54,067 bases of DNA from Bacteroidota bacterium (lineage in GTDB: Bacteria; Bacteroidota; Bacteroidia; Flavobacteriales_F; PHOS-HE28). The position numbers and the translations under genes were made by a program. This document shows positions 1 through 54,067 of the stretch, in pieces; the stretch's first letter is position 1, and every line of letters begins with the position of its first letter. Under the pieces are notes generated by a model. That model saw only the letters and a list, made by a program, of their open reading frames with translations. It did no database searches and was not told the DNA's origin. The stretch lies in the NCBI GenBank assembly GCA_014584605.1, contig JACTMO010000051.1:1-54067 (forward strand). Direction: 5' to 3'.

Positions 1-254
1 ACTATCGAGGTGTCAACCTCTCCCAGGACGAAAACACGCTTGTAAACCCAAGACAGGAACTACAACACTAACCCGTCAACTTTTTTCAGGACGAGACAGA
101 TCGGAGAGCGGAGATGAAGGGAGCATGGCGAAGAAGGGAGAACAGCGCGAAGGTGAACAGGGGTGATCGTGCGTGGGCGAGAAAGCGCGGACGGGTATCG
201 GGAGCGGGCATGGGCCCTCGGTCAGCGTGAACAGCGGATAACCAACCGGACAAG
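1..254. other. Leading non-coding or partial region
   Basis: No complete gene is visible. The first ~110 bases are clearly lower in GC than the rest of the window. One forward frame (codons from base 3) is open until a TAA at 69-71 and could be the last 22 codons of a gene lying off the window, but 22 residues are too few to identify it. Two imperfect copies of a 20-base element (GTCAAC, seven pyrimidines, AGGACGA) start at 12 and 75. A short inverted repeat, GAGGT-GTCA-ACCTC, lies at 7-20. No clear TAnnTTTG element precedes the gene at 255. Confidence 0.3.
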
Positions 255-1067
255 ATGACGATCGACGTCAACACCAAGATCTCGGTGCTGCTGCGGGAGA
301 ATCCGGAGGCACTGGAGGCCATCGTTTCGCTGTCGCCGAAGTTCACCAAGCTGCGCAACCCCTTGCTGCGCAAGCTGATGGCCTCGCGCGCCACCATCGG
401 CATGGCCAGCCGGATCGGCGGCTGCCGGCCGGAGGACTTCTTCGCCAAGCTGCGCCCCCTGGGCTTCCAGGTGAACACCGACACCACGGAAGCGCCGACC
501 GCCCCACCCCCACCGATGCCGGCCTTCATGCAACAACTGAGGCCCGCCGACGTGGTGGACCTCGACGTGCGCCCGATCCTCGCGGGCGGCCAGGACCCCT
601 TCCACCTGATCCTGCAGAAGGTGGGTGCCCTGCGAACGGGCCAGACGCTGCGGATCATCAACGACTTCGACCCCGTGCCCCTGGTGCAATTGCTGGGAAA
701 ACGCGGCTTCCAGACCTACGGCGAGGTGCTGGACGGCGGGGTGTTCCACACCTACTTCTTCAAGGGCGATGCCGTGCGCATGAGCGCGGCAGGGACCGAG
801 GCCGGGCATCGCAGTCCCGACTGGGAGGAGAAGCTCGCGCAGTTCAAGGGCCGGATGAAGGAGATCGATGTGCGCGACATGGAGATGCCGCTGCCGATGA
901 TGACCATCCTGGAGGAACTGGACCGGCTGCCCGACGGCCAGGCGCTGTTCGTCAACCACAAGCGCATCCCCATGTTCCTGCTGCCCGAGCTGGAGGACAG
1001 GAAGTTCGAACACCGCAGCTGGGAGATCGCGGAGGGCGACGTGAAGATGTTGATCTTCAGGCCGTAG
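255..1067 (+). CDS. DUF1858/DUF2249 domain protein
   Basis: A 270-residue soluble protein with three parts. Residues ~4-66 resemble the small helical DUF1858 domain. Residues ~100-170 form a first DUF2249 domain, starting VDLDVRPIL and containing FDPVPL. Residues ~200-270 form a second, more degenerate DUF2249 domain starting EIDVRDMEM. DUF2249 domains have a TusA-like fold and are often encoded beside nitric-oxide, nitrite or cytochrome genes; the molecular role is not established. The ATG at 255 is the first good start. The TAG stop abuts the ATG of the next gene (0 bp), so the two are almost certainly cotranscribed with the membrane protein, DUF59 and Rrf2 genes downstream. Domain assignment is from recalled family patterns; an NO-related role is inferred from neighbours. 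Confidence 0.75.
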   Translation: MTIDVNTKISVLLRENPEALEAIVSLSPKFTKLRNPLLRKLMASRATIGMASRIGGCRPEDFFAKLRPLGFQVNTDTTEAPTAPPPPMPAFMQQLRPADVVDLDVRPILAGGQDPFHLILQKVGALRTGQTLRIINDFDPVPLVQLLGKRGFQTYGEVLDGGVFHTYFFKGDAVRMSAAGTEAGHRSPDWEEKLAQFKGRMKEIDVRDMEMPLPMMTILEELDRLPDGQALFVNHKRIPMFLLPELEDRKFEHRSWEIAEGDVKMLIFRP

Positions 1068-2357
1068 ATGATCCCCTCCCCGCTCGGCAACGTGGCGCGA
1101 ACCACCTCCCACAAGGTGGTGATCCCCTTCTACGTGTACGCTGCGGTCTCCCTGCTGGTGGCCGCGGTGATGCTGCTGCTGTCCCACCGGGCGTTCACCG
1201 AACACTACTTCCACCCGCACACGCTGGCCATCACGCACACCATGGCACTGGGCTGGGGCACCATGATCATCCTGGGTGCCAGCCACCAGCTGTTCCCCGT
1301 ACTGGTGGAAACGGACCTCTACAGCGAGGGGCTGGCGCGTGCCTCGTTCTTTCTGGCCGCAACGGGCATACCGCTGCTCGTGTACGGCTTCCACAGCTTC
1401 GACCTGGGGCTGCCGGCGCGCTTGGGCGGATCGCTGGTGCTGGCGGCGGTGCTGGCCTTCATGGCCAACATCGGCCTGGGCCTGGCGCGCAGCAAAAGGG
1501 AGAACGTGCACGCCGTCTTCGTGTTCGCCGCCACCGCCTGGCTCCTGCTCACCGCAGCGCTCGGGCTGGCTCTGCTGTTCAACTTCACCCGCGAGCTGCT
1601 GCCGCACAATTCCATCCACTACCTCGGCCTCCACGCCCACCTGGGCATCGTGGGGTGGTTCCTGCTGCTGGTGCTGGGCGTGGGCTCCCGCCTGATCCCC
1701 ATGTTCCTCATCTCCAAGTACAGCGCTCCCCGGCTCCTCTGGGCGGTGTTCCTCCTGGTGAACACCGCCCTGATGGGCTACACGGTGTCCTTCCTCACGG
1801 ACATGCCCGTGGCGCTGAACCACGTGCCCGTGGCCATGGTGGTCGCCGCCCTGCTGCTCTTCGCCTGGTACTGCCGCCAGGCCTACCGCCAGCGCATCCG
1901 CCGCAAGGTGGACGCCCAGATGCGCGTGGCCCTGCTCGCGGTGGCCCTCATGCTGCTGCCCACCGCGGTGCTCCTGGTCCTCATCGCCTCGCTCAGCCTC
2001 GGCGGCGGCGAACACGCCCGCGTGGCGCTGCTCTACGGCTTCACCATCTTCTTCGGCTGGCTCACGGCCATCATCCTGGGCATGACCTTCAAGACCCTGC
2101 CCTTCATCGTCTGGAACAAGGTGTACCGTCCGCGCGCCTCGCTGGGCCGGATGCCCGGCCCCAAGGACCTGTTCAGCGACCGCATCTTCGCGGCGATGGT
2201 GCTGGCCTACCTGGCGGGCTTCGGCCTCTTCGCCGGTGGCATCGCACAGGCATCCTCCGTGCTGCTGAAGACGGGCGCGGTGGCCCTGCTGGTCACGGCC
2301 CTGCTGTACAATTGGAGCATCGTAAGGATGGTCTTCACCAAACAACTCGGACCATGA
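1068..2357 (+). CDS. NnrS-like / heme-copper oxidase subunit I-like membrane protein
   Basis: A 429-residue polytopic membrane protein with about 12 hydrophobic segments. Histidines fall in conserved-looking helix positions (residues ~49, 51, 57 and ~73; later a HYLGLHAHLG stretch near 180-190), as in heme-binding NnrS and single-chain relatives of cytochrome oxidase subunit I. Such proteins are linked with nitric-oxide tolerance or reduction. It lacks the full length and several landmarks of CcoN or NorB, so enzymatic oxidase activity is doubtful. It follows the DUF2249 gene with no gap, and its stop overlaps the next start as ATGA. The regulator at the end of the operon has an Fe-S-type cysteine triad, which supports an NO-responsive role. 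The exact family remains uncertain. Confidence 0.6.
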   Translation: MIPSPLGNVARTTSHKVVIPFYVYAAVSLLVAAVMLLLSHRAFTEHYFHPHTLAITHTMALGWGTMIILGASHQLFPVLVETDLYSEGLARASFFLAATGIPLLVYGFHSFDLGLPARLGGSLVLAAVLAFMANIGLGLARSKRENVHAVFVFAATAWLLLTAALGLALLFNFTRELLPHNSIHYLGLHAHLGIVGWFLLLVLGVGSRLIPMFLISKYSAPRLLWAVFLLVNTALMGYTVSFLTDMPVALNHVPVAMVVAALLLFAWYCRQAYRQRIRRKVDAQMRVALLAVALMLLPTAVLLVLIASLSLGGGEHARVALLYGFTIFFGWLTAIILGMTFKTLPFIVWNKVYRPRASLGRMPGPKDLFSDRIFAAMVLAYLAGFGLFAGGIAQASSVLLKTGAVALLVTALLYNWSIVRMVFTKQLGP

Positions 2358-2674
2358 ACGGAACCGGCCAGGATGAACTGATCGACAAGGCGCTGGAAGC
2401 CCTGCGCTTCGTGGACGACCCCGAAGTGGGGCTGAACGTGGTGGACCTCGGACTGATCTACGAGATCGAGATCGACCCGGACGAACGGCAGGTGGGCTGC
2501 CTGATGACCTTCACCACGGAGTTCTGCCCCATGGGCGCTTCGATCCAGCAGAGCGTCACCGAAGCGCTGAAGATGACCTTCCCAGGGGCCACGGTGCAGG
2601 TGAACATCACCTTCGAGCCGCCCTGGAGCCAGGCGATGATCTCCGAGGCGGGCCGGATGTTCCTGGGCCGATAG
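2354..2674 (+). CDS. DUF59 / MIP18-family metal-sulfur cluster assembly protein
   Basis: A 106-residue protein matching the DUF59 (MIP18, SufT/PaaD-like) family: an N-terminal stretch around DDPEVGLNVVDLGLIYEI, then FTTEFCPMG with the conserved reactive cysteine at residue 58, then a C-terminal PPWSQAMISEAGR region. Family members assist maturation or repair of Fe-S proteins. The start was placed at the ATG overlapping the preceding stop by 4 bp (ATGA), because any longer reading would run through the upstream membrane gene. The Rrf2 gene follows after 4 bp. Its place between an NO-type membrane protein and a likely Fe-S regulator suggests repair of nitrosylated clusters, which is inference. 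Confidence 0.85.
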   Translation: MNGTGQDELIDKALEALRFVDDPEVGLNVVDLGLIYEIEIDPDERQVGCLMTFTTEFCPMGASIQQSVTEALKMTFPGATVQVNITFEPPWSQAMISEAGRMFLGR

Positions 2675-2678
2675 GACC

Positions 2679-3110
2679 ATGCTGAGCCTGACCTGCAAGG
2701 CCGCGATCAAGGCCGTGATCTTCCTGGGGTCGCGGCTCTCCACCGGCGAACGCTCCAGCCTGAAGGAGGTGGCGGCGTACATCGATGAGAACGAGCATAC
2801 GGTGGGCAAGCTGCTGCAACGCCTGGTGAAGGCCGGGGCCATCCAGAGCGCCAAGGGACCCAACGGCGGTTTCTACATGACGCCCCGGCAGGTGGAGCAG
2901 CGCGTGATGCGCATCGTTGAGGCGATCGACGGCGGGGAGGTCTTCCAGGAGTGCGGCCTGGGCCTGAGCCGATGCAGCGATGCCCGTCCCTGCCCGTTCC
3001 ACGAGCGCTACAAGCCCATCCGCGACCAGTTCCGGCAGCTGTGCGAGACCCAGCGCGTACGCGACCTGTACGAGGAGGTCAACAGCGGGCTGGCCTATCT
3101 GGCGGGATGA
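2679..3110 (+). CDS. Rrf2-family transcriptional regulator (NsrR/IscR-like)
   Basis: A 143-residue winged-helix regulator of the Rrf2 family: an N-terminal helix-turn-helix (residues ~10-60, including a KLLQRLVKAGAIQS segment) and a glycine-rich wing (KGPNGGFYM). It then has three cysteines at about 92, 99 and 105 (C-x6-C-x5-C), close to the [2Fe-2S]/[4Fe-4S]-ligating triads of IscR and NsrR. Proteins of this type sense nitric oxide or Fe-S status and repress their targets. It is the last gene of the four-gene operon and lies 4 bp after the DUF59 gene, so it probably autoregulates the unit. NsrR versus IscR identity cannot be settled from sequence alone. Confidence 0.85.
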   Translation: MLSLTCKAAIKAVIFLGSRLSTGERSSLKEVAAYIDENEHTVGKLLQRLVKAGAIQSAKGPNGGFYMTPRQVEQRVMRIVEAIDGGEVFQECGLGLSRCSDARPCPFHERYKPIRDQFRQLCETQRVRDLYEEVNSGLAYLAG

Positions 3111-3156
3111 CCCAGCGGCTCAAGCCCGCTCCGGACGCCGTCCCGTGGCGGGGTCC

Positions 3157-3732
3157 CTACCGCTTCCAGCGGATGCTCCACAGACCACGGAAATCGCCCA
3201 GCGCATAGCCGGTGGCGGCATCGCCGGGATACGTCCGCGCCAGCACCTCCATCGTGGTGCTGTCCACCTCCACCCCCGGTGTGCCGTGGCATTTCAGGCA
3301 GCCGGGCTGGTTGATCAGGATGGGCTGGTAGAACGCGATGCTGTCGCCCAGCACCAGCGCCTGCGGTGGAAGGTCGGCGGGCCGGGCACCACCGGCGAGC
3401 AGGGCCAGCACTTCGTCCAGGCGGCGCTGCTCATCGTCATCCGGCGCATCGTGCGGAGCGCGCAGCCGGTCGCTGCTCCGCTTGATCCGCACCCCGTGCA
3501 CCGCGGCGAGCGAGTCCACCAGCGGCAGCGCCACCACCGCGCAATGCGCCACCGCGGCGGAGGGACCCTCGGCCTCCATCTTCATGCGCACCCGGGTGAA
3601 GAGCTGTTCGAAGGCGGCCCTGGCGATACCCTGCCCGCGTTCGATGGCCCCCGCTTCATCGAAAGGCGCTTCGGGTGCGGCGCAGGACACGAGCAAGGCC
3701 GTCAGGACGACGGCGATCGGCATGGAACGCAT
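3157..3732 (-). CDS. DUF3365 (Tll0287-like) heme lipoprotein
   Basis: A 191-residue exported protein with a lipoprotein signal (hydrophobic stretch then LLVSCAAPE) and a single c-type heme motif CLKCH at ~145-149. It ends in a YALGDFRGLWSIRWKR segment typical of DUF3365 (Tll0287-like) proteins. Such domains bind heme in a PAS-like fold and act as periplasmic redox or gas-sensing modules. I chose the ATG at 3732 because a TACCTTCA element lies 4 bp upstream; a longer frame would place the promoter inside the gene. It is convergent with the NO-type operon, ending 46 bp from it, so a shared physiology is plausible but not shown. Confidence 0.75.
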   Translation of the reverse strand: MRSMPIAVVLTALLVSCAAPEAPFDEAGAIERGQGIARAAFEQLFTRVRMKMEAEGPSAAVAHCAVVALPLVDSLAAVHGVRIKRSSDRLRAPHDAPDDDEQRRLDEVLALLAGGARPADLPPQALVLGDSIAFYQPILINQPGCLKCHGTPGVEVDSTTMEVLARTYPGDAATGYALGDFRGLWSIRWKR

Positions 3733-3736
3733 GGGG

Positions 3737-3744
3737 TGAAGGTA
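3737..3744 (-). promoter_or_regulatory. -7 element TACCTTCA
   Basis: Near-match to the Bacteroidota -7 consensus TAnnTTTG, 4 bp upstream of the chosen start of the DUF3365 gene. It suggests a leaderless or nearly leaderless mRNA. Confidence 0.4.
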
Positions 3745-3811
3745 GCCCCGCCCCACGGCGCGCACGGGAACTTTTGTCACCGCCCGGGAGCAGGCTCGCT
3801 CCTCCTCCGCA

Positions 3812-4537
3812 CTACGGCCCCAAGCGCAGCACCCGCCCCTCCCCGTTCACCGTGGCCTGCAGCACGGGATCGCCGTAGTAGCGTACGTCGCCGGCATCGA
3901 AAAGCTGCACGTTCAACCTTTGCACGGCACGGCAGGTGATGTCGGTGACCGCGCTGTTGTTGACGTTCACCTCCTGCGCCGTGAGCCCGCCGGCATCGAT
4001 GGGGCCCATGAGCCCGCTGTACAGATAGGCCACGCCGCAGCGTCCCGAGAGCCGTACATCGCCGGCGCCGGTATGCAGGCCCACATAGCAGGTGTCCACC
4101 GCCAGCCCCAGCTCCACGGTGCCCTGCGCATCATGCTGCTCGATGCGGAACGCCGCGCTGCGCACCGTGTCCGTGCCCCGCACATCGCCGGTGCCGTGCA
4201 GCTCCAGCTCCCGCAGTGCCCCGAGCGGCACCCGCACGGCCAGGCGCGGACGGAAGCTCCGCACCCAGTTGCACCGGTTGTCGTTGCGCACCCGCAGCGT
4301 GCCGCCCTCCACGGCCGTGACCACCTGGCCCAGCAGGTTCGCTCCGCCTTCCACGACGACCGTGCCCGCCGCCCGGTCCTCCAGCACCAGGTCCACACGG
4401 TCCTCCAGCACCACGCGGTCGAAGGCCCCCACCGCACGTTCCTCGGTGCGCTGCGGCCCGGTGGAGGTGACACAATCGTCCCATTGCTCGGCCTGGCAGC
4501 CCAGCAGCAACAGCAGCAGGGGGAACGCACGCCTCAT
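3812..4537 (-). CDS. DUF2807 (putative head GIN domain) lipoprotein
   Basis: An exported lipoprotein of about 241 residues: MRRAF start, leucine run, then LLGC as the lipobox. The body has repeating short beta-strands (AVGAFDRVVLEDRVDLVLE near the N-terminus, then HTGAGDVRLSG and VNNSAVTDI repeats), typical of the DUF2807 beta-helix family widespread in Bacteroidota. Its function is unknown; it is probably attached to the outer membrane and surface- or periplasm-facing. The start at 4537 gives a 4-bp ATGA overlap with the PagL-like gene; an in-frame ATG at 4543 is also possible. Last gene of the ppx - pagL-like - DUF2807 operon. Confidence 0.8.
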   Translation of the reverse strand: MRRAFPLLLLLLGCQAEQWDDCVTSTGPQRTEERAVGAFDRVVLEDRVDLVLEDRAAGTVVVEGGANLLGQVVTAVEGGTLRVRNDNRCNWVRSFRPRLAVRVPLGALRELELHGTGDVRGTDTVRSAAFRIEQHDAQGTVELGLAVDTCYVGLHTGAGDVRLSGRCGVAYLYSGLMGPIDAGGLTAQEVNVNNSAVTDITCRAVQRLNVQLFDAGDVRYYGDPVLQATVNGEGRVLRLGP

Positions 4538-5610
4538 GACCATCGGTATCCGAACCCGAACTCCCAGTGGTCGGCCACTGCGAAGTGGCTCTTCAGCGCC
4601 AGGTGCGCCAGCAGGCGACGGGCGATCCGGTAGCGGCAGCCCAGCCGGTGGAACACGGCGGCCTCATCGGGCACCGGGGTGTACACGTAGGCCCCCATCT
4701 GCAGGAACAGCTCCCCGCGGCCGAAGAGCAGCGCATAGCCCCCGTGCACCCCGGCCTGCGTGAATGCCGGGCGCCCCTTCCCGTCCAGCTCGGGATGGTC
4801 GGTGCACAAAGCACCCTTGTTGAACACATCGATCCCCGCCGCCAGGGCCGACTTGCGCGTGAGCCGCCACTGCACCTGGCCGATAAGGCTGTACACGCTG
4901 TGGCGCCCGCTGCCGGGCCGACCCGTCTCGCTCCAGAACATGGCGCCCACCACGCTCTGCTCGCGCCGCGACCGCTCCAGCGGCAGGCTGTCCGGCACAT
5001 CCACGTACGGCCGCACCGGCCCCAGCGCCCGGGCCACGCCCAGGCTTGCGCTCAGCAGGTTCAGGCCCAGGTTCGGCAGGGCGAACGAGCCGTTGCTCCA
5101 ATGGTCGATGCCGAGCCCGGCCGACAGCTCGGTGCGCCCGATCCGATGCCGGTACGCCAGCATGATCTGGATGGCCGTGTTGACGCGCGAGCCGATGGCG
5201 ATCTGCTTGCTGTTGGCGCGGCGGTCGTACCGATGGGCCACATAGCCCAGCCCCCAGCCCAGCCGCATGCCCAGGTCGCCCCGCTGGCCGCGGGTGAAGG
5301 GAAGGTGCAGGTACGGCAGCAGGCGCAGCGACGCACCGATGCGCGCGGGGTTGGCCAGGTCCGCGTACAGCAGGCCCACCCCGAAGGATGGCGCGCGATA
5401 ATGCCTTTGCCAGGGCCGGTCGCCCGGCAGCCGACGCTCCAGGAACAGCTCCACCGCAGCGCCATGCCCCTCCACCAGCACCCAGCTGGCGGGCCGGTGC
5501 GGCCACAGGAACCCATAGTGCCCGCGCAACCCCACGGCCCAGGGCTGGGCCACCGCCCCCTGCGCCAGCAACAGCAGCAGCACCGCCCACCAATGCTCAG
5601 GCCGGGACAT
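4534..5610 (-). CDS. PagL-like acyloxyacyl hydrolase / lipid A deacylase family outer-membrane protein
   Basis: An exported beta-barrel protein of 358 residues with a signal peptide (MSRPEHWW start, hydrophobic core, cleavage near QGAVAQ). Near residue 170 it carries DHWSNGSF, matching the catalytic His-x-Ser-Asn pattern of PagL (His170, Ser172, Asn173), followed by NLGLNLLSASLGV as in the family. PagL removes a 3-O-acyl chain from lipid A. At ~360 residues it is about twice the size of Pseudomonas PagL, as is common for the Bacteroidota 'acyloxyacyl hydrolase' family. The start at 5610 overlaps the ppx gene by 14 bp; an in-frame ATG at 5631 is the alternative. Translational coupling with ppx and DUF2807 is likely. 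Confidence 0.75.
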   Translation of the reverse strand: MSRPEHWWAVLLLLLAQGAVAQPWAVGLRGHYGFLWPHRPASWVLVEGHGAAVELFLERRLPGDRPWQRHYRAPSFGVGLLYADLANPARIGASLRLLPYLHLPFTRGQRGDLGMRLGWGLGYVAHRYDRRANSKQIAIGSRVNTAIQIMLAYRHRIGRTELSAGLGIDHWSNGSFALPNLGLNLLSASLGVARALGPVRPYVDVPDSLPLERSRREQSVVGAMFWSETGRPGSGRHSVYSLIGQVQWRLTRKSALAAGIDVFNKGALCTDHPELDGKGRPAFTQAGVHGGYALLFGRGELFLQMGAYVYTPVPDEAAVFHRLGCRYRIARRLLAHLALKSHFAVADHWEFGFGYRWS

Positions 5611-6481
5611 CGCTCGTTCCGGATGGCGCATAACGCTTGTGACCGTGCTGCCGCATGTACAGGTCGTACACGATGCCGTCCGCCAGGCCCACCTTGGGCA
5701 CGAAGACCTCGTTGATCCCGGCCTCCTCCATCACCCGCAGGAAGATGTCGGCCGCCGGCACGATCACGTCCGCGCGGTCGACCCGCAGCCGCAACAGCCG
5801 TACCCGGTCCTCGATGCTGTACGAGGCGATGCGCTCGCGGTGCCGCCGGATGTCGGCCCGCTGCAGGGGCTCCCCGTGCCGGTTGCCGTTCTCCTTGAAG
5901 ATCCGGTTGATGTTGCCGCCGGTGCCCACCGCCATCATCGGCCCGTGCTCCGCGCGCAGGTCGCCCAGGAAGTCCGCGACCTCCCCCCACACCCCGGGCT
6001 TCACCCGGCCGGCCAGCATGCGCACGGTGCCCACCTTGAAGCTCGCCGTCCGCACGCGCCGACCCTTCTCCAGCCAGGTGAGCTCGGTGCTGCCCCCGCC
6101 CACGTCGATGAACAGGTAGCTCCGGTCCTTCAGCAGGTCCTGCGTCCAGAACGTGCTGCAGATGAGCGCCCCCTCCTCGCGGCCCCCGATCACCTCGATG
6201 TCCACCCCGGTCTCCATCTCCACCCGGTCGATGGTGGCCGCACTGTTGGTGGCCTCCCGCATGGCGCTGGTGGCACAGCACCGGTAGCGCGGCACCCCGT
6301 ACACGTCGATCAGCAGCCGGAAGGCCTTGAGCGACTTGATCAGCTGGTCGCGCTTGGCCGCACTGATGGCGCCATCGGCGAAGACATCCTCACCCAGGCG
6401 GATGGGCACGCGCACCAGGGAGACCTTCCGCACCACCGGATGGTCCTCCCGCTCCACGACCTCGGCGACGAGCAAGCGCAC
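5597..6481 (-). CDS. ppx: Ppx/GppA exopolyphosphatase-family protein (5' end disturbed)
   Basis: Matches the sugar-kinase/actin-fold Ppx/GppA phosphatases: SLVRVPIRLGEDVF, CCATSAMREATN, the second phosphate-loop FIDVGGGSTEL and a C-terminal VPKVGLADGIVYDLY. The family hydrolyses polyphosphate or pppGpp. Only a GTG at 6481 starts this frame, yet the same frame continues upstream into AAIDIGSNAV, the essential first phosphate motif, up to a TGA without any ATG, GTG or TTG. An ATG at 6510-6508 sits at the expected place but one base out of frame. Either one base has been lost just after that ATG, the assembly has an error, or initiation is unusual. If GTG is used, the protein lacks its first nucleotide-binding motif and is probably inactive. 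Confidence 0.8.
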   Translation of the reverse strand: MRLLVAEVVEREDHPVVRKVSLVRVPIRLGEDVFADGAISAAKRDQLIKSLKAFRLLIDVYGVPRYRCCATSAMREATNSAATIDRVEMETGVDIEVIGGREEGALICSTFWTQDLLKDRSYLFIDVGGGSTELTWLEKGRRVRTASFKVGTVRMLAGRVKPGVWGEVADFLGDLRAEHGPMMAVGTGGNINRIFKENGNRHGEPLQRADIRRHRERIASYSIEDRVRLLRLRVDRADVIVPAADIFLRVMEEAGINEVFVPKVGLADGIVYDLYMRQHGHKRYAPSGTSDVPA

Positions 6482-6533
6482 CGCGTTGGAGCCGATGTCG
6501 ATGGCGGCATATGTAAGCTCGCGGGTGATGTGG

Positions 6534-6541
6534 CGAAGGTA
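6534..6541 (-). promoter_or_regulatory. -7 element TACCTTCG before ppx
   Basis: Matches TAnnTTYG and lies 23 bp before the out-of-frame ATG at 6510 discussed for ppx. It supports initiation near 6510 rather than at the internal GTG 6481. Confidence 0.45.
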
Positions 6542-6551
6542 GCCGCCACGC

Positions 6552-6604
6552 CTACTTCAGCACCGCCAGCCGCTCCTCCAGCGCCTTGATCTTCGCCTCG
6601 GCAT
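6552..6604 (-). repeat. Second copy of the valS 3' end (direct repeat A)
   Basis: 53 bases that match 7577-7629, the final codons of valS, at 48 of 53 positions. The last ~31 bases are identical. Translated on the minus strand it reads EAKIKALEERLAVLK then TAG, against EAKIKALEERLAVLR and TAG in valS. It marks the far edge of a 972-bp island. Confidence 0.85.
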
Positions 6605-6629
6605 GGCATAGGAGCCCCGTGATCCGGCC

Positions 6630-6637
6630 TATCTTCG
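6630..6637 (+). promoter_or_regulatory. -7 element TATCTTCG before the antitoxin gene
   Basis: TAnnTTYG match only 5 bp before the antitoxin ATG at 6643, which predicts a leaderless transcript. Confidence 0.5.
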
Positions 6638-6642
6638 CAGTC

Positions 6643-6861
6643 ATGGAACAGTACATCCTCCAGCTAAAGGACGGCCGCAAGAAGAAGTTCTTCGATGAAC
6701 TGCTCAGCCAACTCGACTTCGTGGAGGTGGTGAACATCATGAAGGACGGCAAGAAGGCGACGGTCGCACTGGAACTGATGGAAGCCTTGGGCGACGCGAA
6801 GGCGCACCTGCACGGCACGAAGAAGCTCCGCCCCGCGAAGCGCCTGCTCGATGAGCTTTGA
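6643..6861 (+). CDS. Antitoxin-like small protein of a RelE-type TA pair
   Basis: A 72-residue protein rich in lysine and leucine (starts MEQYILQLKDGRKKKFFDEL, ends KRLLDEL). I do not recognise a named domain. It is called an antitoxin from position: its 3' end overlaps the start of a RelE/ParE-type toxin by 11 bp, the usual order for such pairs. The ATG at 6643 follows a -7 element by 5 bp; an upstream in-frame ATG at 6586 would begin inside the valS repeat and before the promoter, so it was rejected. GC is lower than in neighbouring chromosomal genes, which suggests transfer. Other small DNA-binding roles cannot be excluded. Confidence 0.6.
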   Translation: MEQYILQLKDGRKKKFFDELLSQLDFVEVVNIMKDGKKATVALELMEALGDAKAHLHGTKKLRPAKRLLDEL

Positions 6862-7177
6862 GGTCGTCAGCTCACCGGTGTTCGACCGCGCGGTCAAGCG
6901 GCTGGCGAAACGCTACCCGTCCATGCGTACCGACATCGCTGAACTGATCGACGAACTGGCAAATGCCCCGGTGCAAGGCATATCGCTCGGCAAGGACTGC
7001 TACAAAGTGCGCATGGCCATCCGTGCCAAGGTCAAGGGCCGCTGAGGAGGTGCCCGCGTGATCACCTGCGTGAAAGTGGTGCGCCATACCGTGATCCTGC
7101 TCACGATCTACGACAAGTCCGATACGGACGACATCTCCAACAAGGAATTGGAGAAGCTGGTGGAAATGTTCACCTGA
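6851..7177 (+). pseudogene. RelE/ParE-family toxin with in-frame TGA
   Basis: The reading frame encodes a typical ~108-residue RelE-like toxin of Bacteroidota type: N-terminal VVSSPVFDRAVKRLAKRYP, middle GISLGKDCYKVRMAI and, after the stop, GGARVITC, VILLTIYDK and KELEKLVEMF. A TGA at 7043-7045 interrupts it after residue 64, between KVKGR and GGARVIT, where relatives as I recall them have a serine (TCA to TGA would be a single change). The frame is otherwise intact to TGA 7175-7177. The first 64 codons (6851-7045) form the only complete ORF. A GGAGG followed 7 bp later by GTG (7058) could restart the C-terminal half. Inactivation of the toxin is the simplest reading. Confidence 0.8.
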
Positions 7178-7180
7178 CCG

Positions 7181-7564
7181 TCAACGGCGGCCCTTCTGGT
7201 CTTTCCACCGCTGGACCGGAGGATTTCTATGATCGAACTTGTACCGCTTGATCCGATGCGTACGTCCACGCCCAAGGTCCTTCTGCCGGATGCGGCAGTT
7301 ATACAGTTCATATCCGACATAGCTCACCTGTAGTTCCAGCCGCGCCTTTCGAGGATCCTGAAGCAGGTCGTAGTTGAAGCACCCGTTAGTATCCGCAACC
7401 GTGGTATCGTTAGTGCCCGCAACGATCACCTTGGCGAACAGTAGCGGATCATTGTTGGTCCGATCGACCAGGCAACCTTGTATGGTCCACGTACAGGCAT
7501 GAGTCTGGCCATGGCCTGCTGATGCGAACAACAGCATCGGAATGGCCAGAACTCGGAAGTCCAT
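7181..7564 (-). CDS. Small secreted protein with carboxypeptidase-regulatory-like (CarboxypepD_reg) domain
   Basis: 127 residues with a signal peptide (MDFRVLAIPMLLFASAGHGQ) and one beta-sandwich module of the CarboxypepD_reg type: IQGCLVDRTNNDPLLFAKV, then DTNGCFNYDL, then LQVSYVGYE. In Bacteroidota this module usually forms the N-terminus of SusC/TonB-dependent receptors or larger surface proteins; here it stands alone with a basic C-terminal tail (RWKDQKGRR). Four cysteines could pair. Its GC and codon use are well below the neighbouring genes, matching the island. It ends 3 bp from the toxin frame, convergently, and starts 12 bp from the valS stop. Function unknown. Confidence 0.7.
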   Translation of the reverse strand: MDFRVLAIPMLLFASAGHGQTHACTWTIQGCLVDRTNNDPLLFAKVIVAGTNDTTVADTNGCFNYDLLQDPRKARLELQVSYVGYELYNCRIRQKDLGRGRTHRIKRYKFDHRNPPVQRWKDQKGRR

Positions 7565-7576
7565 TTCCCCTGTTGG

Positions 7577-7629
7577 CTACCTCAACACCGCCAATCTCTC
7601 CTCCAGCGCCTTGATCTTCGCCTCGGCAT
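7577..7629 (-). repeat. valS 3' end (direct repeat B)
   Basis: The native terminus of valS, duplicated at 6552-6604 (48 of 53 bases identical). See the island entry. Confidence 0.85.
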
Positions 7630-10222
7630 CGGCCTTCTTCCTGCGCTCGTTCTCCAGCACCTGCGGCGGCGCTCCGGAAACGAAACGCTCGTTGCCCAGC
7701 TTCTTTTCCACGCTCGCGAGGAAGCCGCGCAGGTAGTTCAGTTCCTCTTCGGCCTTCTTCGCTTCGGCAGCGGCGTCCACGTTGCTGCCGAGGTCGATGG
7801 CGTATTCGCTGGTGCCCACGAGGAAGGTCACCGCGCCTTCACCGGCCTTGGCAACGGGTTGGAGCGAGCCCACGTTCGCCAGCTTCTGTACCAAGGCGGA
7901 CACGGCATCACGCATGGGCGCTGTGTCCTTCACCTGCACATCCAGCGTTTCCTTCGGGCTCATGCCGCGTTCGTTGCGCACGTTGCGTACGGCGGTCACC
8001 AGGTCGAAGGCATGCTGCACCTCAGCCTCCAGCTGCGCATCACCTTCGCCGCCCTTGGGCCATGCGGCGACGATGATGTCCTCGCCCGCCTTGCGCTCGC
8101 GCAGGTGATGCCAGAGCTCCTCGGTGAGGAAGGGCATGAAGGGGTGCAGCAGTTTCAGCACATCTTCAAAGAGGGCGATGGTGGCCTCGTAGGTCGCGGC
8201 ATCGATGGGCTGGGCCGCACCGTCCACGAAGGCGGGCTTGATGCTTTCGAGGTACCAGCTGCAGAGGGCGTCCCAGATCAGCTTGTAGGTGGCCATGAGC
8301 GCCTCGCTGATGCGGAACTGCGCGAAGAGCTCGTCGATCTCCGCGGTGCTGCGCAGCACGCGGCTGCGCATCCAGGCCACGGCGGCGGCGTTGCCCACAG
8401 GTTGCTCCTGCTGGACCACATTCCATCCCTTCACAAGCCTGAACGCGTTCCAGATCTTGTTGCTGAAGTTGCGGCCCTGCTCGCAGAGGCTCTCGTCGAA
8501 GGGCAGGTCGTTGCCGGCGGGGCTGCTGAAGAGCATGCCGGTGCGCACACCGTCGGCGCCGTACCTGGCGATCAGGTCCAGCGGGTCGGGGCTGTTGCCG
8601 AGGCTCTTGCTCATCTTGCGGCCCAGCTTGTCGCGCACGATGCCCGTGAGGTACACGTTCTTGAACGGCACCTCGTCGCGGTACTCCAGCCCGGCCATGA
8701 TCATGCGCGCCACCCAGAAGAAGAGGATCTCCGGCGCCGTCACCAGGTCGTTGGTGGGGTAGTAGTACTTGATGTCGGCGTTGTCGGGGTCCTTGAAGCC
8801 GTCGAACACGCTGATGGGCCACAGCCAGCTGCTGAACCAGGTGTCCACCACGTCCTCGTCCTGCTTGATGCCGGTGGTGGGTTTCCCGGCGGCCGTGAAC
8901 TGCGCGATGGCCTCGGCCTCGGTACGGCACACGGCCACATCGCCCGCCTCGTTGTACCACGCCGGGATGCGCTGGCCCCACCACAACTGGCGGCTGATGC
9001 ACCAGTCGCGCACGTTCTCCATCCAGTAGGTGTAGGTGTTCACGAACTTCTGCGGGTGCAGCTTCACCCGGCCGTCCTTCACCACCTCCAGCGCGGGCCT
9101 GGCCAGCTCGCCCATCTTCACGAACCACTGCAGGCTCAGGCGCGGCTCGATCACCGCATCGGTGCGCTCGCTGGTGCCCACCTTGTTCACGATGTCCTCG
9201 ATCTTCACGAGGTGACCCTTCTCCTCAAGCTCCTTCACGATCTTCTTGCGCACCACGAAGCGGTCCTCGCCCACGTACAGCTGCGCAGCGGGGCTCAAGC
9301 TGCCGTTGGGCTCCAGGATGTCGATGGTCTCCAGACCGTGCTTCTTCCCCAGCTCGTGGTCGTTCACGTCGTGCGCCGGCGTCACCTTCAAGGCACCGGT
9401 GCCGAACTCGCGCTCCACGTATTCATCGAAGATCACCGGGATGCTGCGCCCGATCAGCGGCACCAGCACACGCATGCCTTTCAGGTCGGCGTAGCGAGGA
9501 TCCTCGGGGTGCACGGCCACCGCCGTATCGCCCAGGATGGTCTCCGGGCGCGTGGTGGCGATCACCACGTACTCCTCCACGCCATCGGGGTCCTCGCGCT
9601 CCACCTTGTAGCGGATGTGGTAGAGCTTGGAGTTGACCTCCTTGTAGATCACCTCCTCGTCGCTCACGGCGGTGAGGGCCTGCGGGTCCCAGTTCACCAT
9701 GCGCAGGCCGCGGTACACCAGGCCTTTCTTGTGCAGGTCGATGAACACGTCGATCACCGCGTCGCTCAGATCGGGCTCCATGGTGAAGCGCGTGCGGTCC
9801 CAATCGCAGCTGGCGCCGAGCTTCTTCAACTGCTCCAGGATCACACCGCCGTATTTCTCCTTCCAGGCGAAGGCGTGCTTCAGGAACTCCTCGCGGCCGA
9901 TGGCGCTCTTCTTGATGCCCTGCTCCTGGAGCAGACGGACCACCTTGGCCTCGGTGGCGATGCTGGCATGGTCCGTTCCCGGCACCCAGCAGGCGTTCTT
10001 GCCCTGCATGCGCGCGCGGCGCACCAGCACGTCCTGGATGCTGTTGTTGAGCATGTGCCCCATGTGCAGCACACCGGTGACGTTGGGCGGCGGGATCACC
10101 ACGGTGTACGGCTCGCGCCCGTCGGGCACGCTGCGGAAGTAGCCCTTTTCCATCCAGTGGGCGTACCAGCGCGCTTCGGCCTGGCCGGGTTCGTATCGCT
10201 TGGGGATCTCGGTGGTGACCAT
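7577..10222 (-). CDS. valS: Valyl-tRNA synthetase
   Basis: 881 residues, the normal length. Charges tRNA-Val in the cytoplasm. It is a class I synthetase: HIGH-type motif HMGH at 53-56 after PPPNVTGVL, a Rossmann fold with editing domain, KMSKS at about 536-540 (RKMSKSLGNS), an anticodon-binding helical domain, and a C-terminal coiled coil (last ~65 residues) that ends KALEERLAVLR. The frame is open upstream to 10549, but the ATG at 10222 gives the expected MVTTEIPKRYEPG start, and a -7 element lies ~54 bp upstream. The final codons are duplicated 1 kb downstream. Divergent from the DUF1573 gene. Confidence 0.97.
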   Translation of the reverse strand: MVTTEIPKRYEPGQAEARWYAHWMEKGYFRSVPDGREPYTVVIPPPNVTGVLHMGHMLNNSIQDVLVRRARMQGKNACWVPGTDHASIATEAKVVRLLQEQGIKKSAIGREEFLKHAFAWKEKYGGVILEQLKKLGASCDWDRTRFTMEPDLSDAVIDVFIDLHKKGLVYRGLRMVNWDPQALTAVSDEEVIYKEVNSKLYHIRYKVEREDPDGVEEYVVIATTRPETILGDTAVAVHPEDPRYADLKGMRVLVPLIGRSIPVIFDEYVEREFGTGALKVTPAHDVNDHELGKKHGLETIDILEPNGSLSPAAQLYVGEDRFVVRKKIVKELEEKGHLVKIEDIVNKVGTSERTDAVIEPRLSLQWFVKMGELARPALEVVKDGRVKLHPQKFVNTYTYWMENVRDWCISRQLWWGQRIPAWYNEAGDVAVCRTEAEAIAQFTAAGKPTTGIKQDEDVVDTWFSSWLWPISVFDGFKDPDNADIKYYYPTNDLVTAPEILFFWVARMIMAGLEYRDEVPFKNVYLTGIVRDKLGRKMSKSLGNSPDPLDLIARYGADGVRTGMLFSSPAGNDLPFDESLCEQGRNFSNKIWNAFRLVKGWNVVQQEQPVGNAAAVAWMRSRVLRSTAEIDELFAQFRISEALMATYKLIWDALCSWYLESIKPAFVDGAAQPIDAATYEATIALFEDVLKLLHPFMPFLTEELWHHLRERKAGEDIIVAAWPKGGEGDAQLEAEVQHAFDLVTAVRNVRNERGMSPKETLDVQVKDTAPMRDAVSALVQKLANVGSLQPVAKAGEGAVTFLVGTSEYAIDLGSNVDAAAEAKKAEEELNYLRGFLASVEKKLGNERFVSGAPPQVLENERRKKADAEAKIKALEERLAVLR

Positions 10223-10275
10223 CGGGGAGGGTGCGGTAACGCGCAAAGCCGCGTCGGGCTTGCTTTGGAAGGGCG

Positions 10276-10283
10276 CAAAGGTA
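10276..10283 (-). promoter_or_regulatory. -7 element TACCTTTG before valS
   Basis: Exact TAnnTTTG match 53 bp upstream of the valS ATG. It makes the longer upstream reading of valS unlikely. No clear TTG -33 element was found. Confidence 0.55.
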
Positions 10284-10388
10284 ACCCCGGGGGCGGATCG
10301 GCACGCGATCTGGCAGCAGGCCGCCGGCACGGACCAGGACCCTGTTAAGGTCTTGTTAATGTCAGACCCCCGGCCTTGGGACCGGCCA

Positions 10389-10396
10389 TAGTTTTG
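10389..10396 (+). promoter_or_regulatory. -7 element TAGTTTTG before the DUF1573 gene
   Basis: Exact TAnnTTTG match 33 bp before the ATG at 10430. Just upstream, GTTAAGGTC and GTTAATGTC form an imperfect direct repeat (~10344-10363). Confidence 0.55.
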
Positions 10397-10429
10397 AACC
10401 TCAACAACGCACGAAAACCGATCCGACCC

Positions 10430-10894
10430 ATGAAGAAGATCCTTCTCTCCTTCGGCCTGAGCGCCCTCTTCCTCGGTGCCATGGCCCAGGACAACACCAA
10501 GGCGGTGAGCGGCACCGGCCCGCAGATCAGCCTCGACAAGGAGGTGCACGACTACGGCACCATCGCCAACGGCGCCAACGGCACCTGCGAGTTCGTGGTG
10601 ACCAACACGGGCGACCAGCCGCTGATCATCACCAACTGCAAGGGCAGCTGCGGCTGCACGGTGCCCAAGTGCGACACCGCCCCGGTGAAGCCCGGCGGCA
10701 AGACCACCATCACGGTGAAGTACGACACCAAGCGCCCCGGCCCCATCAACAAGAGCGTCACCATCAGCAGCAACGCCACCAACGCCCCGGAGAAGGTGGT
10801 GCGCATCAAGGGCACCGTGGAGGCCGGCCCCACCACCCCCACTTCCCCGGTGAAGGAGCAGAGCCCCATGGCCCCGGTGGAGAAGACCAACTGA
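10430..10894 (+). CDS. DUF1573 domain exported protein
   Basis: 154 residues with a signal peptide (MKKILLSFGLSALFLGAMAQ) and one Ig-like DUF1573 domain: HDYGTIANGANGTCEFVVTN, then CKGSCGCTVPKC, then PGGKTTITVKYDTKRPG. The three clustered cysteines are characteristic of the family. The C-terminus is a proline/threonine-rich tail of ~25 residues. DUF1573 proteins are common, uncharacterised periplasmic or surface proteins in Bacteroidota. It has its own promoter and is followed by a strong terminator, so it is monocistronic. Confidence 0.88.
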   Translation: MKKILLSFGLSALFLGAMAQDNTKAVSGTGPQISLDKEVHDYGTIANGANGTCEFVVTNTGDQPLIITNCKGSCGCTVPKCDTAPVKPGGKTTITVKYDTKRPGPINKSVTISSNATNAPEKVVRIKGTVEAGPTTPTSPVKEQSPMAPVEKTN

Positions 10895-10910
10895 GCCCCC
10901 CCTCCAGGAG

Positions 10911-10964
10911 GCCCCGCCTCCCGCACACCGCCCCCGGCGGTCCTGCGGGACGGCGGGGCTTCTT
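10911..10964 (+). terminator. Hairpin terminator after the DUF1573 gene
   Basis: GCCCCGCCTCCCGCA pairs with TGCGGGACGGCGGGGC (one bulged base) around an 18-base loop, followed by TTCTTCGTT. Confidence 0.75.
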
Positions 10965-10994
10965 CGTTACTTCGCCCCACCGCACCCCACGCCG

Positions 10995-12221
10995 ATGCCA
11001 GCCATCTCCACCAAGGGCCGCCAGATGCCGGCCTCCCCGATCCGCAAGCTCGTCCCCTATGCCGAGGCCGCTCGCGCCCGCGGCGTGGAAGTGCTCCACC
11101 TCAACATCGGGCAGCCCGACATCCGCACCCCGGAGGTGGCCCTGGAGGCCATCCGCCACCTGGACCGCACGGTGATCGAATACAGCCACAGCGCCGGTTT
11201 TGAGAGCTACCGCCGGGGCCTCGCCGCCTATTACGCCGGGCATGGCATGGCCCTCACCCACGAGCAGATCATCGTCACCAACGGCGGCAGCGAGGCCCTG
11301 CTCTTCGGCATGATGGCCTGCTTCGAGCCGGGCGACGAGCTCATCATCCCCGAGCCTTACTACGCCAACTACAACAGCTTCGCCCTGGCCGCCGGTGTGC
11401 GGGTGGTGCCCGTGCGCAGCACCATCCAGGAAGGCTTCGCCCTGCCGGCCATCAGCGCCTTCGAGGCCCTGATCACCCCGCGCACCAAGGGCATCCTGAT
11501 CTGCAACCCCGGCAACCCCACCGGCTATCTGTACAGCCGCGCCGAGCTGGAGACCCTCCGCGCCATCGTGCTCAAGCACGACCTCTACCTGTTCGCCGAC
11601 GAGGTGTACCGCGAGTTCTGCTACGACGGCGCCACCCATGTCAGCGCCCTTTCCCTCGAGGGGCTCGACCAGCACGCCGTACTGGTGGACAGCGTGAGCA
11701 AGCGCTACAGCATGTGCGGCGCGCGCGTGGGCGCCTTCATCACCCGCAACGCCGAACTGCTCGCCACCGTGCTCAAGTTCGCCCAGGCCCGCCTGAGCCC
11801 GCCCACCTTCGGCCAGATCGCCAGCGAGGCCGCCCTGCGCACTCCCCAGGCTTACTTCCAGGAGGTGATCGACGAATACCGCCAGCGCCGCGACATCCTG
11901 GTGGACGGGCTGAACGCCATCCCCGGTGTGACCTGCCCCAAGCCCAAGGGCGCCTTCTATTGCGTGGCCGAGCTGCCCATCGACGACGCCGACGGCTTCT
12001 GCCAGTGGCTCCTGGAATCCTTCCAGCACGAGGGGGCCACGGTGATGATGGCCCCGTGCAGCGGCTTCTATGCCGACCCTGCCAGCGGCCGCCGGCAGGT
12101 GCGGCTGGCCTACGTGCTGGAAAAGGAGAAGCTGGCCCGTGCGGTACGCTGCCTCGGCCATGCCCTGGAACGCTATCCGGGACGGCTGAAAGCACATCAG
12201 GTCGCCGCCTCCGCCCGGTAG
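10995..12221 (+). CDS. Class I/II PLP-dependent aminotransferase
   Basis: 408 residues, fold type I aminotransferase. Recognisable marks are LNIGQPDIRTPEVAL near the N-terminus, TNGGSEALLFGMMA, the substrate/PLP region CNPGNPTGYLYS, DEVYREFCYDG, and the Schiff-base lysine at ~236 in SVSKRYSMCGARVG. The C-terminal domain has the substrate-carboxylate arginine in a GRRQVRLAYV context. Related to the aspartate/aromatic aminotransferase (AspC/PatA-like) group; the substrate is not determinable. The ATG at 10995 is taken; an in-frame ATG at 11025 (MPASPIRKL) would remove ten residues and is also plausible. It lies alone between a terminator and the exported-protein cassettes. Confidence 0.88.
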   Translation: MPAISTKGRQMPASPIRKLVPYAEAARARGVEVLHLNIGQPDIRTPEVALEAIRHLDRTVIEYSHSAGFESYRRGLAAYYAGHGMALTHEQIIVTNGGSEALLFGMMACFEPGDELIIPEPYYANYNSFALAAGVRVVPVRSTIQEGFALPAISAFEALITPRTKGILICNPGNPTGYLYSRAELETLRAIVLKHDLYLFADEVYREFCYDGATHVSALSLEGLDQHAVLVDSVSKRYSMCGARVGAFITRNAELLATVLKFAQARLSPPTFGQIASEAALRTPQAYFQEVIDEYRQRRDILVDGLNAIPGVTCPKPKGAFYCVAELPIDDADGFCQWLLESFQHEGATVMMAPCSGFYADPASGRRQVRLAYVLEKEKLARAVRCLGHALERYPGRLKAHQVAASAR

Positions 12222-12283
12222 TTCGCCCTTTGTTGTTGATAAAATGGTGAGCCGCAGGGTTTGCCATGCGTTGGGGTGCGCCC

Positions 12284-12291
12284 TACCTTGG
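12284..12291 (+). promoter_or_regulatory. -7-like element TACCTTGG
   Basis: Weak TAnnTTTG relative ahead of the first small-protein/T9SS-protein cassette. It argues for translation starting at 12313 or 12343 rather than 12244. Confidence 0.35.
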
Positions 12292-12312
12292 GGTTTCGAA
12301 TTTCGCGTCTCC

Positions 12313-12837
12313 ATGGCGCGAACCGCAAGCTTTCCACACGCGATGTTCCTCCGTCCACCGTTCCGAACCGCTGTCCGGTGTACGCCCTGGGCCCTGCTCC
12401 TGGCCGCGTCCACATGGCTCCCGCGGCCTGCGCAAGCCCAACCGGTGGTGCAGTGCAGCGCGGTGATCCAACCGGCCCACCCCGATGCTGCGGTGAAGCC
12501 GATGCTCGCGGCCGTGGTCGGATGGCTGGACGGTACCGAGGTCCATTACGACCAGCCCCGGCACACCCTTGTGTTCACGGGTACGCAGCCGGTGCAACCG
12601 GATGCCCTGGCCCAGGTGCTGGCGGCGCACGGCTTCGAACTGCTGTGGTGGAACGGCCCGCAGGGTCCGGACCCGACCCGCACCCCGAGCACCGCGAGCA
12701 CCGCGACCACCCACCCGGACTGGACGCCTGTCGATGAGGACGCCGCCCGCAAGAACGCCTGGATCGCCGCGCACCCGGAAAGGTACCGGCAGCTCACCGG
12801 CCGCACCATGCCCGCTTCGCCCCATGCCGACCAGTAA
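12313..12837 (+). CDS. Small exported protein with AWIAAHPERY tail (cassette 1)
   Basis: About 174 residues from the ATG at 12313 (alternatives 12244 and 12343). An N-terminal export signal ends near RPAQAQ. The core (roughly 40 to 110) has alternating strand-helix pattern (KPMLAAVVGWLDG, HTLVFTGTQ, DALAQVLAAHGFEL) resembling an HMA-like ferredoxin fold but without the metal-binding CxxC. A threonine/serine-rich linker follows, then a C-terminal motif NAWIAAHPERYRQLTG shared with the gene at 14846. Its 3' end overlaps the T9SS-protein gene by 14 bp, so the two are translationally coupled. Function unknown; a secretion partner or assembly factor for the next gene is speculation. Confidence 0.6.
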   Translation: MARTASFPHAMFLRPPFRTAVRCTPWALLLAASTWLPRPAQAQPVVQCSAVIQPAHPDAAVKPMLAAVVGWLDGTEVHYDQPRHTLVFTGTQPVQPDALAQVLAAHGFELLWWNGPQGPDPTRTPSTASTATTHPDWTPVDEDAARKNAWIAAHPERYRQLTGRTMPASPHADQ

Positions 12838-14770
12838 GACCCGCTCCCCCCGGTGGAGGCCCGCAGCAGGCATCGGCCGGCTCGCCCTGCTCGGCGCCGT
12901 CCTGGTCCCCGGCTCCGGGGCGTTGGCGCAGTGCGGCACCACGGTGTACGACACCGGCGGCGCCGGCGGCAACTACGGCAACAACCAGAACCTCACCTGG
13001 ACCTATTGCGCGCCACCGGGCCAGATGCTCACGCTCACCTTCACGGCCTTCAATACCGAGGCGTTCTGGGATGAGCTGTCGGTGCATAACGGTCCGACCA
13101 ACGGATCCCCGCAGCTGGGCATCTTCAGCGGCACCACGCTCCCACCACCCTTCACCTCCACGGTGGGCGGCTGCCTCACCCTGTGGTTCACGTCCGACTT
13201 CATCACCACCGCACCGGGCTGGGCGATCAACATCACCTGCGCGGTGCCCCCGCCCATGGCCGGCAACAATTGCAACACGGCCACCCTGCTCCCGGTGTTG
13301 CCCACCTGCACCATGCTGCCCTTCTCGAACATCGGGGCCACCGCCTCGGGCACGCTCCCGGCCCCCACCTGCAGCACGCCCCCCACCACCGACGTATGGT
13401 TCACCTTCACCACGGGGGCCAGCGGTCAGGTCCTCATCGACACGCAGAACGGCTCGTTGATCGACGGCGCCATGCAACTGTACAGCGGCACCTGCGCCGC
13501 GCTCACCGCCGTGGCCTGCAACGATGATGAGGACCTGCTCGGCGGCCTGCTCATGCCGCAGATCGACCGCCGCTGCGCCACGCTCAACCCGTTCACCACC
13601 TATTACATCCGTCTGTGGGGTTACGGCGGCGCCACCGGCACCTTCGGCATCTGCGTCAGCGCCCCGGCCGCCCCGGCCGCCCAGCAGGAGGACTGCACCG
13701 GCGCCTACACCATCTGCAGCGACCAGCAGATCAACAACAACACCAACTTCAGCGGCTGCGTCGCCGACCTCAACGCCAGCAACCGCGGCTGCCTGATGGG
13801 CAATGAACGCCAGGGCACCTGGTACTTCTTCTCCCCCTCGGCCTCGGGCACCGCAGCCCTCACCATCCAGCCCTCGGCCAACATCGATTACGATTTCGCC
13901 ATCTGGGGCCCGATGGCCACCATCACCTGCCCGCCCGTGGGCAACCCCGTGCGCTGTTCCTGGGCCTATCCGCCCAACGTGCCGGGATATCCGGGCGCTG
14001 GAGCCTTCCTCACCGGCCTGGGCAACGGGGCAGTGGACAATTCCGAGAACGAATTCGGCAACGGATGGGTGGCCCCCCTCAACATCATCGCGGGCCAGAT
14101 GTACATCATGTACATCGACAACTTCGACATCACCGGCCAGTCCTTCACCCTGGATTGGACCCTCACCAACGGTGCCTCACTGGACTGCACCGTGCTGCCC
14201 GTGGAACTGCTGGGGGTGCAGGCCACCCCGCAGGCGGGCGCCGTGCTGGTCTCCTGGACCACCCAGACCGAGGACGGCACCGCGCACTTCATGGTGGAGC
14301 GTTCCGCCGATGCGGAGACCTTCGCCCCCATCGGGCAGGTGCCCGCCGCCGGCCATTCGCTCAGCCATCTGGACTATCAGTTCCAAGACCGCGCACCGCT
14401 TGCCGGCACCAACTACTACCGCCTGCGCGTCGTCCACCTCGACGGCTCGGTGCAGACCTCCGCCATCACCTCCGCCCTCCACGACGGCACGGGCCAGGTG
14501 CTCCGCGCGGTGCCCAACCCGGCCACCGACCACGTGACGGTGCTGCTGCCCACCACGCACGCCTCCCAGGTGCACTACCGGCTGGCCACCGCCCACGGCA
14601 AGGTGCTCCTGCACGGAACGGCCCCCCTGGGACCGGGCGACGACCGCATCCGCCTGTCGGTGGCCACCCTGCCCGACGGCCTCTACCTGCTGCGCGTGGA
14701 GGACCTGGACGGCCAGCCCTTGGGCAGCACCCGCGTGGCCCTGAGCCGACCGCAGGCAGGCAACCGGTGA
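12824..14770 (+). CDS. T9SS-sorted multidomain surface protein with N-terminal CUB-like domain
   Basis: 648 residues. It has a signal peptide to about residue 36 (GSGALAQ); a CUB-like domain at ~37-140 (CGTTVYDTGGAGGNYGNN start, FWDELSVHNG, APGWAINITC end); and a pre-peptidase-C-like domain at ~145-290 with TTDVWFTFTTGASG and MPQIDRRC. A cysteine-containing module follows at ~290-455 (EDCTGAYTICSDQ, GTWYFFSPSASG, DYDFAIWGP), then an FN3-like segment (HFMVERSADAETF) and a type A T9SS sorting domain at the end (RAVPNPATDHVTV, LPDGLYLLRV). The start was chosen at 12824 to give the signal peptide; the frame is open further upstream. The protein is probably secreted by T9SS and attached to the cell surface. 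Paralogous to the gene at 15314 over its C-terminal ~500 residues. Confidence 0.8.
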   Translation: MPTSKTRSPRWRPAAGIGRLALLGAVLVPGSGALAQCGTTVYDTGGAGGNYGNNQNLTWTYCAPPGQMLTLTFTAFNTEAFWDELSVHNGPTNGSPQLGIFSGTTLPPPFTSTVGGCLTLWFTSDFITTAPGWAINITCAVPPPMAGNNCNTATLLPVLPTCTMLPFSNIGATASGTLPAPTCSTPPTTDVWFTFTTGASGQVLIDTQNGSLIDGAMQLYSGTCAALTAVACNDDEDLLGGLLMPQIDRRCATLNPFTTYYIRLWGYGGATGTFGICVSAPAAPAAQQEDCTGAYTICSDQQINNNTNFSGCVADLNASNRGCLMGNERQGTWYFFSPSASGTAALTIQPSANIDYDFAIWGPMATITCPPVGNPVRCSWAYPPNVPGYPGAGAFLTGLGNGAVDNSENEFGNGWVAPLNIIAGQMYIMYIDNFDITGQSFTLDWTLTNGASLDCTVLPVELLGVQATPQAGAVLVSWTTQTEDGTAHFMVERSADAETFAPIGQVPAAGHSLSHLDYQFQDRAPLAGTNYYRLRVVHLDGSVQTSAITSALHDGTGQVLRAVPNPATDHVTVLLPTTHASQVHYRLATAHGKVLLHGTAPLGPGDDRIRLSVATLPDGLYLLRVEDLDGQPLGSTRVALSRPQAGNR

Positions 14771-14801
14771 TCCGGCACGCCGTCCTCCCTGTGGGGTGAT
14801 C

Positions 14802-14817
14802 GCATCGCTTGCGATGC
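14802..14817. repeat. Perfect palindrome next to a promoter
   Basis: GCATCGC-TT-GCGATGC, 7-bp arms, ending 4 bp before the -7 element at 14822. It could be an operator, or a short hairpin ending the previous transcript (followed by TTTCTATCTT). Confidence 0.45.
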
Positions 14818-14821
14818 TTTC

Positions 14822-14829
14822 TATCTTGC
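14822..14829 (+). promoter_or_regulatory. -7 element TATCTTGC
   Basis: TAnnTTTG relative 16 bp before the ATG at 14846, immediately downstream of a palindrome. Confidence 0.45.
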
Positions 14830-14845
14830 CCCTGCCTTCTCGACC

Positions 14846-15307
14846 ATGCGCGCTGCCCTTCGCCTGCTCACCGGCCTGCTGCTGGCCCTGCCCTGCGGCC
14901 TCGCCGCCCAGAACGGCACGGCCGGCATCGACGTGTTCCTGCACTTCTTCCTGCCGGTGGACGGTGCCGGGGAGAAGGCCGTGATCGGCGTCTTGAGGGA
15001 CCTGGACGAGGCCGTGCCGCTCCATGTGGCCGCCGACCGGCAGCTGGCCAAGTTCACCCCCGAGGGCGACATCGCCCTCAACGACCTGGTCACCGCCTTG
15101 CAGCTCCAGGACCTGCCGCTGCTGGGCGTGGAGGTGATGTGGCCGGGCGGCGCCGTGTTCCATGCCATCGCCGCCTGGCCCGACGGCACCTACGGACCGG
15201 TACCGGTGAGCGGCCCTGACGACGCGCTGCGCGACGCCGCCAAACGCGCCTGGATCTCCGCCCATCCGGAGCGCTACGATGCCGTGCAACGCACCTCCGA
15301 TCCCTGA
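14846..15307 (+). CDS. Small exported protein with AWISAHPERY tail (cassette 2)
   Basis: 153 residues with a clear signal peptide (MRAALRLLTGLLLALPCGLAAQ). The core, residues ~27-100, again reads as a strand-helix-strand-strand-helix-strand pattern (FFLPVDGAGEKAVIGVLRDL, ALNDLVTALQLQDLPLLGVE), compatible with an HMA/ferredoxin-like fold lacking metal cysteines. The C-terminus RAWISAHPERYDAVQ matches the small protein at 12313. It precedes another large T9SS protein by 6 bp, the same order as in the first cassette. It has its own -7 element. I recognise no named family; it and the 12313 product are treated as a duplicated pair of unknown function. Confidence 0.65.
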   Translation: MRAALRLLTGLLLALPCGLAAQNGTAGIDVFLHFFLPVDGAGEKAVIGVLRDLDEAVPLHVAADRQLAKFTPEGDIALNDLVTALQLQDLPLLGVEVMWPGGAVFHAIAAWPDGTYGPVPVSGPDDALRDAAKRAWISAHPERYDAVQRTSDP

Positions 15308-15313
15308 GCGCCC

Positions 15314-17689
15314 ATGATGAGACCTTACACGCACCTCTGGATCGCGGCCCTCGTCCTTGCCACCGCCCAGGCCCTGCCCCGGGTGGCCCACGCCACCACC
15401 TGCGCCGGGGCCACCCTGCTCAACCCCGCCAGCCTGCCCATCACCAACCAGGCCCTGGCCTGTGGAGCGACCAACGACCTGAACGACACCAACGTGCCCG
15501 GTGTGCTCTGCGGCACCAACGACATCTCGGCCTACAAGAACGGCAACGAGGCCCTCTATACCCTGACGCCCACCACCACCGGCCTGTACAACATCAACGT
15601 CACGGGCCAGACCTGGAGCTCGGTGCAGGTGTGGGCCGGCTGCCCCACCGGCGGCGGCACCTGCATTTACGGCGACGGCAACGCCGGCAACACCACCACC
15701 ATCACCGTCACCCTCAACGCCGGCACGCAGTACTACATCTGGTTCGATACCTGGCCCGCGCCCAACAGCCCCTGCCCCGGCACCTTCAGCATCGGCCTGG
15801 CCCCGCCCCCGCCGCCCAACGACAACCCCTGCGGTGCCACGCCCCTCACCCCCGGCCTCAGCTGCGTGTACCAGGCGGCCTCCAACGCCGGCATGTCCGC
15901 CACCACGGGGGTGCCCGCGCCCACCTGTTCCTTTTATACCGGTGCCGATGTATGGTTCTCGGTGGTGGTGCCCGCCAGCGGGGTGCTCATCCTGGACTCC
16001 AACACCGGGGTGGTGACCGACGGTGGCATGGCGCTGTACACCGCCACCGCCTGCAACGGCACCTTCACCCAGGTGGCCTGCGACGACGACGGGAGCGCCA
16101 ACGGCCTGATGCCGTACATCTACGCCTCCGGGCTCACCCCGGGCACCACGGTGTACGTGCGCTTCTGGGAGTACGGAGGCGACAACAACGGCAGCTTCTC
16201 CATCTGCGCCTACACGATCCCGCCGCCCCCGCCGATGACCGGGGACAACCCCTGCGCCGCCAACCCCCTGCCGGTGCTCTCCTCCTGCATCCCGCTGACC
16301 TACTCCAACATCGGCGCCACGCCCACCGCCGGCGCTCCCGCACCGGGCTGCGGCCTTTACACCGGCGGCGACGTGTGGTTCACCTTCACGGCACCGGCCA
16401 ACGGCGTGGTGACGATCGAGACCTCCACCGGAACGATGAACAACGGCGCCATGGAGCTCTACTCCGCCCCGAGCTGTGCCGGGCCTTTCACCAGCATCCA
16501 GTGCAACGACGACGCCATCGGCCTGATGCCCCGCATCGACCGCCGCTGCAACCCGCTCACCCCGGGCCAGACCTACTACGTGCGCCTGTGGGGCTACAAC
16601 GGCCAACAGGGCTCGTTCAACATCTGCGCCTTCCAGAGCACCACCGGCACGACCATGCCCGAGGACTGCGCCGGGGGCACCACCATCTGCAACAACCAGA
16701 GCTTCAACAACAACACCAACAACACGGGCTGCACAGCCGACCTGAACGCCGGCAACCAGGGCTGCCTCTCCGCCGGGGAACGGCAGGGCACGTGGTACTA
16801 CTTCAGCCCCAGTGCCTCCGGCACCATCGGTTTCACCATCAACCCGGCCGCACCCACCGACTACGACTTCGCCGTGTGGGGTCCCCTGTCCGCCATCACC
16901 TGCCCGCCGGTGGGCGCACCGCTGCGCTGCTCGTGGGCCGCACCCACCGGTCCCACCGGCTGCGGCAATGGGGCCACCGACTTCACGGAGGGCGCCGGGG
17001 GCGACCGCTGGGTGAGCACCTTCAACGTGCTGGTCGGCCAGATCTACATCCTGTACGTGGACAACTTCAGCACCAACGGCCAGCAGTTCACCCTGGACTG
17101 GAACCTCACCAACGGGGCTTCGCTGGACTGCACGGTGCTGCCCCTGGAACTGATCGGCCTCGAGGCCTGGTCCGAAGGTCCCCAGGTGCGGGTGTCCTGG
17201 GCCACGGCCACCGAACAGGGCTCGGACCACTTCCTGGTGGAGCGGTCCTTGGACGGAGTGCGCTACAGCACGGTGGGCACCCTGCCCGCCGCCGGCCACA
17301 GCCAGGCCGAGCTCCACTACGCGTTGCTCGACCCGCAGCCGGCCGTCGGCCTGAACTACTACCGCCTGACCGAGGTGACCCAGGACGGGCACGCGACACG
17401 CACCTCCACCACCACCGTGCTGCACGGACCTCCCGGCGACCTTGGGGCGCCGTACCCCAACCCCAGCCCCGGACCCGTGAACCTCACGCTCCACCCCTCG
17501 GGCAACGGGACCCTCGAGCTGCGCCTTATCGACGCCCTGGGGCGGACCGTGCGCAAGCTGCAACAGCAGGTGACCCCGGGGACCGTGACGCTCCAGCTGG
17601 ATGCCGGGGACCTGCCTTCGGGCACCTACACCGTGCTCCTGACCGACGAACGGGGAAGTTCCCGCAGCTGGCCGCTCCTCCGGTATTGA
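15314..17689 (+). CDS. T9SS-sorted surface protein with three pre-peptidase-C-like domains
   Basis: 791 residues. After a signal peptide (to ~28) there are three ~130-residue beta-sandwich repeats of pre-peptidase C-terminal type: the first (~30-160) is divergent; the second and third carry GADVWFSVVVPASG and GGDVWFTFTAPANG with ACDDDG/QCNDDA and TVYVRFWEYGG/TYYVRLWGYNG. A cysteine module with EDCAGGTTICNNQ, GTWYYFSPSASG and DYDFAVWGP follows, then an FN3-like part (HFLVERSLDGVRY) and a type A T9SS sorting domain (APYPNPSPGPVNL, LPSGTYTVLLTD). Its C-terminal ~500 residues are paralogous to the 12824 product, but a CUB domain is replaced by extra repeats. Likely a cell-surface or secreted adhesin; no catalytic motif seen. 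Confidence 0.82.
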   Translation: MMRPYTHLWIAALVLATAQALPRVAHATTCAGATLLNPASLPITNQALACGATNDLNDTNVPGVLCGTNDISAYKNGNEALYTLTPTTTGLYNINVTGQTWSSVQVWAGCPTGGGTCIYGDGNAGNTTTITVTLNAGTQYYIWFDTWPAPNSPCPGTFSIGLAPPPPPNDNPCGATPLTPGLSCVYQAASNAGMSATTGVPAPTCSFYTGADVWFSVVVPASGVLILDSNTGVVTDGGMALYTATACNGTFTQVACDDDGSANGLMPYIYASGLTPGTTVYVRFWEYGGDNNGSFSICAYTIPPPPPMTGDNPCAANPLPVLSSCIPLTYSNIGATPTAGAPAPGCGLYTGGDVWFTFTAPANGVVTIETSTGTMNNGAMELYSAPSCAGPFTSIQCNDDAIGLMPRIDRRCNPLTPGQTYYVRLWGYNGQQGSFNICAFQSTTGTTMPEDCAGGTTICNNQSFNNNTNNTGCTADLNAGNQGCLSAGERQGTWYYFSPSASGTIGFTINPAAPTDYDFAVWGPLSAITCPPVGAPLRCSWAAPTGPTGCGNGATDFTEGAGGDRWVSTFNVLVGQIYILYVDNFSTNGQQFTLDWNLTNGASLDCTVLPLELIGLEAWSEGPQVRVSWATATEQGSDHFLVERSLDGVRYSTVGTLPAAGHSQAELHYALLDPQPAVGLNYYRLTEVTQDGHATRTSTTTVLHGPPGDLGAPYPNPSPGPVNLTLHPSGNGTLELRLIDALGRTVRKLQQQVTPGTVTLQLDAGDLPSGTYTVLLTDERGSSRSWPLLRY

Positions 17690-17699
17690 CCGGCCGGTC
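17688..17699. repeat. 12-bp perfect palindrome
   Basis: GACCGGCCGGTC begins inside the stop codon of the T9SS protein gene. It has no loop and no T-run, so a terminator role is doubtful. The remaining intergenic bases to 17866 show nothing else clear. Confidence 0.4.
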
Positions 17700-17866
17700 G
17701 AAGTCCTCATCGTCCACCCCTCCCCGTGGCCCTGTTGATAATTGCCGGGCAACGTTCCGCCCGACCTTCCGTCTATCCATTGCCTTTGCGCCGATCGTGG
17801 CCTACATGATCCCAACCTTCCGCACCGATATGCCCGGGCCCAGTAGCCAAGGTAAGCCGGTCTTGT

Positions 17867-17874
17867 TACTTTTG
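17867..17874 (+). promoter_or_regulatory. -7 element TACTTTTG before the tail-fibre-like triplet
   Basis: Exact TAnnTTTG match 42 bp before the ATG at 17917, probably serving the three tandem genes that follow with gaps of 2 bp. Confidence 0.55.
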
Positions 17875-17916
17875 TCAGATGCCTGTCATGGGCGCCCCGC
17901 CTCGTAACGTCCCCCA

Positions 17917-20058
17917 ATGCATCGACCCATGTTGATGACGCTTCGCTTCCGCCAGCTGTCCGTCCTGTTGCTCAGCGTTCTGCTGGCCGTCCCGGCCCTG
18001 GCACAGAACGTGGCCATCAACAGCACGGGCGCACCGCCGGTGAACGCCAACGCCCTGCTGGAACTGGATGCCGTCAACCGCGGGCTGCTCATCCCCCGGA
18101 TGACCTACAACGAGCGCCTGCTGCTGCCCGGCCCCACCGCCGGCCTGTGGGTGTACCAGACCGACAACTCCGCACCCTACGACCCCAAGAACGCCGTGGG
18201 CCTGTACTACCATGACGGCGCCACCTGGGTGCGCATGGCCACGGGCTGGGGTTGGGCCGAGGCCGGGAACACCGGCACCAACGTGGCCACGAACTTCATC
18301 GGCACCGTGGCGGGCAGCAATGACGACATGCGCATCAACACCAACGGGGTCGGCAACCCGCGCATCACCATCAGCGGTACCACGGGCTTTGTGGGCATCG
18401 GCACCACCGCGCCCACCGAGGCCCTGGACGTGAACGGGGCCATCCGCCTGTACAAGCAGGCCCCCGTGTATCCGGGCACCCTGTTCAGCCTCACCACCGC
18501 CAACGGGGTGATGCGCTACAACGACAATGTCACCGCCAACTACCACGAGGGCGGCGGGGTGCGGGCCATCCAGGGCATGAACACCACGGCCGGCAGCGCC
18601 AACGTCACCATCCCCTCCACGGCCGGCCTGGCCGCAGGCATGTACGTGAGCGGCACCGGCATCCCGGTGGGCGCCACCATCGTGAGCGTGGTGAACGCCA
18701 CCACCCTGCAGCTCAGCGCCAACTGCACGGCCACCAACCTTGGGCAGTTCCTGCGCGTGGGCCCGCTGTTCACCCGGTTGGAGAACATCGAGACGGTGGT
18801 CACCGGCCAGGACTTCACCGACTACAACATGGTGTGCGGCGCCCCCGGCCAGACCCAGGGCGGTGTGCAGAACGGCCAGACCAACGCGGTGCCCCCGCAG
18901 CGCCTGCGCGAAACCCCCTTCCCCACCAGCCAGACGGCCCAATCCACCGGCAGCCGCGTCCAGTACCTCATCCTGGGCACCGAGCTGGCCAACCCGCCGT
19001 TCAACCTCTGCGCGGGCAACATCACCCAGCTGGCCGTGACGGCCCTGGACGACGACCCGTTGGCGCCCAACCCCGGTTGCGCGCTCAACCTGAACGTGAA
19101 GGTGGCCAGCACCCCCCTGGCCTCGCTGCCCGCCGCCGGCATCGACCAGGCCACGGGCAACGGCATGAACGCCTCCCCGGTGCGTTTCAACAGCACCAAC
19201 CTGATCGTGGGTGCCGGGGACGTGGTCTTCCCGCTCAACCCGCCCTTCAACTGGAACGGCACCGACAACATCATCATCGAGATCAACTACCTGAAGGCCC
19301 CGGTGGCCGGCGTGTCCCCGCGGGTGCTGCTCACCACGGGCCTCACCTTCCAGAGCACGGTCTGGGCCTACATGCCCGGAGCCAGCGTGAACCCCGGCTC
19401 CACCTATTACACCACGCCCGGGGTCTTCCCCGCCGGCCTGCTCTGGGGCCTCAATACCACGCGCCCGGTCTTCAAGGTGTGGGGCCAGGTGAAACAGCCC
19501 ACGCCCTTCAACAACACAGGCGATTACACCCTGCTGAACAACCACGCCCTGATGGTGGGCACCCCGCAATGGGCCGCCACGGCCGGTATTTACCGCGGGC
19601 CGGGCACCGTTCGTGCGCAGGACCGCGTGCTCGACGGGGGCCTGCAACTGTCGGACCACGTGTTCGACCGCTACTTCGATGAGGCCGTACGCCCCGAGGA
19701 TGCGGCGGCCGCAGCCGACCACCGCATGGTGCCGCTCAACGACCTGGAGGGCTACCTGGCCGAACAACGCCACCTGCCCTCCATGCCCTCCCGCAACGCC
19801 TGGGAGGCCGGGCAGCATGCTTCGCTGGGTGAACTGGGCACCGGCCTGTGGCGCACCGTGGAGGAACAGGCCCTTTACATCGCCGAACTGGAACGCGACC
19901 TCCGCGTGCTGGAGGAGATGGCCTTCGCCAAGGGGCTCACGGACGACGAATGGCACCGCATGCGGCAGGACGTGGAACGCAGCCCGCGCCTGACCGATGA
20001 CCAGCGCAAGGCGCTGCTGGCCCGCCTGGAGCAGCTCAACCTCAGCACCAAGCCCTGA
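17917..20058 (+). CDS. Exported tail-fibre-like protein 1 of a tandem triplet
   Basis: 713 residues (start could also be the ATG at 17929). Signal peptide to ~30 (LLAVPALAQ). Then the Bacteroidota module NVAINSTGAPP...LLELDAVNRGLLIPRMT, which opens phage-tail-fibre-like surface proteins, and LDVNGAIRLYKQ. Residues ~224-271 hold an insert (GLAAGMYVSGTGIPVGATI) absent from the two paralogues. A shared beta-domain with FNWNGTDNIIIEI follows. The C-terminus, QLSDHVFDRYFDE, LEGYLAEQRHLPSMPS and a helical segment from ELGTGLWRTVEEQALYIAEL onward, resembles the trimerising C-terminal region of such proteins. There is no T9SS sorting domain. Probably a trimeric extracellular fibre; function unknown. 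Confidence 0.72.
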   Translation: MHRPMLMTLRFRQLSVLLLSVLLAVPALAQNVAINSTGAPPVNANALLELDAVNRGLLIPRMTYNERLLLPGPTAGLWVYQTDNSAPYDPKNAVGLYYHDGATWVRMATGWGWAEAGNTGTNVATNFIGTVAGSNDDMRINTNGVGNPRITISGTTGFVGIGTTAPTEALDVNGAIRLYKQAPVYPGTLFSLTTANGVMRYNDNVTANYHEGGGVRAIQGMNTTAGSANVTIPSTAGLAAGMYVSGTGIPVGATIVSVVNATTLQLSANCTATNLGQFLRVGPLFTRLENIETVVTGQDFTDYNMVCGAPGQTQGGVQNGQTNAVPPQRLRETPFPTSQTAQSTGSRVQYLILGTELANPPFNLCAGNITQLAVTALDDDPLAPNPGCALNLNVKVASTPLASLPAAGIDQATGNGMNASPVRFNSTNLIVGAGDVVFPLNPPFNWNGTDNIIIEINYLKAPVAGVSPRVLLTTGLTFQSTVWAYMPGASVNPGSTYYTTPGVFPAGLLWGLNTTRPVFKVWGQVKQPTPFNNTGDYTLLNNHALMVGTPQWAATAGIYRGPGTVRAQDRVLDGGLQLSDHVFDRYFDEAVRPEDAAAAADHRMVPLNDLEGYLAEQRHLPSMPSRNAWEAGQHASLGELGTGLWRTVEEQALYIAELERDLRVLEEMAFAKGLTDDEWHRMRQDVERSPRLTDDQRKALLARLEQLNLSTKP

Positions 20059-20060
20059 CC

Positions 20061-22067
20061 ATGAACCCCGTGTTTCCCCTGAACCGCATGGCCATGAGGA
20101 CCCCCCTTTCGGTACTGGCACTGGGCCTGGGCATGGGCCTGGCCGCCCAGAACAACATCGGCATCAACGTCAACGGCGCGGCCCCCAGCCCCACCGCCAT
20201 CCTGGACATCGATGCGAGCGCCCTGCCGGCCAACGCGAAAAAGGGCTTCCTGGTGCCCCGCATGACCACCGCACAACGCCCCGTCGGCGTGGACGGCATG
20301 ACCATCTACCAGACCGACGGCGTGGCCGGGTACTATTACTACAACAGCACCCTCGCGGCCTGGGTGCGTGTCCCGCCGGGTTCCGCCGCCTGGGGCCTCA
20401 CGGGCAACGACCTGGTGAACCCGGTGAACGACTACCTGGGCACCACCGATGCCACCGAGCTCAACTTCCGCACCAACAACATCGAACGCATGGTGGTGGA
20501 GGCCGGCGGACGGGTGGCCATGGGCGCCCCCACCCCGCTGCCCGCCGCCCAGCAATTGCTGGAAGTGAGCGGTGCCGTGCGCCTCACCGGCACCACGGCG
20601 GCCTCCAACATCGGCACCATCCGCTGGAACGCCACCGACCTGTGGCATGAGGGGTACATGGGACCGGCCACCGGGTGGCGCAAGCTGCCCAACGACTACC
20701 AGGTCTTCGGCCCCGTGGCCTTTCAGCACCATGCCGAGGCCACCTGCGGCGCGGGCACCTCCGAGATCGCCAACGGGGTTCCCAACGCCCCGCTGCCGCC
20801 GGCCTGCCCGGGCTGCACCGTGGCCCAGTGGAGCAACGCCGCCACCGTCACCCCGTACATCAACCAGAACGCCGTCGCCCAGCGGGTCCGCAAGCAGATG
20901 ATGTTCCTGGTGAACGAGCTGAACGTGGAGCTCGCCCAGCTGAACGGCAACACCGGCTGGACCGAGGGCCTCTGCCCGGGACAGTCCATCGACGAGATCG
21001 CCTTTTACATCGGCCAGGGCGGCCTGGCGAAGGCCTGGGCCTGGCAGGTGGCCGTGTTCCACGCCCCGCCGGGGTTGAACGACCTTACCGGGGGCTTCGT
21101 GGCCAATACCGACCCGGCGGCCGGCTGCGGCTTCAACGCACCGGCCACCCAGCTCCGCCCCATCGCCGGCGCAGGCGCTTGGGACGTCTTTGCGCTCAGC
21201 ACGCCGTTCACTTGGGACGGCGCGCGGAACATCATCGTGGAAATTTCCATGCAAGGCTCACCGCTCGGCGTCGCCCACAACGTGCCCGTGAAGGTGAGCA
21301 CCGCCCCCAACCTGTCCTACACCCGGTACACCGCCATCGTGAACGGGACGTGCGGCAACGTGTCCGCGGCCTGCTCGGGCATCCTGTCCGGCAGCGGCAT
21401 GGACATTGCCTGCGGTCTCGGTGGCATCAGCGCCCTGCGCCCGGTGATCCGCTTCGGGGGCACGGTGACCGATACGCCGGGCCCCATCGTGAGCGGCAAC
21501 AGCAACTACGTGGTGTACGACGGGGGCTTCCTGGTGGAGAGCACCCCCGGATGGCGCCTGTGGGTGAACCCGCCGGACCCCTACCGTTCCTTCAAAGGGC
21601 CCGGGTCCATCCACGCCGAGAAGGGCGTTTACGACAACGGCGTTCGTCTGAACGACCACGTGTTCGACCGGCATTTCGACGGCCGCGTGGCCCCCGGCGA
21701 TGCCGAAGCCACAGGCAGCCTGCGCACCCGCTCCATCGAGGAGATGGCCGAGTTCACCCGCCTGAACCGCCACCTGCCCACCATGAAGGGACGCGACGCC
21801 TGGGAGCGTGAGCGCGGTTTCTCCTTCGGCGACCTCACCAACCAGTTGTGGACCACCGCCGAGACGCACGCCCTCTACCTCACCGAGCTGAACCGCCAGT
21901 CCCATCTGCTGGAAGTGCTCAGCACGGAGCGACCGCTGCGCCCCGAGGAGCTGGCGCCCATGACCTCCGCCGTGAAGAAGCTCCCTGAACTGACCGATGC
22001 CCAGAAGGCCCGCCTGGTGAACGACCTGGGCGCACGCACCGCGACCGAACCCCGAACCACCCCTTGA
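20061..22067 (+). CDS. Exported tail-fibre-like protein 2 of a tandem triplet
   Basis: 668 residues. The start at 20061 lies 2 bp after the previous stop; the in-frame ATG at 20091 (MRTPLSV) would leave a cleaner signal peptide ending LGMGLAAQ. N-terminal module NNIGINVNGAAPSPTAILDI then KKGFLVPRMTTAQRP; LEVSGAVRLTGT and IRWNATDLWHEGY; a cysteine-bearing middle (CPGCTVAQWSN, CGLGGIS) with the shared FTWDGARNIIVEI motif; and a C-terminal VRLNDHVFDRHFDG, LNRHLPTMKGRDAWERE and coiled-coil LWTTAETHALYLTELNRQ. Paralogue of its two neighbours, and its stop overlaps the next gene's alternative TTG start. No T9SS domain; surface fibre role inferred. Confidence 0.72.
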   Translation: MNPVFPLNRMAMRTPLSVLALGLGMGLAAQNNIGINVNGAAPSPTAILDIDASALPANAKKGFLVPRMTTAQRPVGVDGMTIYQTDGVAGYYYYNSTLAAWVRVPPGSAAWGLTGNDLVNPVNDYLGTTDATELNFRTNNIERMVVEAGGRVAMGAPTPLPAAQQLLEVSGAVRLTGTTAASNIGTIRWNATDLWHEGYMGPATGWRKLPNDYQVFGPVAFQHHAEATCGAGTSEIANGVPNAPLPPACPGCTVAQWSNAATVTPYINQNAVAQRVRKQMMFLVNELNVELAQLNGNTGWTEGLCPGQSIDEIAFYIGQGGLAKAWAWQVAVFHAPPGLNDLTGGFVANTDPAAGCGFNAPATQLRPIAGAGAWDVFALSTPFTWDGARNIIVEISMQGSPLGVAHNVPVKVSTAPNLSYTRYTAIVNGTCGNVSAACSGILSGSGMDIACGLGGISALRPVIRFGGTVTDTPGPIVSGNSNYVVYDGGFLVESTPGWRLWVNPPDPYRSFKGPGSIHAEKGVYDNGVRLNDHVFDRHFDGRVAPGDAEATGSLRTRSIEEMAEFTRLNRHLPTMKGRDAWERERGFSFGDLTNQLWTTAETHALYLTELNRQSHLLEVLSTERPLRPEELAPMTSAVKKLPELTDAQKARLVNDLGARTATEPRTTP

Positions 22068-22069
22068 AC

Positions 22070-23983
22070 ATGCGCCAGCGTTCGACCCGTCCTGCGACCC
22101 CGCTGTTCCGTGCGGCCCTGCTGGGCATGGCGCTCACCGCCCTGGTGGGCGTGCATGCCCAGATCGGCATCAACAACACCGGAGCCGCCCCCAGCACCAA
22201 CGCCCTGCTGGACCTGAACCAGGTGGGCCGCGCCTTCATGGCCCCCCGCATGACCGATGCCCAGCGCATCGCGCTGGCCACCGCCGAGGGGCTCATGGTC
22301 TACCAGAACAACAGCACCCCCACGGCCCCCAAGGGCTACTGGTACTACGACACCGACCTGCTGCCCTTGCCGGGCTGGGTCTTCGTGTCCGACGTAGCCT
22401 CCTGGCAGCTCGGGGGCAATACCGGCACCAACGCCGCCACGGATTTCGTGGGTACGGTGGACAATGTGGACCTGGCCTTCCGCACCAACGGGGTGGAGCG
22501 CATGCGGATCACCGCCGGCGCGCTCTCCACGGGCGGCCTGGTGGGCATCAACGTGCCGGCGACCTACACCGAACAACTGGAGGTGAACGGCGCCCTGCGT
22601 GTCGGTACCGCCTCGGCCAGCAACACCGAGGGCAGCATCCGCCTGAACGCCACCACCAACGCCCACGAGGGCAACATCGACAACTCGGCCACCTGGTACC
22701 AGCTGGAGAACGCCTTCCTGCTGGAGAAGAACCGGATCTACCTGAGCAACCCGGTGCCCGCCTGCGCCTACCAGACCGGCTGGCCCACCACCGGTGGCCC
22801 GATCATCGACAACAGCACCTTCGGCAACACCACGATCAACACCACGATCGAAACCCCGTACAGCCGCTTCTGGGAGGATGGCCGCCACCAGTACCTCTAC
22901 CTGGCCAGCGACCTGGCCGCCCTGAACATCTGCCCCAACACCAACATCACCGGGGCGGCCTTCAGCGCCACCAGCGGGGGCGGGCAGGCCATCACCAATA
23001 CCCAGTTGAGCATGAAGAACACCCCGCTGGCCGCCCTGGCCACGCTGGACGTGGGCGGCGGCTGGGTGGTCTGCCACACGGCGGCGAGCTTCACGCCGGC
23101 GGTCGGCTGGAACGCGCACAACTTCAACGTCTCGCCCTTCCAGTGGAACGGCGCCAGCAACCTCCTGGTGGAGTTCTGCTTCGACCTGAACAACTGGACG
23201 GGCAACGTGGGGGTGAACGCGGAGAACACGAACTACTCGGCGCTGTACGGCATTTACTGCGACGCCTGCGGCCACCTGTTCACGCCCGGCAGCGGTACCT
23301 GCTACTTCGCCTCCTGCCCCTCCACAGGTCCGCAGAACACCCCGGGGGTGCTCTGCACCGGATACGGCCACACCCCGGGCTGCCAATTGCTGCCCACCTC
23401 CTCGCTCACCACCTGCGACGGCACCTTCCAATACATCGGCCAGACCGGCTCGGCCAACCGGCGCCCCCTGCTGCGCCTCAACGCCATGGTCAACTCCATC
23501 GTGCCGGTGCTCACCCAAGGCGATTTCATCTACAGCCCCACCGCCGTGATGGTGGAGAAGACCCCCGGATGGGCCACCAGCGGGGTGTCGCCCAACCAGA
23601 AGTTCAAGGGGCCCGGTACCTTGAGCGCCGAGATCGGGGTCTGGGGCGGAGGCCTGTTGCTGAGCGACCACGTGTTCGACACGTACTACGACGGCAAGGC
23701 CCGTGCGGAGGATGGCGCGCGCGGTGCCGGGTACAGCCTGATGCCCATCGACGAGATGGTGAACTACGTGGAGCGTGAGCGCCACCTGCCCTCCATCCCC
23801 GGCCGCAGCGACTGGCAGATGCAGGGGCCCTTCAGCCTGGACGACCTCAACACCCGGCTGTGGGTCACCGTGGAAGAGCAGGCCCTGTACATCAAGGAGC
23901 TCAACGAGCGGATGAACCTGCTGCGCCAGCACCTGCTGCGCACCCGACTGGCCACCCCGGCCCCGGGTGCACAGGCCCGCTGA
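22070..23983 (+). CDS. Exported tail-fibre-like protein 3 of a tandem triplet
   Basis: 637 residues from the ATG at 22070, 2 bp after the preceding stop (a TTG at 22064 is also in frame). Signal peptide ends GVHAQ. Then IGINNTGAAPSTNALLDLN with APRMTDAQRIAL, LEVNGALRVGTAS, and a middle part with a shared FQWNGASNLLVEF motif. A cysteine-rich stretch runs at ~400-450 (CDACGHLF, CYFASCPSTG), unlike the other two. The C-terminus repeats the plan LLLSDHVFDTYYDG, VERERHLPSIPGRSDW and LWVTVEEQALYIKELNERM. The last base of its stop codon is the first base of the next small gene's ATG (TGATG). Same class as its two upstream neighbours. Confidence 0.72.
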   Translation: MRQRSTRPATPLFRAALLGMALTALVGVHAQIGINNTGAAPSTNALLDLNQVGRAFMAPRMTDAQRIALATAEGLMVYQNNSTPTAPKGYWYYDTDLLPLPGWVFVSDVASWQLGGNTGTNAATDFVGTVDNVDLAFRTNGVERMRITAGALSTGGLVGINVPATYTEQLEVNGALRVGTASASNTEGSIRLNATTNAHEGNIDNSATWYQLENAFLLEKNRIYLSNPVPACAYQTGWPTTGGPIIDNSTFGNTTINTTIETPYSRFWEDGRHQYLYLASDLAALNICPNTNITGAAFSATSGGGQAITNTQLSMKNTPLAALATLDVGGGWVVCHTAASFTPAVGWNAHNFNVSPFQWNGASNLLVEFCFDLNNWTGNVGVNAENTNYSALYGIYCDACGHLFTPGSGTCYFASCPSTGPQNTPGVLCTGYGHTPGCQLLPTSSLTTCDGTFQYIGQTGSANRRPLLRLNAMVNSIVPVLTQGDFIYSPTAVMVEKTPGWATSGVSPNQKFKGPGTLSAEIGVWGGGLLLSDHVFDTYYDGKARAEDGARGAGYSLMPIDEMVNYVERERHLPSIPGRSDWQMQGPFSLDDLNTRLWVTVEEQALYIKELNERMNLLRQHLLRTRLATPAPGAQAR

Positions 23984-24153
23984 TGCGGCTGAACGACCCG
24001 CGGCTCCAAGGGCTGCTGCACCCCCTGCTGGTGCTCACCATCCCGGTGTCGGCGCTGGTGGGCGGCCTCTCGGGCCACTGGTGGGCCGGGGTGCTGTGCT
24101 TGATGACCCTGGGCGGTGGCGGTATCTTTGTGCTTCTGCGCCGTAGCCGATGA
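23983..24153 (+). CDS. Tiny two-helix membrane protein
   Basis: 56 residues with two hydrophobic stretches (LHPLLVLTIPVSALVGGL and WWAGVLCLMTLGGGGIFVLL) flanked by arginines (LLRRSR end). The start ATG shares its first base with the stop of the tail-fibre-like gene (TGATG), and its stop overlaps the next gene by 4 bp (ATGA). That tight coupling is the main evidence it is real. The promoter of the next gene lies inside it. I do not recognise a family; an inner-membrane accessory role for the fibre genes would be a guess. Confidence 0.45.
   Translation: MRLNDPRLQGLLHPLLVLTIPVSALVGGLSGHWWAGVLCLMTLGGGGIFVLLRRSR
24100..24130 (+). promoter_or_regulatory. Full -33/-7 promoter TTG-N20-TATCTTTG
   Basis: TTG at 24100-24102 and exact TATCTTTG at 24123-24130, 20 bp apart, matching the Bacteroidota sigma-A promoter layout. 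It lies within the small membrane gene and serves the gene at 24150. Confidence 0.65.
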
Positions 24154-24725
24154 ACCGGGCCCCGCTCCTCGCCCTGCTCCTTGCCGCCCTGCCGGGCAGC
24201 ACGGGTCAGGCCCTGCCGTCGGCCGCCTACGCCACCTACACCTTCGGGATCAGCCTGGCCACCGGTCAGCACAGCCAGCTGGGGAGCTGCTTCGTGGTGA
24301 AGGTCTTCGAAGGCGAGGTGATCGGCACCGAGCCGCTGACGAAGGACCAATTCCTGCAGCAGGTGCGGGGCCTGGTGCCCAGCAAGGCCAACGCGGAAGG
24401 CCGCGACCTCTTCGCCGTGCATGGCGTACAGGCCTGCCAGGTGCAGTTCGAGGAGGACGGCGCCCGCATGGTGCCCTCCTGCACCGTGCTGGACGACCTG
24501 TGGAAGCTGCGCTTCTGGGAATACCCGCTGCATGTGCAGGACGGTCAGCGCGTGGGCAAGGGCTGGGCCGAGCAGCCCCTGAACCCTTCGCCCCGCCAGA
24601 TGTTGCTGTTGAGCGGCTACGGGCTGCGCCACCCCACCGACCTGTGCCATGGAGAGGCCATGTTCCGGCTGCTGCGCGACATGGGCGACCCCGAGTGGGT
24701 GGACAACTACCGCAAAGGCCTCTGA
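24150..24725 (+). CDS. Exported protein of unknown function
   Basis: 191 residues with a signal peptide (MNRAPLLALLLAALPGSTGQ). The mature part is acidic and has four cysteines (GSCFVVKVF, QACQVQF, PSCTVLD, DLCHGE), which could form two disulfides. A conserved-looking tryptophan-rich centre (LWKLRFWEYPLHVQ) and the ending GDPEWVDNYRKGL stand out. I recognise no family. It has the best promoter in the window and starts inside the preceding small gene (ATGA). Its placement after the fibre triplet and before meaB does not define a role. Confidence 0.6.
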   Translation: MNRAPLLALLLAALPGSTGQALPSAAYATYTFGISLATGQHSQLGSCFVVKVFEGEVIGTEPLTKDQFLQQVRGLVPSKANAEGRDLFAVHGVQACQVQFEEDGARMVPSCTVLDDLWKLRFWEYPLHVQDGQRVGKGWAEQPLNPSPRQMLLLSGYGLRHPTDLCHGEAMFRLLRDMGDPEWVDNYRKGL

Positions 24726-24731
24726 CCCGCG

Positions 24732-25721
24732 ATGGCCGTTGCCGACCAGGACCTGATCGCCGCCCTGCGGACCGGTGACCGCAGTGCGCTGGCCCGGGCG
24801 GTCACCCTGGTGGAAAGCCGCAGACCCGGGGACCGCGCACGCCTGACGACCTTGCTGGGCGGCCTGAACGGCCAGCCCTCCGGCCTGCGCATCGGCATCA
24901 CCGGCATCCCCGGCGCCGGCAAGAGCACCCTGGTCGATGCCCTGGGCATGGCGCTGCTGGACCGTGGCCACCGGGTGGCGGTGCTGGCCGTGGACCCCAG
25001 CAGCCCGCGCAGCGGCGGCAGCATCCTGGCCGACAAGACGCGCATGACCCGGCTGGCCACCGACCCGCGCGCCTTCGTGCGCCCCACGGCCGCCGGGGGC
25101 ACCCTGGGCGGCGTCGCCTTGCGTACGCGCGAGGCCCTGCTGCTTTGCGAGGCCGCCGGTTTCGACCGGGTGCTGGTGGAGACCGTGGGTGCCGGCCAGA
25201 ACGAGTTGGACGTGGAGCGCGTGACCGACCTGACGGTGCTGCTGCTGGTCGCCGGTACCGGCGACGAGCTGCAGGGCATCAAGCGCGGCATCATGGAGGC
25301 GGCGGACGTGGTGGTGCTCAACAAGACCGACAGCGCCCCGCCGGCCCAGGTGCAGGCCGCTGTGAACGACCTGACCCTGGCCCTGCGCCTGCTGCCGCCG
25401 CGCGAGGGCGGGCGACCGCCCGTGCTGCGCTGCTCGGCGCTCTCCGGCGACGGCATCGACCGGCTCGCCGATGCGCTGGAGGACCTGGGCGCCCGCGCCA
25501 CGGCCTCCGGCATCCTGGCTCAACGCCGCCGCGCCCAGGCCGTGCACTGGCTGCATGCGGGGCTGGGCCAAGCGCTGCTGGAAGAGGCCCTGCAGGACCA
25601 AAGGCTGGCCGCGGCCCTGCCCGAAATGGAGCAGGCCGTGGCGCAGATGGGCCTGGACCCCCTGGTGGCGGTGGACCGCTTGATGGCCCTGCTCAGAACA
25701 GGCGGCGCACCTCCTCCTTGA
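24732..25721 (+). CDS. meaB: MeaB/ArgK family GTPase (methylmalonyl-CoA mutase chaperone)
   Basis: 329 residues, G3E-family P-loop GTPase. The Walker A is GIPGAGKSTLVDALG near 58-72, followed by VLAVDPSSPRSGGSILADKTRM and TVGAGQNELDVERVTDL (switch region), and NKTD as guanine specificity motif. MeaB protects and reactivates adenosylcobalamin-dependent methylmalonyl-CoA mutase. No mutase subunit is in the window, so the partner must be elsewhere. Its last 29 bp overlap, convergently, the end of the minus-strand gene. Confidence 0.93.
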   Translation: MAVADQDLIAALRTGDRSALARAVTLVESRRPGDRARLTTLLGGLNGQPSGLRIGITGIPGAGKSTLVDALGMALLDRGHRVAVLAVDPSSPRSGGSILADKTRMTRLATDPRAFVRPTAAGGTLGGVALRTREALLLCEAAGFDRVLVETVGAGQNELDVERVTDLTVLLLVAGTGDELQGIKRGIMEAADVVVLNKTDSAPPAQVQAAVNDLTLALRLLPPREGGRPPVLRCSALSGDGIDRLADALEDLGARATASGILAQRRRAQAVHWLHAGLGQALLEEALQDQRLAAALPEMEQAVAQMGLDPLVAVDRLMALLRTGGAPPP

Positions 25722-26214
25722 GCACCAGGATGGCCTCCTGCGACGGCAGGTGGCTCAACCGGCCGGCCGTCTCGAACACGCGCTGGCTCAGCTCGGTGCC
25801 CGGCGCCTGTTCGTCGCACTGCTCGAAGGCGATGTTGATGATCCGGATGGTCTCCTCCTTGGCCTGTTTCACCCGCGCCCACGCCTTGTCCGACAGGTAG
25901 ACCTGCTGGGTGACGTTGTGCTCGTACTCCTCGCGGATGGTGGCGGTGAGCTCCGCATGGAGCATCCGCGCCGTCATGTTGCTCTTGTGCACGCGCAGCA
26001 CCAGGCCGCCGGGGCTGATGCGTTCCAGGAAAAGCACCAGGCGCTCGTAGGCCTGGAGCCGCAGCGGCAGGGTGTGCCGGCGGTCCTCCTTGCGCAGCTC
26101 GGCGCTGCGCTCCCCCTGCCTGGCCTGCATGAACTGACGGATCAGGTAGAACGCCGTGAGGAACACCACCACGGAGGGCAGCACGGCGATGAGCAAAAGG
26201 GTGAAGGGTTCCAT
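25693..26214 (-). CDS. Conserved membrane-anchored protein (Bacteroidota)
   Basis: 173 residues: one N-terminal transmembrane helix (PFTLLLIAVLPSVVVFLTAF), then a soluble helical domain (RLQAYERLVLFLERISPGG, AELTATIREEYEHNVTQQVY, WARVKQAKEETIRIINIA). Proteins of this form are common and uncharacterised in Bacteroidota. The ATG at 26214 follows CATCTTTG, a near -7 element, by 6 bp. The 3' end overlaps meaB convergently by 29 bp. Confidence 0.75.
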   Translation of the reverse strand: MEPFTLLLIAVLPSVVVFLTAFYLIRQFMQARQGERSAELRKEDRRHTLPLRLQAYERLVLFLERISPGGLVLRVHKSNMTARMLHAELTATIREEYEHNVTQQVYLSDKAWARVKQAKEETIRIINIAFEQCDEQAPGTELSQRVFETAGRLSHLPSQEAILVLKEEVRRLF

Positions 26215-26220
26215 GCGCGG

Positions 26221-26228
26221 CAAAGATG
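26221..26228 (-). promoter_or_regulatory. -7-like element CATCTTTG
   Basis: Seven of eight consensus bases, 6 bp before the start of the membrane-anchored protein gene. Confidence 0.35.
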
Positions 26229-26283
26229 TTGACGAATATCGGCACGCGGCGGGCCCGCCAGGGCCCACCCCCGGCGGCTTGCC

Positions 26284-26291
26284 TATTTTCG
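26284..26291 (+). promoter_or_regulatory. -7 element TATTTTCG
   Basis: TAnnTTYG match 21 bp before the ATG of the aspartate aminotransferase-like gene. Confidence 0.5.
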
Positions 26292-26312
26292 CCGCTTCTT
26301 CCCAGCCGGTCC

Positions 26313-27512
26313 ATGACCATACGTACCTCCGCGCTCGTACGCTCCATCGAGGAACCCGCCACCCTGATGATGGCCCGGCGATGCCGCGAGCTGCGGGCGC
26401 AGGGCCGCGACATCATCGACCTGAGCCTGGGCGAGCCCGACCACGACCCGCCCGCCTTCGCCCTGGAGGCGGCCCGCAAGGCCCTGGACGGCCCCTGGCA
26501 CAAATACCCCCCGGTGAACGGCTTCGCCGACGTGCGCCAGGCCATCGCCGACAAGCTGCTGCGCGACAACGGTCTGCGCTACCGTCCCGACCAGGTGGTG
26601 GTGAGCACCGGGGCCAAGCAGGCCATCATGAACGCGGTGCTCGGCCTGGTCGGGCCGGGCGACGAGGTGGTGATCCCCGCACCCTACTGGGTGACCTACC
26701 GCGAGCAGGTGCGCATGGCCGGCGCCACCCCGGTGATCGTGCCCTCCACCCTCGACGAGGAGTTCAAACCACCCATCGCCCGGATCGCGGCCGCCATCAC
26801 CCCCCGCACCCGCCTGCTGCTGTTCAGCTCGCCCTGCAACCCCTCGGGGTCGGTCTTCACCGCCGACGAGCTGCGCGAACTGGCCCGCGTGGTGGAAAGC
26901 CACCCGGAGCTGATGGTGATCAGCGATGAGATCTACGAGCACATCGTGTTCGACGGGCGGCATGTCTCCTTCGCCTCCTTCCCGGGCATGATCGAGCGTA
27001 CCGTCACCGTGAACGGCCTCTCCAAGGCCTTCGCCCTCACCGGCTGGCGCGTGGGCTACATCGCCGCCCCGGAACCGGTGGCCAAGGCCTGCAACACCCT
27101 GCAGGGGCAGTTCACCAGCGGGGCCAACAGCATCGCCCAACGCGTGACCCTGGCCTGCATGCAGGCCGACCCCACCCTGCTGGCCCCCATGCGGGCGGAC
27201 TTCCAACGGCGCCGCGACCTGGTGGTGAAGGGCCTCTCGGAGGTGCCCGGGCTCCGCTGCAACCGGCCCATGGGCGCCTTCTATGTGCTGCCCGACGTGT
27301 CCGCCTGGCTGGGCCGTTCCATCGCCGGACGGGCCATCACCGGCACCGACGACCTGTGCATGGCCCTGCTGGACCACGCAGGGGTGGCCGTGGTGGACGG
27401 CGGCGCCTTCGGTGCACCCGGGACCCTGCGCCTGAGCTACGCCACGGCGGACGCCAAGCTCTCGGAAGCCGTGCGGCGCCTGCGTGCCTTCGGGGAACAA
27501 CTCCAGGGATGA
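26313..27512 (+). CDS. Aspartate aminotransferase-like PLP enzyme
   Basis: 399 residues, class I aminotransferase of the aspartate (AspC, subgroup 1b) type. It shows DLSLGEPDHDPPAF, KYPPVNGFADVRQAI, STGAKQAIMN, APYWVTYREQV, SSPCNPSGSVFT, SDEIYEHIVFDG and the PLP lysine at ~238 in NGLSKAFALTGWRVGY. It probably interconverts aspartate and oxaloacetate in the cytoplasm; prephenate aminotransferase activity is also known in this subgroup. The ATG at 26313 follows a -7 element. Its stop overlaps the kinase gene start (ATGA), so both are cotranscribed. Confidence 0.9.
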   Translation: MTIRTSALVRSIEEPATLMMARRCRELRAQGRDIIDLSLGEPDHDPPAFALEAARKALDGPWHKYPPVNGFADVRQAIADKLLRDNGLRYRPDQVVVSTGAKQAIMNAVLGLVGPGDEVVIPAPYWVTYREQVRMAGATPVIVPSTLDEEFKPPIARIAAAITPRTRLLLFSSPCNPSGSVFTADELRELARVVESHPELMVISDEIYEHIVFDGRHVSFASFPGMIERTVTVNGLSKAFALTGWRVGYIAAPEPVAKACNTLQGQFTSGANSIAQRVTLACMQADPTLLAPMRADFQRRRDLVVKGLSEVPGLRCNRPMGAFYVLPDVSAWLGRSIAGRAITGTDDLCMALLDHAGVAVVDGGAFGAPGTLRLSYATADAKLSEAVRRLRAFGEQLQG

Positions 27513-28510
27513 CCACCGTCGATCAACGCTTCCAGGCCTTCACCCGCACCGAGGTGCTGGTGCTGGGCGATGTGATGCTCGACGCCTACCTGTGGGGGCG
27601 CGTGGACCGCATCAGCCCCGAGGCCCCGGTGCCCGTGGTGCATGTGCAGGAGCGCACCGCCCGCCTGGGCGGCGCGGCCAACGTGGCCCTCAACCTCCAC
27701 GCCCTCGGTGCCCGCCCGTCGGTGATGACCGTGGTGGGCGACGACGAGCACGCCGCGCGGCTGACCCAGCTGTTCGGTGGCCTGGGGCTCCCCACGGAAG
27801 GCCTGCTGCGGAGCCCCGCACGCCGCACCACGGTCAAGACGCGCATCATCAGCGGCCACCAGCACATCGTGCGCGTGGACGAGGAGGACGACCACGACCT
27901 GTCCGATGCCGACAGCGAGCGCCTGCTGGCCGCCGTGCGGGCGCGCATCCGGACGGCACGTCCGGGGGCCATCGTGTTCGAGGACTATGACAAGGGCACG
28001 CTCACCGCGCCTTTCATCCGCGAGGTGGTGCGGCTGGCCCGCGCCGAAGGCATTCCCACGGCCGTGGACCCCAAGAAGCGCAACTTCATGACCTACCAGG
28101 ACACGGACCTGTTCAAGCCCAACCTCAAGGAGCTCCGGGAGGGCCTGCGCATGGAGGTGCATGCCGACGACCCCGCACAGCTGGACCGCGCCGCGAAGGC
28201 GCTCGAGAGCGCCCTCGGCAACCGCCTCACCCTGGTGACCCTCAGCGAGCACGGCGTACTGGTGCATGGCCCCAAGGAGCGCCACCTGATCCCGGCGCAC
28301 GTGCGCAGCATCGCCGACGTGAGCGGCGCGGGCGACACCGTGATCGCCGTGGCCGCGCTGCTGCTGGCCCAGGGGGCCCCGGTGCGGACACTGGCCGCCT
28401 GGGCCAACCTGGCCGGGGGGCTGGTGTGCGAGCACGTGGGGGTGATACCCATCGACCGCGAGCGGCTGATGGCCGAATGCAAGGCCCTGCCGGGGACCGA
28501 CCGCGCGTGA
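27509..28510 (+). CDS. PfkB-family kinase, D-glycero-beta-D-manno-heptose-7-phosphate kinase type
   Basis: 333 residues, ribokinase fold. It shows VLGDVMLDAYLWGRVDRISPEAPVPV and LGGAANVALNLHALG as in the N-terminal half of HldE/RfaE1, then VDPKKRNF and the C-terminal PfkB signature DVSGAGDTVIAVAA with catalytic aspartate near 275. HldE kinase phosphorylates heptose-7-phosphate for LPS core synthesis. The nucleotidyltransferase half of HldE is absent, so this is a stand-alone kinase (RfaE1/HldA-like). Overlaps of ATGA upstream and GTGA downstream put it in an operon with the aminotransferase and ubiE. Confidence 0.85.
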   Translation: MTTVDQRFQAFTRTEVLVLGDVMLDAYLWGRVDRISPEAPVPVVHVQERTARLGGAANVALNLHALGARPSVMTVVGDDEHAARLTQLFGGLGLPTEGLLRSPARRTTVKTRIISGHQHIVRVDEEDDHDLSDADSERLLAAVRARIRTARPGAIVFEDYDKGTLTAPFIREVVRLARAEGIPTAVDPKKRNFMTYQDTDLFKPNLKELREGLRMEVHADDPAQLDRAAKALESALGNRLTLVTLSEHGVLVHGPKERHLIPAHVRSIADVSGAGDTVIAVAALLLAQGAPVRTLAAWANLAGGLVCEHVGVIPIDRERLMAECKALPGTDRA

Positions 28511-29223
28511 GCTCCGTGAAACCATATTCGCCCGATGGCTCCAAGCGCGAGCAGGTCGAACGCATGTTCGACGGCATCGCCCCCAAGTACGACCTGCTGA
28601 ACCGCCTGTTCAGCATGGGCGTGGACCGCGGCTGGCGGCGCAGGGTGCTGCAGCACCTGCGCCAGGAGCCCGTGGAGCGCCTGCTGGACCTGGCCACCGG
28701 CACGGCCGACCTGGCCGTGCTGTGCGCCCGCCACGCCCGCGCCGTGGTGGGGGCCGACATCAGCGAGGGCATGCTGGCGCACGGGCGCAACAAGCTGCGC
28801 CGTGCGGGGCTCGAGGCCCGCGTGCACCTGGTACGCGCCGCCGCCGAGGCCCTCCCCTTCCCCGACGGGCACTTCGATGCGGTGACGGTGGCCTTCGGGG
28901 TGCGCAACTTCGACGACCTGGACCAGGGCCTGCGCGAGATGCGCCGGGTGCTGCGGCCGGGCGGACGGGCCGTGGTGCTCGAGTTCTCCAAGGCCCGCGG
29001 GCCGATGGGCGCCCTCTTCCGCCTGTACTTCCACCGCGTGATGCCCGTGGTGGGCCGCTGGGTGAGCGGCGACGGCAGCGCCTATTCCTACCTGCCCCGC
29101 TCGGTGGAGGCCTTCCCCGAGGGGGCCGACTTCCAGCACCGGCTGCGCGCCGCAGGCTTCCGCGACACCGCTGCACGGCGCCTCACCGGCGGCATCGCCA
29201 CGCTGTACACCGCCCGCACCTGA
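28507..29223 (+). CDS. ubiE: Demethylmenaquinone methyltransferase UbiE/MenG
   Basis: 238 residues. SAM-dependent methyltransferase that methylates demethylmenaquinone in the last step of menaquinone synthesis. Visible marks: REQVERMFDGIAPKYDLLNR (UbiE signature 1), SAM motif LLDLATGTADLAV near 60, and FGVRNFDDLDQGLREMRRVL (signature 2). The start is GTG at 28507 overlapping the preceding stop (GTGA). It is followed by porT, an arrangement I recall from other Bacteroidota. Confidence 0.93.
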   Translation: MSSVKPYSPDGSKREQVERMFDGIAPKYDLLNRLFSMGVDRGWRRRVLQHLRQEPVERLLDLATGTADLAVLCARHARAVVGADISEGMLAHGRNKLRRAGLEARVHLVRAAAEALPFPDGHFDAVTVAFGVRNFDDLDQGLREMRRVLRPGGRAVVLEFSKARGPMGALFRLYFHRVMPVVGRWVSGDGSAYSYLPRSVEAFPEGADFQHRLRAAGFRDTAARRLTGGIATLYTART

Positions 29224-29242
29224 GGCGCGCGCCGCCTTGCCC

Positions 29243-29250
29243 TACCTTCG
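29243..29250 (+). promoter_or_regulatory. -7 element TACCTTCG before porT
   Basis: TAnnTTYG match 10 bp before the ATG at 29261. Confidence 0.45.
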
Positions 29251-29260
29251 TTGCGCCTCC

Positions 29261-29992
29261 ATGAAGCGCCTCCTCCCGCTGCTTTTCCTTTCCTGCTGGG
29301 CCTTGGGCGCGGTCCGGGCGCAGATGACCGGGCCGGTGCGCGGCATCAAGACCGAGCACCTGCCCAACTTCGACCTCCGGCGCTTCCACTTCGGATTCCT
29401 GCTGGCCTACAACACGTCGGACTTCTTCATGAAGCTCGACCCGCAGGCCTACACACGCGACAGCGTGATGTCCATCGACCACCTGCGCAAGCCGGGCTTC
29501 AACCTGGGGATCATCGGTTCGCTGAACATGACCGACAACCTCAGCCTGCGCTTCATTCCCTCGCTCTCCTTCCAGGACCGCGTGCTGCGCTACCGGTTCC
29601 GACGCAGCGACGGCAGCGAGGTGGTCTTCGACAAGCCCGTGGAATCCACCTACCTGGAGTTCCCCCTGCTGTTCAAGTTCCGCAGCGACCGGATCAACAA
29701 CTTCGCGGTGTACGTGGTGGCCGGCGGCAAGGCGGCCATCGACATGGCCAGCCAGAAGGACGTGAACAACGCCATCGACGACGAGGTGGTGGTGAAGCTG
29801 AACCGTTTCGACTACGCCGCCGAAGCGGGCGGTGGATTCGACTTCTTCCTGCCCTACTTCAAGTTCGGCATCGAGCTCAAGACGGGCATCGGCATCCCGA
29901 ACCTGCTGATCGACGACGGCACCCGCTTCAGCAGCCCGTTGCGGAGCATCCGCACCAAGACCTATGTGCTGACCTTCACCTTCGAGGGATGA
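29261..29992 (+). CDS. porT: Type IX secretion system protein PorT
   Basis: 243 residues with signal peptide (FLSCWALGAVRAQ) and an outer-membrane beta-barrel with alternating strands, e.g. FHFGFLLAYNTSDFFMKL, FNLGIIGSLNMTDNLSLRFI, YLEFPLLFKF and a final YVLTFTFEG. PorT/SprT is needed for T9SS-dependent secretion and gliding. The identification rests on the barrel pattern and position after ubiE; other OMP_b-brl_2 proteins are the alternative. At least six T9SS cargo genes lie in the same window. Confidence 0.85.
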   Translation: MKRLLPLLFLSCWALGAVRAQMTGPVRGIKTEHLPNFDLRRFHFGFLLAYNTSDFFMKLDPQAYTRDSVMSIDHLRKPGFNLGIIGSLNMTDNLSLRFIPSLSFQDRVLRYRFRRSDGSEVVFDKPVESTYLEFPLLFKFRSDRINNFAVYVVAGGKAAIDMASQKDVNNAIDDEVVVKLNRFDYAAEAGGGFDFFLPYFKFGIELKTGIGIPNLLIDDGTRFSSPLRSIRTKTYVLTFTFEG

Positions 29993-31557
29993 CCGACGGC
30001 CAGCGGACGGTGGAGCTGGCCCTGACGCCCGCCGAGGCCGCTGATGCGGTGGTCGTTCGCGCCGCCGCCCTCGAGGCCGCCGGTCTGGGTCCCGGCAGCA
30101 GCCTCGCCCACCGGGTGCTGCGCCGCTCGATCGACGCTCGGAGCCGTCCCCCGCGCATCCGCCTGCGCGTGGCCCTGACGACCGGGAGCGCCGAAGCGGC
30201 GGACACCCCGGCCTTCCAACCTCGCGACGTGCACCGGGCGCCGTCGGTGCACATCGTGGGCTGCGGCCCCGCAGGGCTCTTCTGTGCGCTGCGCGCCATT
30301 GAACTGGGCCTGCGGCCCGTGCTGCTGGAACGCGGCAAGGACGTGCGCGCTCGTCGGCGCGACCTGGCGGCGATCAACCGGGCCCACGCCGTGGACCCGG
30401 ACAGCAACTACTGCTTCGGCGAGGGCGGTGCCGGCACCTACAGCGACGGCAAGCTGTACACGCGCTCCACCAAGCGGGGCGACGTGCAGGGGGTGCTGCG
30501 GCGCCTGGTGGCCTTCGGCGCCTCCCCGGACATCCTGGTGGACGCCCATCCCCATGTGGGCACCAACAAGCTGCCGGGTATCATCACCGCCATGCGCGAA
30601 GCCGTGCTGGCCGCAGGCGGCGAGGTGCATTTCGGCCAGCGGGTGGACGACCTGCTGCTGGAGGGCGGGCGGATCCGCGGTCTGCGCACGGCGGGCGGCC
30701 TGGAGCTGCGGGCGGACCATGTGGTGCTGGCCACGGGCCACAGCGCGCGCGACATCTACCGGTTGTTGCAGGCCAAGGGCCTGCGCATCGAGCGCAAGGA
30801 CCTCGCCATCGGCGTTCGCGTGGAGCATCCGCAAACGGTGATCGACGCCATGCAGTACCACTGTGCCCAGCGCGACCCCCTGCTGCCCCCTGCGAGCTAC
30901 AGCCTGGTGGAACAGGTGGACGGACACGGCGTGTACAGCTTCTGCATGTGCCCCGGGGGTATCATCGCCCCGTGCGCCACGGCCCCCGACGAAGTGGTGA
31001 CCAACGGCTGGAGCCCCAGCAAGCGCAACAACCCCTTCGCGAACTCGGGCCTGGTGGTGGACACGCGCTGCCTTCCCATGGGACCCGGCGCCCTGGCCGC
31101 GATGGAGGCCCAGCGTGCGGTGGAGCACGCCGCCTGGCTGCGCGGCGGAAGCACCCAATGCGCCCCGGCCCAGCGCATGGAGGACTTCATCGCCGGGCGC
31201 CTCAGCACCGACCTGCCCGCATGCAGCTATCCTCCGGGGATCGTGAGCGCCACGCTGGGCGACCTGCTGCCCGGCCCGGTGGCGCAACGCATCCGCACCG
31301 CCCTGCTGCGCGTGGGCAAGCGCATGCGCGGCTACCGCACCAACGAGGCGGTACTGGTGGCGGTGGAGAGCCGGACCAGCAGCCCGGTGCGGATCCCGCG
31401 CGACCCGCAGACCCTGGCCCACCCCGATGCGGCGGGGCTCCATCCCTGCGGGGAAGGCGCCGGTCACGCCGGCGGCATCGTGAGCGCCGCCATGGACGGC
31501 ATGCGCGTGGCCGAACGCATCGCGCTGCAGCTCGGACGGACCGTGGATCAAGGCTGA
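29989..31557 (+). CDS. FAD-dependent oxidoreductase (COG2509-like)
   Basis: 522 residues. An N-terminal ~85-residue domain (TVELALTPAEAAD start) precedes a dinucleotide-binding fold VHIVGCGPAGLFCALRAIELG near 87-107. Then NYCFGEGGAGTYSDGKLYTR, VLATGHSARDIY, SFCMCPGGIIAPCAT, and near the C-terminus EGAGHAGGIVSAAMDGMRVAE, which closes the FAD site. This pattern is that of the widespread uncharacterised FAD-dependent dehydrogenase family. Substrate unknown; acts in the cytoplasm. Its ATG overlaps the porT stop (ATGA). Its end overlaps the methyltransferase gene convergently by 10 bp. Confidence 0.88.
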   Translation: MTDGQRTVELALTPAEAADAVVVRAAALEAAGLGPGSSLAHRVLRRSIDARSRPPRIRLRVALTTGSAEAADTPAFQPRDVHRAPSVHIVGCGPAGLFCALRAIELGLRPVLLERGKDVRARRRDLAAINRAHAVDPDSNYCFGEGGAGTYSDGKLYTRSTKRGDVQGVLRRLVAFGASPDILVDAHPHVGTNKLPGIITAMREAVLAAGGEVHFGQRVDDLLLEGGRIRGLRTAGGLELRADHVVLATGHSARDIYRLLQAKGLRIERKDLAIGVRVEHPQTVIDAMQYHCAQRDPLLPPASYSLVEQVDGHGVYSFCMCPGGIIAPCATAPDEVVTNGWSPSKRNNPFANSGLVVDTRCLPMGPGALAAMEAQRAVEHAAWLRGGSTQCAPAQRMEDFIAGRLSTDLPACSYPPGIVSATLGDLLPGPVAQRIRTALLRVGKRMRGYRTNEAVLVAVESRTSSPVRIPRDPQTLAHPDAAGLHPCGEGAGHAGGIVSAAMDGMRVAERIALQLGRTVDQG

Positions 31558-32294
31558 CGCCGGCGCTCGAACTCCATGCACAGGGCGGTGGCGGCCATGG
31601 CCACGTTCAGCGATTCGGCCCCGCCGCGCCCCGGCACGCGCAGCAGGCGGTGGCCCCCGGCGCGCACCGCCGCGGACAGACCGTGGGATTCGCTGCCCAG
31701 GACCAGCACGGCCGGGCGGACCAGTTCGGCCTCGAACACGGATGCCCCGGCCATGTCCGCCGCATAGACCGCTGCGCCCTCCAGGCGGGCCCGCTCCAGC
31801 CTACCGGGCAACGACGCCTCGATCACCGCCACGCGGAACAGGGACCCCATGCTGGCCTGTACCACCTTCGGGTTGAAGGGGTCCACCGACCCCGGGCTGC
31901 ACCACAACCGGCGCATGCCGAACCAGTCGGCCAGGCGGATGATGGTGCCCAGGTTCCCCGGATCGGCCACGCCATCCAGCGCCATCACGAGCTCACCGGG
32001 GTCCAGGGGTCCGTCGGCCGCGGTTCCGGGCCGGTCCACCACGGCGATCCACTCGGTGCCCGAGCCGAAGGTGCCCAGCCGCTCCAGGTGATGGGCCCGG
32101 GCGATGCGCAGCAGATGCGCCGGCACCACACCGGTGCGTGCGCCTTCCGCCGTGGCCACCACGAAGCGCACCGACCACCGCGCCTGCAGGACCTCCTCCA
32201 CCAGCTTGCGGCCCTGGACCAGGAAGGCGCCCTCGGCCTGGCGGTGCCTTCGGTCCCGCAGGGCGCGCACCAGCTTGAACTCCGCTTCCGTCAA
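31548..32294 (-). CDS. TrmH/SpoU-family RNA 2'-O-methyltransferase
   Basis: 248 residues. Substrate-binding N-terminal part (RHRQAEGAFLVQGRKLVEEVL) and SPOUT catalytic domain with MALDGVADPGNLGTIIRLADW, FNPKVVQASMGSLFRV, LVLGSESHGLS and the trefoil knot RVPGRGGAESLNVAMAAT. It methylates ribose of rRNA or tRNA; the target is not predictable. I chose the TTG at 32294 (MTEAEFKLVRAL) because a -7 element ends 28 bp upstream, while a longer reading would include the promoter. Divergent from the tamL gene. The pair is, as I recall, often adjacent in Bacteroidota. Confidence 0.9.
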   Translation of the reverse strand: MTEAEFKLVRALRDRRHRQAEGAFLVQGRKLVEEVLQARWSVRFVVATAEGARTGVVPAHLLRIARAHHLERLGTFGSGTEWIAVVDRPGTAADGPLDPGELVMALDGVADPGNLGTIIRLADWFGMRRLWCSPGSVDPFNPKVVQASMGSLFRVAVIEASLPGRLERARLEGAAVYAADMAGASVFEAELVRPAVLVLGSESHGLSAAVRAGGHRLLRVPGRGGAESLNVAMAATALCMEFERRRQP

Positions 32295-32305
32295 CCCTTC
32301 GGGGA

Positions 32306-32329
32306 TATCTTTGGCCTTCGCCAAAACTA
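32306..32329. promoter_or_regulatory. Interleaved divergent promoters: TATCTTTG (+) and TAGTTTTG (-)
   Basis: Plus-strand -7 at 32306-32313 serves the gene at 32348. Minus-strand -7 at 32322-32329 serves the methyltransferase. Both match TAnnTTTG exactly, with 8 bp between them, so the two polymerases would occupy overlapping DNA. Confidence 0.6.
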
Positions 32330-32347
32330 AGGACCGGCAGACCCTCC

Positions 32348-34780
32348 GTGCATTTCCGGACCACGCATATCGTGCTGCCGGCGGTGCTGCTGACGGTCCT
32401 TTCGGCCTGCGGGCCTGCGCGCAGGCTGCCCCCGGACCGTCACCTGCTGGTGCGCACCCGGGTGGAGGTGCAGCACAATGGGGTGGACAAGGACGAGCTG
32501 CGGGCGCTGATGAAGCAGCGCCCCAACAAGCGCATCCTTGGCCTGCGCTTCTACCTGGCCATGTACAACCTGCCCTCGCCCGAACGCGTGGCCCGCAAGA
32601 AGGCCGCACTGGCCGAGCGCACCCGGGCCGCGAACGAGCGGCGTGCCCTGCGGGGCAAGCCGCCCAGGGAGCCCGACCGCACCTTCGGCGAGTGGCTGCG
32701 CGAAGTGGTGGGTGAGCCACCGGTGGCCCTGGACAGCGCGCTCACGGCCCGCTCGGCGGCACAGATGCGGACCTACCTGCTGCGAGAGGGTCACTTCGAG
32801 GGACGGATCACCGACTCGGTGGAATACCGGGGACGCAAGGCCCGGCTGACCTATCACGTATTCCCCGGCGAACCGCACCGCCTGCGGAACATCCGCACCA
32901 CGGTGGACGATCCGCGCATCGAGGACTACCTGGCCAAGACCGTGGAAGGCAGCAAGCTGCGCAGCGGCGCGCGCTTCGATGCGGACGACCTGGAGGCTGA
33001 ACGCGACCGGGTGACGGGCATCCTGCGCGAGCTGGGCTACCTGTACTTCCACCGCGACCTGGTGAGCTTCGATGCCGATACCGCGGTGGGCGACCGGCAG
33101 GTGGACCTGCTGATGCGCCTCGCCCGCCAGGAGGCGGGACGGGCCGAGGGCTTGCGCGGTTCGCGCGAGGGCACCGTGCATCACCTGGGTCGCGTGACCC
33201 TGGACGCCACCAGCGCGATGCAGGACGGCACCGCCCTCCCCGTCGACACGCTGGTGCGCGACGGCTACCACTTCCTGTACAACGGCAGGCGCCCCCGCTA
33301 CCGTCCGCAGGCCCTGCTGAGCACGGTGTACTTCCATCCGGGCGACCGCTACCAGGCGAGCATGGCCGACAAGACCTTCCGGCGGCTGACCAACCTGCGC
33401 GTGTTCGACCGGGTGGACCTGTTGTACGACACGGTGGGCACCGGGGTGCCCGATGTGGTGAACTGCACCGTAAGGCTGGTGCCGGCCAAGCAGCAGGGTT
33501 TCACCGTGGAGGGGGCGGGCACCAACCGCGGCGGCTTCCTGGGCACGGCCATCAGCCTTTCCTACCGGCACCGCAACGTGTTCCGCAACATGGGCTCGCT
33601 CCAGGCCCAGGTCACCCTCGGTCTGGAGGCGCAGCAGAGCATCACCGGCCGGGAGTCGGGCACGGGCGGCACCAGCACGGCCGTGGGCCGCGACGTGCTG
33701 TTCAACACCGTGGAGATCGGGCCGGAGCTCACCCTGCGCTTCCCCCGGCCCTTCGTGCCGGCCCGTTGGTTCGCCAAATCGGCCGCACCGCGCACCACAT
33801 GGACGGCCCTGTACAACTACCAACGCCGGCCGGACTACAACCGCACCCTGGCGCGGACCAGCCTGGGACTGGAATGGAACGAGAGCCCCCGGGCCACGGT
33901 GGGCATCTTCCCGGTGGACCTGAACATCATCCGCATCCCCTTCCTCACCGAGGGCTTCCGCAACTACCTGCAGGAGGCCAACGACCCGGTGCTGACCGAC
34001 AGCTACACGGACCACCTGATCATCGGTGCCCGGGCCTTCCACATCCTGAACACCCAGGGAACGGCCAAGGGTCGCGACGTGGTGTACCTGCGCACCACGC
34101 TCGAGACCAGCGGCAACCTGCTCAGCGGGGTGATGGGCCTGCTGGGCCGCGAGCCCACCACGGACACCAGCGGTTCGCGCTTCCACACCATCGACGGGAT
34201 CCGCTTCGCCCAGTTCGTGAAGCTGGACGCCGACCTGCGTTACTACAGGCAGCTGCACGACAAGAGCCAGCTGGTCTTCCGCACGGCCGCCGGGGTGGGG
34301 GTGCCCTTCGGCAACCTGGGGGTGCTGCCCTTCGAATCGAGCTTCTTCGCAGGCGGGGCCAACGGCCTGAGGGCCTGGCGCGCGCGCTCGGTGGGGCCGG
34401 GCTCCTACGCCGCTCCGCTGGCCGCCTACGACCGCACCGGCGAAGTGCGCATCGAGGCCAACGCAGAGTACCGCTTCAGGCTGGTGGGCTTCTTCGAGAT
34501 GGGCCTGTTCGTGGACGCGGGCAACATCTGGTACCTGAAGGAGGACCCCCTGAAGCCCGGCAGTGGGATCGACAGCGACCTGTTCGGCGAGATGGCGATC
34601 GGCGTCGGCGCCGGCCTACGGCTCAACTTCGACTTCTTCCTGGTGCGCTTCGACCTGGGCTTCCAGACCAAAGACCCCGCTCTGCCCCCCGGCGACCGCT
34701 GGATCTTCGAGCGTTCCCGCGAGCAGCGGATCCTCGGCGACCTGGCCAACCTGAACCTGGGCATCGGCTACCCCTTCTGA
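32348..34780 (+). CDS. TamL-like lipoprotein of the BamA/TamA (Omp85) family
   Basis: 810 residues with a lipoprotein signal whose cysteine is at ~21 (LLTVLSACGPARR), N-terminal POTRA-like repeats (~25-400; e.g. GHFEGRITDSVEY and LYYDTV-like strands) and a 16-strand-type beta-barrel. The barrel includes NRGGFLGTAISLSYRHRN, the FFAGGANGLRAWRARSVGPG loop with the Omp85 lid motif, and a C-terminal phenylalanine (NLGIGYPF). TamL in Bacteroidota works with TamB to assemble or export outer-membrane proteins. Start is GTG at 32348, 34 bp after a -7 element. A BamA role is less likely because of the lipid anchor. Confidence 0.85.
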   Translation: MHFRTTHIVLPAVLLTVLSACGPARRLPPDRHLLVRTRVEVQHNGVDKDELRALMKQRPNKRILGLRFYLAMYNLPSPERVARKKAALAERTRAANERRALRGKPPREPDRTFGEWLREVVGEPPVALDSALTARSAAQMRTYLLREGHFEGRITDSVEYRGRKARLTYHVFPGEPHRLRNIRTTVDDPRIEDYLAKTVEGSKLRSGARFDADDLEAERDRVTGILRELGYLYFHRDLVSFDADTAVGDRQVDLLMRLARQEAGRAEGLRGSREGTVHHLGRVTLDATSAMQDGTALPVDTLVRDGYHFLYNGRRPRYRPQALLSTVYFHPGDRYQASMADKTFRRLTNLRVFDRVDLLYDTVGTGVPDVVNCTVRLVPAKQQGFTVEGAGTNRGGFLGTAISLSYRHRNVFRNMGSLQAQVTLGLEAQQSITGRESGTGGTSTAVGRDVLFNTVEIGPELTLRFPRPFVPARWFAKSAAPRTTWTALYNYQRRPDYNRTLARTSLGLEWNESPRATVGIFPVDLNIIRIPFLTEGFRNYLQEANDPVLTDSYTDHLIIGARAFHILNTQGTAKGRDVVYLRTTLETSGNLLSGVMGLLGREPTTDTSGSRFHTIDGIRFAQFVKLDADLRYYRQLHDKSQLVFRTAAGVGVPFGNLGVLPFESSFFAGGANGLRAWRARSVGPGSYAAPLAAYDRTGEVRIEANAEYRFRLVGFFEMGLFVDAGNIWYLKEDPLKPGSGIDSDLFGEMAIGVGAGLRLNFDFFLVRFDLGFQTKDPALPPGDRWIFERSREQRILGDLANLNLGIGYPF

Positions 34781-34859
34781 GCCCGGAAGCAGTACCGCCG
34801 CAGGCCGGTGCGACCTGCTTGGAGGCGGCCATCCGTCCGGCACATTCCCCCCGGCAGAG

Positions 34860-34867
34860 TAATTTCG
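34860..34867 (+). promoter_or_regulatory. -7 element TAATTTCG before fbaB
   Basis: TAnnTTYG match 21 bp before the ATG at 34889. Confidence 0.5.
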
Positions 34868-34888
34868 CCGTCCATCCGCAAGCACCGC

Positions 34889-35962
34889 ATGCCCACCCCC
34901 ACCTCGACCGGCCGCATCGAAGCGCTCCTCGGCCAGGATGCCAAAAGCCTGCTCGGCCACCGCTGCAAGACCATCACCAAGGACCAGTTGAACCTGCCCG
35001 GTCCCGACTTCGTGGACCGCTGCTTCGGAGGCAGCAACCGCAGCCCCCAGGTGCTGCGCAGCCTGCAGGCCCTGTACGGCACGGGCCGTCTGGCCAACTC
35101 GGGCTACATGAGCATCCTGCCGGTGGACCAGGGGATCGAGCACAGCGCCGCCGCCAGCTTCGCCCCCAACCCCATCTATTTCGACGGGGAGAACATCGTG
35201 AAGCTGGCCATCGAGGGCGGATGCAACGCCGTGGCCAGCACCTACGGCGTGCTGGGCAGCGTGGCGCGGAAATACGCCCATCGGATCCCCTTCATCGTAA
35301 AGATCAACCACAACGAGCTGATGACCCTGCCGAACAAGTTCGACCAGGTGCTCTTCGGCACGGTGGAGAGCGCATGGGACATGGGGGCCGTGGCCGTGGG
35401 TGCCACCATCTACTTCGGCAGCGAGGAGAGCACCCGCCAGCTCACCGAGATCGCCGAGGCCTTCCAGCTGGCCCACGAGCTGGGCATGGCCACCATCCTG
35501 TGGTGCTACCTGCGCAACCCCGGCTTCAAGAAGGACGGCACCGACCACCATGTGAGCGCCGACCTCACCGGGCAGGCCAACCACCTGGGCGTCACCATCC
35601 AGGCTGACATCATCAAGCAGAAGCTGCCCGAGAACAACGGCGGCTACAATGCGCTGAGCGGCTACGGCAAGACGCACAAGAAAGTGTACAGCGACCTGAC
35701 CACCGACCATCCGATCGACCTGTGCCGCTACCAGGTGGCCAACTGCTACATGGGCCGCATCGGCCTGATCAACAGCGGGGGGGCCAGCAGCGGCGAAAGC
35801 GACATGGCCGAGGCCGTGAAGACCGCCGTGATCAACAAGCGCGCCGGCGGCCAGGGCCTGATCAGCGGGCGCAAGGCCTTCCAGCGCCCCATGGAAGAGG
35901 GGGTGGGCCTGCTCCACGCGATCCAGGACGTTTACCTCGACAAGAAGGTCACCATCGCCTGA
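34889..35962 (+). CDS. fbaB: Class I fructose-bisphosphate aldolase (FbaB/DhnA type)
   Basis: 357 residues, archaeal/FbaB-type class I aldolase. Cleaves fructose-1,6-bisphosphate to glyceraldehyde-3-phosphate and dihydroxyacetone phosphate via a lysine Schiff base, without metal. Recognised by [66 protein letters not shown] and [15 protein letters not shown] near the C-terminus. The ATG follows a -7 element. It has its own promoter and is followed by a hairpin, so it is probably monocistronic. Confidence 0.93.
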
Positions 35963-35984
35963 CAGAACCTTGAAACAGGAAGGC

Positions 35985-36031
35985 GAAAGCTGAAACGGGA
36001 TCCGGTTTCCAGTTTCAGCTTTCAACTTTCA
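35985..36031 (+). terminator. Perfect 12-bp inverted repeat between fbaB and accD
   Basis: GAAAGCTGAAAC (35985-35996) and GTTTCAGCTTTC (36012-36023) flank a 15-base loop, followed by the T-rich AACTTTCACCTT. It is AT-rich compared with its surroundings and ends close to the accD start, so it could be a terminator or a 5' leader hairpin of accD. Confidence 0.55.
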
Positions 36032-36042
36032 CCTTTGTTCCC

Positions 36043-36888
36043 ATGGGCTGGTTCACGCGCACCAAGGAAGGCATCCTCACCCGCACCGAGGAGAAGAAGG
36101 AGACGCCCGAGGGTCTCTGGTACAAGTGCCCGGAATGCGATGAGATCGTGACCTCCGACGACCATGAGAACAACCTCTGGGTGTGCCCCAAGTGCGAGCA
36201 CCACGAGAAGATCGGCAGCGACGAATACTTCGCCCTGCTGTTCGACGACCAGCGGTACACCGAGCTGGCGGCCGACCTGGTGGCGGGCGACCCCCTGGGT
36301 TTCGTGGACACCAAGCCCTACAAGGACCGCCTGAGCAAGTCGCGCAAGGACTCGGGCCTGAACGATGCCCTGAGGGCCGCGGAAGGCAAGCTGGACAAGC
36401 GGATGGTGGTGATCGCCTGCATGGACTTCCGTTTCATCGGGGGAAGCATGGGCAGCGTGGTGGGCGAGAAGATCGCCCTGGCCGCGGACCAGGCCATGAA
36501 GCGCAAATGCCCGCTGGTGATCATCAGCAAGAGCGGCGGCGCCCGCATGATGGAGGCCGGTTTCAGCCTGATGCAGATGGCCAAGACCAGCGCCAAGCTC
36601 ACCCAGCTTGCGGCCAAGCACCTGCCCTACATCAGCGTGCTCACCGACCCCACCACCGGCGGAGTGACGGCGAGCTTCGCCATGCTGGGCGACCTGAACC
36701 TCGCGGAGCCCAAGGCCTTGATCGGCTTTGCCGGGCCCCGGGTGGTGAAGGAGACCATCGGCACCGACCTGCCCAAAGGCTTCCAGACCAGCGAGTTCGT
36801 GCTGGAACACGGTTTCCTGGACCTTATCGTTCATCGTAAGGACCTGAAAACCAGGCTTTCCCAGTTCATCGCCTTCTTTCAGTCCTGA
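36043..36888 (+). CDS. accD: Acetyl-CoA carboxylase carboxyltransferase subunit beta
   Basis: 281 residues. Forms with AccA the carboxyltransferase that moves CO2 from carboxybiotin to acetyl-CoA, first step of fatty-acid synthesis. N-terminal zinc ribbon with cysteines at 29, 32, 48 and 51 (CPEC and CPKC), then the crotonase-like carboxyltransferase fold: VIACMDFRFIGGSMGSVVGE, ISKSGGARMMEAGFSLMQM and DPTTGGVTASFAMLGD. Length and motifs are normal. No accA in the window. Confidence 0.95.
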   Translation: MGWFTRTKEGILTRTEEKKETPEGLWYKCPECDEIVTSDDHENNLWVCPKCEHHEKIGSDEYFALLFDDQRYTELAADLVAGDPLGFVDTKPYKDRLSKSRKDSGLNDALRAAEGKLDKRMVVIACMDFRFIGGSMGSVVGEKIALAADQAMKRKCPLVIISKSGGARMMEAGFSLMQMAKTSAKLTQLAAKHLPYISVLTDPTTGGVTASFAMLGDLNLAEPKALIGFAGPRVVKETIGTDLPKGFQTSEFVLEHGFLDLIVHRKDLKTRLSQFIAFFQS

Positions 36889-36915
36889 GGCTGACCGGGG
36901 GGTGGGGGGAAACCC

Positions 36916-36923
36916 TATCTTTG
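36916..36923 (+). promoter_or_regulatory. -7 element TATCTTTG before rpsO
   Basis: Exact match 51 bp before the rpsO ATG. The resulting ~45-base leader could host S15 autoregulation, but I see no clear structure. Confidence 0.6.
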
Positions 36924-36974
36924 CCGCCCCGAACCGCAGGTCCATCCTTGCGGCCGGGCCAACTGCGGACGACC

Positions 36975-37244
36975 ATGCACCTGACGAAAGAGGCCAAGCG
37001 CGAGATCTTCAAGAAGCACGGTGGCAACGAGATGAACACCGGCGCGGCCGAGAGCCAGATCGCCCTGTTCACCCAGCGCATCGAGCACCTCACCGGCCAC
37101 CTGAAGAACAACAAGAAGGACCACGGCACCGAAATGGCGCTGATGGGCCTGGTGGGCAAGCGTAAGCAGCTGCTCAACTACCTGAAGGAGCAGCACCTGG
37201 AGCGCTACCGCGCGATCATCCAGGAGCTGGGGCTGCGCAAGTGA
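36975..37244 (+). CDS. rpsO: 30S ribosomal protein S15
   Basis: 89 residues, standard length. Binds 16S rRNA and helps assemble the central domain of the small subunit. Marks: GSAESQIA-like segment TGAAESQIALFTQRIEHLT, HLKNNKKDHG, and GLVGKRKQLLNYLKEQ. Followed by a strong terminator and then pnp, the usual rpsO-pnp order. Confidence 0.97.
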   Translation: MHLTKEAKREIFKKHGGNEMNTGAAESQIALFTQRIEHLTGHLKNNKKDHGTEMALMGLVGKRKQLLNYLKEQHLERYRAIIQELGLRK

Positions 37245-37297
37245 GCGGAACGACCGCCGGGCATACGGCGGCGCCTGGACATTCGGAACTGGACCAA

Positions 37298-37328
37298 GGG
37301 CGATCGTGAGGCACGGTCGCCCTTTTTT
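37298..37328 (+). terminator. Rho-independent terminator after rpsO
   Basis: GGGCGATCGT pairs with ACGGTCGCCC (one G-T) around a short loop, followed directly by TTTTTT. Confidence 0.85.
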
Positions 37329-37378
37329 CTTAAGCTGAGGCAACGAGAGGAAAACAAACGAGGAAAAGAGACGAGAAC

Positions 37379-39643
37379 ATGAGACCACAAGGGATCACCA
37401 AGACCATCGACCTGGGGGACGGTCACCCCATCACCATCGAGACCGGCGTGCTGGCCAAGCAGGCCGACGGCTCGGTGACGGTGCGCATGGGCGACACCAT
37501 CGTGCTGGCCACCGTGGTGGCCACCAAGGAGGCCCGCGAGGGCATCGACTTCCTGCCCCTGCAGGTGGAGTACCGCGAGAAATTCAGCGCCGCCGGCCGG
37601 TTCCCGGGCGGCTTCTTCAAGCGCGAGGCCCGTCCCAGCGACCACGAGATCCTCGTGAGCCGCCTGGTGGACCGCGCGCTGCGCCCCTTGTTCCCCGATG
37701 ACTTCCACGGGGACACGCAGGTGCAGGTGATGCTGATGAGCCACGACAAGAAGAACCACAGCGACAGCCTGGCTTGCCTGGCGGGCGCGGCAGCCCTGGC
37801 CGTGAGCGACATCCCCTTCGGCGGCCCGGTGAGCGAGGTGCGCGTGGCCCGCATCGACGGCCGTTTCCAGATCAACCCCGACATGGTGGAGGTGGAGCGT
37901 GCGGACATCGACCTGATGGTGGCCGCCACCGAGCGCGACATCCTGATGGTGGAGGGCGAGATGAACGAGGTGCAGGAGGCCGACATGATCGAGGCCATCA
38001 AGGTGGCGCACGAGGCCATCAAGGTGCACTGCAAGGTGCTCAACGACCTGAGCGCCGCCGTGGCCAAGAGCCACGTGAAGCGCACCTACGACCACGAGAG
38101 GAACGACGAGGCCGTCGGCCAGCTGATCCACGACTTCTGCTATCAGCGCTTCTACGACCTGGCCATGAAACCCAGCGGCAAGGAGGAACGTGCGGCCAGC
38201 TTCGCCGCCGTGAAGGAAGCCTGCCTGGCCACCCTCGCCGACGAGCAGAAGGCCGACAAGGCCATGCTGGCGCGCTACTTCAAGAAGACCCAGAAGAAGG
38301 CCGTGCGCAACGTGGTCCTGGACCATGGTATGCGCCTGGATGGCCGCAAGACCACCGAGATCCGCCCCATCTGGAGCGAGATCGACATGCTGCCCGGCAC
38401 GCACGGCAGCGCCATCTTCACCCGGGGTGAGACCCAGGCCATCAACATGGTGACCCTGGGCAGCAGCCTGGACGAGCAGACCATCGACCTGGCGACCCGC
38501 AAGGGCAGCGAGCGGTTCATGCTGCACTACAACTTCCCCAGCTTCAGCACGGGCGAGGTGAAACCGATCCGCGGGCCCGGACGCCGCGAGGTGGGCCACG
38601 GCAACCTGGCCCTGCGCGCCCTGAAGCCGGTGATCCCCCCCGCACCGGGCAACCCCTACACCATCCGCCTGAACTGCGACATCCTCGAGAGCAACGGCAG
38701 CAGTTCCATGGCCACCGTGTGCAGCGGCACCCTGGCCCTGATGGACGCCGGCGTGCAGATCACGGCCCCGGTGAGCGGCATCGCCATGGGCATGATCAGC
38801 GACGGCAAGCGCCACGCCATCCTCAGCGACATCCTGGGCGACGAGGATTTCCTGGGCGACATGGACTTCAAGATCTGCGGCACGGCCAAGGGCATCACCG
38901 CCACCCAGATGGACATGAAGGTGGACGGGCTGCCCTATGAAGTGCTGGCACAGGCGCTGGAGCAGGCGCGCCAGGGCCGCATGCACATCCTCGGCGAGAT
39001 GCTGAAGACCATCAGTGAGCCGCGCGCGGACTACAAGCCGCACGCGCCGCGCATCATCACCTTCGACGTGCCCAAGGAGAGCATCGGCCCCATCATCGGT
39101 CCGGGCGGCCGCGTGATCCAGGAGATCCAGGCCGAGACCGGCGCACAGATCAGCATTGACGAGGTGGACGGCCGTGGCGTGGTGGAGATCGCCAGCGAGA
39201 ACAAGGCCAGCATCGAGGCGGCCGTGGCCCGCGTGAAAGCCATCGCCTTCCCGCCGCAGGCCGAGATGGGCGTGAACTATCGCGGCAAGGTGAAGACCAT
39301 CATGCCTTACGGCGCCTTCGTGGAGATCTTCCCAGGCACCGACGGTCTGTTGCACGTCAGCGAGCTCGACTGGAAGCGCATTGAACGCGTGGAGGACGTG
39401 CTCAAGGAGGGCGAGGTGATCGACTTCCAGGTAGTGGGCAAGGACCCGCGCACCGGCAAGTTGAAGCTGAGCCGTCGCGTGCTGCTTCCCAAGCCCGAGG
39501 GCTGGGTGGACCGCGAGCCCGCCATGGAAGGCGCAGGACGCGAACGCCGCGAGCGCGGTGACCGTCCGCGCCGCGACGACAGGCCCCGGCGGGACGACCG
39601 CCCGCGCCGCGACCACGGTGGTGCACCCCCCGAGCACAACTGA
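37379..39643 (+). CDS. pnp: Polyribonucleotide nucleotidyltransferase
   Basis: 754 residues. Phosphorolytic 3'-5' exoribonuclease of the RNA degradation machinery, a homotrimer. Two RNase PH domains ([19 protein letters not shown] in the first; [15 protein letters not shown] and [15 protein letters not shown] in the second), a KH domain ([19 protein letters not shown]) and an S1 domain ([18 protein letters not shown]). The C-terminus is an arginine/aspartate-rich low-complexity tail (RPRRDD repeats), common in Bacteroidota RNA-binding proteins. ATG at 37379; no -7 element close by, but the rpsO terminator lies ~50 bp upstream. Confidence 0.97.
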
Positions 39644-39660
39644 GCCAACGACCCTTCCCC

Positions 39661-39697
39661 GACGCAGGGCCGCCCCACCGGGCGGCCCTGCGTCTTT
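39661..39697 (+). terminator. Hairpin terminator after pnp
   Basis: Perfect 14-bp stem GACGCAGGGCCGCC / GGCGGCCCTGCGTC with a 6-base loop, followed by TTT. Confidence 0.8.
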
Positions 39698-39795
39698 CCC
39701 GCCCGCCGCGAACGGAGGCACGTAACCGGCGGGGCCGTTGCGCCGTTCAACAGCGTGCTCTTCGCCAAACACACTCTGCGCACAGAATGGCACGC

Positions 39796-40662
39796 ATGCG
39801 GCAACTGAAGATCACCAAGCAGGTGACCAACCGGGACACACCGTCCCTGGACAAATACCTGACGGAGATCGGGAAAGTGAAGTTGATCACGGCCCAGGAA
39901 GAGGTGGAGCTCGCCCGCCGCATCCGCGATGGCGACAACGACGCCCTGGAAGCCCTCTGCAAGGCCAACCTGCGCTTCGTGGTGAGCGTGGCCAAGCAGT
40001 ACCAGGGCCAGGGTCTTAGCCTGCCCGACCTGATCAGCGAAGGCAACCTCGGCCTGATCAAGGCCGCCAAGCGCTTCGACGAGACGCGCGGCTTCAAGTT
40101 CATCAGCTACGCCGTGTGGTGGATCCGTCAGCAGATCCTCCAGAGCCTGGCCGAACAGGCGCGCATCGTGCGGCTGCCGCTCAACAAGATCGGCTCCATC
40201 AACAAGATCAACAAGGCCTTCGCCAAGCTGGAGCAGGAACACGAGCGCCCGCCCACCGCGCACGAGCTGGCCGAGGTGCTGGAGATGACCCTTGAGGAGG
40301 TGAAGACCAGCCTGAACAACACCGGCAAGCACCTGAGCATGGACGCGCCCCTGCGCGAAGGCGAGGACAGCGGCACCATGCTCGACCTGATGAAGAACCA
40401 GGACCTGCCCGACCCGGAGGAGGCCCTGATGACCGACAGCCTGCGGCTGGAGATCGAGCGCAGCATGGACGCCCTGACCAGCAGGGAGGCCGACGTGATC
40501 CGCCTCTACTTCGGGCTGAAGGGCAACCAGCCGCACACCCTGGAGGAGATCGGCCAGAAGTTCGACCTGACGCGCGAACGCGTGCGCCAGATCAAGGAAA
40601 AGGCCATCCGCCGCCTGAAGCACACGGGCCGCTCCCGTACGCTCCGCGCCTACCTGGGCTGA
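39796..40662 (+). CDS. rpoD: Primary RNA polymerase sigma factor (RpoD/SigA)
   Basis: 288 residues from the ATG at 39796 (MRQLKITKQ; an ATG at 39787 adds three). Short primary sigma factor typical of Bacteroidota: region 1.2 ([18 protein letters not shown]), region 2 ([30 protein letters not shown]), region 3 and region 4 with the -35-binding helix-turn-helix ([23 protein letters not shown]). It lacks region 1.1. It recognises the unusual -33 TTG / -7 TAnnTTTG promoters seen throughout this window. Followed by a terminator. Confidence 0.95.
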
Positions 40663-40680
40663 CCGCATCGCAACCGCACC

Positions 40681-40714
40681 AAGGCCGCCCCACCCCGGGG
40701 CGGCCTTTCCTTTT
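40681..40714 (+). terminator. Hairpin terminator after rpoD
   Basis: Perfect 11-bp stem AAGGCCGCCCC / GGGGCGGCCTT, 5-base loop, then TCCTTTT. Confidence 0.85.
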
Positions 40715-40745
40715 CCACCCCCGTCCGGCATCGCGGGTCCTCCCC

Positions 40746-40753
40746 TACTTTCG
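40746..40753 (+). promoter_or_regulatory. -7 element TACTTTCG before rpe
   Basis: TAnnTTYG match 6 bp before the ATG at 40760; a nearly leaderless mRNA is predicted. Confidence 0.5.
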
Positions 40754-40759
40754 CCGGTG

Positions 40760-41407
40760 ATGGCCCACATCCTCGCCCCCTCCCTGCTCTCGGCCGACTT
40801 CACCGACCTGCGCGCCGCCGTGGGGCTGGTGGACCGGAGCCCCGCCCAGTGGCTCCACCTGGACGTGATGGACGGCGTGTTCGTGCCCAACATCAGCTAC
40901 GGCATTCCGGTGATCAAGGCCATCCGGCCCCTCACCCGCAAGGTGTTCGACACGCACCTGATGATCACCGACCCCGACCGGTACATCACCGCCTTCCGCG
41001 AGGCCGGTGCCGACGTGCTCACCGTGCACCTCGAGGCCTGCACCCACCTGCACCGCACCGTGCAGGCCATCAAGTCCCAGGGGATGAAGGCCGGTGTATC
41101 CATCAACCCGCATACCCCGGCCCAGGCCCTGGAGGCCATTCTGCCCGACCTGGACCTGGTGCTGGTGATGAGCGTGAACCCCGGCTTCGGTGGGCAGCGC
41201 TTCATCGAGGGCACCTACCGCAAGCTCGATGCCCTGTGCGCACTGCGCCAGCGCACCGGCTCCAGCGCCCTGATCGAAGTGGACGGTGGCGTGGGCACGG
41301 ACAACCATCGCAAGCTGGTGGCCCACGGCGCCGATGTCCTGGTGGCCGGCAACAGCGTGTTCGGCGCGGCGGATCCCACGGCGGCCATCGCGGCGCTGCT
41401 GGCCTGA
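40760..41407 (+). CDS. rpe: Ribulose-phosphate 3-epimerase
   Basis: 215 residues, TIM barrel. Interconverts ribulose-5-phosphate and xylulose-5-phosphate in the pentose phosphate pathway. Motifs: APSLLSADF, HLDVMDGVFVPNISYG (catalytic Asp and metal His), DTHLMI, VMSVNPGFGGQRFI, and VDGGVGTDN with the second catalytic Asp. A GTG at 40757 directly precedes the chosen ATG. Confidence 0.96.
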   Translation: MAHILAPSLLSADFTDLRAAVGLVDRSPAQWLHLDVMDGVFVPNISYGIPVIKAIRPLTRKVFDTHLMITDPDRYITAFREAGADVLTVHLEACTHLHRTVQAIKSQGMKAGVSINPHTPAQALEAILPDLDLVLVMSVNPGFGGQRFIEGTYRKLDALCALRQRTGSSALIEVDGGVGTDNHRKLVAHGADVLVAGNSVFGAADPTAAIAALLA

Positions 41408-41476
41408 TCCCGCAGGCAGCGCGGAACGACCGGCACGCGTCCATCCGGATGGCTGGTGGACCTGCTCCTTCCGCCG

Positions 41477-41484
41477 TATCTTGC
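41477..41484 (+). promoter_or_regulatory. -7 element TATCTTGC
   Basis: TAnnTTTG relative 9 bp before the ATG at 41494. Confidence 0.4.
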
Positions 41485-41493
41485 CCTGGGACC

Positions 41494-42288
41494 ATGGAAC
41501 CCCTCCGGCACCAACGGTCGGCCTACGACACGGACCATGCGCACAACCGCATCGGGCTGGTGCAGCGGCGTGCGGTCTGGGGCTACCTGGAGGACCTGCT
41601 GCGCAACCCGGGCATGCATGTGCTGGAGCTGAACACCGGCGATGGCACCGACGCCATGCACCTGGCCCGCCAGGGCCATCGCGTGATCGCCACCGACCAG
41701 AGCCCCGAGCTGATCCGCAGGGCCCGCGAGCGGGTGCGCCAGTACGGCCTGGAGGACCGCATCCTGCTGGAGCTGCTGCCCAAGGCCGGGTTGCACGGGC
41801 AGGTGTGGCCGATGCTCTTCGACCTGGTGCTCTCCGACATGGGTGGACTGAACCAGTATGACGAGGACGACCTGGCCGCCGTGGTCCATGCCGTGGCCGA
41901 GCGCCTGCGGCCGGGCGGCCGGTTCGTGGCCGTGGTCCAGCCCGACCGTTGTGTGCGCGAGACGCTCCACCACCTGAGGCGGCTGCAGTGGAAGGAGTCC
42001 TTCCGACGCGGCCGGTCGCGCCCCGAGCTGGCCGGGCTCAGCGGCACCGGTGTGGTGCGCTGGCACCATGCCCCCGCTTCGCTGGAACGGTTGACGGCCC
42101 CCTGGTTCCGCACGGTGAACATCCGTCCCGTGGGCCTGTTCGTGCCGCCCACGCACCTGGTGCAGCACTACGGCGACCGACCCTGGGCCCTGGAACGCCT
42201 CGCCCGGTTGGACGAAATGGTCGCGGGCTGGCGTTGGGCCGCGCGCTATGCGGACCACTACCTGATCGACCTGGAGCGGCGCCGGTGA
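41494..42288 (+). CDS. SAM-dependent methyltransferase
   Basis: 264 residues, class I Rossmann methyltransferase: motif I VLELNTGDGTDAMHLARQGH at ~42-61, VIATDQSPELIRRARERV for ribose binding, FDLVLSDMGGLNQYD as motif IV, and LRPGGRFVAVVQP. The N-terminus AYDTDHAHNRIGLVQRRAVW and the C-terminal LVQHYGDRPWALERLARLDE resemble enzymes of the UbiE/COQ5-like small-molecule group. Substrate unknown. The ATG at 41494 was chosen from the -7 element just upstream; the frame is open far upstream. Confidence 0.8.
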   Translation: MEPLRHQRSAYDTDHAHNRIGLVQRRAVWGYLEDLLRNPGMHVLELNTGDGTDAMHLARQGHRVIATDQSPELIRRARERVRQYGLEDRILLELLPKAGLHGQVWPMLFDLVLSDMGGLNQYDEDDLAAVVHAVAERLRPGGRFVAVVQPDRCVRETLHHLRRLQWKESFRRGRSRPELAGLSGTGVVRWHHAPASLERLTAPWFRTVNIRPVGLFVPPTHLVQHYGDRPWALERLARLDEMVAGWRWAARYADHYLIDLERRR

Positions 42289-42375
42289 AGGCCACGGCCC
42301 TCCGCAGGGCGGGAGCGGCGCAGAGGTCTGTTGACAACACGTCACAAGTGGTCCTTCACCGGATCTCCCGGCGTA

Positions 42376-42383
42376 TAGTTTCG
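42376..42383 (+). promoter_or_regulatory. -7 element TAGTTTCG
   Basis: TAnnTTYG match 23 bp before the ATG of the M43 protease gene. Confidence 0.5.
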
Positions 42384-42406
42384 CGCCGCCAATTGGAACG
42401 AGCTCC

Positions 42407-44515
42407 ATGCGCCATTCGCTGCTGTTACTCACCCTTTCGATCCTCGCCGGACCTGCCGTCATCGCCCAGGACCATTGCCTGGCCGAAACGATCACGCGGA
42501 GGCATCTGCTGGAGCACGGCGGAACCGGCGACCTGGCCACGGCCCTGCGCCAGGTGCAGCGCGGGAACACCCGCGGTGGCGGGCTACAGACCGTGCCGGT
42601 GGTCGTGCACGTGGTGTGGAACACCGCTGCGGAGAACGTGCCTGACGCCGCCATCACCCAGATGATCGGTCAATTGAACCAGGACTACCAGCAAGCCAAT
42701 GCCGACCTGGCCAGCGTCCGCCCGGCCTTCACCGGTGTCATCGGCAACGGTGGCATGGCGTTCTGCCTGGCGACGGTGGACCCCAACGGAGCGCCGACCA
42801 CGGGCATCACCAGGACACAGACCACCGAGACCTGGTTCGACCCGGACACCGAGACGGACGACATGAAGTCCGCCCCGAAAGGCATCAGCCCGTGGAACCC
42901 CTCCCAGTACCTGAACATCTGGGTCTGCGACATCACCAGCGGCGCCACCGGCGGCACGGTGACCGTGGGCTATGCCTACCTGCCGGTGGGCGGTGTGGTG
43001 GGCTCCGGCATCGACGGGCTGGTGATCGACCACAACTACGGGCTCGGCGCAGGCGAACGCACGGCCACCCACGAGATCGGCCACTACTTCGGCCTGCTGC
43101 ATCCCTTCGACAACGGCACCTGCACGGACTCGGACGGGTTCAGCGACACCCCCATCACCGACAGCCCCACCTTCAGCTGCGGCAACACCAACCTGATGAA
43201 GTGCGGCACGCTGACGCAGTACGAGAACTTCATGGACTATGCCTCGTGCTGTGTGATGTTCACCGACCAGCAGGCGGCTTCCATGCAGGGCGTGCTGAAC
43301 GGGGTGCGCGCCTCCCTGCTCACCAGCCCGGGCTGTGGCACGGTGCCCTCGGGCCCCTGCATCCCCACGAGCGGTCAGGGCACTGCGGACGGGGACTACA
43401 TCGATGGCGTGCAGTTGGGCACCATCTCCAACCTGGGCACCGGCGGTACCGGCGGCCCCAGCTACGTGGACTACACCGGTCAGAGCACCGATCTGGAACG
43501 CGGCACCGCGCAGGTGCTCCAGGTGACCGCCGGGTCCTATGTTGGCGATGCCTTCGCCGCCTGGATCGACTACGACCATGACGACCTTTTCGAGGCCGGG
43601 GAGAAGCTCGGGGAAGCGACCAACACCTCGGCGGGCCAGGTGCTGTCCCTGCCCTTCAACGTGCCGATGAGCGCGACCCTGGGCCAGGCCCGGCTGCGGG
43701 TGCGCGGCGTGTTCATCAATACGGGCGAGCCCGACCCCGTGGACCCCTGCCACAACTACAACTGGGGGCAGACCGAGGACTACACGGTCCATATCACCGC
43801 GCCGGGCACCGGCTGCATCCCCACTTCCGCGAACGGCACCATCGACGGGGACTTCATCGACGGGGTGCAACTGGGCGCCATCCAGAACATCGGCACCGGT
43901 GGGACCTCGATGCCCACCTACTCCGACTACACCGGCCAGAGCACCGACCTGGTCAGGGGCGACAGCTACACCCTGGAACTGACCGGTGGCACGTACATCC
44001 CGGACAACTACGCGGCGTGGATCGACATGGACCACGACGGCCAGTTCGAACCGGGGGAGAAGCTTGGCGAGCTGGTCAGCAACAGCCCGCAGCAGAACCT
44101 CCCCATCGCGTTCACGGTGCCGATGAGCGCCGACCTGGGCGGCACGGTGATGCGGGTCCGCGGGGTTTTCCTCAACACCGGTGAACCCGACCCGGTGGAC
44201 CCCTGCTACAACTACGCCTGGGGCGAGACCGAGGACTACACGGTGAACATCACCACCTCCACCGGCGTGGCCGACGCATCGGCGGAGGGAGCGCGGATCA
44301 TCGTGCACGGGGGGCTGGCCGAGCTGCGCACCGCGCCCGGTGCCGGAAGGACCTATCGCGTGCTGGACGGCATGGGCCGTGTGGTGGCCCAGGGCCGCAT
44401 CGCCTCGGAACGCACCATCGTGCTCCACCACGGTGCAGCGGGCGTGTACCAGGTCCAGCTGACGGGTCCGGCGGACCGCGCGTTGGTGCTGCGCTTCACC
44501 GTGAGCGGCGAATAG
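42407..44515 (+). CDS. Secreted M43-type metalloprotease with two GEVED domains and T9SS sorting domain
   Basis: 702 residues. Signal peptide (LSILAGPAVIAQ), a propeptide-like stretch, then a pappalysin/M43 catalytic domain: VPVVVHVVWN, metzincin zinc site HEIGHYFGLLH at 222-232, and Met-turn FMDYASCCVMF near 280. Two tandem ~150-residue GEVED domains follow (CIPTSGQGTADGDYIDGVQ and CIPTSANGTIDGDFIDGVQ, each ending with a TEDYTV motif). The last ~80 residues form a T9SS type A-like sorting domain (YRVLDGMGRVVAQGRI). The two GEVED domains are close copies. Extracellular protease, secreted by T9SS. Confidence 0.9.
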   Translation: MRHSLLLLTLSILAGPAVIAQDHCLAETITRRHLLEHGGTGDLATALRQVQRGNTRGGGLQTVPVVVHVVWNTAAENVPDAAITQMIGQLNQDYQQANADLASVRPAFTGVIGNGGMAFCLATVDPNGAPTTGITRTQTTETWFDPDTETDDMKSAPKGISPWNPSQYLNIWVCDITSGATGGTVTVGYAYLPVGGVVGSGIDGLVIDHNYGLGAGERTATHEIGHYFGLLHPFDNGTCTDSDGFSDTPITDSPTFSCGNTNLMKCGTLTQYENFMDYASCCVMFTDQQAASMQGVLNGVRASLLTSPGCGTVPSGPCIPTSGQGTADGDYIDGVQLGTISNLGTGGTGGPSYVDYTGQSTDLERGTAQVLQVTAGSYVGDAFAAWIDYDHDDLFEAGEKLGEATNTSAGQVLSLPFNVPMSATLGQARLRVRGVFINTGEPDPVDPCHNYNWGQTEDYTVHITAPGTGCIPTSANGTIDGDFIDGVQLGAIQNIGTGGTSMPTYSDYTGQSTDLVRGDSYTLELTGGTYIPDNYAAWIDMDHDGQFEPGEKLGELVSNSPQQNLPIAFTVPMSADLGGTVMRVRGVFLNTGEPDPVDPCYNYAWGETEDYTVNITTSTGVADASAEGARIIVHGGLAELRTAPGAGRTYRVLDGMGRVVAQGRIASERTIVLHHGAAGVYQVQLTGPADRALVLRFTVSGE

Positions 44516-44635
44516 CGCGACCGGTCGACGAAAGCACGGCATCCGTACCCCCTGAACCGCGGGTTCGGCGGATCGTGTGGCGACCGGCGAACATCCCGTG
44601 CGGACGGGACGTATGCGTGTACACACCCAACCGCC

Positions 44636-45244
44636 ATGCGTCCGCGCACCGTCGTCTGTCTCGCCCTGCTGTCCACCTTCACCACCTTGAGCGCCCAGCG
44701 GAGCGCCATCGGGATCAAGGGTGGGGTCGTTGTGGGCACGGCACGCTCCGAACTGGTGCGTTACGGGATGGTCCCCGGCGCCACGCTCGGCGCCTATGCG
44801 GCCATCCAGGCCAGCGACCGGATCGAGGTCCAGCCGGAACTGGTCGCAAGCCTTCAGGGCGCCTCGTACTTGGTGGGTGAGGACGAAGTGCGCTGGGTGG
44901 ACCGCCAGCTCTACGCCCAGCTGCCCGTGTCGGTGAAGTTCTTCGTGACCAACACGCTCAACCTGCAGGTGGGCGGGCAACTGGGATGGCTGTTGCTGGC
45001 CCGCACCGACACCGACGACGGGACGGTGAACACCACGGACCGGTTCGTCCCCCTCGATGCCGGTGTGATCGCCGGTGTGGGCGTGGACCTGATGCACGGC
45101 ACCGACCTGACCCTGCGCTACTACGGCGGCATCACCCCCACGCTCGCCGACGACAGCGCCATCTATCCGAGGAACAACACCCTGCAGCTCACGGTAGGTC
45201 ACCGGTTCGGGCCGTTCGGGAAGAAGTACAAGCAGCGGCGCTGA
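44636..45244 (+). CDS. PorT-like outer-membrane beta-barrel protein
   Basis: 202 residues with a signal peptide ([13 protein letters not shown]) and alternating amphipathic strands of an OMP_b-brl_2 type barrel: [61 protein letters not shown], ending [20 protein letters not shown]. Function unknown; such proteins are abundant in Bacteroidota outer membranes. No -7 element was found; the 120 bp upstream contains short palindromes (GAACC-GCG-GGTTC) only. Confidence 0.75.
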
Positions 45245-45252
45245 GCCCCGAG

Positions 45253-45260
45253 TATCTTTG
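45253..45260 (+). promoter_or_regulatory. -7 element TATCTTTG before purK
   Basis: Exact match with only 4 bp (GACC) between it and the GTG start of purK; predicts a leaderless purKE mRNA. Confidence 0.6.
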
Positions 45261-45264
45261 GACC

Positions 45265-46428
45265 GTGCGCCAAAGGCCCCTCATCGCATTGCTGGGCGGC
45301 GGCCAGTTGGGGCGGATGTTCATCGAGAACGCCCTGCGTTACGATGCCCGGGTCCATGTGCTGGACCCCGACCCGGACTGTCCCTGCGCCGCGATCGCCG
45401 AACGGTACGTGCGGGGTTCCTTCGCCGACCGGGATACCGTGCTCGACTTCGTCCGGGAGGCCGATGTCGTGGGCATCGAGATCGAGCACGTGAGCGTGGA
45501 GGCCCTGGAGCAGGCCCGGGCCATGGGCAAGCGCGTGATCCCCGACCCGGCGGTGCTGCGCACCATTCAGGACAAGGGAGCCCAGAAGCTCTTCTACCAG
45601 GAGAAAGGCATCCCCACCGCACCCTTCACCCTGGTGGAGGACCGTGCGACGCTGCTGGCCTCCCCCCCGCCCCTGCCGGCCTTCCTAAAGGCCCGCACCG
45701 GGGGCTACGACGGCAGGGGCGTACTGCCGTTGCGCGGGTCGCAGGACCTGGAACGGGCCTTCGACGGACCCGGTGTGGTGGAGCATCATGTGGACATCGC
45801 GCTGGAGCTCGCGGTGCTGGTGGTCCGGGACGACGCGGGCAACACCATGAGCTACGACCCCGTGGAGATGGTGTTCGACCCGCGGTACAACCTGGTGGAC
45901 CACCTGCGTGCACCGGCCCGCGTGGACGCTGCGACCGCCCGGCAGGCCCGGCAACTGGCCGAACAGGTCGCCGGGGCGTTCGCCGCCACGGGGCTTTATG
46001 CAGTGGAACTGTTCCTGACGCGCGATGGCCAGCTCCTGGTGAACGAGACGGCCCCGCGTGCGCACAACTCGGGCCACCACACCATCGAGGCCTGCGCCAG
46101 CAGCCAGTTCGACCAGCTGCTGCGGCTCTACCTCGGCCTGCCCATCGGCGATGGACGGCTGCGTGCCCATGCGGCCATGGTGAACCTGGTGGGCGAGGGC
46201 GGCCGGGGCGAACCGGTGCTCAACGGCCTGTCCGATATCGTACACGTGCCCGGGGCCTTCGTCCACCTGTACGGCAAACGCGAGACGCGCGACGGGCGCA
46301 AGATGGGCCACGTGACCTTGCTCGCCGGGGACCACCTTGCACTGGACCAGGGCATCGCCGTGACGCGGCTGCATGGTCGTGTGGTCCCCGCCGCGATGAA
46401 CAGCACCCCAACACCGACCCAGGCATGA
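45265..46428 (+). CDS. purK: 5-(carboxyamino)imidazole ribonucleotide synthase
   Basis: 387 residues, ATP-grasp enzyme. Converts AIR, ATP and bicarbonate to N5-CAIR in purine synthesis. Motifs: [61 protein letters not shown] and [17 protein letters not shown]. The start is GTG at 45265; the frame is open upstream, but the -7 element abuts it. Its stop overlaps purE (ATGA). Confidence 0.95.
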
Positions 46429-46928
46429 TCGGGATCATCATGGGCAGCCGCAGCGACCTGGAAGTGATGCGCGAGGCGGCCGACACCCTCAAGGAGTTCC
46501 AGGTGGAGCATGAGCTCACGGTGGTGAGCGCGCACCGCACACCGGAGCGCATGTTCGAGTACGCCCGCACGGCACGATCGCGTGGCCTGAAGGCGATCAT
46601 CGCCGGTGCCGGTGGTGCCGCGCACCTGCCCGGCATGGTGGCAAGCCTCACCACCCTGCCGGTGATCGGCGTGCCGATCCGCAGCCGCAACAGCATGGAT
46701 GGATGGGACAGCCTGCTGAGCATCGTACAGATGCCCGCCGGTGTGCCCGTGGCCACGGTGGCGGTCAATGGCGCGCGCAACGCGGGGCTCCTGGCCGTGC
46801 AATTGCTGGGTGCCCACGACCCGGTGATCGCCGCCGCACTGGAACGCTTCAAACGCGACCAGCAGACCAAGGTCCACGACGGCATCGGCGCCCTGCGACA
46901 GCAGTTCCCGAACCGCTTCGACCCCTGA
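46425..46928 (+). CDS. purE: N5-CAIR mutase
   Basis: 167 residues, class I PurE. Converts N5-CAIR to CAIR, the step after PurK, so the pair forms a complete two-step unit. Motifs: [38 protein letters not shown] and LPVIGVPI. The ATG overlaps the purK stop by 4 bp. It converges with the L,D-transpeptidase gene, 21 bp apart. Confidence 0.96.
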
Positions 46929-46949
46929 ATCGCTGCCCTTCCGGTCCGG

Positions 46950-47540
46950 TCACGGTGCGATGTGGATCACCGTCCGGCCGGGCGTGATCAGGGCGTAGAT
47001 CTCGTCCAGGTCGCTGTTGCGCATGGAAATACAACCCAGCGTCCAGTCGATGCCGGCGCTGATCAGCCCGTCCATGCCCGCCGGAACCCCGTGCAACCCG
47101 AGCTCCCCACCGATGCGGGCGTCCTGCGGGATCTCACCACACGTACGCCGTGCCCGGAACCGTCGTTCGCTCTCGGCGTTCGGATAGTCGATCCATGCGA
47201 ACCGGTGCCATCTGGCATGCGGGTACTTGTCCCGGAAATGGAAGCTGCCCTCCGGGGTGCGCCCATCGCCCTGCATGCGCTTGTCCCCCTCCGGTGCACT
47301 TCCCAGCACGATCGCATAGCAGCGCAGGATCTGTGAACCCCGCCATACACAGAGGCAGCGTTCGCTCTTGTCCACGCGCAGTTCGACCGCAGGCGTGTCG
47401 GTCACCAGGCTGTCCGAGGTGGGGTCCGGCGTGATCGTGGGCGCCTGTACCACGGACCGGGCATCGGGCGGGCGGGCTGCTGAAAGCCAGGCCATGCTCC
47501 CGCACCACACAAGCAGGGCCAGGCCGGGAGCACCGATCAT
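46950..47540 (-). CDS. L,D-transpeptidase (YkuD-like) family protein
   Basis: 196 residues from the ATG at 47540. N-terminal hydrophobic anchor (LALLVWCGSMAWL), then a YkuD-type catalytic domain: VELRVDKSERCLCVWR, YAIVLGSAPEGDKRMQGDGRTPEG, and the catalytic region LHGVPAGMDGLISAG followed by TLGCISM with the nucleophile cysteine near 170. These enzymes cross-link peptidoglycan or attach proteins to it in the periplasm. The frame extends upstream to 47633, but that part gives no signal sequence. No clear -7 element. Confidence 0.82.
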   Translation of the reverse strand: MIGAPGLALLVWCGSMAWLSAARPPDARSVVQAPTITPDPTSDSLVTDTPAVELRVDKSERCLCVWRGSQILRCYAIVLGSAPEGDKRMQGDGRTPEGSFHFRDKYPHARWHRFAWIDYPNAESERRFRARRTCGEIPQDARIGGELGLHGVPAGMDGLISAGIDWTLGCISMRNSDLDEIYALITPGRTVIHIAP

Positions 47541-47661
47541 GGAGTTGTAACGCAGGACGGCCCGCGAGGCGTACGTCGACCCGGACCCTGGGGATCGTTC
47601 GCCGTTGGACCGGTCCCGATCACCGCCCATCACAAGCTCGTGCGACCGGGCCCCTGTCCGT

Positions 47662-47669
47662 TACCTTTC
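47662..47669 (+). promoter_or_regulatory. -7 element TACCTTTC
   Basis: Seven of eight consensus bases, 3 bp before the GTG start at 47673; leaderless translation predicted. Confidence 0.45.
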
Positions 47670-47672
47670 GGT

Positions 47673-48056
47673 GTGCGAAACACGGTGCGCTGCCTCTTGT
47701 TCGGGACCTGCCTCGGCATGGTCACCCTACCGGCCCCGGCGCAATCGCGGGAGGAACCGTCCGATGGACGGAGGATGCTCGATGCGCTCTGCGGCTGCAT
47801 GGGCAGCGTGGACCTGGGCGTAGCGGATGCCGAAGTGGAACGTCAGGTGCGCAGTTGCCTGGAGGGGGCCGTGCTGCGCCATCCGGGGGCGGCACGCGCG
47901 CTGCTTGAACGCTCCGTGGCGGAGGGCCGGGCGGGGTACAGGTTGGGCCAGGCGCTGGGGGATGCGCTGGACCGCAGGTGCGAGGCCTTCGGAGCCTTGC
48001 GGGAAAGACTGCGTAGGGCGTACGGTGCCGACCTGTTGAAAAAGGGCGGCACCTGA
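47673..48056 (+). CDS. Small exported protein of unknown function
   Basis: 127 residues from GTG 47673, with a signal peptide (CLLFGTCLGMVTLPAPAQS). The mature part is helical and arginine-rich with four cysteines (LCGCMGS, VRSCLEG, RRCEAFG). I recognise no family. The start was set by the -7 element immediately upstream; an in-frame ATG at 47640 lies before it. Convergence or coupling with neighbours gives no clue to its job. Confidence 0.6.
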   Translation: MRNTVRCLLFGTCLGMVTLPAPAQSREEPSDGRRMLDALCGCMGSVDLGVADAEVERQVRSCLEGAVLRHPGAARALLERSVAEGRAGYRLGQALGDALDRRCEAFGALRERLRRAYGADLLKKGGT

Positions 48057-48107
48057 GGCCGCAGGATCGTGACGGCTGTGCCAACTTGCGGACCCAATCC
48101 GAGAACG

Positions 48108-49328
48108 ATGCGCCTGGCCCTTTCCTTCCCCCTCGTCCTGTCCGTCCTCCTTGCCGAGCCCAGCACCGCACAATGGACCGCCCTGTCCAGCGGACAACAG
48201 CAGACCCGCAGCATGACCTCCCAGGGCGGCGCGCTCTTCGCGGTCACCTTCCCCACGGGGATGAAGAAGAGCACCAACGGGGGTTCCGCCTGGACCGCAG
48301 CGAACACGGGCCTGCCGCAGAACGGTGGCAACTACTTCGTGGAATCAGTGGGACGCCATGGCTCGTCGCTCTTCGCGGGCACGCAATCGGGCATCTACCG
48401 TTCGGACAATGGCGGGAGCTCCTGGAGCAGTGTGAACGGCAGCCTGACGGCCACCAATCAGGTTTACGCCAACAAGTTCTTTTCCTTCGGCAACGACCTT
48501 TTCGCCGTGTTCGCCGGACAGGTGAGCCAGGGCGGTGGCATCTGGAAGACCGACAACCTGGGCAGCACCTGGAACGTGGGCCACTCCGGCATGGGGGCCA
48601 ACACGATCGTGTACCACCTCACCCAGATCGGGAACCTGCTCTATGCGGGCACGAACACCGGCATCTACACCAGCACGAACAACGGCCTCAATTGGACGGC
48701 GATGGCCTCGGTGAACTACGCGGTGTTCGGCGTGGCCGCGGCGGGCAGCAACCTGGTGATGCTCTCCACCTTCGGGGCGCGGTACAGCACCAACAACGGC
48801 ACCACTTGGAACAACGCCACCGGTGCGCCGGGAAGCCTGGCCGATGGGGAGATCATCGGCTACGACGGCAAGGTGTTCGTGATCGCGCCGGACCAGACCG
48901 GGATCTATCGCTCCATCGACAACGGCGTTTCCTTCTCCGCGTACAACGGGGGCATTTCGGTGATCGACCTGGTGAGCCTCGAGGAGTTCTTTGCGGATGG
49001 CAATCTGCTTTATGTGGGGTCGTTCATGGACATTTACAGCACCGTGGGCAGCACGGTGACCGTGGCGGAGGAGGCCCCCGCCCCGACGGCCTATCTGTAC
49101 CCCACCGTTTTCGAGGATGGCTTCACGGCCGTGATGCCGGAAGGGCAGGGCGAGGTCTCGCTCGTGCTGTACGACACCCAGGGCCGTGAAGCCCTGCGCA
49201 CCGACGGGCTTGGAGCCGGCGAACACCGCATTGAACGCGGCGACCTCAAGGCCGGCACCTACCGCTGTGCGGTGGTGGGCGCGGACGGTGGCCGCAAGGG
49301 CCGGGTGGGCACCGTGATCGCCCGCTGA
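48108..49328 (+). CDS. T9SS-sorted beta-propeller (BNR/YCF48-like) protein
   Basis: 406 residues. Signal peptide ends AEPSTAQ. Then about seven propeller blades with Asp-box-type motifs: KKSTNGGSAWTAA, YRSDNGGSSWSSV, WKTDNLGSTWNVG, YTSTNNGLNWTAM, YSTNNGTTWNNA, YRSIDNGVSFSAY. The C-terminal ~85 residues are a T9SS type A sorting domain (AYLYPTVFEDGFTAV, LKAGTYRCAVV). Likely a secreted or surface-bound propeller protein; no glycosidase active-site set seen. Start at ATG 48108 gives the signal peptide; an upstream in-frame GTG (48069) is less likely. Confidence 0.82.
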   Translation: MRLALSFPLVLSVLLAEPSTAQWTALSSGQQQTRSMTSQGGALFAVTFPTGMKKSTNGGSAWTAANTGLPQNGGNYFVESVGRHGSSLFAGTQSGIYRSDNGGSSWSSVNGSLTATNQVYANKFFSFGNDLFAVFAGQVSQGGGIWKTDNLGSTWNVGHSGMGANTIVYHLTQIGNLLYAGTNTGIYTSTNNGLNWTAMASVNYAVFGVAAAGSNLVMLSTFGARYSTNNGTTWNNATGAPGSLADGEIIGYDGKVFVIAPDQTGIYRSIDNGVSFSAYNGGISVIDLVSLEEFFADGNLLYVGSFMDIYSTVGSTVTVAEEAPAPTAYLYPTVFEDGFTAVMPEGQGEVSLVLYDTQGREALRTDGLGAGEHRIERGDLKAGTYRCAVVGADGGRKGRVGTVIAR

Positions 49329-49361
49329 ACGGGCATTTCCGGCGCATAAGGACCGATCGGT

Positions 49362-49369
49362 TATCTTCC
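49362..49369 (+). promoter_or_regulatory. -7-like element TATCTTCC
   Basis: TAnnTTTG relative 18 bp before the GTG start of the giant repeat protein. Confidence 0.4.
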
Positions 49370-49387
49370 CGCGGCAACCCTGCGGAA

Positions 49388-52300
49388 GTGACCCACCGCG
49401 TCCTGCTCCTGGCCTGTGCGCTCGTGCCGACCCTCGTGCTGGCGCAGCCTTGCATGGTCACCTACACCTATTCGGCCACACCGCCGCCGGTGAACGGGAC
49501 CTACTCGGGTGGCCAGTCGGTCACCTTCTGCTTCACGGTCACCTACTGGAACACCACCAGCTCCAACTGGTTCCACGGCCTGGTGCCGATCCCGGGACCT
49601 GGATGGGACCTCAGCACCCTGACGCCCGGCCCGCCTCCGGCCACCTGTGGGCCGAGCACCGGGAACTGGGGTTGGTATGCGACCTGCACGGGCACGGCGA
49701 TCACGGCCATCGGGCCGGTGGGCCCGGGGTTCTTCTTCGACCTGAACAACGACGGGAACCCGGGCAACAACTTCGGCGACTACTGCAACGGCGCCACCAA
49801 CTGGCAGTTCTGCTGGACGGTGAGCGTGGCCAGCGGGGTGGACTGCGTGGACGGGGCGGACCTGGGCATGACGGTGAACACCTATGGCGACAGCGAGACC
49901 GGCGCCTGGAGCTCCTCGGCCTGCACCGGCGATGCCATCGTGGCCAGCGCGCCCGCCACCGCCGCCTGCTGCGTGGCCGAAGCAGGCGCCGACACCACGA
50001 TCAGCAGCTGCGACCAGGGTCCACCGATCGACCTCTTCACCCTGCTCGGCAGTACGGCCCAGCCCGGTGGTACGTGGACCGATCCGCTCGGGAACCCCGC
50101 CAGCGGCATGCTCGACCCTGCAACAGGGACCACGGGCGGATACGTGTACGTGGTGGTGGATGGCAACGGCGGCTGCTCCGATCAAGCCGTGGTCACGGTG
50201 ACCATCAGCCCGCAACCGATGGCCGGCAGCTCCACCACCATCGCGCTCTGCAGCGACGGCGCGGTCACCGACCTCTTTGCGCTCCTGGGCACCAATGCCG
50301 ATCCCGGTGGAACCTGGAGCGGACCGGGCCCGCTCAACGGGAACCTGCTGGACCCCGCCACAGGTGCGGGCGGGCTCTACACCTACGCCCTGGTGGGAAC
50401 GCCGCCCTGTGTGGATGCGCAAGCCACGGTGGACGTACAGCTCTCCGTTGCACCGTCCGCCGGCCTGGGAGGCACCGTGGCGCTCTGCAGTACGTCGCCA
50501 TCCATCGACCTGTTCCTTCAACTTGGTGGCAACCCCGATATCGGTGGGGTGTGGACCGATCCGAACGGGCAGGTCCATGGTGCGCAGTTCGATCCCGCTT
50601 CGGACCCGGCCGGGGTGTACACCTACACGGTGACCGGCACCGCCCCGTGCAGCGATGCCAGTGCGGCCCTGAACATCACGGTGGACCCCGAACCGGACGC
50701 CGGGCAGGGTGGCGCCTTCACCCTCTGTTCCACTTCCGGTGTGCTCGACCTCTTCGCGCAGCTGACGGGCACTCCTCAGGCCGGAGGTGGCTGGACCGAC
50801 CCGAACGGATCGGCATTCGGAGGTCTCTTCACGCCCGGTGTCAGCATCGATGGGAACTACACCTACACGGTGGGCACAGGGCCGCCCTGCGGAACGGCGA
50901 CCGCCACCTTGACGATCACCACGGAGATCGCTCCCGATGCCGGTGCGGATGCTGCCGTGGCCGTGTGTGCGGCCGGTGGGACCACCGACCTGTTCGGCAT
51001 CCTTGGCGGCACACCGCAACCCGGAGGGCTCTGGACCGACCCGAACGGAACGGCCTTCTCCGGACCCTACGACCCCGTGCTGCATGACCCCGGCGCCTAT
51101 ACCTACACGATCAATGGCGGCACCGCCTGTCCGGCGGACGTGGCCACCGTGCAGGTGACAGAGGTGAACCAGCCCGATGCGGGAACCGATGTCACGGTGA
51201 GCCTGTGCGACGACCTGCCCTCGGCCGACCTCTTCCAACTGCTGGGGGGGGCGCCCGATCCCGGCGGCACCTGGACGGATCCCCTGGGCCAGGCGTGCTC
51301 CGGGGTGATCGCTCCCGGGACGGCCACGGCAGGCACCTACACGTACACGTTGAACGCACCCCCTCCCTGTAATCCGGCCTCGGCCGACGTGGACCTCACC
51401 CTCGTCCCCGCCCCGCCGACCGGACAGACCGCCACGCTGACCGTTTGCACCAGCTCCACACCGGTCGATCTGTTGCAGTTGTTCACCGGCCTGCCCAACA
51501 GCGGAAGCTGGACCGATCCGAACAACATGCCCATGAACGGCATGCTGGACCCCGCCACCGCCGCAGCAGGCACCTACACATACACCCTGGCCGCCAGTCC
51601 GCCCTGTGTGGACGGCACCCACACGGTGGCCGTCACCCTGCTGCCCCCTCCCGATGCCGGCACACCTGGCGCCCTCACCGTTTGTGCGGATGGGATGCCC
51701 GCATCGCTGTGGAACGCGCTCGGGGGCAGCCCGGACGCGGGTGGAGCCTGGACGGACCCGAACGGGATCACGCACGGCCCGGACTATGATCCGCCCAGCG
51801 ATGGCCCGGGAGACTTCCTGTACGTAGTGGTCGGTGTTGGGCCCTGCACCTCGGATTCGGCCGTGGTCACTGTCTCCGAGGTGACACCGCCCGATCCGGG
51901 CATGAACGCAAGTACGGCGGTGTGTGCGGGGGACCCTCCTTTCGATCCCTTCAGCCTGTTGGGCGGCACGCCTGATGCGGGTGGGGCCTGGACCGGCCCG
52001 GGTGGTGCCTGGGTGTCGCCACCCATCGATCCGGCAAGTGCCGCAAGCGGACCCTACACGTACACGGCGGCGGGCACGGCACCGTGCCCGGCCGAACAAG
52101 CCGTGCTCACCTTGACGGTCGATGCGCTGCCCCAGGCCGGAAACGACGGCGCGATGCTGCTCTGTGCCTCGCAGCCTCCGGCCGATATGGCCCCGTTGCT
52201 GGGCGCCGCAGCCCAGGCCGGCGGCCAATGGACCTCACCGGACGGCACGCCCGTGACCTCGATCATCGATCCGGCGTCCGACAGCTCGGGCATCTACCAG

Positions 52301-53164
52301 TATGTCGTGCAGGGCCAAGGCATGTGCGTTGGAAGAGCCGATACGGCGCTGGTCGTCGTGGCCATTGCGGCGCAACCGGCCCTCATCGTCACCGCCATAC
52401 CCACATCGGGCTGTGCGCCGCTCGCGGTCACCCTGATCCCGCAATTCGACAACGCTGTGCTGAGCCTTACCTGGCAACTGGGCGATGGGTCCGTGGTGGT
52501 GCAGAACGGTCCGGTGGACCATGTGTATGTGCAGCCGGGCACCTACGGCCCAACGGTGCAGTACACGGATACGGCCGGATGTCTGTGGGAGACCGCGGTC
52601 AACGCGCCGATCATCGCCCTGCCGCCGCCGAACGTGGGCGTGGAGCTCCGCCGGGGCGTGGTGCCGCTGGACGATGCGGTGGTGGAGGCCTGGCCGATCG
52701 GTGATGCGTGCAGCCATCACCTGTGGAGCGTGGATGGAAGTCCGGTCGATACGGCCGTCGTGCTCATCCACCGTTTCGTTCCACCGGTGGCGGGCCACCA
52801 TCCAGTGTGCGTGCAGGCCACGGACAGCCTGGGTTGTACTGCGGATGCGTGCGCCTCGGTGCTCGTGGACGATGTGCTGATGGTGTACGTGCCCAACACG
52901 TTCACACCGAACGGGGATGGATACAACGACAGCTTCGTGCCCGTGCTGGTGGGTGCTGACCCGGAGGACTTCGGGTTCTGGATCTTCGACCGTTGGGGAG
53001 AGGAAGTGTTCCACGCGGATGAGCCCGGTGTACCCTGGACGGGCTCGATGAAAGGCTCGGACCTCCCTGCTCCGGATGGGGTGTACAGCTGGCGCATGAA
53101 GGTGAGGGACGCCTTCACGGCGGACCGAAGGGAGTACTTCGGTCACGTGACCCTGCTGAAATGA
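49388..53164 (+). CDS. Giant repeat adhesin with type-B gliding-motility C-terminal domain
   Basis: 1258 residues. Signal peptide (LLLACALVPTLVLAQP), an N-terminal domain to ~195 with a CMVTYTYSATPPPVNGTYS start, then ten ~78-residue repeats (~197-990). Each has the plan C-x(5-8)-DLF-x-LLGG-x-PDPGG-x-WTDPNG, DPAT, GTYTYT, and a PC pair. A PKD-like domain follows (~1000-1070), and the end is the gliding-motility-associated C-terminal domain (VPNTFTPNGDGYNDSF, FWIFDRWGEEVF, YSWRMKVRDAF). That tail is exported by T9SS as a type B cargo, with SprB-like adhesins as the known example. Start is GTG. A bidirectional hairpin lies 2 bp after the stop. Confidence 0.9.
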   Translation: MTHRVLLLACALVPTLVLAQPCMVTYTYSATPPPVNGTYSGGQSVTFCFTVTYWNTTSSNWFHGLVPIPGPGWDLSTLTPGPPPATCGPSTGNWGWYATCTGTAITAIGPVGPGFFFDLNNDGNPGNNFGDYCNGATNWQFCWTVSVASGVDCVDGADLGMTVNTYGDSETGAWSSSACTGDAIVASAPATAACCVAEAGADTTISSCDQGPPIDLFTLLGSTAQPGGTWTDPLGNPASGMLDPATGTTGGYVYVVVDGNGGCSDQAVVTVTISPQPMAGSSTTIALCSDGAVTDLFALLGTNADPGGTWSGPGPLNGNLLDPATGAGGLYTYALVGTPPCVDAQATVDVQLSVAPSAGLGGTVALCSTSPSIDLFLQLGGNPDIGGVWTDPNGQVHGAQFDPASDPAGVYTYTVTGTAPCSDASAALNITVDPEPDAGQGGAFTLCSTSGVLDLFAQLTGTPQAGGGWTDPNGSAFGGLFTPGVSIDGNYTYTVGTGPPCGTATATLTITTEIAPDAGADAAVAVCAAGGTTDLFGILGGTPQPGGLWTDPNGTAFSGPYDPVLHDPGAYTYTINGGTACPADVATVQVTEVNQPDAGTDVTVSLCDDLPSADLFQLLGGAPDPGGTWTDPLGQACSGVIAPGTATAGTYTYTLNAPPPCNPASADVDLTLVPAPPTGQTATLTVCTSSTPVDLLQLFTGLPNSGSWTDPNNMPMNGMLDPATAAAGTYTYTLAASPPCVDGTHTVAVTLLPPPDAGTPGALTVCADGMPASLWNALGGSPDAGGAWTDPNGITHGPDYDPPSDGPGDFLYVVVGVGPCTSDSAVVTVSEVTPPDPGMNASTAVCAGDPPFDPFSLLGGTPDAGGAWTGPGGAWVSPPIDPASAASGPYTYTAAGTAPCPAEQAVLTLTVDALPQAGNDGAMLLCASQPPADMAPLLGAAAQAGGQWTSPDGTPVTSIIDPASDSSGIYQYVVQGQGMCVGRADTALVVVAIAAQPALIVTAIPTSGCAPLAVTLIPQFDNAVLSLTWQLGDGSVVVQNGPVDHVYVQPGTYGPTVQYTDTAGCLWETAVNAPIIALPPPNVGVELRRGVVPLDDAVVEAWPIGDACSHHLWSVDGSPVDTAVVLIHRFVPPVAGHHPVCVQATDSLGCTADACASVLVDDVLMVYVPNTFTPNGDGYNDSFVPVLVGADPEDFGFWIFDRWGEEVFHADEPGVPWTGSMKGSDLPAPDGVYSWRMKVRDAFTADRREYFGHVTLLK
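49979..52365 (+). repeat. Ten tandem ~234-bp coding repeats
   Basis: In-frame repeats within the giant adhesin, recognisable by WTDP/WTGP/WTSP at similar spacing. They are diverged from one another, so the DNA is not an exact tandem repeat. Confidence 0.8.
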
Positions 53165-53166
53165 CG

Positions 53167-53192
53167 AAGGCCCGGCTTGCCGGCCGGGCCTT
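53167..53192. terminator. Bidirectional hairpin between convergent genes
   Basis: AAGGCCCGGC pairs with GCCGGGCCTT around a 6-base loop; both flanks are pyrimidine- or purine-rich, fitting termination from either side. Confidence 0.75.
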
Positions 53193-53210
53193 CCTTCCAA
53201 GCAAGGCTCA

Positions 53211-54067
53211 TCACTGCCGGACAAGCCTGCCCTGCGCCAGCGGATGACCATCCGCATCGAGCGCCATGATCTGATATACGCCCACGGGGACCATGTCCAA
53301 GGCGATCCGGCGCCCGGCGATGTCCACATCGAGCACGACCGCTCCTGTCAGGGCCACGATCCGGACCCTCCTGACCGCCTCGTGCGCGGTCGTGATGAAA
53401 ACCTCATCCCGCGCAGGGTTCGGAGCGAAGCTGAACAGGTCCCTCCCCACCCGTTCGGCGGTGGCATTGGCTTGGTCACACACGTCACCGATCCCGTTCC
53501 CATCGGTGTCGGTCTGATCGGGGTTGGGGATCCAGGAGCAGTTGTCACACGCATCGCCGATGCCGTCCTGGTCGAAATCGAGCTGGTCGGGGTCATAAGC
53601 GTTAGGACAACTGTCCATGCAGTCCAGGAGTCCGTCCATATCGCTGTCGGGATCGGCGACAAGACCGGTGGTGCCTCCGGCGCACTGGCCGCACCCATCC
53701 ACGTATGCCGTGCCACCGGGGATACCGGCGCAATCGTACTCCTGTCCCGCGCAGGTGCAATTGGCATCCCAGCTGTCGTTGCCCGTGTTGGGATCGCCAT
53801 CATCGCAGGGGGTTCCCGGGAAGGCGGTTCCGTTCTGCACACCAGCGCAATCCACCATGAACAGGAAACCGAAGCAGTTGCAATCCGCATCCCAGGTATC
53901 GTCGTTGGTCATTGCATTGCCGTCGTTGCAGGGCGTGCCGGGCATGGCGCTGCCACCGGCCACACCCTGGCAGTCGATGGTCTGACCCGCGCAGTTGCAG
54001 TTGGTGTCCCAGGTGTCGTTCCCCGTGTTCGCGTTGCCGTCGTCGCAGCCCGTTCCCGGCAGGGCCG
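53211..54067 (-). CDS. Cysteine-rich secreted T9SS protein (3' part; 5' end outside window)
   Basis: The last ~285 codons of a minus-strand gene that runs off the window. It has at least three ~38-residue cysteine repeats of the form [20 protein letters not shown]-x-C followed by DC-x-GV-x-GG-x-A, then a GCGQC segment. Calcium-binding thrombospondin type 3-like repeats follow ([42 protein letters not shown]), then a T9SS type A sorting domain ([25 protein letters not shown]). Likely a cell-surface or secreted structural protein. Length and N-terminal domains are unknown. Confidence 0.85.

Follow-up and report, generated by a model that had tools for sequence, protein, structure and literature searches.

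Two large proteins with features of T9SS cargo are each encoded directly behind a small exported protein in the window, the stretch of 54,067 nucleotides analysed here, which raises the question of whether the two products of such a pair act together, and in what way. The initial annotation had proposed a conserved pair, duplicated as a unit, with cooperating products, for example a chaperone and its client or a two-part surface complex. Functional coupling of the two products of each pair is judged far more probable than the specific mechanism favoured below, a periplasmic escort.

The features of the two cassettes are collected in Table 1. Both gene pairs have the same order and the tight spacing first annotated, with coordinates verified: small A and large A overlap by 14 bp, and small B is followed by large B after 6 bp. 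Small A has a second ATG at 12343, and a Sec-like signal peptide is obtained with either start. Terminator-like sites in the region number five, compared with 1.5 expected from shuffled sequences (consensus match only), and the hairpin between the cassettes hints, by consensus alone, that these may be separate transcription units.

Table 1. Features of cassettes A and B, with positions in the window.
Feature	Position	Strand	Description and basis
Small A	12313..12837	+	Exported; signal peptide, predicted HMA-like domain, C-terminal helical module; dN/dS 0.29
C-terminal module core, small A (WIAAHPERY)	12760..12786	+	Whole-genome pattern scan
Large A	12824..14770	+	Putative T9SS cargo: CUB, GBD_T9SS_assoc, Por_Secre_tail
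CUB domain, large A residues 50-136	12971..13231	+	Pfam, E 1.3e-7
T9SS sorting tail, large A residues 564-628	14513..14707	+	Pfam, 23.2 bits on whole protein, 27.0 bits on C-terminal 130 aa, cut-off 27
Terminator-like hairpin between cassettes	14802..14817	+	Weak, consensus match only
Small B	14846..15307	+	Exported; predicted ferredoxin-like (HMA-like) domain, C-terminal helices; AF2 model; dN/dS 0.45
C-terminal module core, small B (WISAHPERY)	15251..15277	+	Whole-genome pattern scan
Large B	15314..17689	+	Putative T9SS cargo: GBD/PPC-like repeats, Por_Secre_tail
T9SS sorting tail, large B residues 714-782	17453..17659	+	Pfam, 36.5 bits, cut-off 27

The cassettes are flanked by a class I/II aminotransferase gene on one side and by a run of genes for 639-713-aa proteins on the other. 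The aminotransferase gene lies behind a DUF1573 gene (both by Pfam), and valS, recognized by eye, is divergent. Two adjacent copies of the DUF1573-like gene are present near the aminotransferase in L067, L068, and L070-L072 (by eye), and one in the window. The run at 17917-23983 comprises three tandem exported proteins alike in layout, in which a Pfam scan gave no match; the first ones also come after cassettes in several genomes of the genus.

Large A and large B, as first noted, are paralogs, which align over 492 aa at 49% identity (E 5e-147), and the reported difference between their N-terminal parts is also found, CUB being present in A and absent from B, which has an additional GBD/PPC-like part with further sandwiches. 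Large partners have an N-terminal Sec signal peptide (home-made heuristic and reading), and A and B are predicted to end in a T9SS sorting domain (PF18962 for type A, PF13585 for type B), which is clear in B and at threshold in A, where the whole protein scores below the Pfam cut-off and the C-terminal part alone reaches it. Compared with the nearest relative, the large genes have dN/dS of 0.23 (A) and 0.25 (B).

The small proteins had been linked by a C-terminal motif, and BLASTP indeed finds a match limited to this motif (E 4e-6). The likeness extends further in a family profile, which places both in one family over nearly the whole mature length (E 5.5e-36 and 1.3e-31). Members of this genus family consist of a predicted cysteine-less HMA/Atx1-like domain and a C-terminal helical module with the core K-x-A-W-I-x-A-[HN]-P-x-x-Y. 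The pattern W-I-x-x-[HN]-P-E-x-Y is present in the 3.7-Mb genome solely at small A and small B, and the reversed pattern has no match there. That the motif is a known domain was rejected, as all Pfam and NCBIfam models stayed under their curated cut-offs in the 12 small proteins scanned; the sorting domain (PF18962/TIGR04183) had no match in these 12 either, and the best match of the motif profile to PDB sequences had E 0.85. Two motif proteins of family f13 (L204 and L206), with weak motif matches (E 0.0018 and 0.0054), have signal peptides that look lipoprotein-like by eye.

The same genome contains a third cassette and a lone cargo. The 46-sequence profile gives a third, weak match on C56 (E 0.0056), where the small protein encoded is exported, HMA-like, and about 120 residues long and lacks the C-terminal module (L032:2288-4425, G000). 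Its stop codon and the start codon of a large protein of 592 aa share a 4-bp ATGA, and this large protein matches large B across its C-terminal half (E 8.8e-17), with a Pfam sorting-domain score below the cut-off. No small gene precedes the gene on C18 for a cargo-like protein of 619 aa, whose N-terminus is similar and whose sorting-domain score is likewise below the cut-off. The partner is thus not obligatory for such proteins, and not every cargo of this kind can require an escort.

Duplication confined to the window was rejected, since cassettes recur in other genus genomes. The small family was found by profile in 32 of 45 genus genomes (19 of the 30 more complete ones), with no match in 13. 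Fetched genomes have one to four cassettes each with the gene order kept, and L072 has up to three in tandem at one site. Of the 48 small ORFs examined (from 57 distinct ones, nine found only in short 3-kb loci being left out), 45 are followed within 210 bp by the start of a large-family ORF. The remaining three are L217, where an exported ORF comes immediately after the small one (read by hand), one in L218 that lies 84 bp from the contig end, and an 88-aa piece at L213:3447 with a large-family ORF 887 bp away.

The two families also diverge together. A mirror-tree comparison of 41 pairs from 19 genomes gave a Spearman correlation of 0.307, compared with a mean of 0.109 for within-genome partner shuffles, none of which reached the observed value in 2000 trials; five of the 46 pairs were excluded, one for a distance of more than 300 bp between its genes and four because their small-profile E exceeded 1e-12. 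This is a moderate correlation, and in only 14 of the 41 pairs do the small and the large protein point to the same nearest neighbour in another genome. This co-divergence indicates that cassettes were multiplied, and not single genes. Together with the synteny within the genus and the occurrence of the pair in 15 other families, which answers the search of other genomes that had been recommended, it supports the idea that a conserved pair was duplicated as one unit.

Outside the genus, the genus-family profile was run over 395 class genomes, and most of its matches were to the C-terminal module, in small proteins that are dissimilar elsewhere. A module-only profile found it in 48 of the 395 genomes and 24 of 196 genera. 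Beyond the genus, 39 genomes from 15 families contributed 47 loci, one of them taken from the genus-family search. The motif profile had no match in a second, separate set of 395 phylum genomes; the genomes listed were of the same class and an empty result of this search says little, so that nothing follows for the phylum as a whole. At 42 of the 47 loci a large exported gene lies directly downstream by an automatic rule (same strand, gap of at most 120 bp, at least 170 aa, signal-peptide-like), whereas among the 146 other small ORFs in these regions the rule applies to 30 (Fisher P 1.5e-17); the ORF map behind this control is crude and includes some spurious ORFs, and the control proportion may therefore be too low. 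Chance adjacency was rejected on these counts, and motif proteins lying mostly away from T9SS genes, named in advance as the contrary observation, were not what the survey found. The other loci, listed by hand after inspection or read by hand, are three with the large gene directly upstream (L163, L165, and L191), one of poor sequence where the large gene overlaps the small one (L176), and one with an extra small gene in between (L187). In L188, L200, L201, L204, and L205 the core motif falls short of domain E 0.01, yet a large exported gene adjoins. In the cassettes of family f3 (L160, L169, and similar loci), the cassette is divergent from a yidC-like gene at about 200-330 bp in several genomes, and in L160 this gene matches Pfam 60KD_IMP and YidC_periplas.

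A small gene next to its client gene, 1:1, is the arrangement looked for in a dedicated secretion chaperone, and the pairs show it in the genus and across the class. The Sec signal, the lack of a sorting domain, and the constant T9SS-cargo neighbour point to a periplasmic helper, and the small partner is tentatively read as an escort or chaperone in the periplasm that is dedicated to one T9SS substrate and docks through a shared module, a reading whose probability is put just short of even. Against it stand the lone cargo on C18, the occurrence of the pair with both types of sorting domain, the variation of the N-terminal domains of the large partners, the position of the small gene after the large one at the three loci named above, and the unspecific fold match of the small B model.

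Gene spacing could also be explained by a small gene that serves mainly as a translational leader, coupling translation to the large gene, with a product that matters little. Genes of the class pairs overlap or nearly touch (median gap 20 bp), as such a leader would require. The small genes, compared with the nearest relative, have dN/dS of 0.29 (A) and 0.45 (B), and this purifying selection indicates real proteins; W, P, K, and Y are conserved across families, the predicted folds are confident, and the order is reversed at three loci, all of which make a mere leader very improbable.

The shortest large partners have a few hundred residues, many being truncated at contig ends, and the longest has 4374. 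Among 26 readable C-termini, two of them from the window, 20 match Por_Secre_tail (PF18962) at E 0.01 (15 of 19 and 5 of 7 in the two batches) and three match CHU_C at the same threshold; L226, which ends inside a repeat array, probably by an assembly or frame break, is counted as a miss. Pairs occur with both type A and type B sorting domains, so that a single common receptor such as PorV is no explanation. N-terminal domains in the 44 partners scanned include P-domain (13), GBD_T9SS_assoc (9), GEVED (8), PPC (6), and CUB (2), and a related sandwich domain was found in 68 of 87 partners by an iterative profile built on partners only.

Such cargos, with matches to CUB, P-domain, GBD, PKD, and SprB-repeat, look adhesin-like, and the strongest rival to the escort is a two-part surface complex, in which the small protein would exit through the translocon bound to its cargo and be displayed with it as an adhesin or enzyme subunit. 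The 1:1 pairing and co-divergence fit this, and copies of the module, repeated in some families, could be multivalent binding sites. The small proteins lack a sorting domain, however, L204 and L206 are lipoprotein-like by signal peptide (by eye), and one surface module would have to serve different types of cargo. Co-display is considered rather unlikely.

The module itself has the class consensus L-P-G-[FY]-P-x-[YF]-V-x-T-G-N-P-x-x-D-x-x-x-Y-x-x-A-K-x-x-W-I-x-x-N-P-x-x-Y, in which P, G, D, Y, K, and W are invariant across 20 class sequences. AF2 models it in L209, a canonical member from the genus, as two helices with a break at proline, preceded by a low-confidence linker, and the small B model has helices 105-118 and 120-129 at the same position. 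Small proteins have from one to about five copies, depending on family. For example, those of L168 and L174 have two full-length copies each, and strings of a short core, EK-x-A-W-I-x-A-N-P-x-x-Y, are found in L195 (7587-8258; five copies by profile) and L192 (8044-8400; two by profile, three by pattern). A docking element would be expected to be short, repeated, and independent of the domain next to it, and the module, which has these properties, may act as one. The small proteins of L108, L110, and L121 have a second common tail behind the first module, at their C-terminal ends, roughly F/Y-x-x-[MF]-x-x-E-K-[QR]-x-x-I-x-x-x-P-[DE]-x-Y-[FI]-I.

A shared module joined to a variable, partner-specific part would also suit a modifier or quality-control factor, not a chaperone, that governs cleavage of the cargo CTD, anchoring, or turnover, or senses export. 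Pairing with both CTD types is in keeping with this role. The small proteins have no detected catalytic family or metal ligands, and a modifier of this kind seems quite improbable.

The N-terminal domain of the genus proteins is predicted to be ferredoxin-like, of HMA type. The sequence profile of the genus family finds Synechocystis Atx1 weakly (E 0.0026). The L209 model (mean pLDDT 87.5, pTM 0.54) matches yeast Atx1 with Foldseek E 4.8e-4 and VIA Z 11.7 (rmsd 1.7, 70 residues), and all 50 structure matches listed for it were HMA-fold entries, judged by titles and reading. For the small B model (pLDDT 88.8, pTM 0.82) the match is not specific to HMA, whose Z of about 7 is equalled by ACT and Mesd/Boca folds, and no Foldseek match falls below E 0.001. 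In the two modelled proteins, these fold comparisons extend mainly over residues 3-81 and 1-76. PF00403 matches two of 46 aligned members at E up to 1 (best 0.0033), below its gathering score, and has no match in the small proteins of the window. In class-level small proteins the HMA profile does not detect the domain; the N-terminal parts of L172, L173, and L177 look ferredoxin-like by eye, also without detection. From these comparisons, the common core across the class appears to be the C-terminal module, not the N-terminal domain.

The fold match to Atx1/CopZ raises the possibility of metal delivery, in which a relative of HMA copper chaperones would load metal into the cargo. CxxC is absent from the first 40 residues, the metal-loop region, in all 46 aligned members, which makes a metallochaperone role unlikely, and the HMA domain is undetected in class-level relatives. 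Metal chaperoning was rejected as the function on the missing CxxC, and loading of metal is hardly credible for these proteins. L213:2479-3141, outside the 46-member alignment, has CAPC near the place of the metal loop. Compared with HMA metallochaperones of the Atx1-CopZ type (PF00403), the genus family has the same predicted beta-alpha-beta-beta-alpha-beta fold; it differs in being without CxxC, exported, extended by a C-terminal helical module, and, in nearly all members, below Pfam detection.

In the escort reading, each cassette would pair a T9SS cargo with a small periplasmic escort of its own. Made first, the escort would be carried across the inner membrane by Sec and, having no T9SS sorting domain, would probably remain in the periplasm. 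There it may bind its partner, a long array of beta-sandwiches, non-covalently, and keep the bound cargo export-competent or steer it to the translocon. The fast-evolving N-terminal part, HMA-like without metal ligands in the genus and of other sequence elsewhere, would give cargo specificity, and the conserved module would dock onto a common feature, either the T9SS machinery or something that the cargos share.

The sequence family of the small partner appears undescribed, as searches of the open-licence PMC literature listed no description of such a small T9SS partner and no Pfam or NCBIfam model covers it. Two sources place the secretion information of T9SS substrates in the C-terminal domain and describe paired partners only for type B (PMC12618676, PMC10202324). 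According to one of these, the way in which effectors engage the T9SS in the periplasm is unknown (PMC10202324). If the escort reading is true, a small partner for mostly type A cargo would add a step to the T9SS pathway. One short module across many families would also provide a sequence handle for finding such cargos.

Among known systems, Mesd/Boca shares a ferredoxin-like core with the small B model (Z 7.0, 2.5 A, 75 residues, tied with HMA), a likeness of fold only; Z under 8 may reflect no more than a common arrangement. Mesd/Boca is an ER chaperone of LRP receptors, dedicated to large extracellular multi-domain proteins, and, unlike small B, is eukaryotic. SprF-like shuttles are outer-membrane beta-barrels, and the models of the small partners are of alpha/beta type with 132 and 140 residues and no Pfam match. 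Neither these shuttles nor SkpA matches the small partner in fold, position, or dedication.

SkpA, a periplasmic chaperone homolog, takes part in T9SS transport within an extended translocon; unlike the small partners, it is common machinery, homologous to Skp, encoded in its own operon, and not dedicated to a cargo (PMC10994853). In Flavobacterium johnsoniae, the type B substrate SprB has a cognate PorP/SprF-like shuttle, SprF, such shuttles are encoded downstream of the cargo gene, and type A tails are all said to use PorV (PMC12618676). The partner found here differs from SprF in being small, soluble-looking, and mostly encoded upstream, with most cargos having type A tails, and resembles the SprB/SprF system in that a T9SS cargo gene adjoins its own dedicated secretion partner and the pairs differ between cargos.
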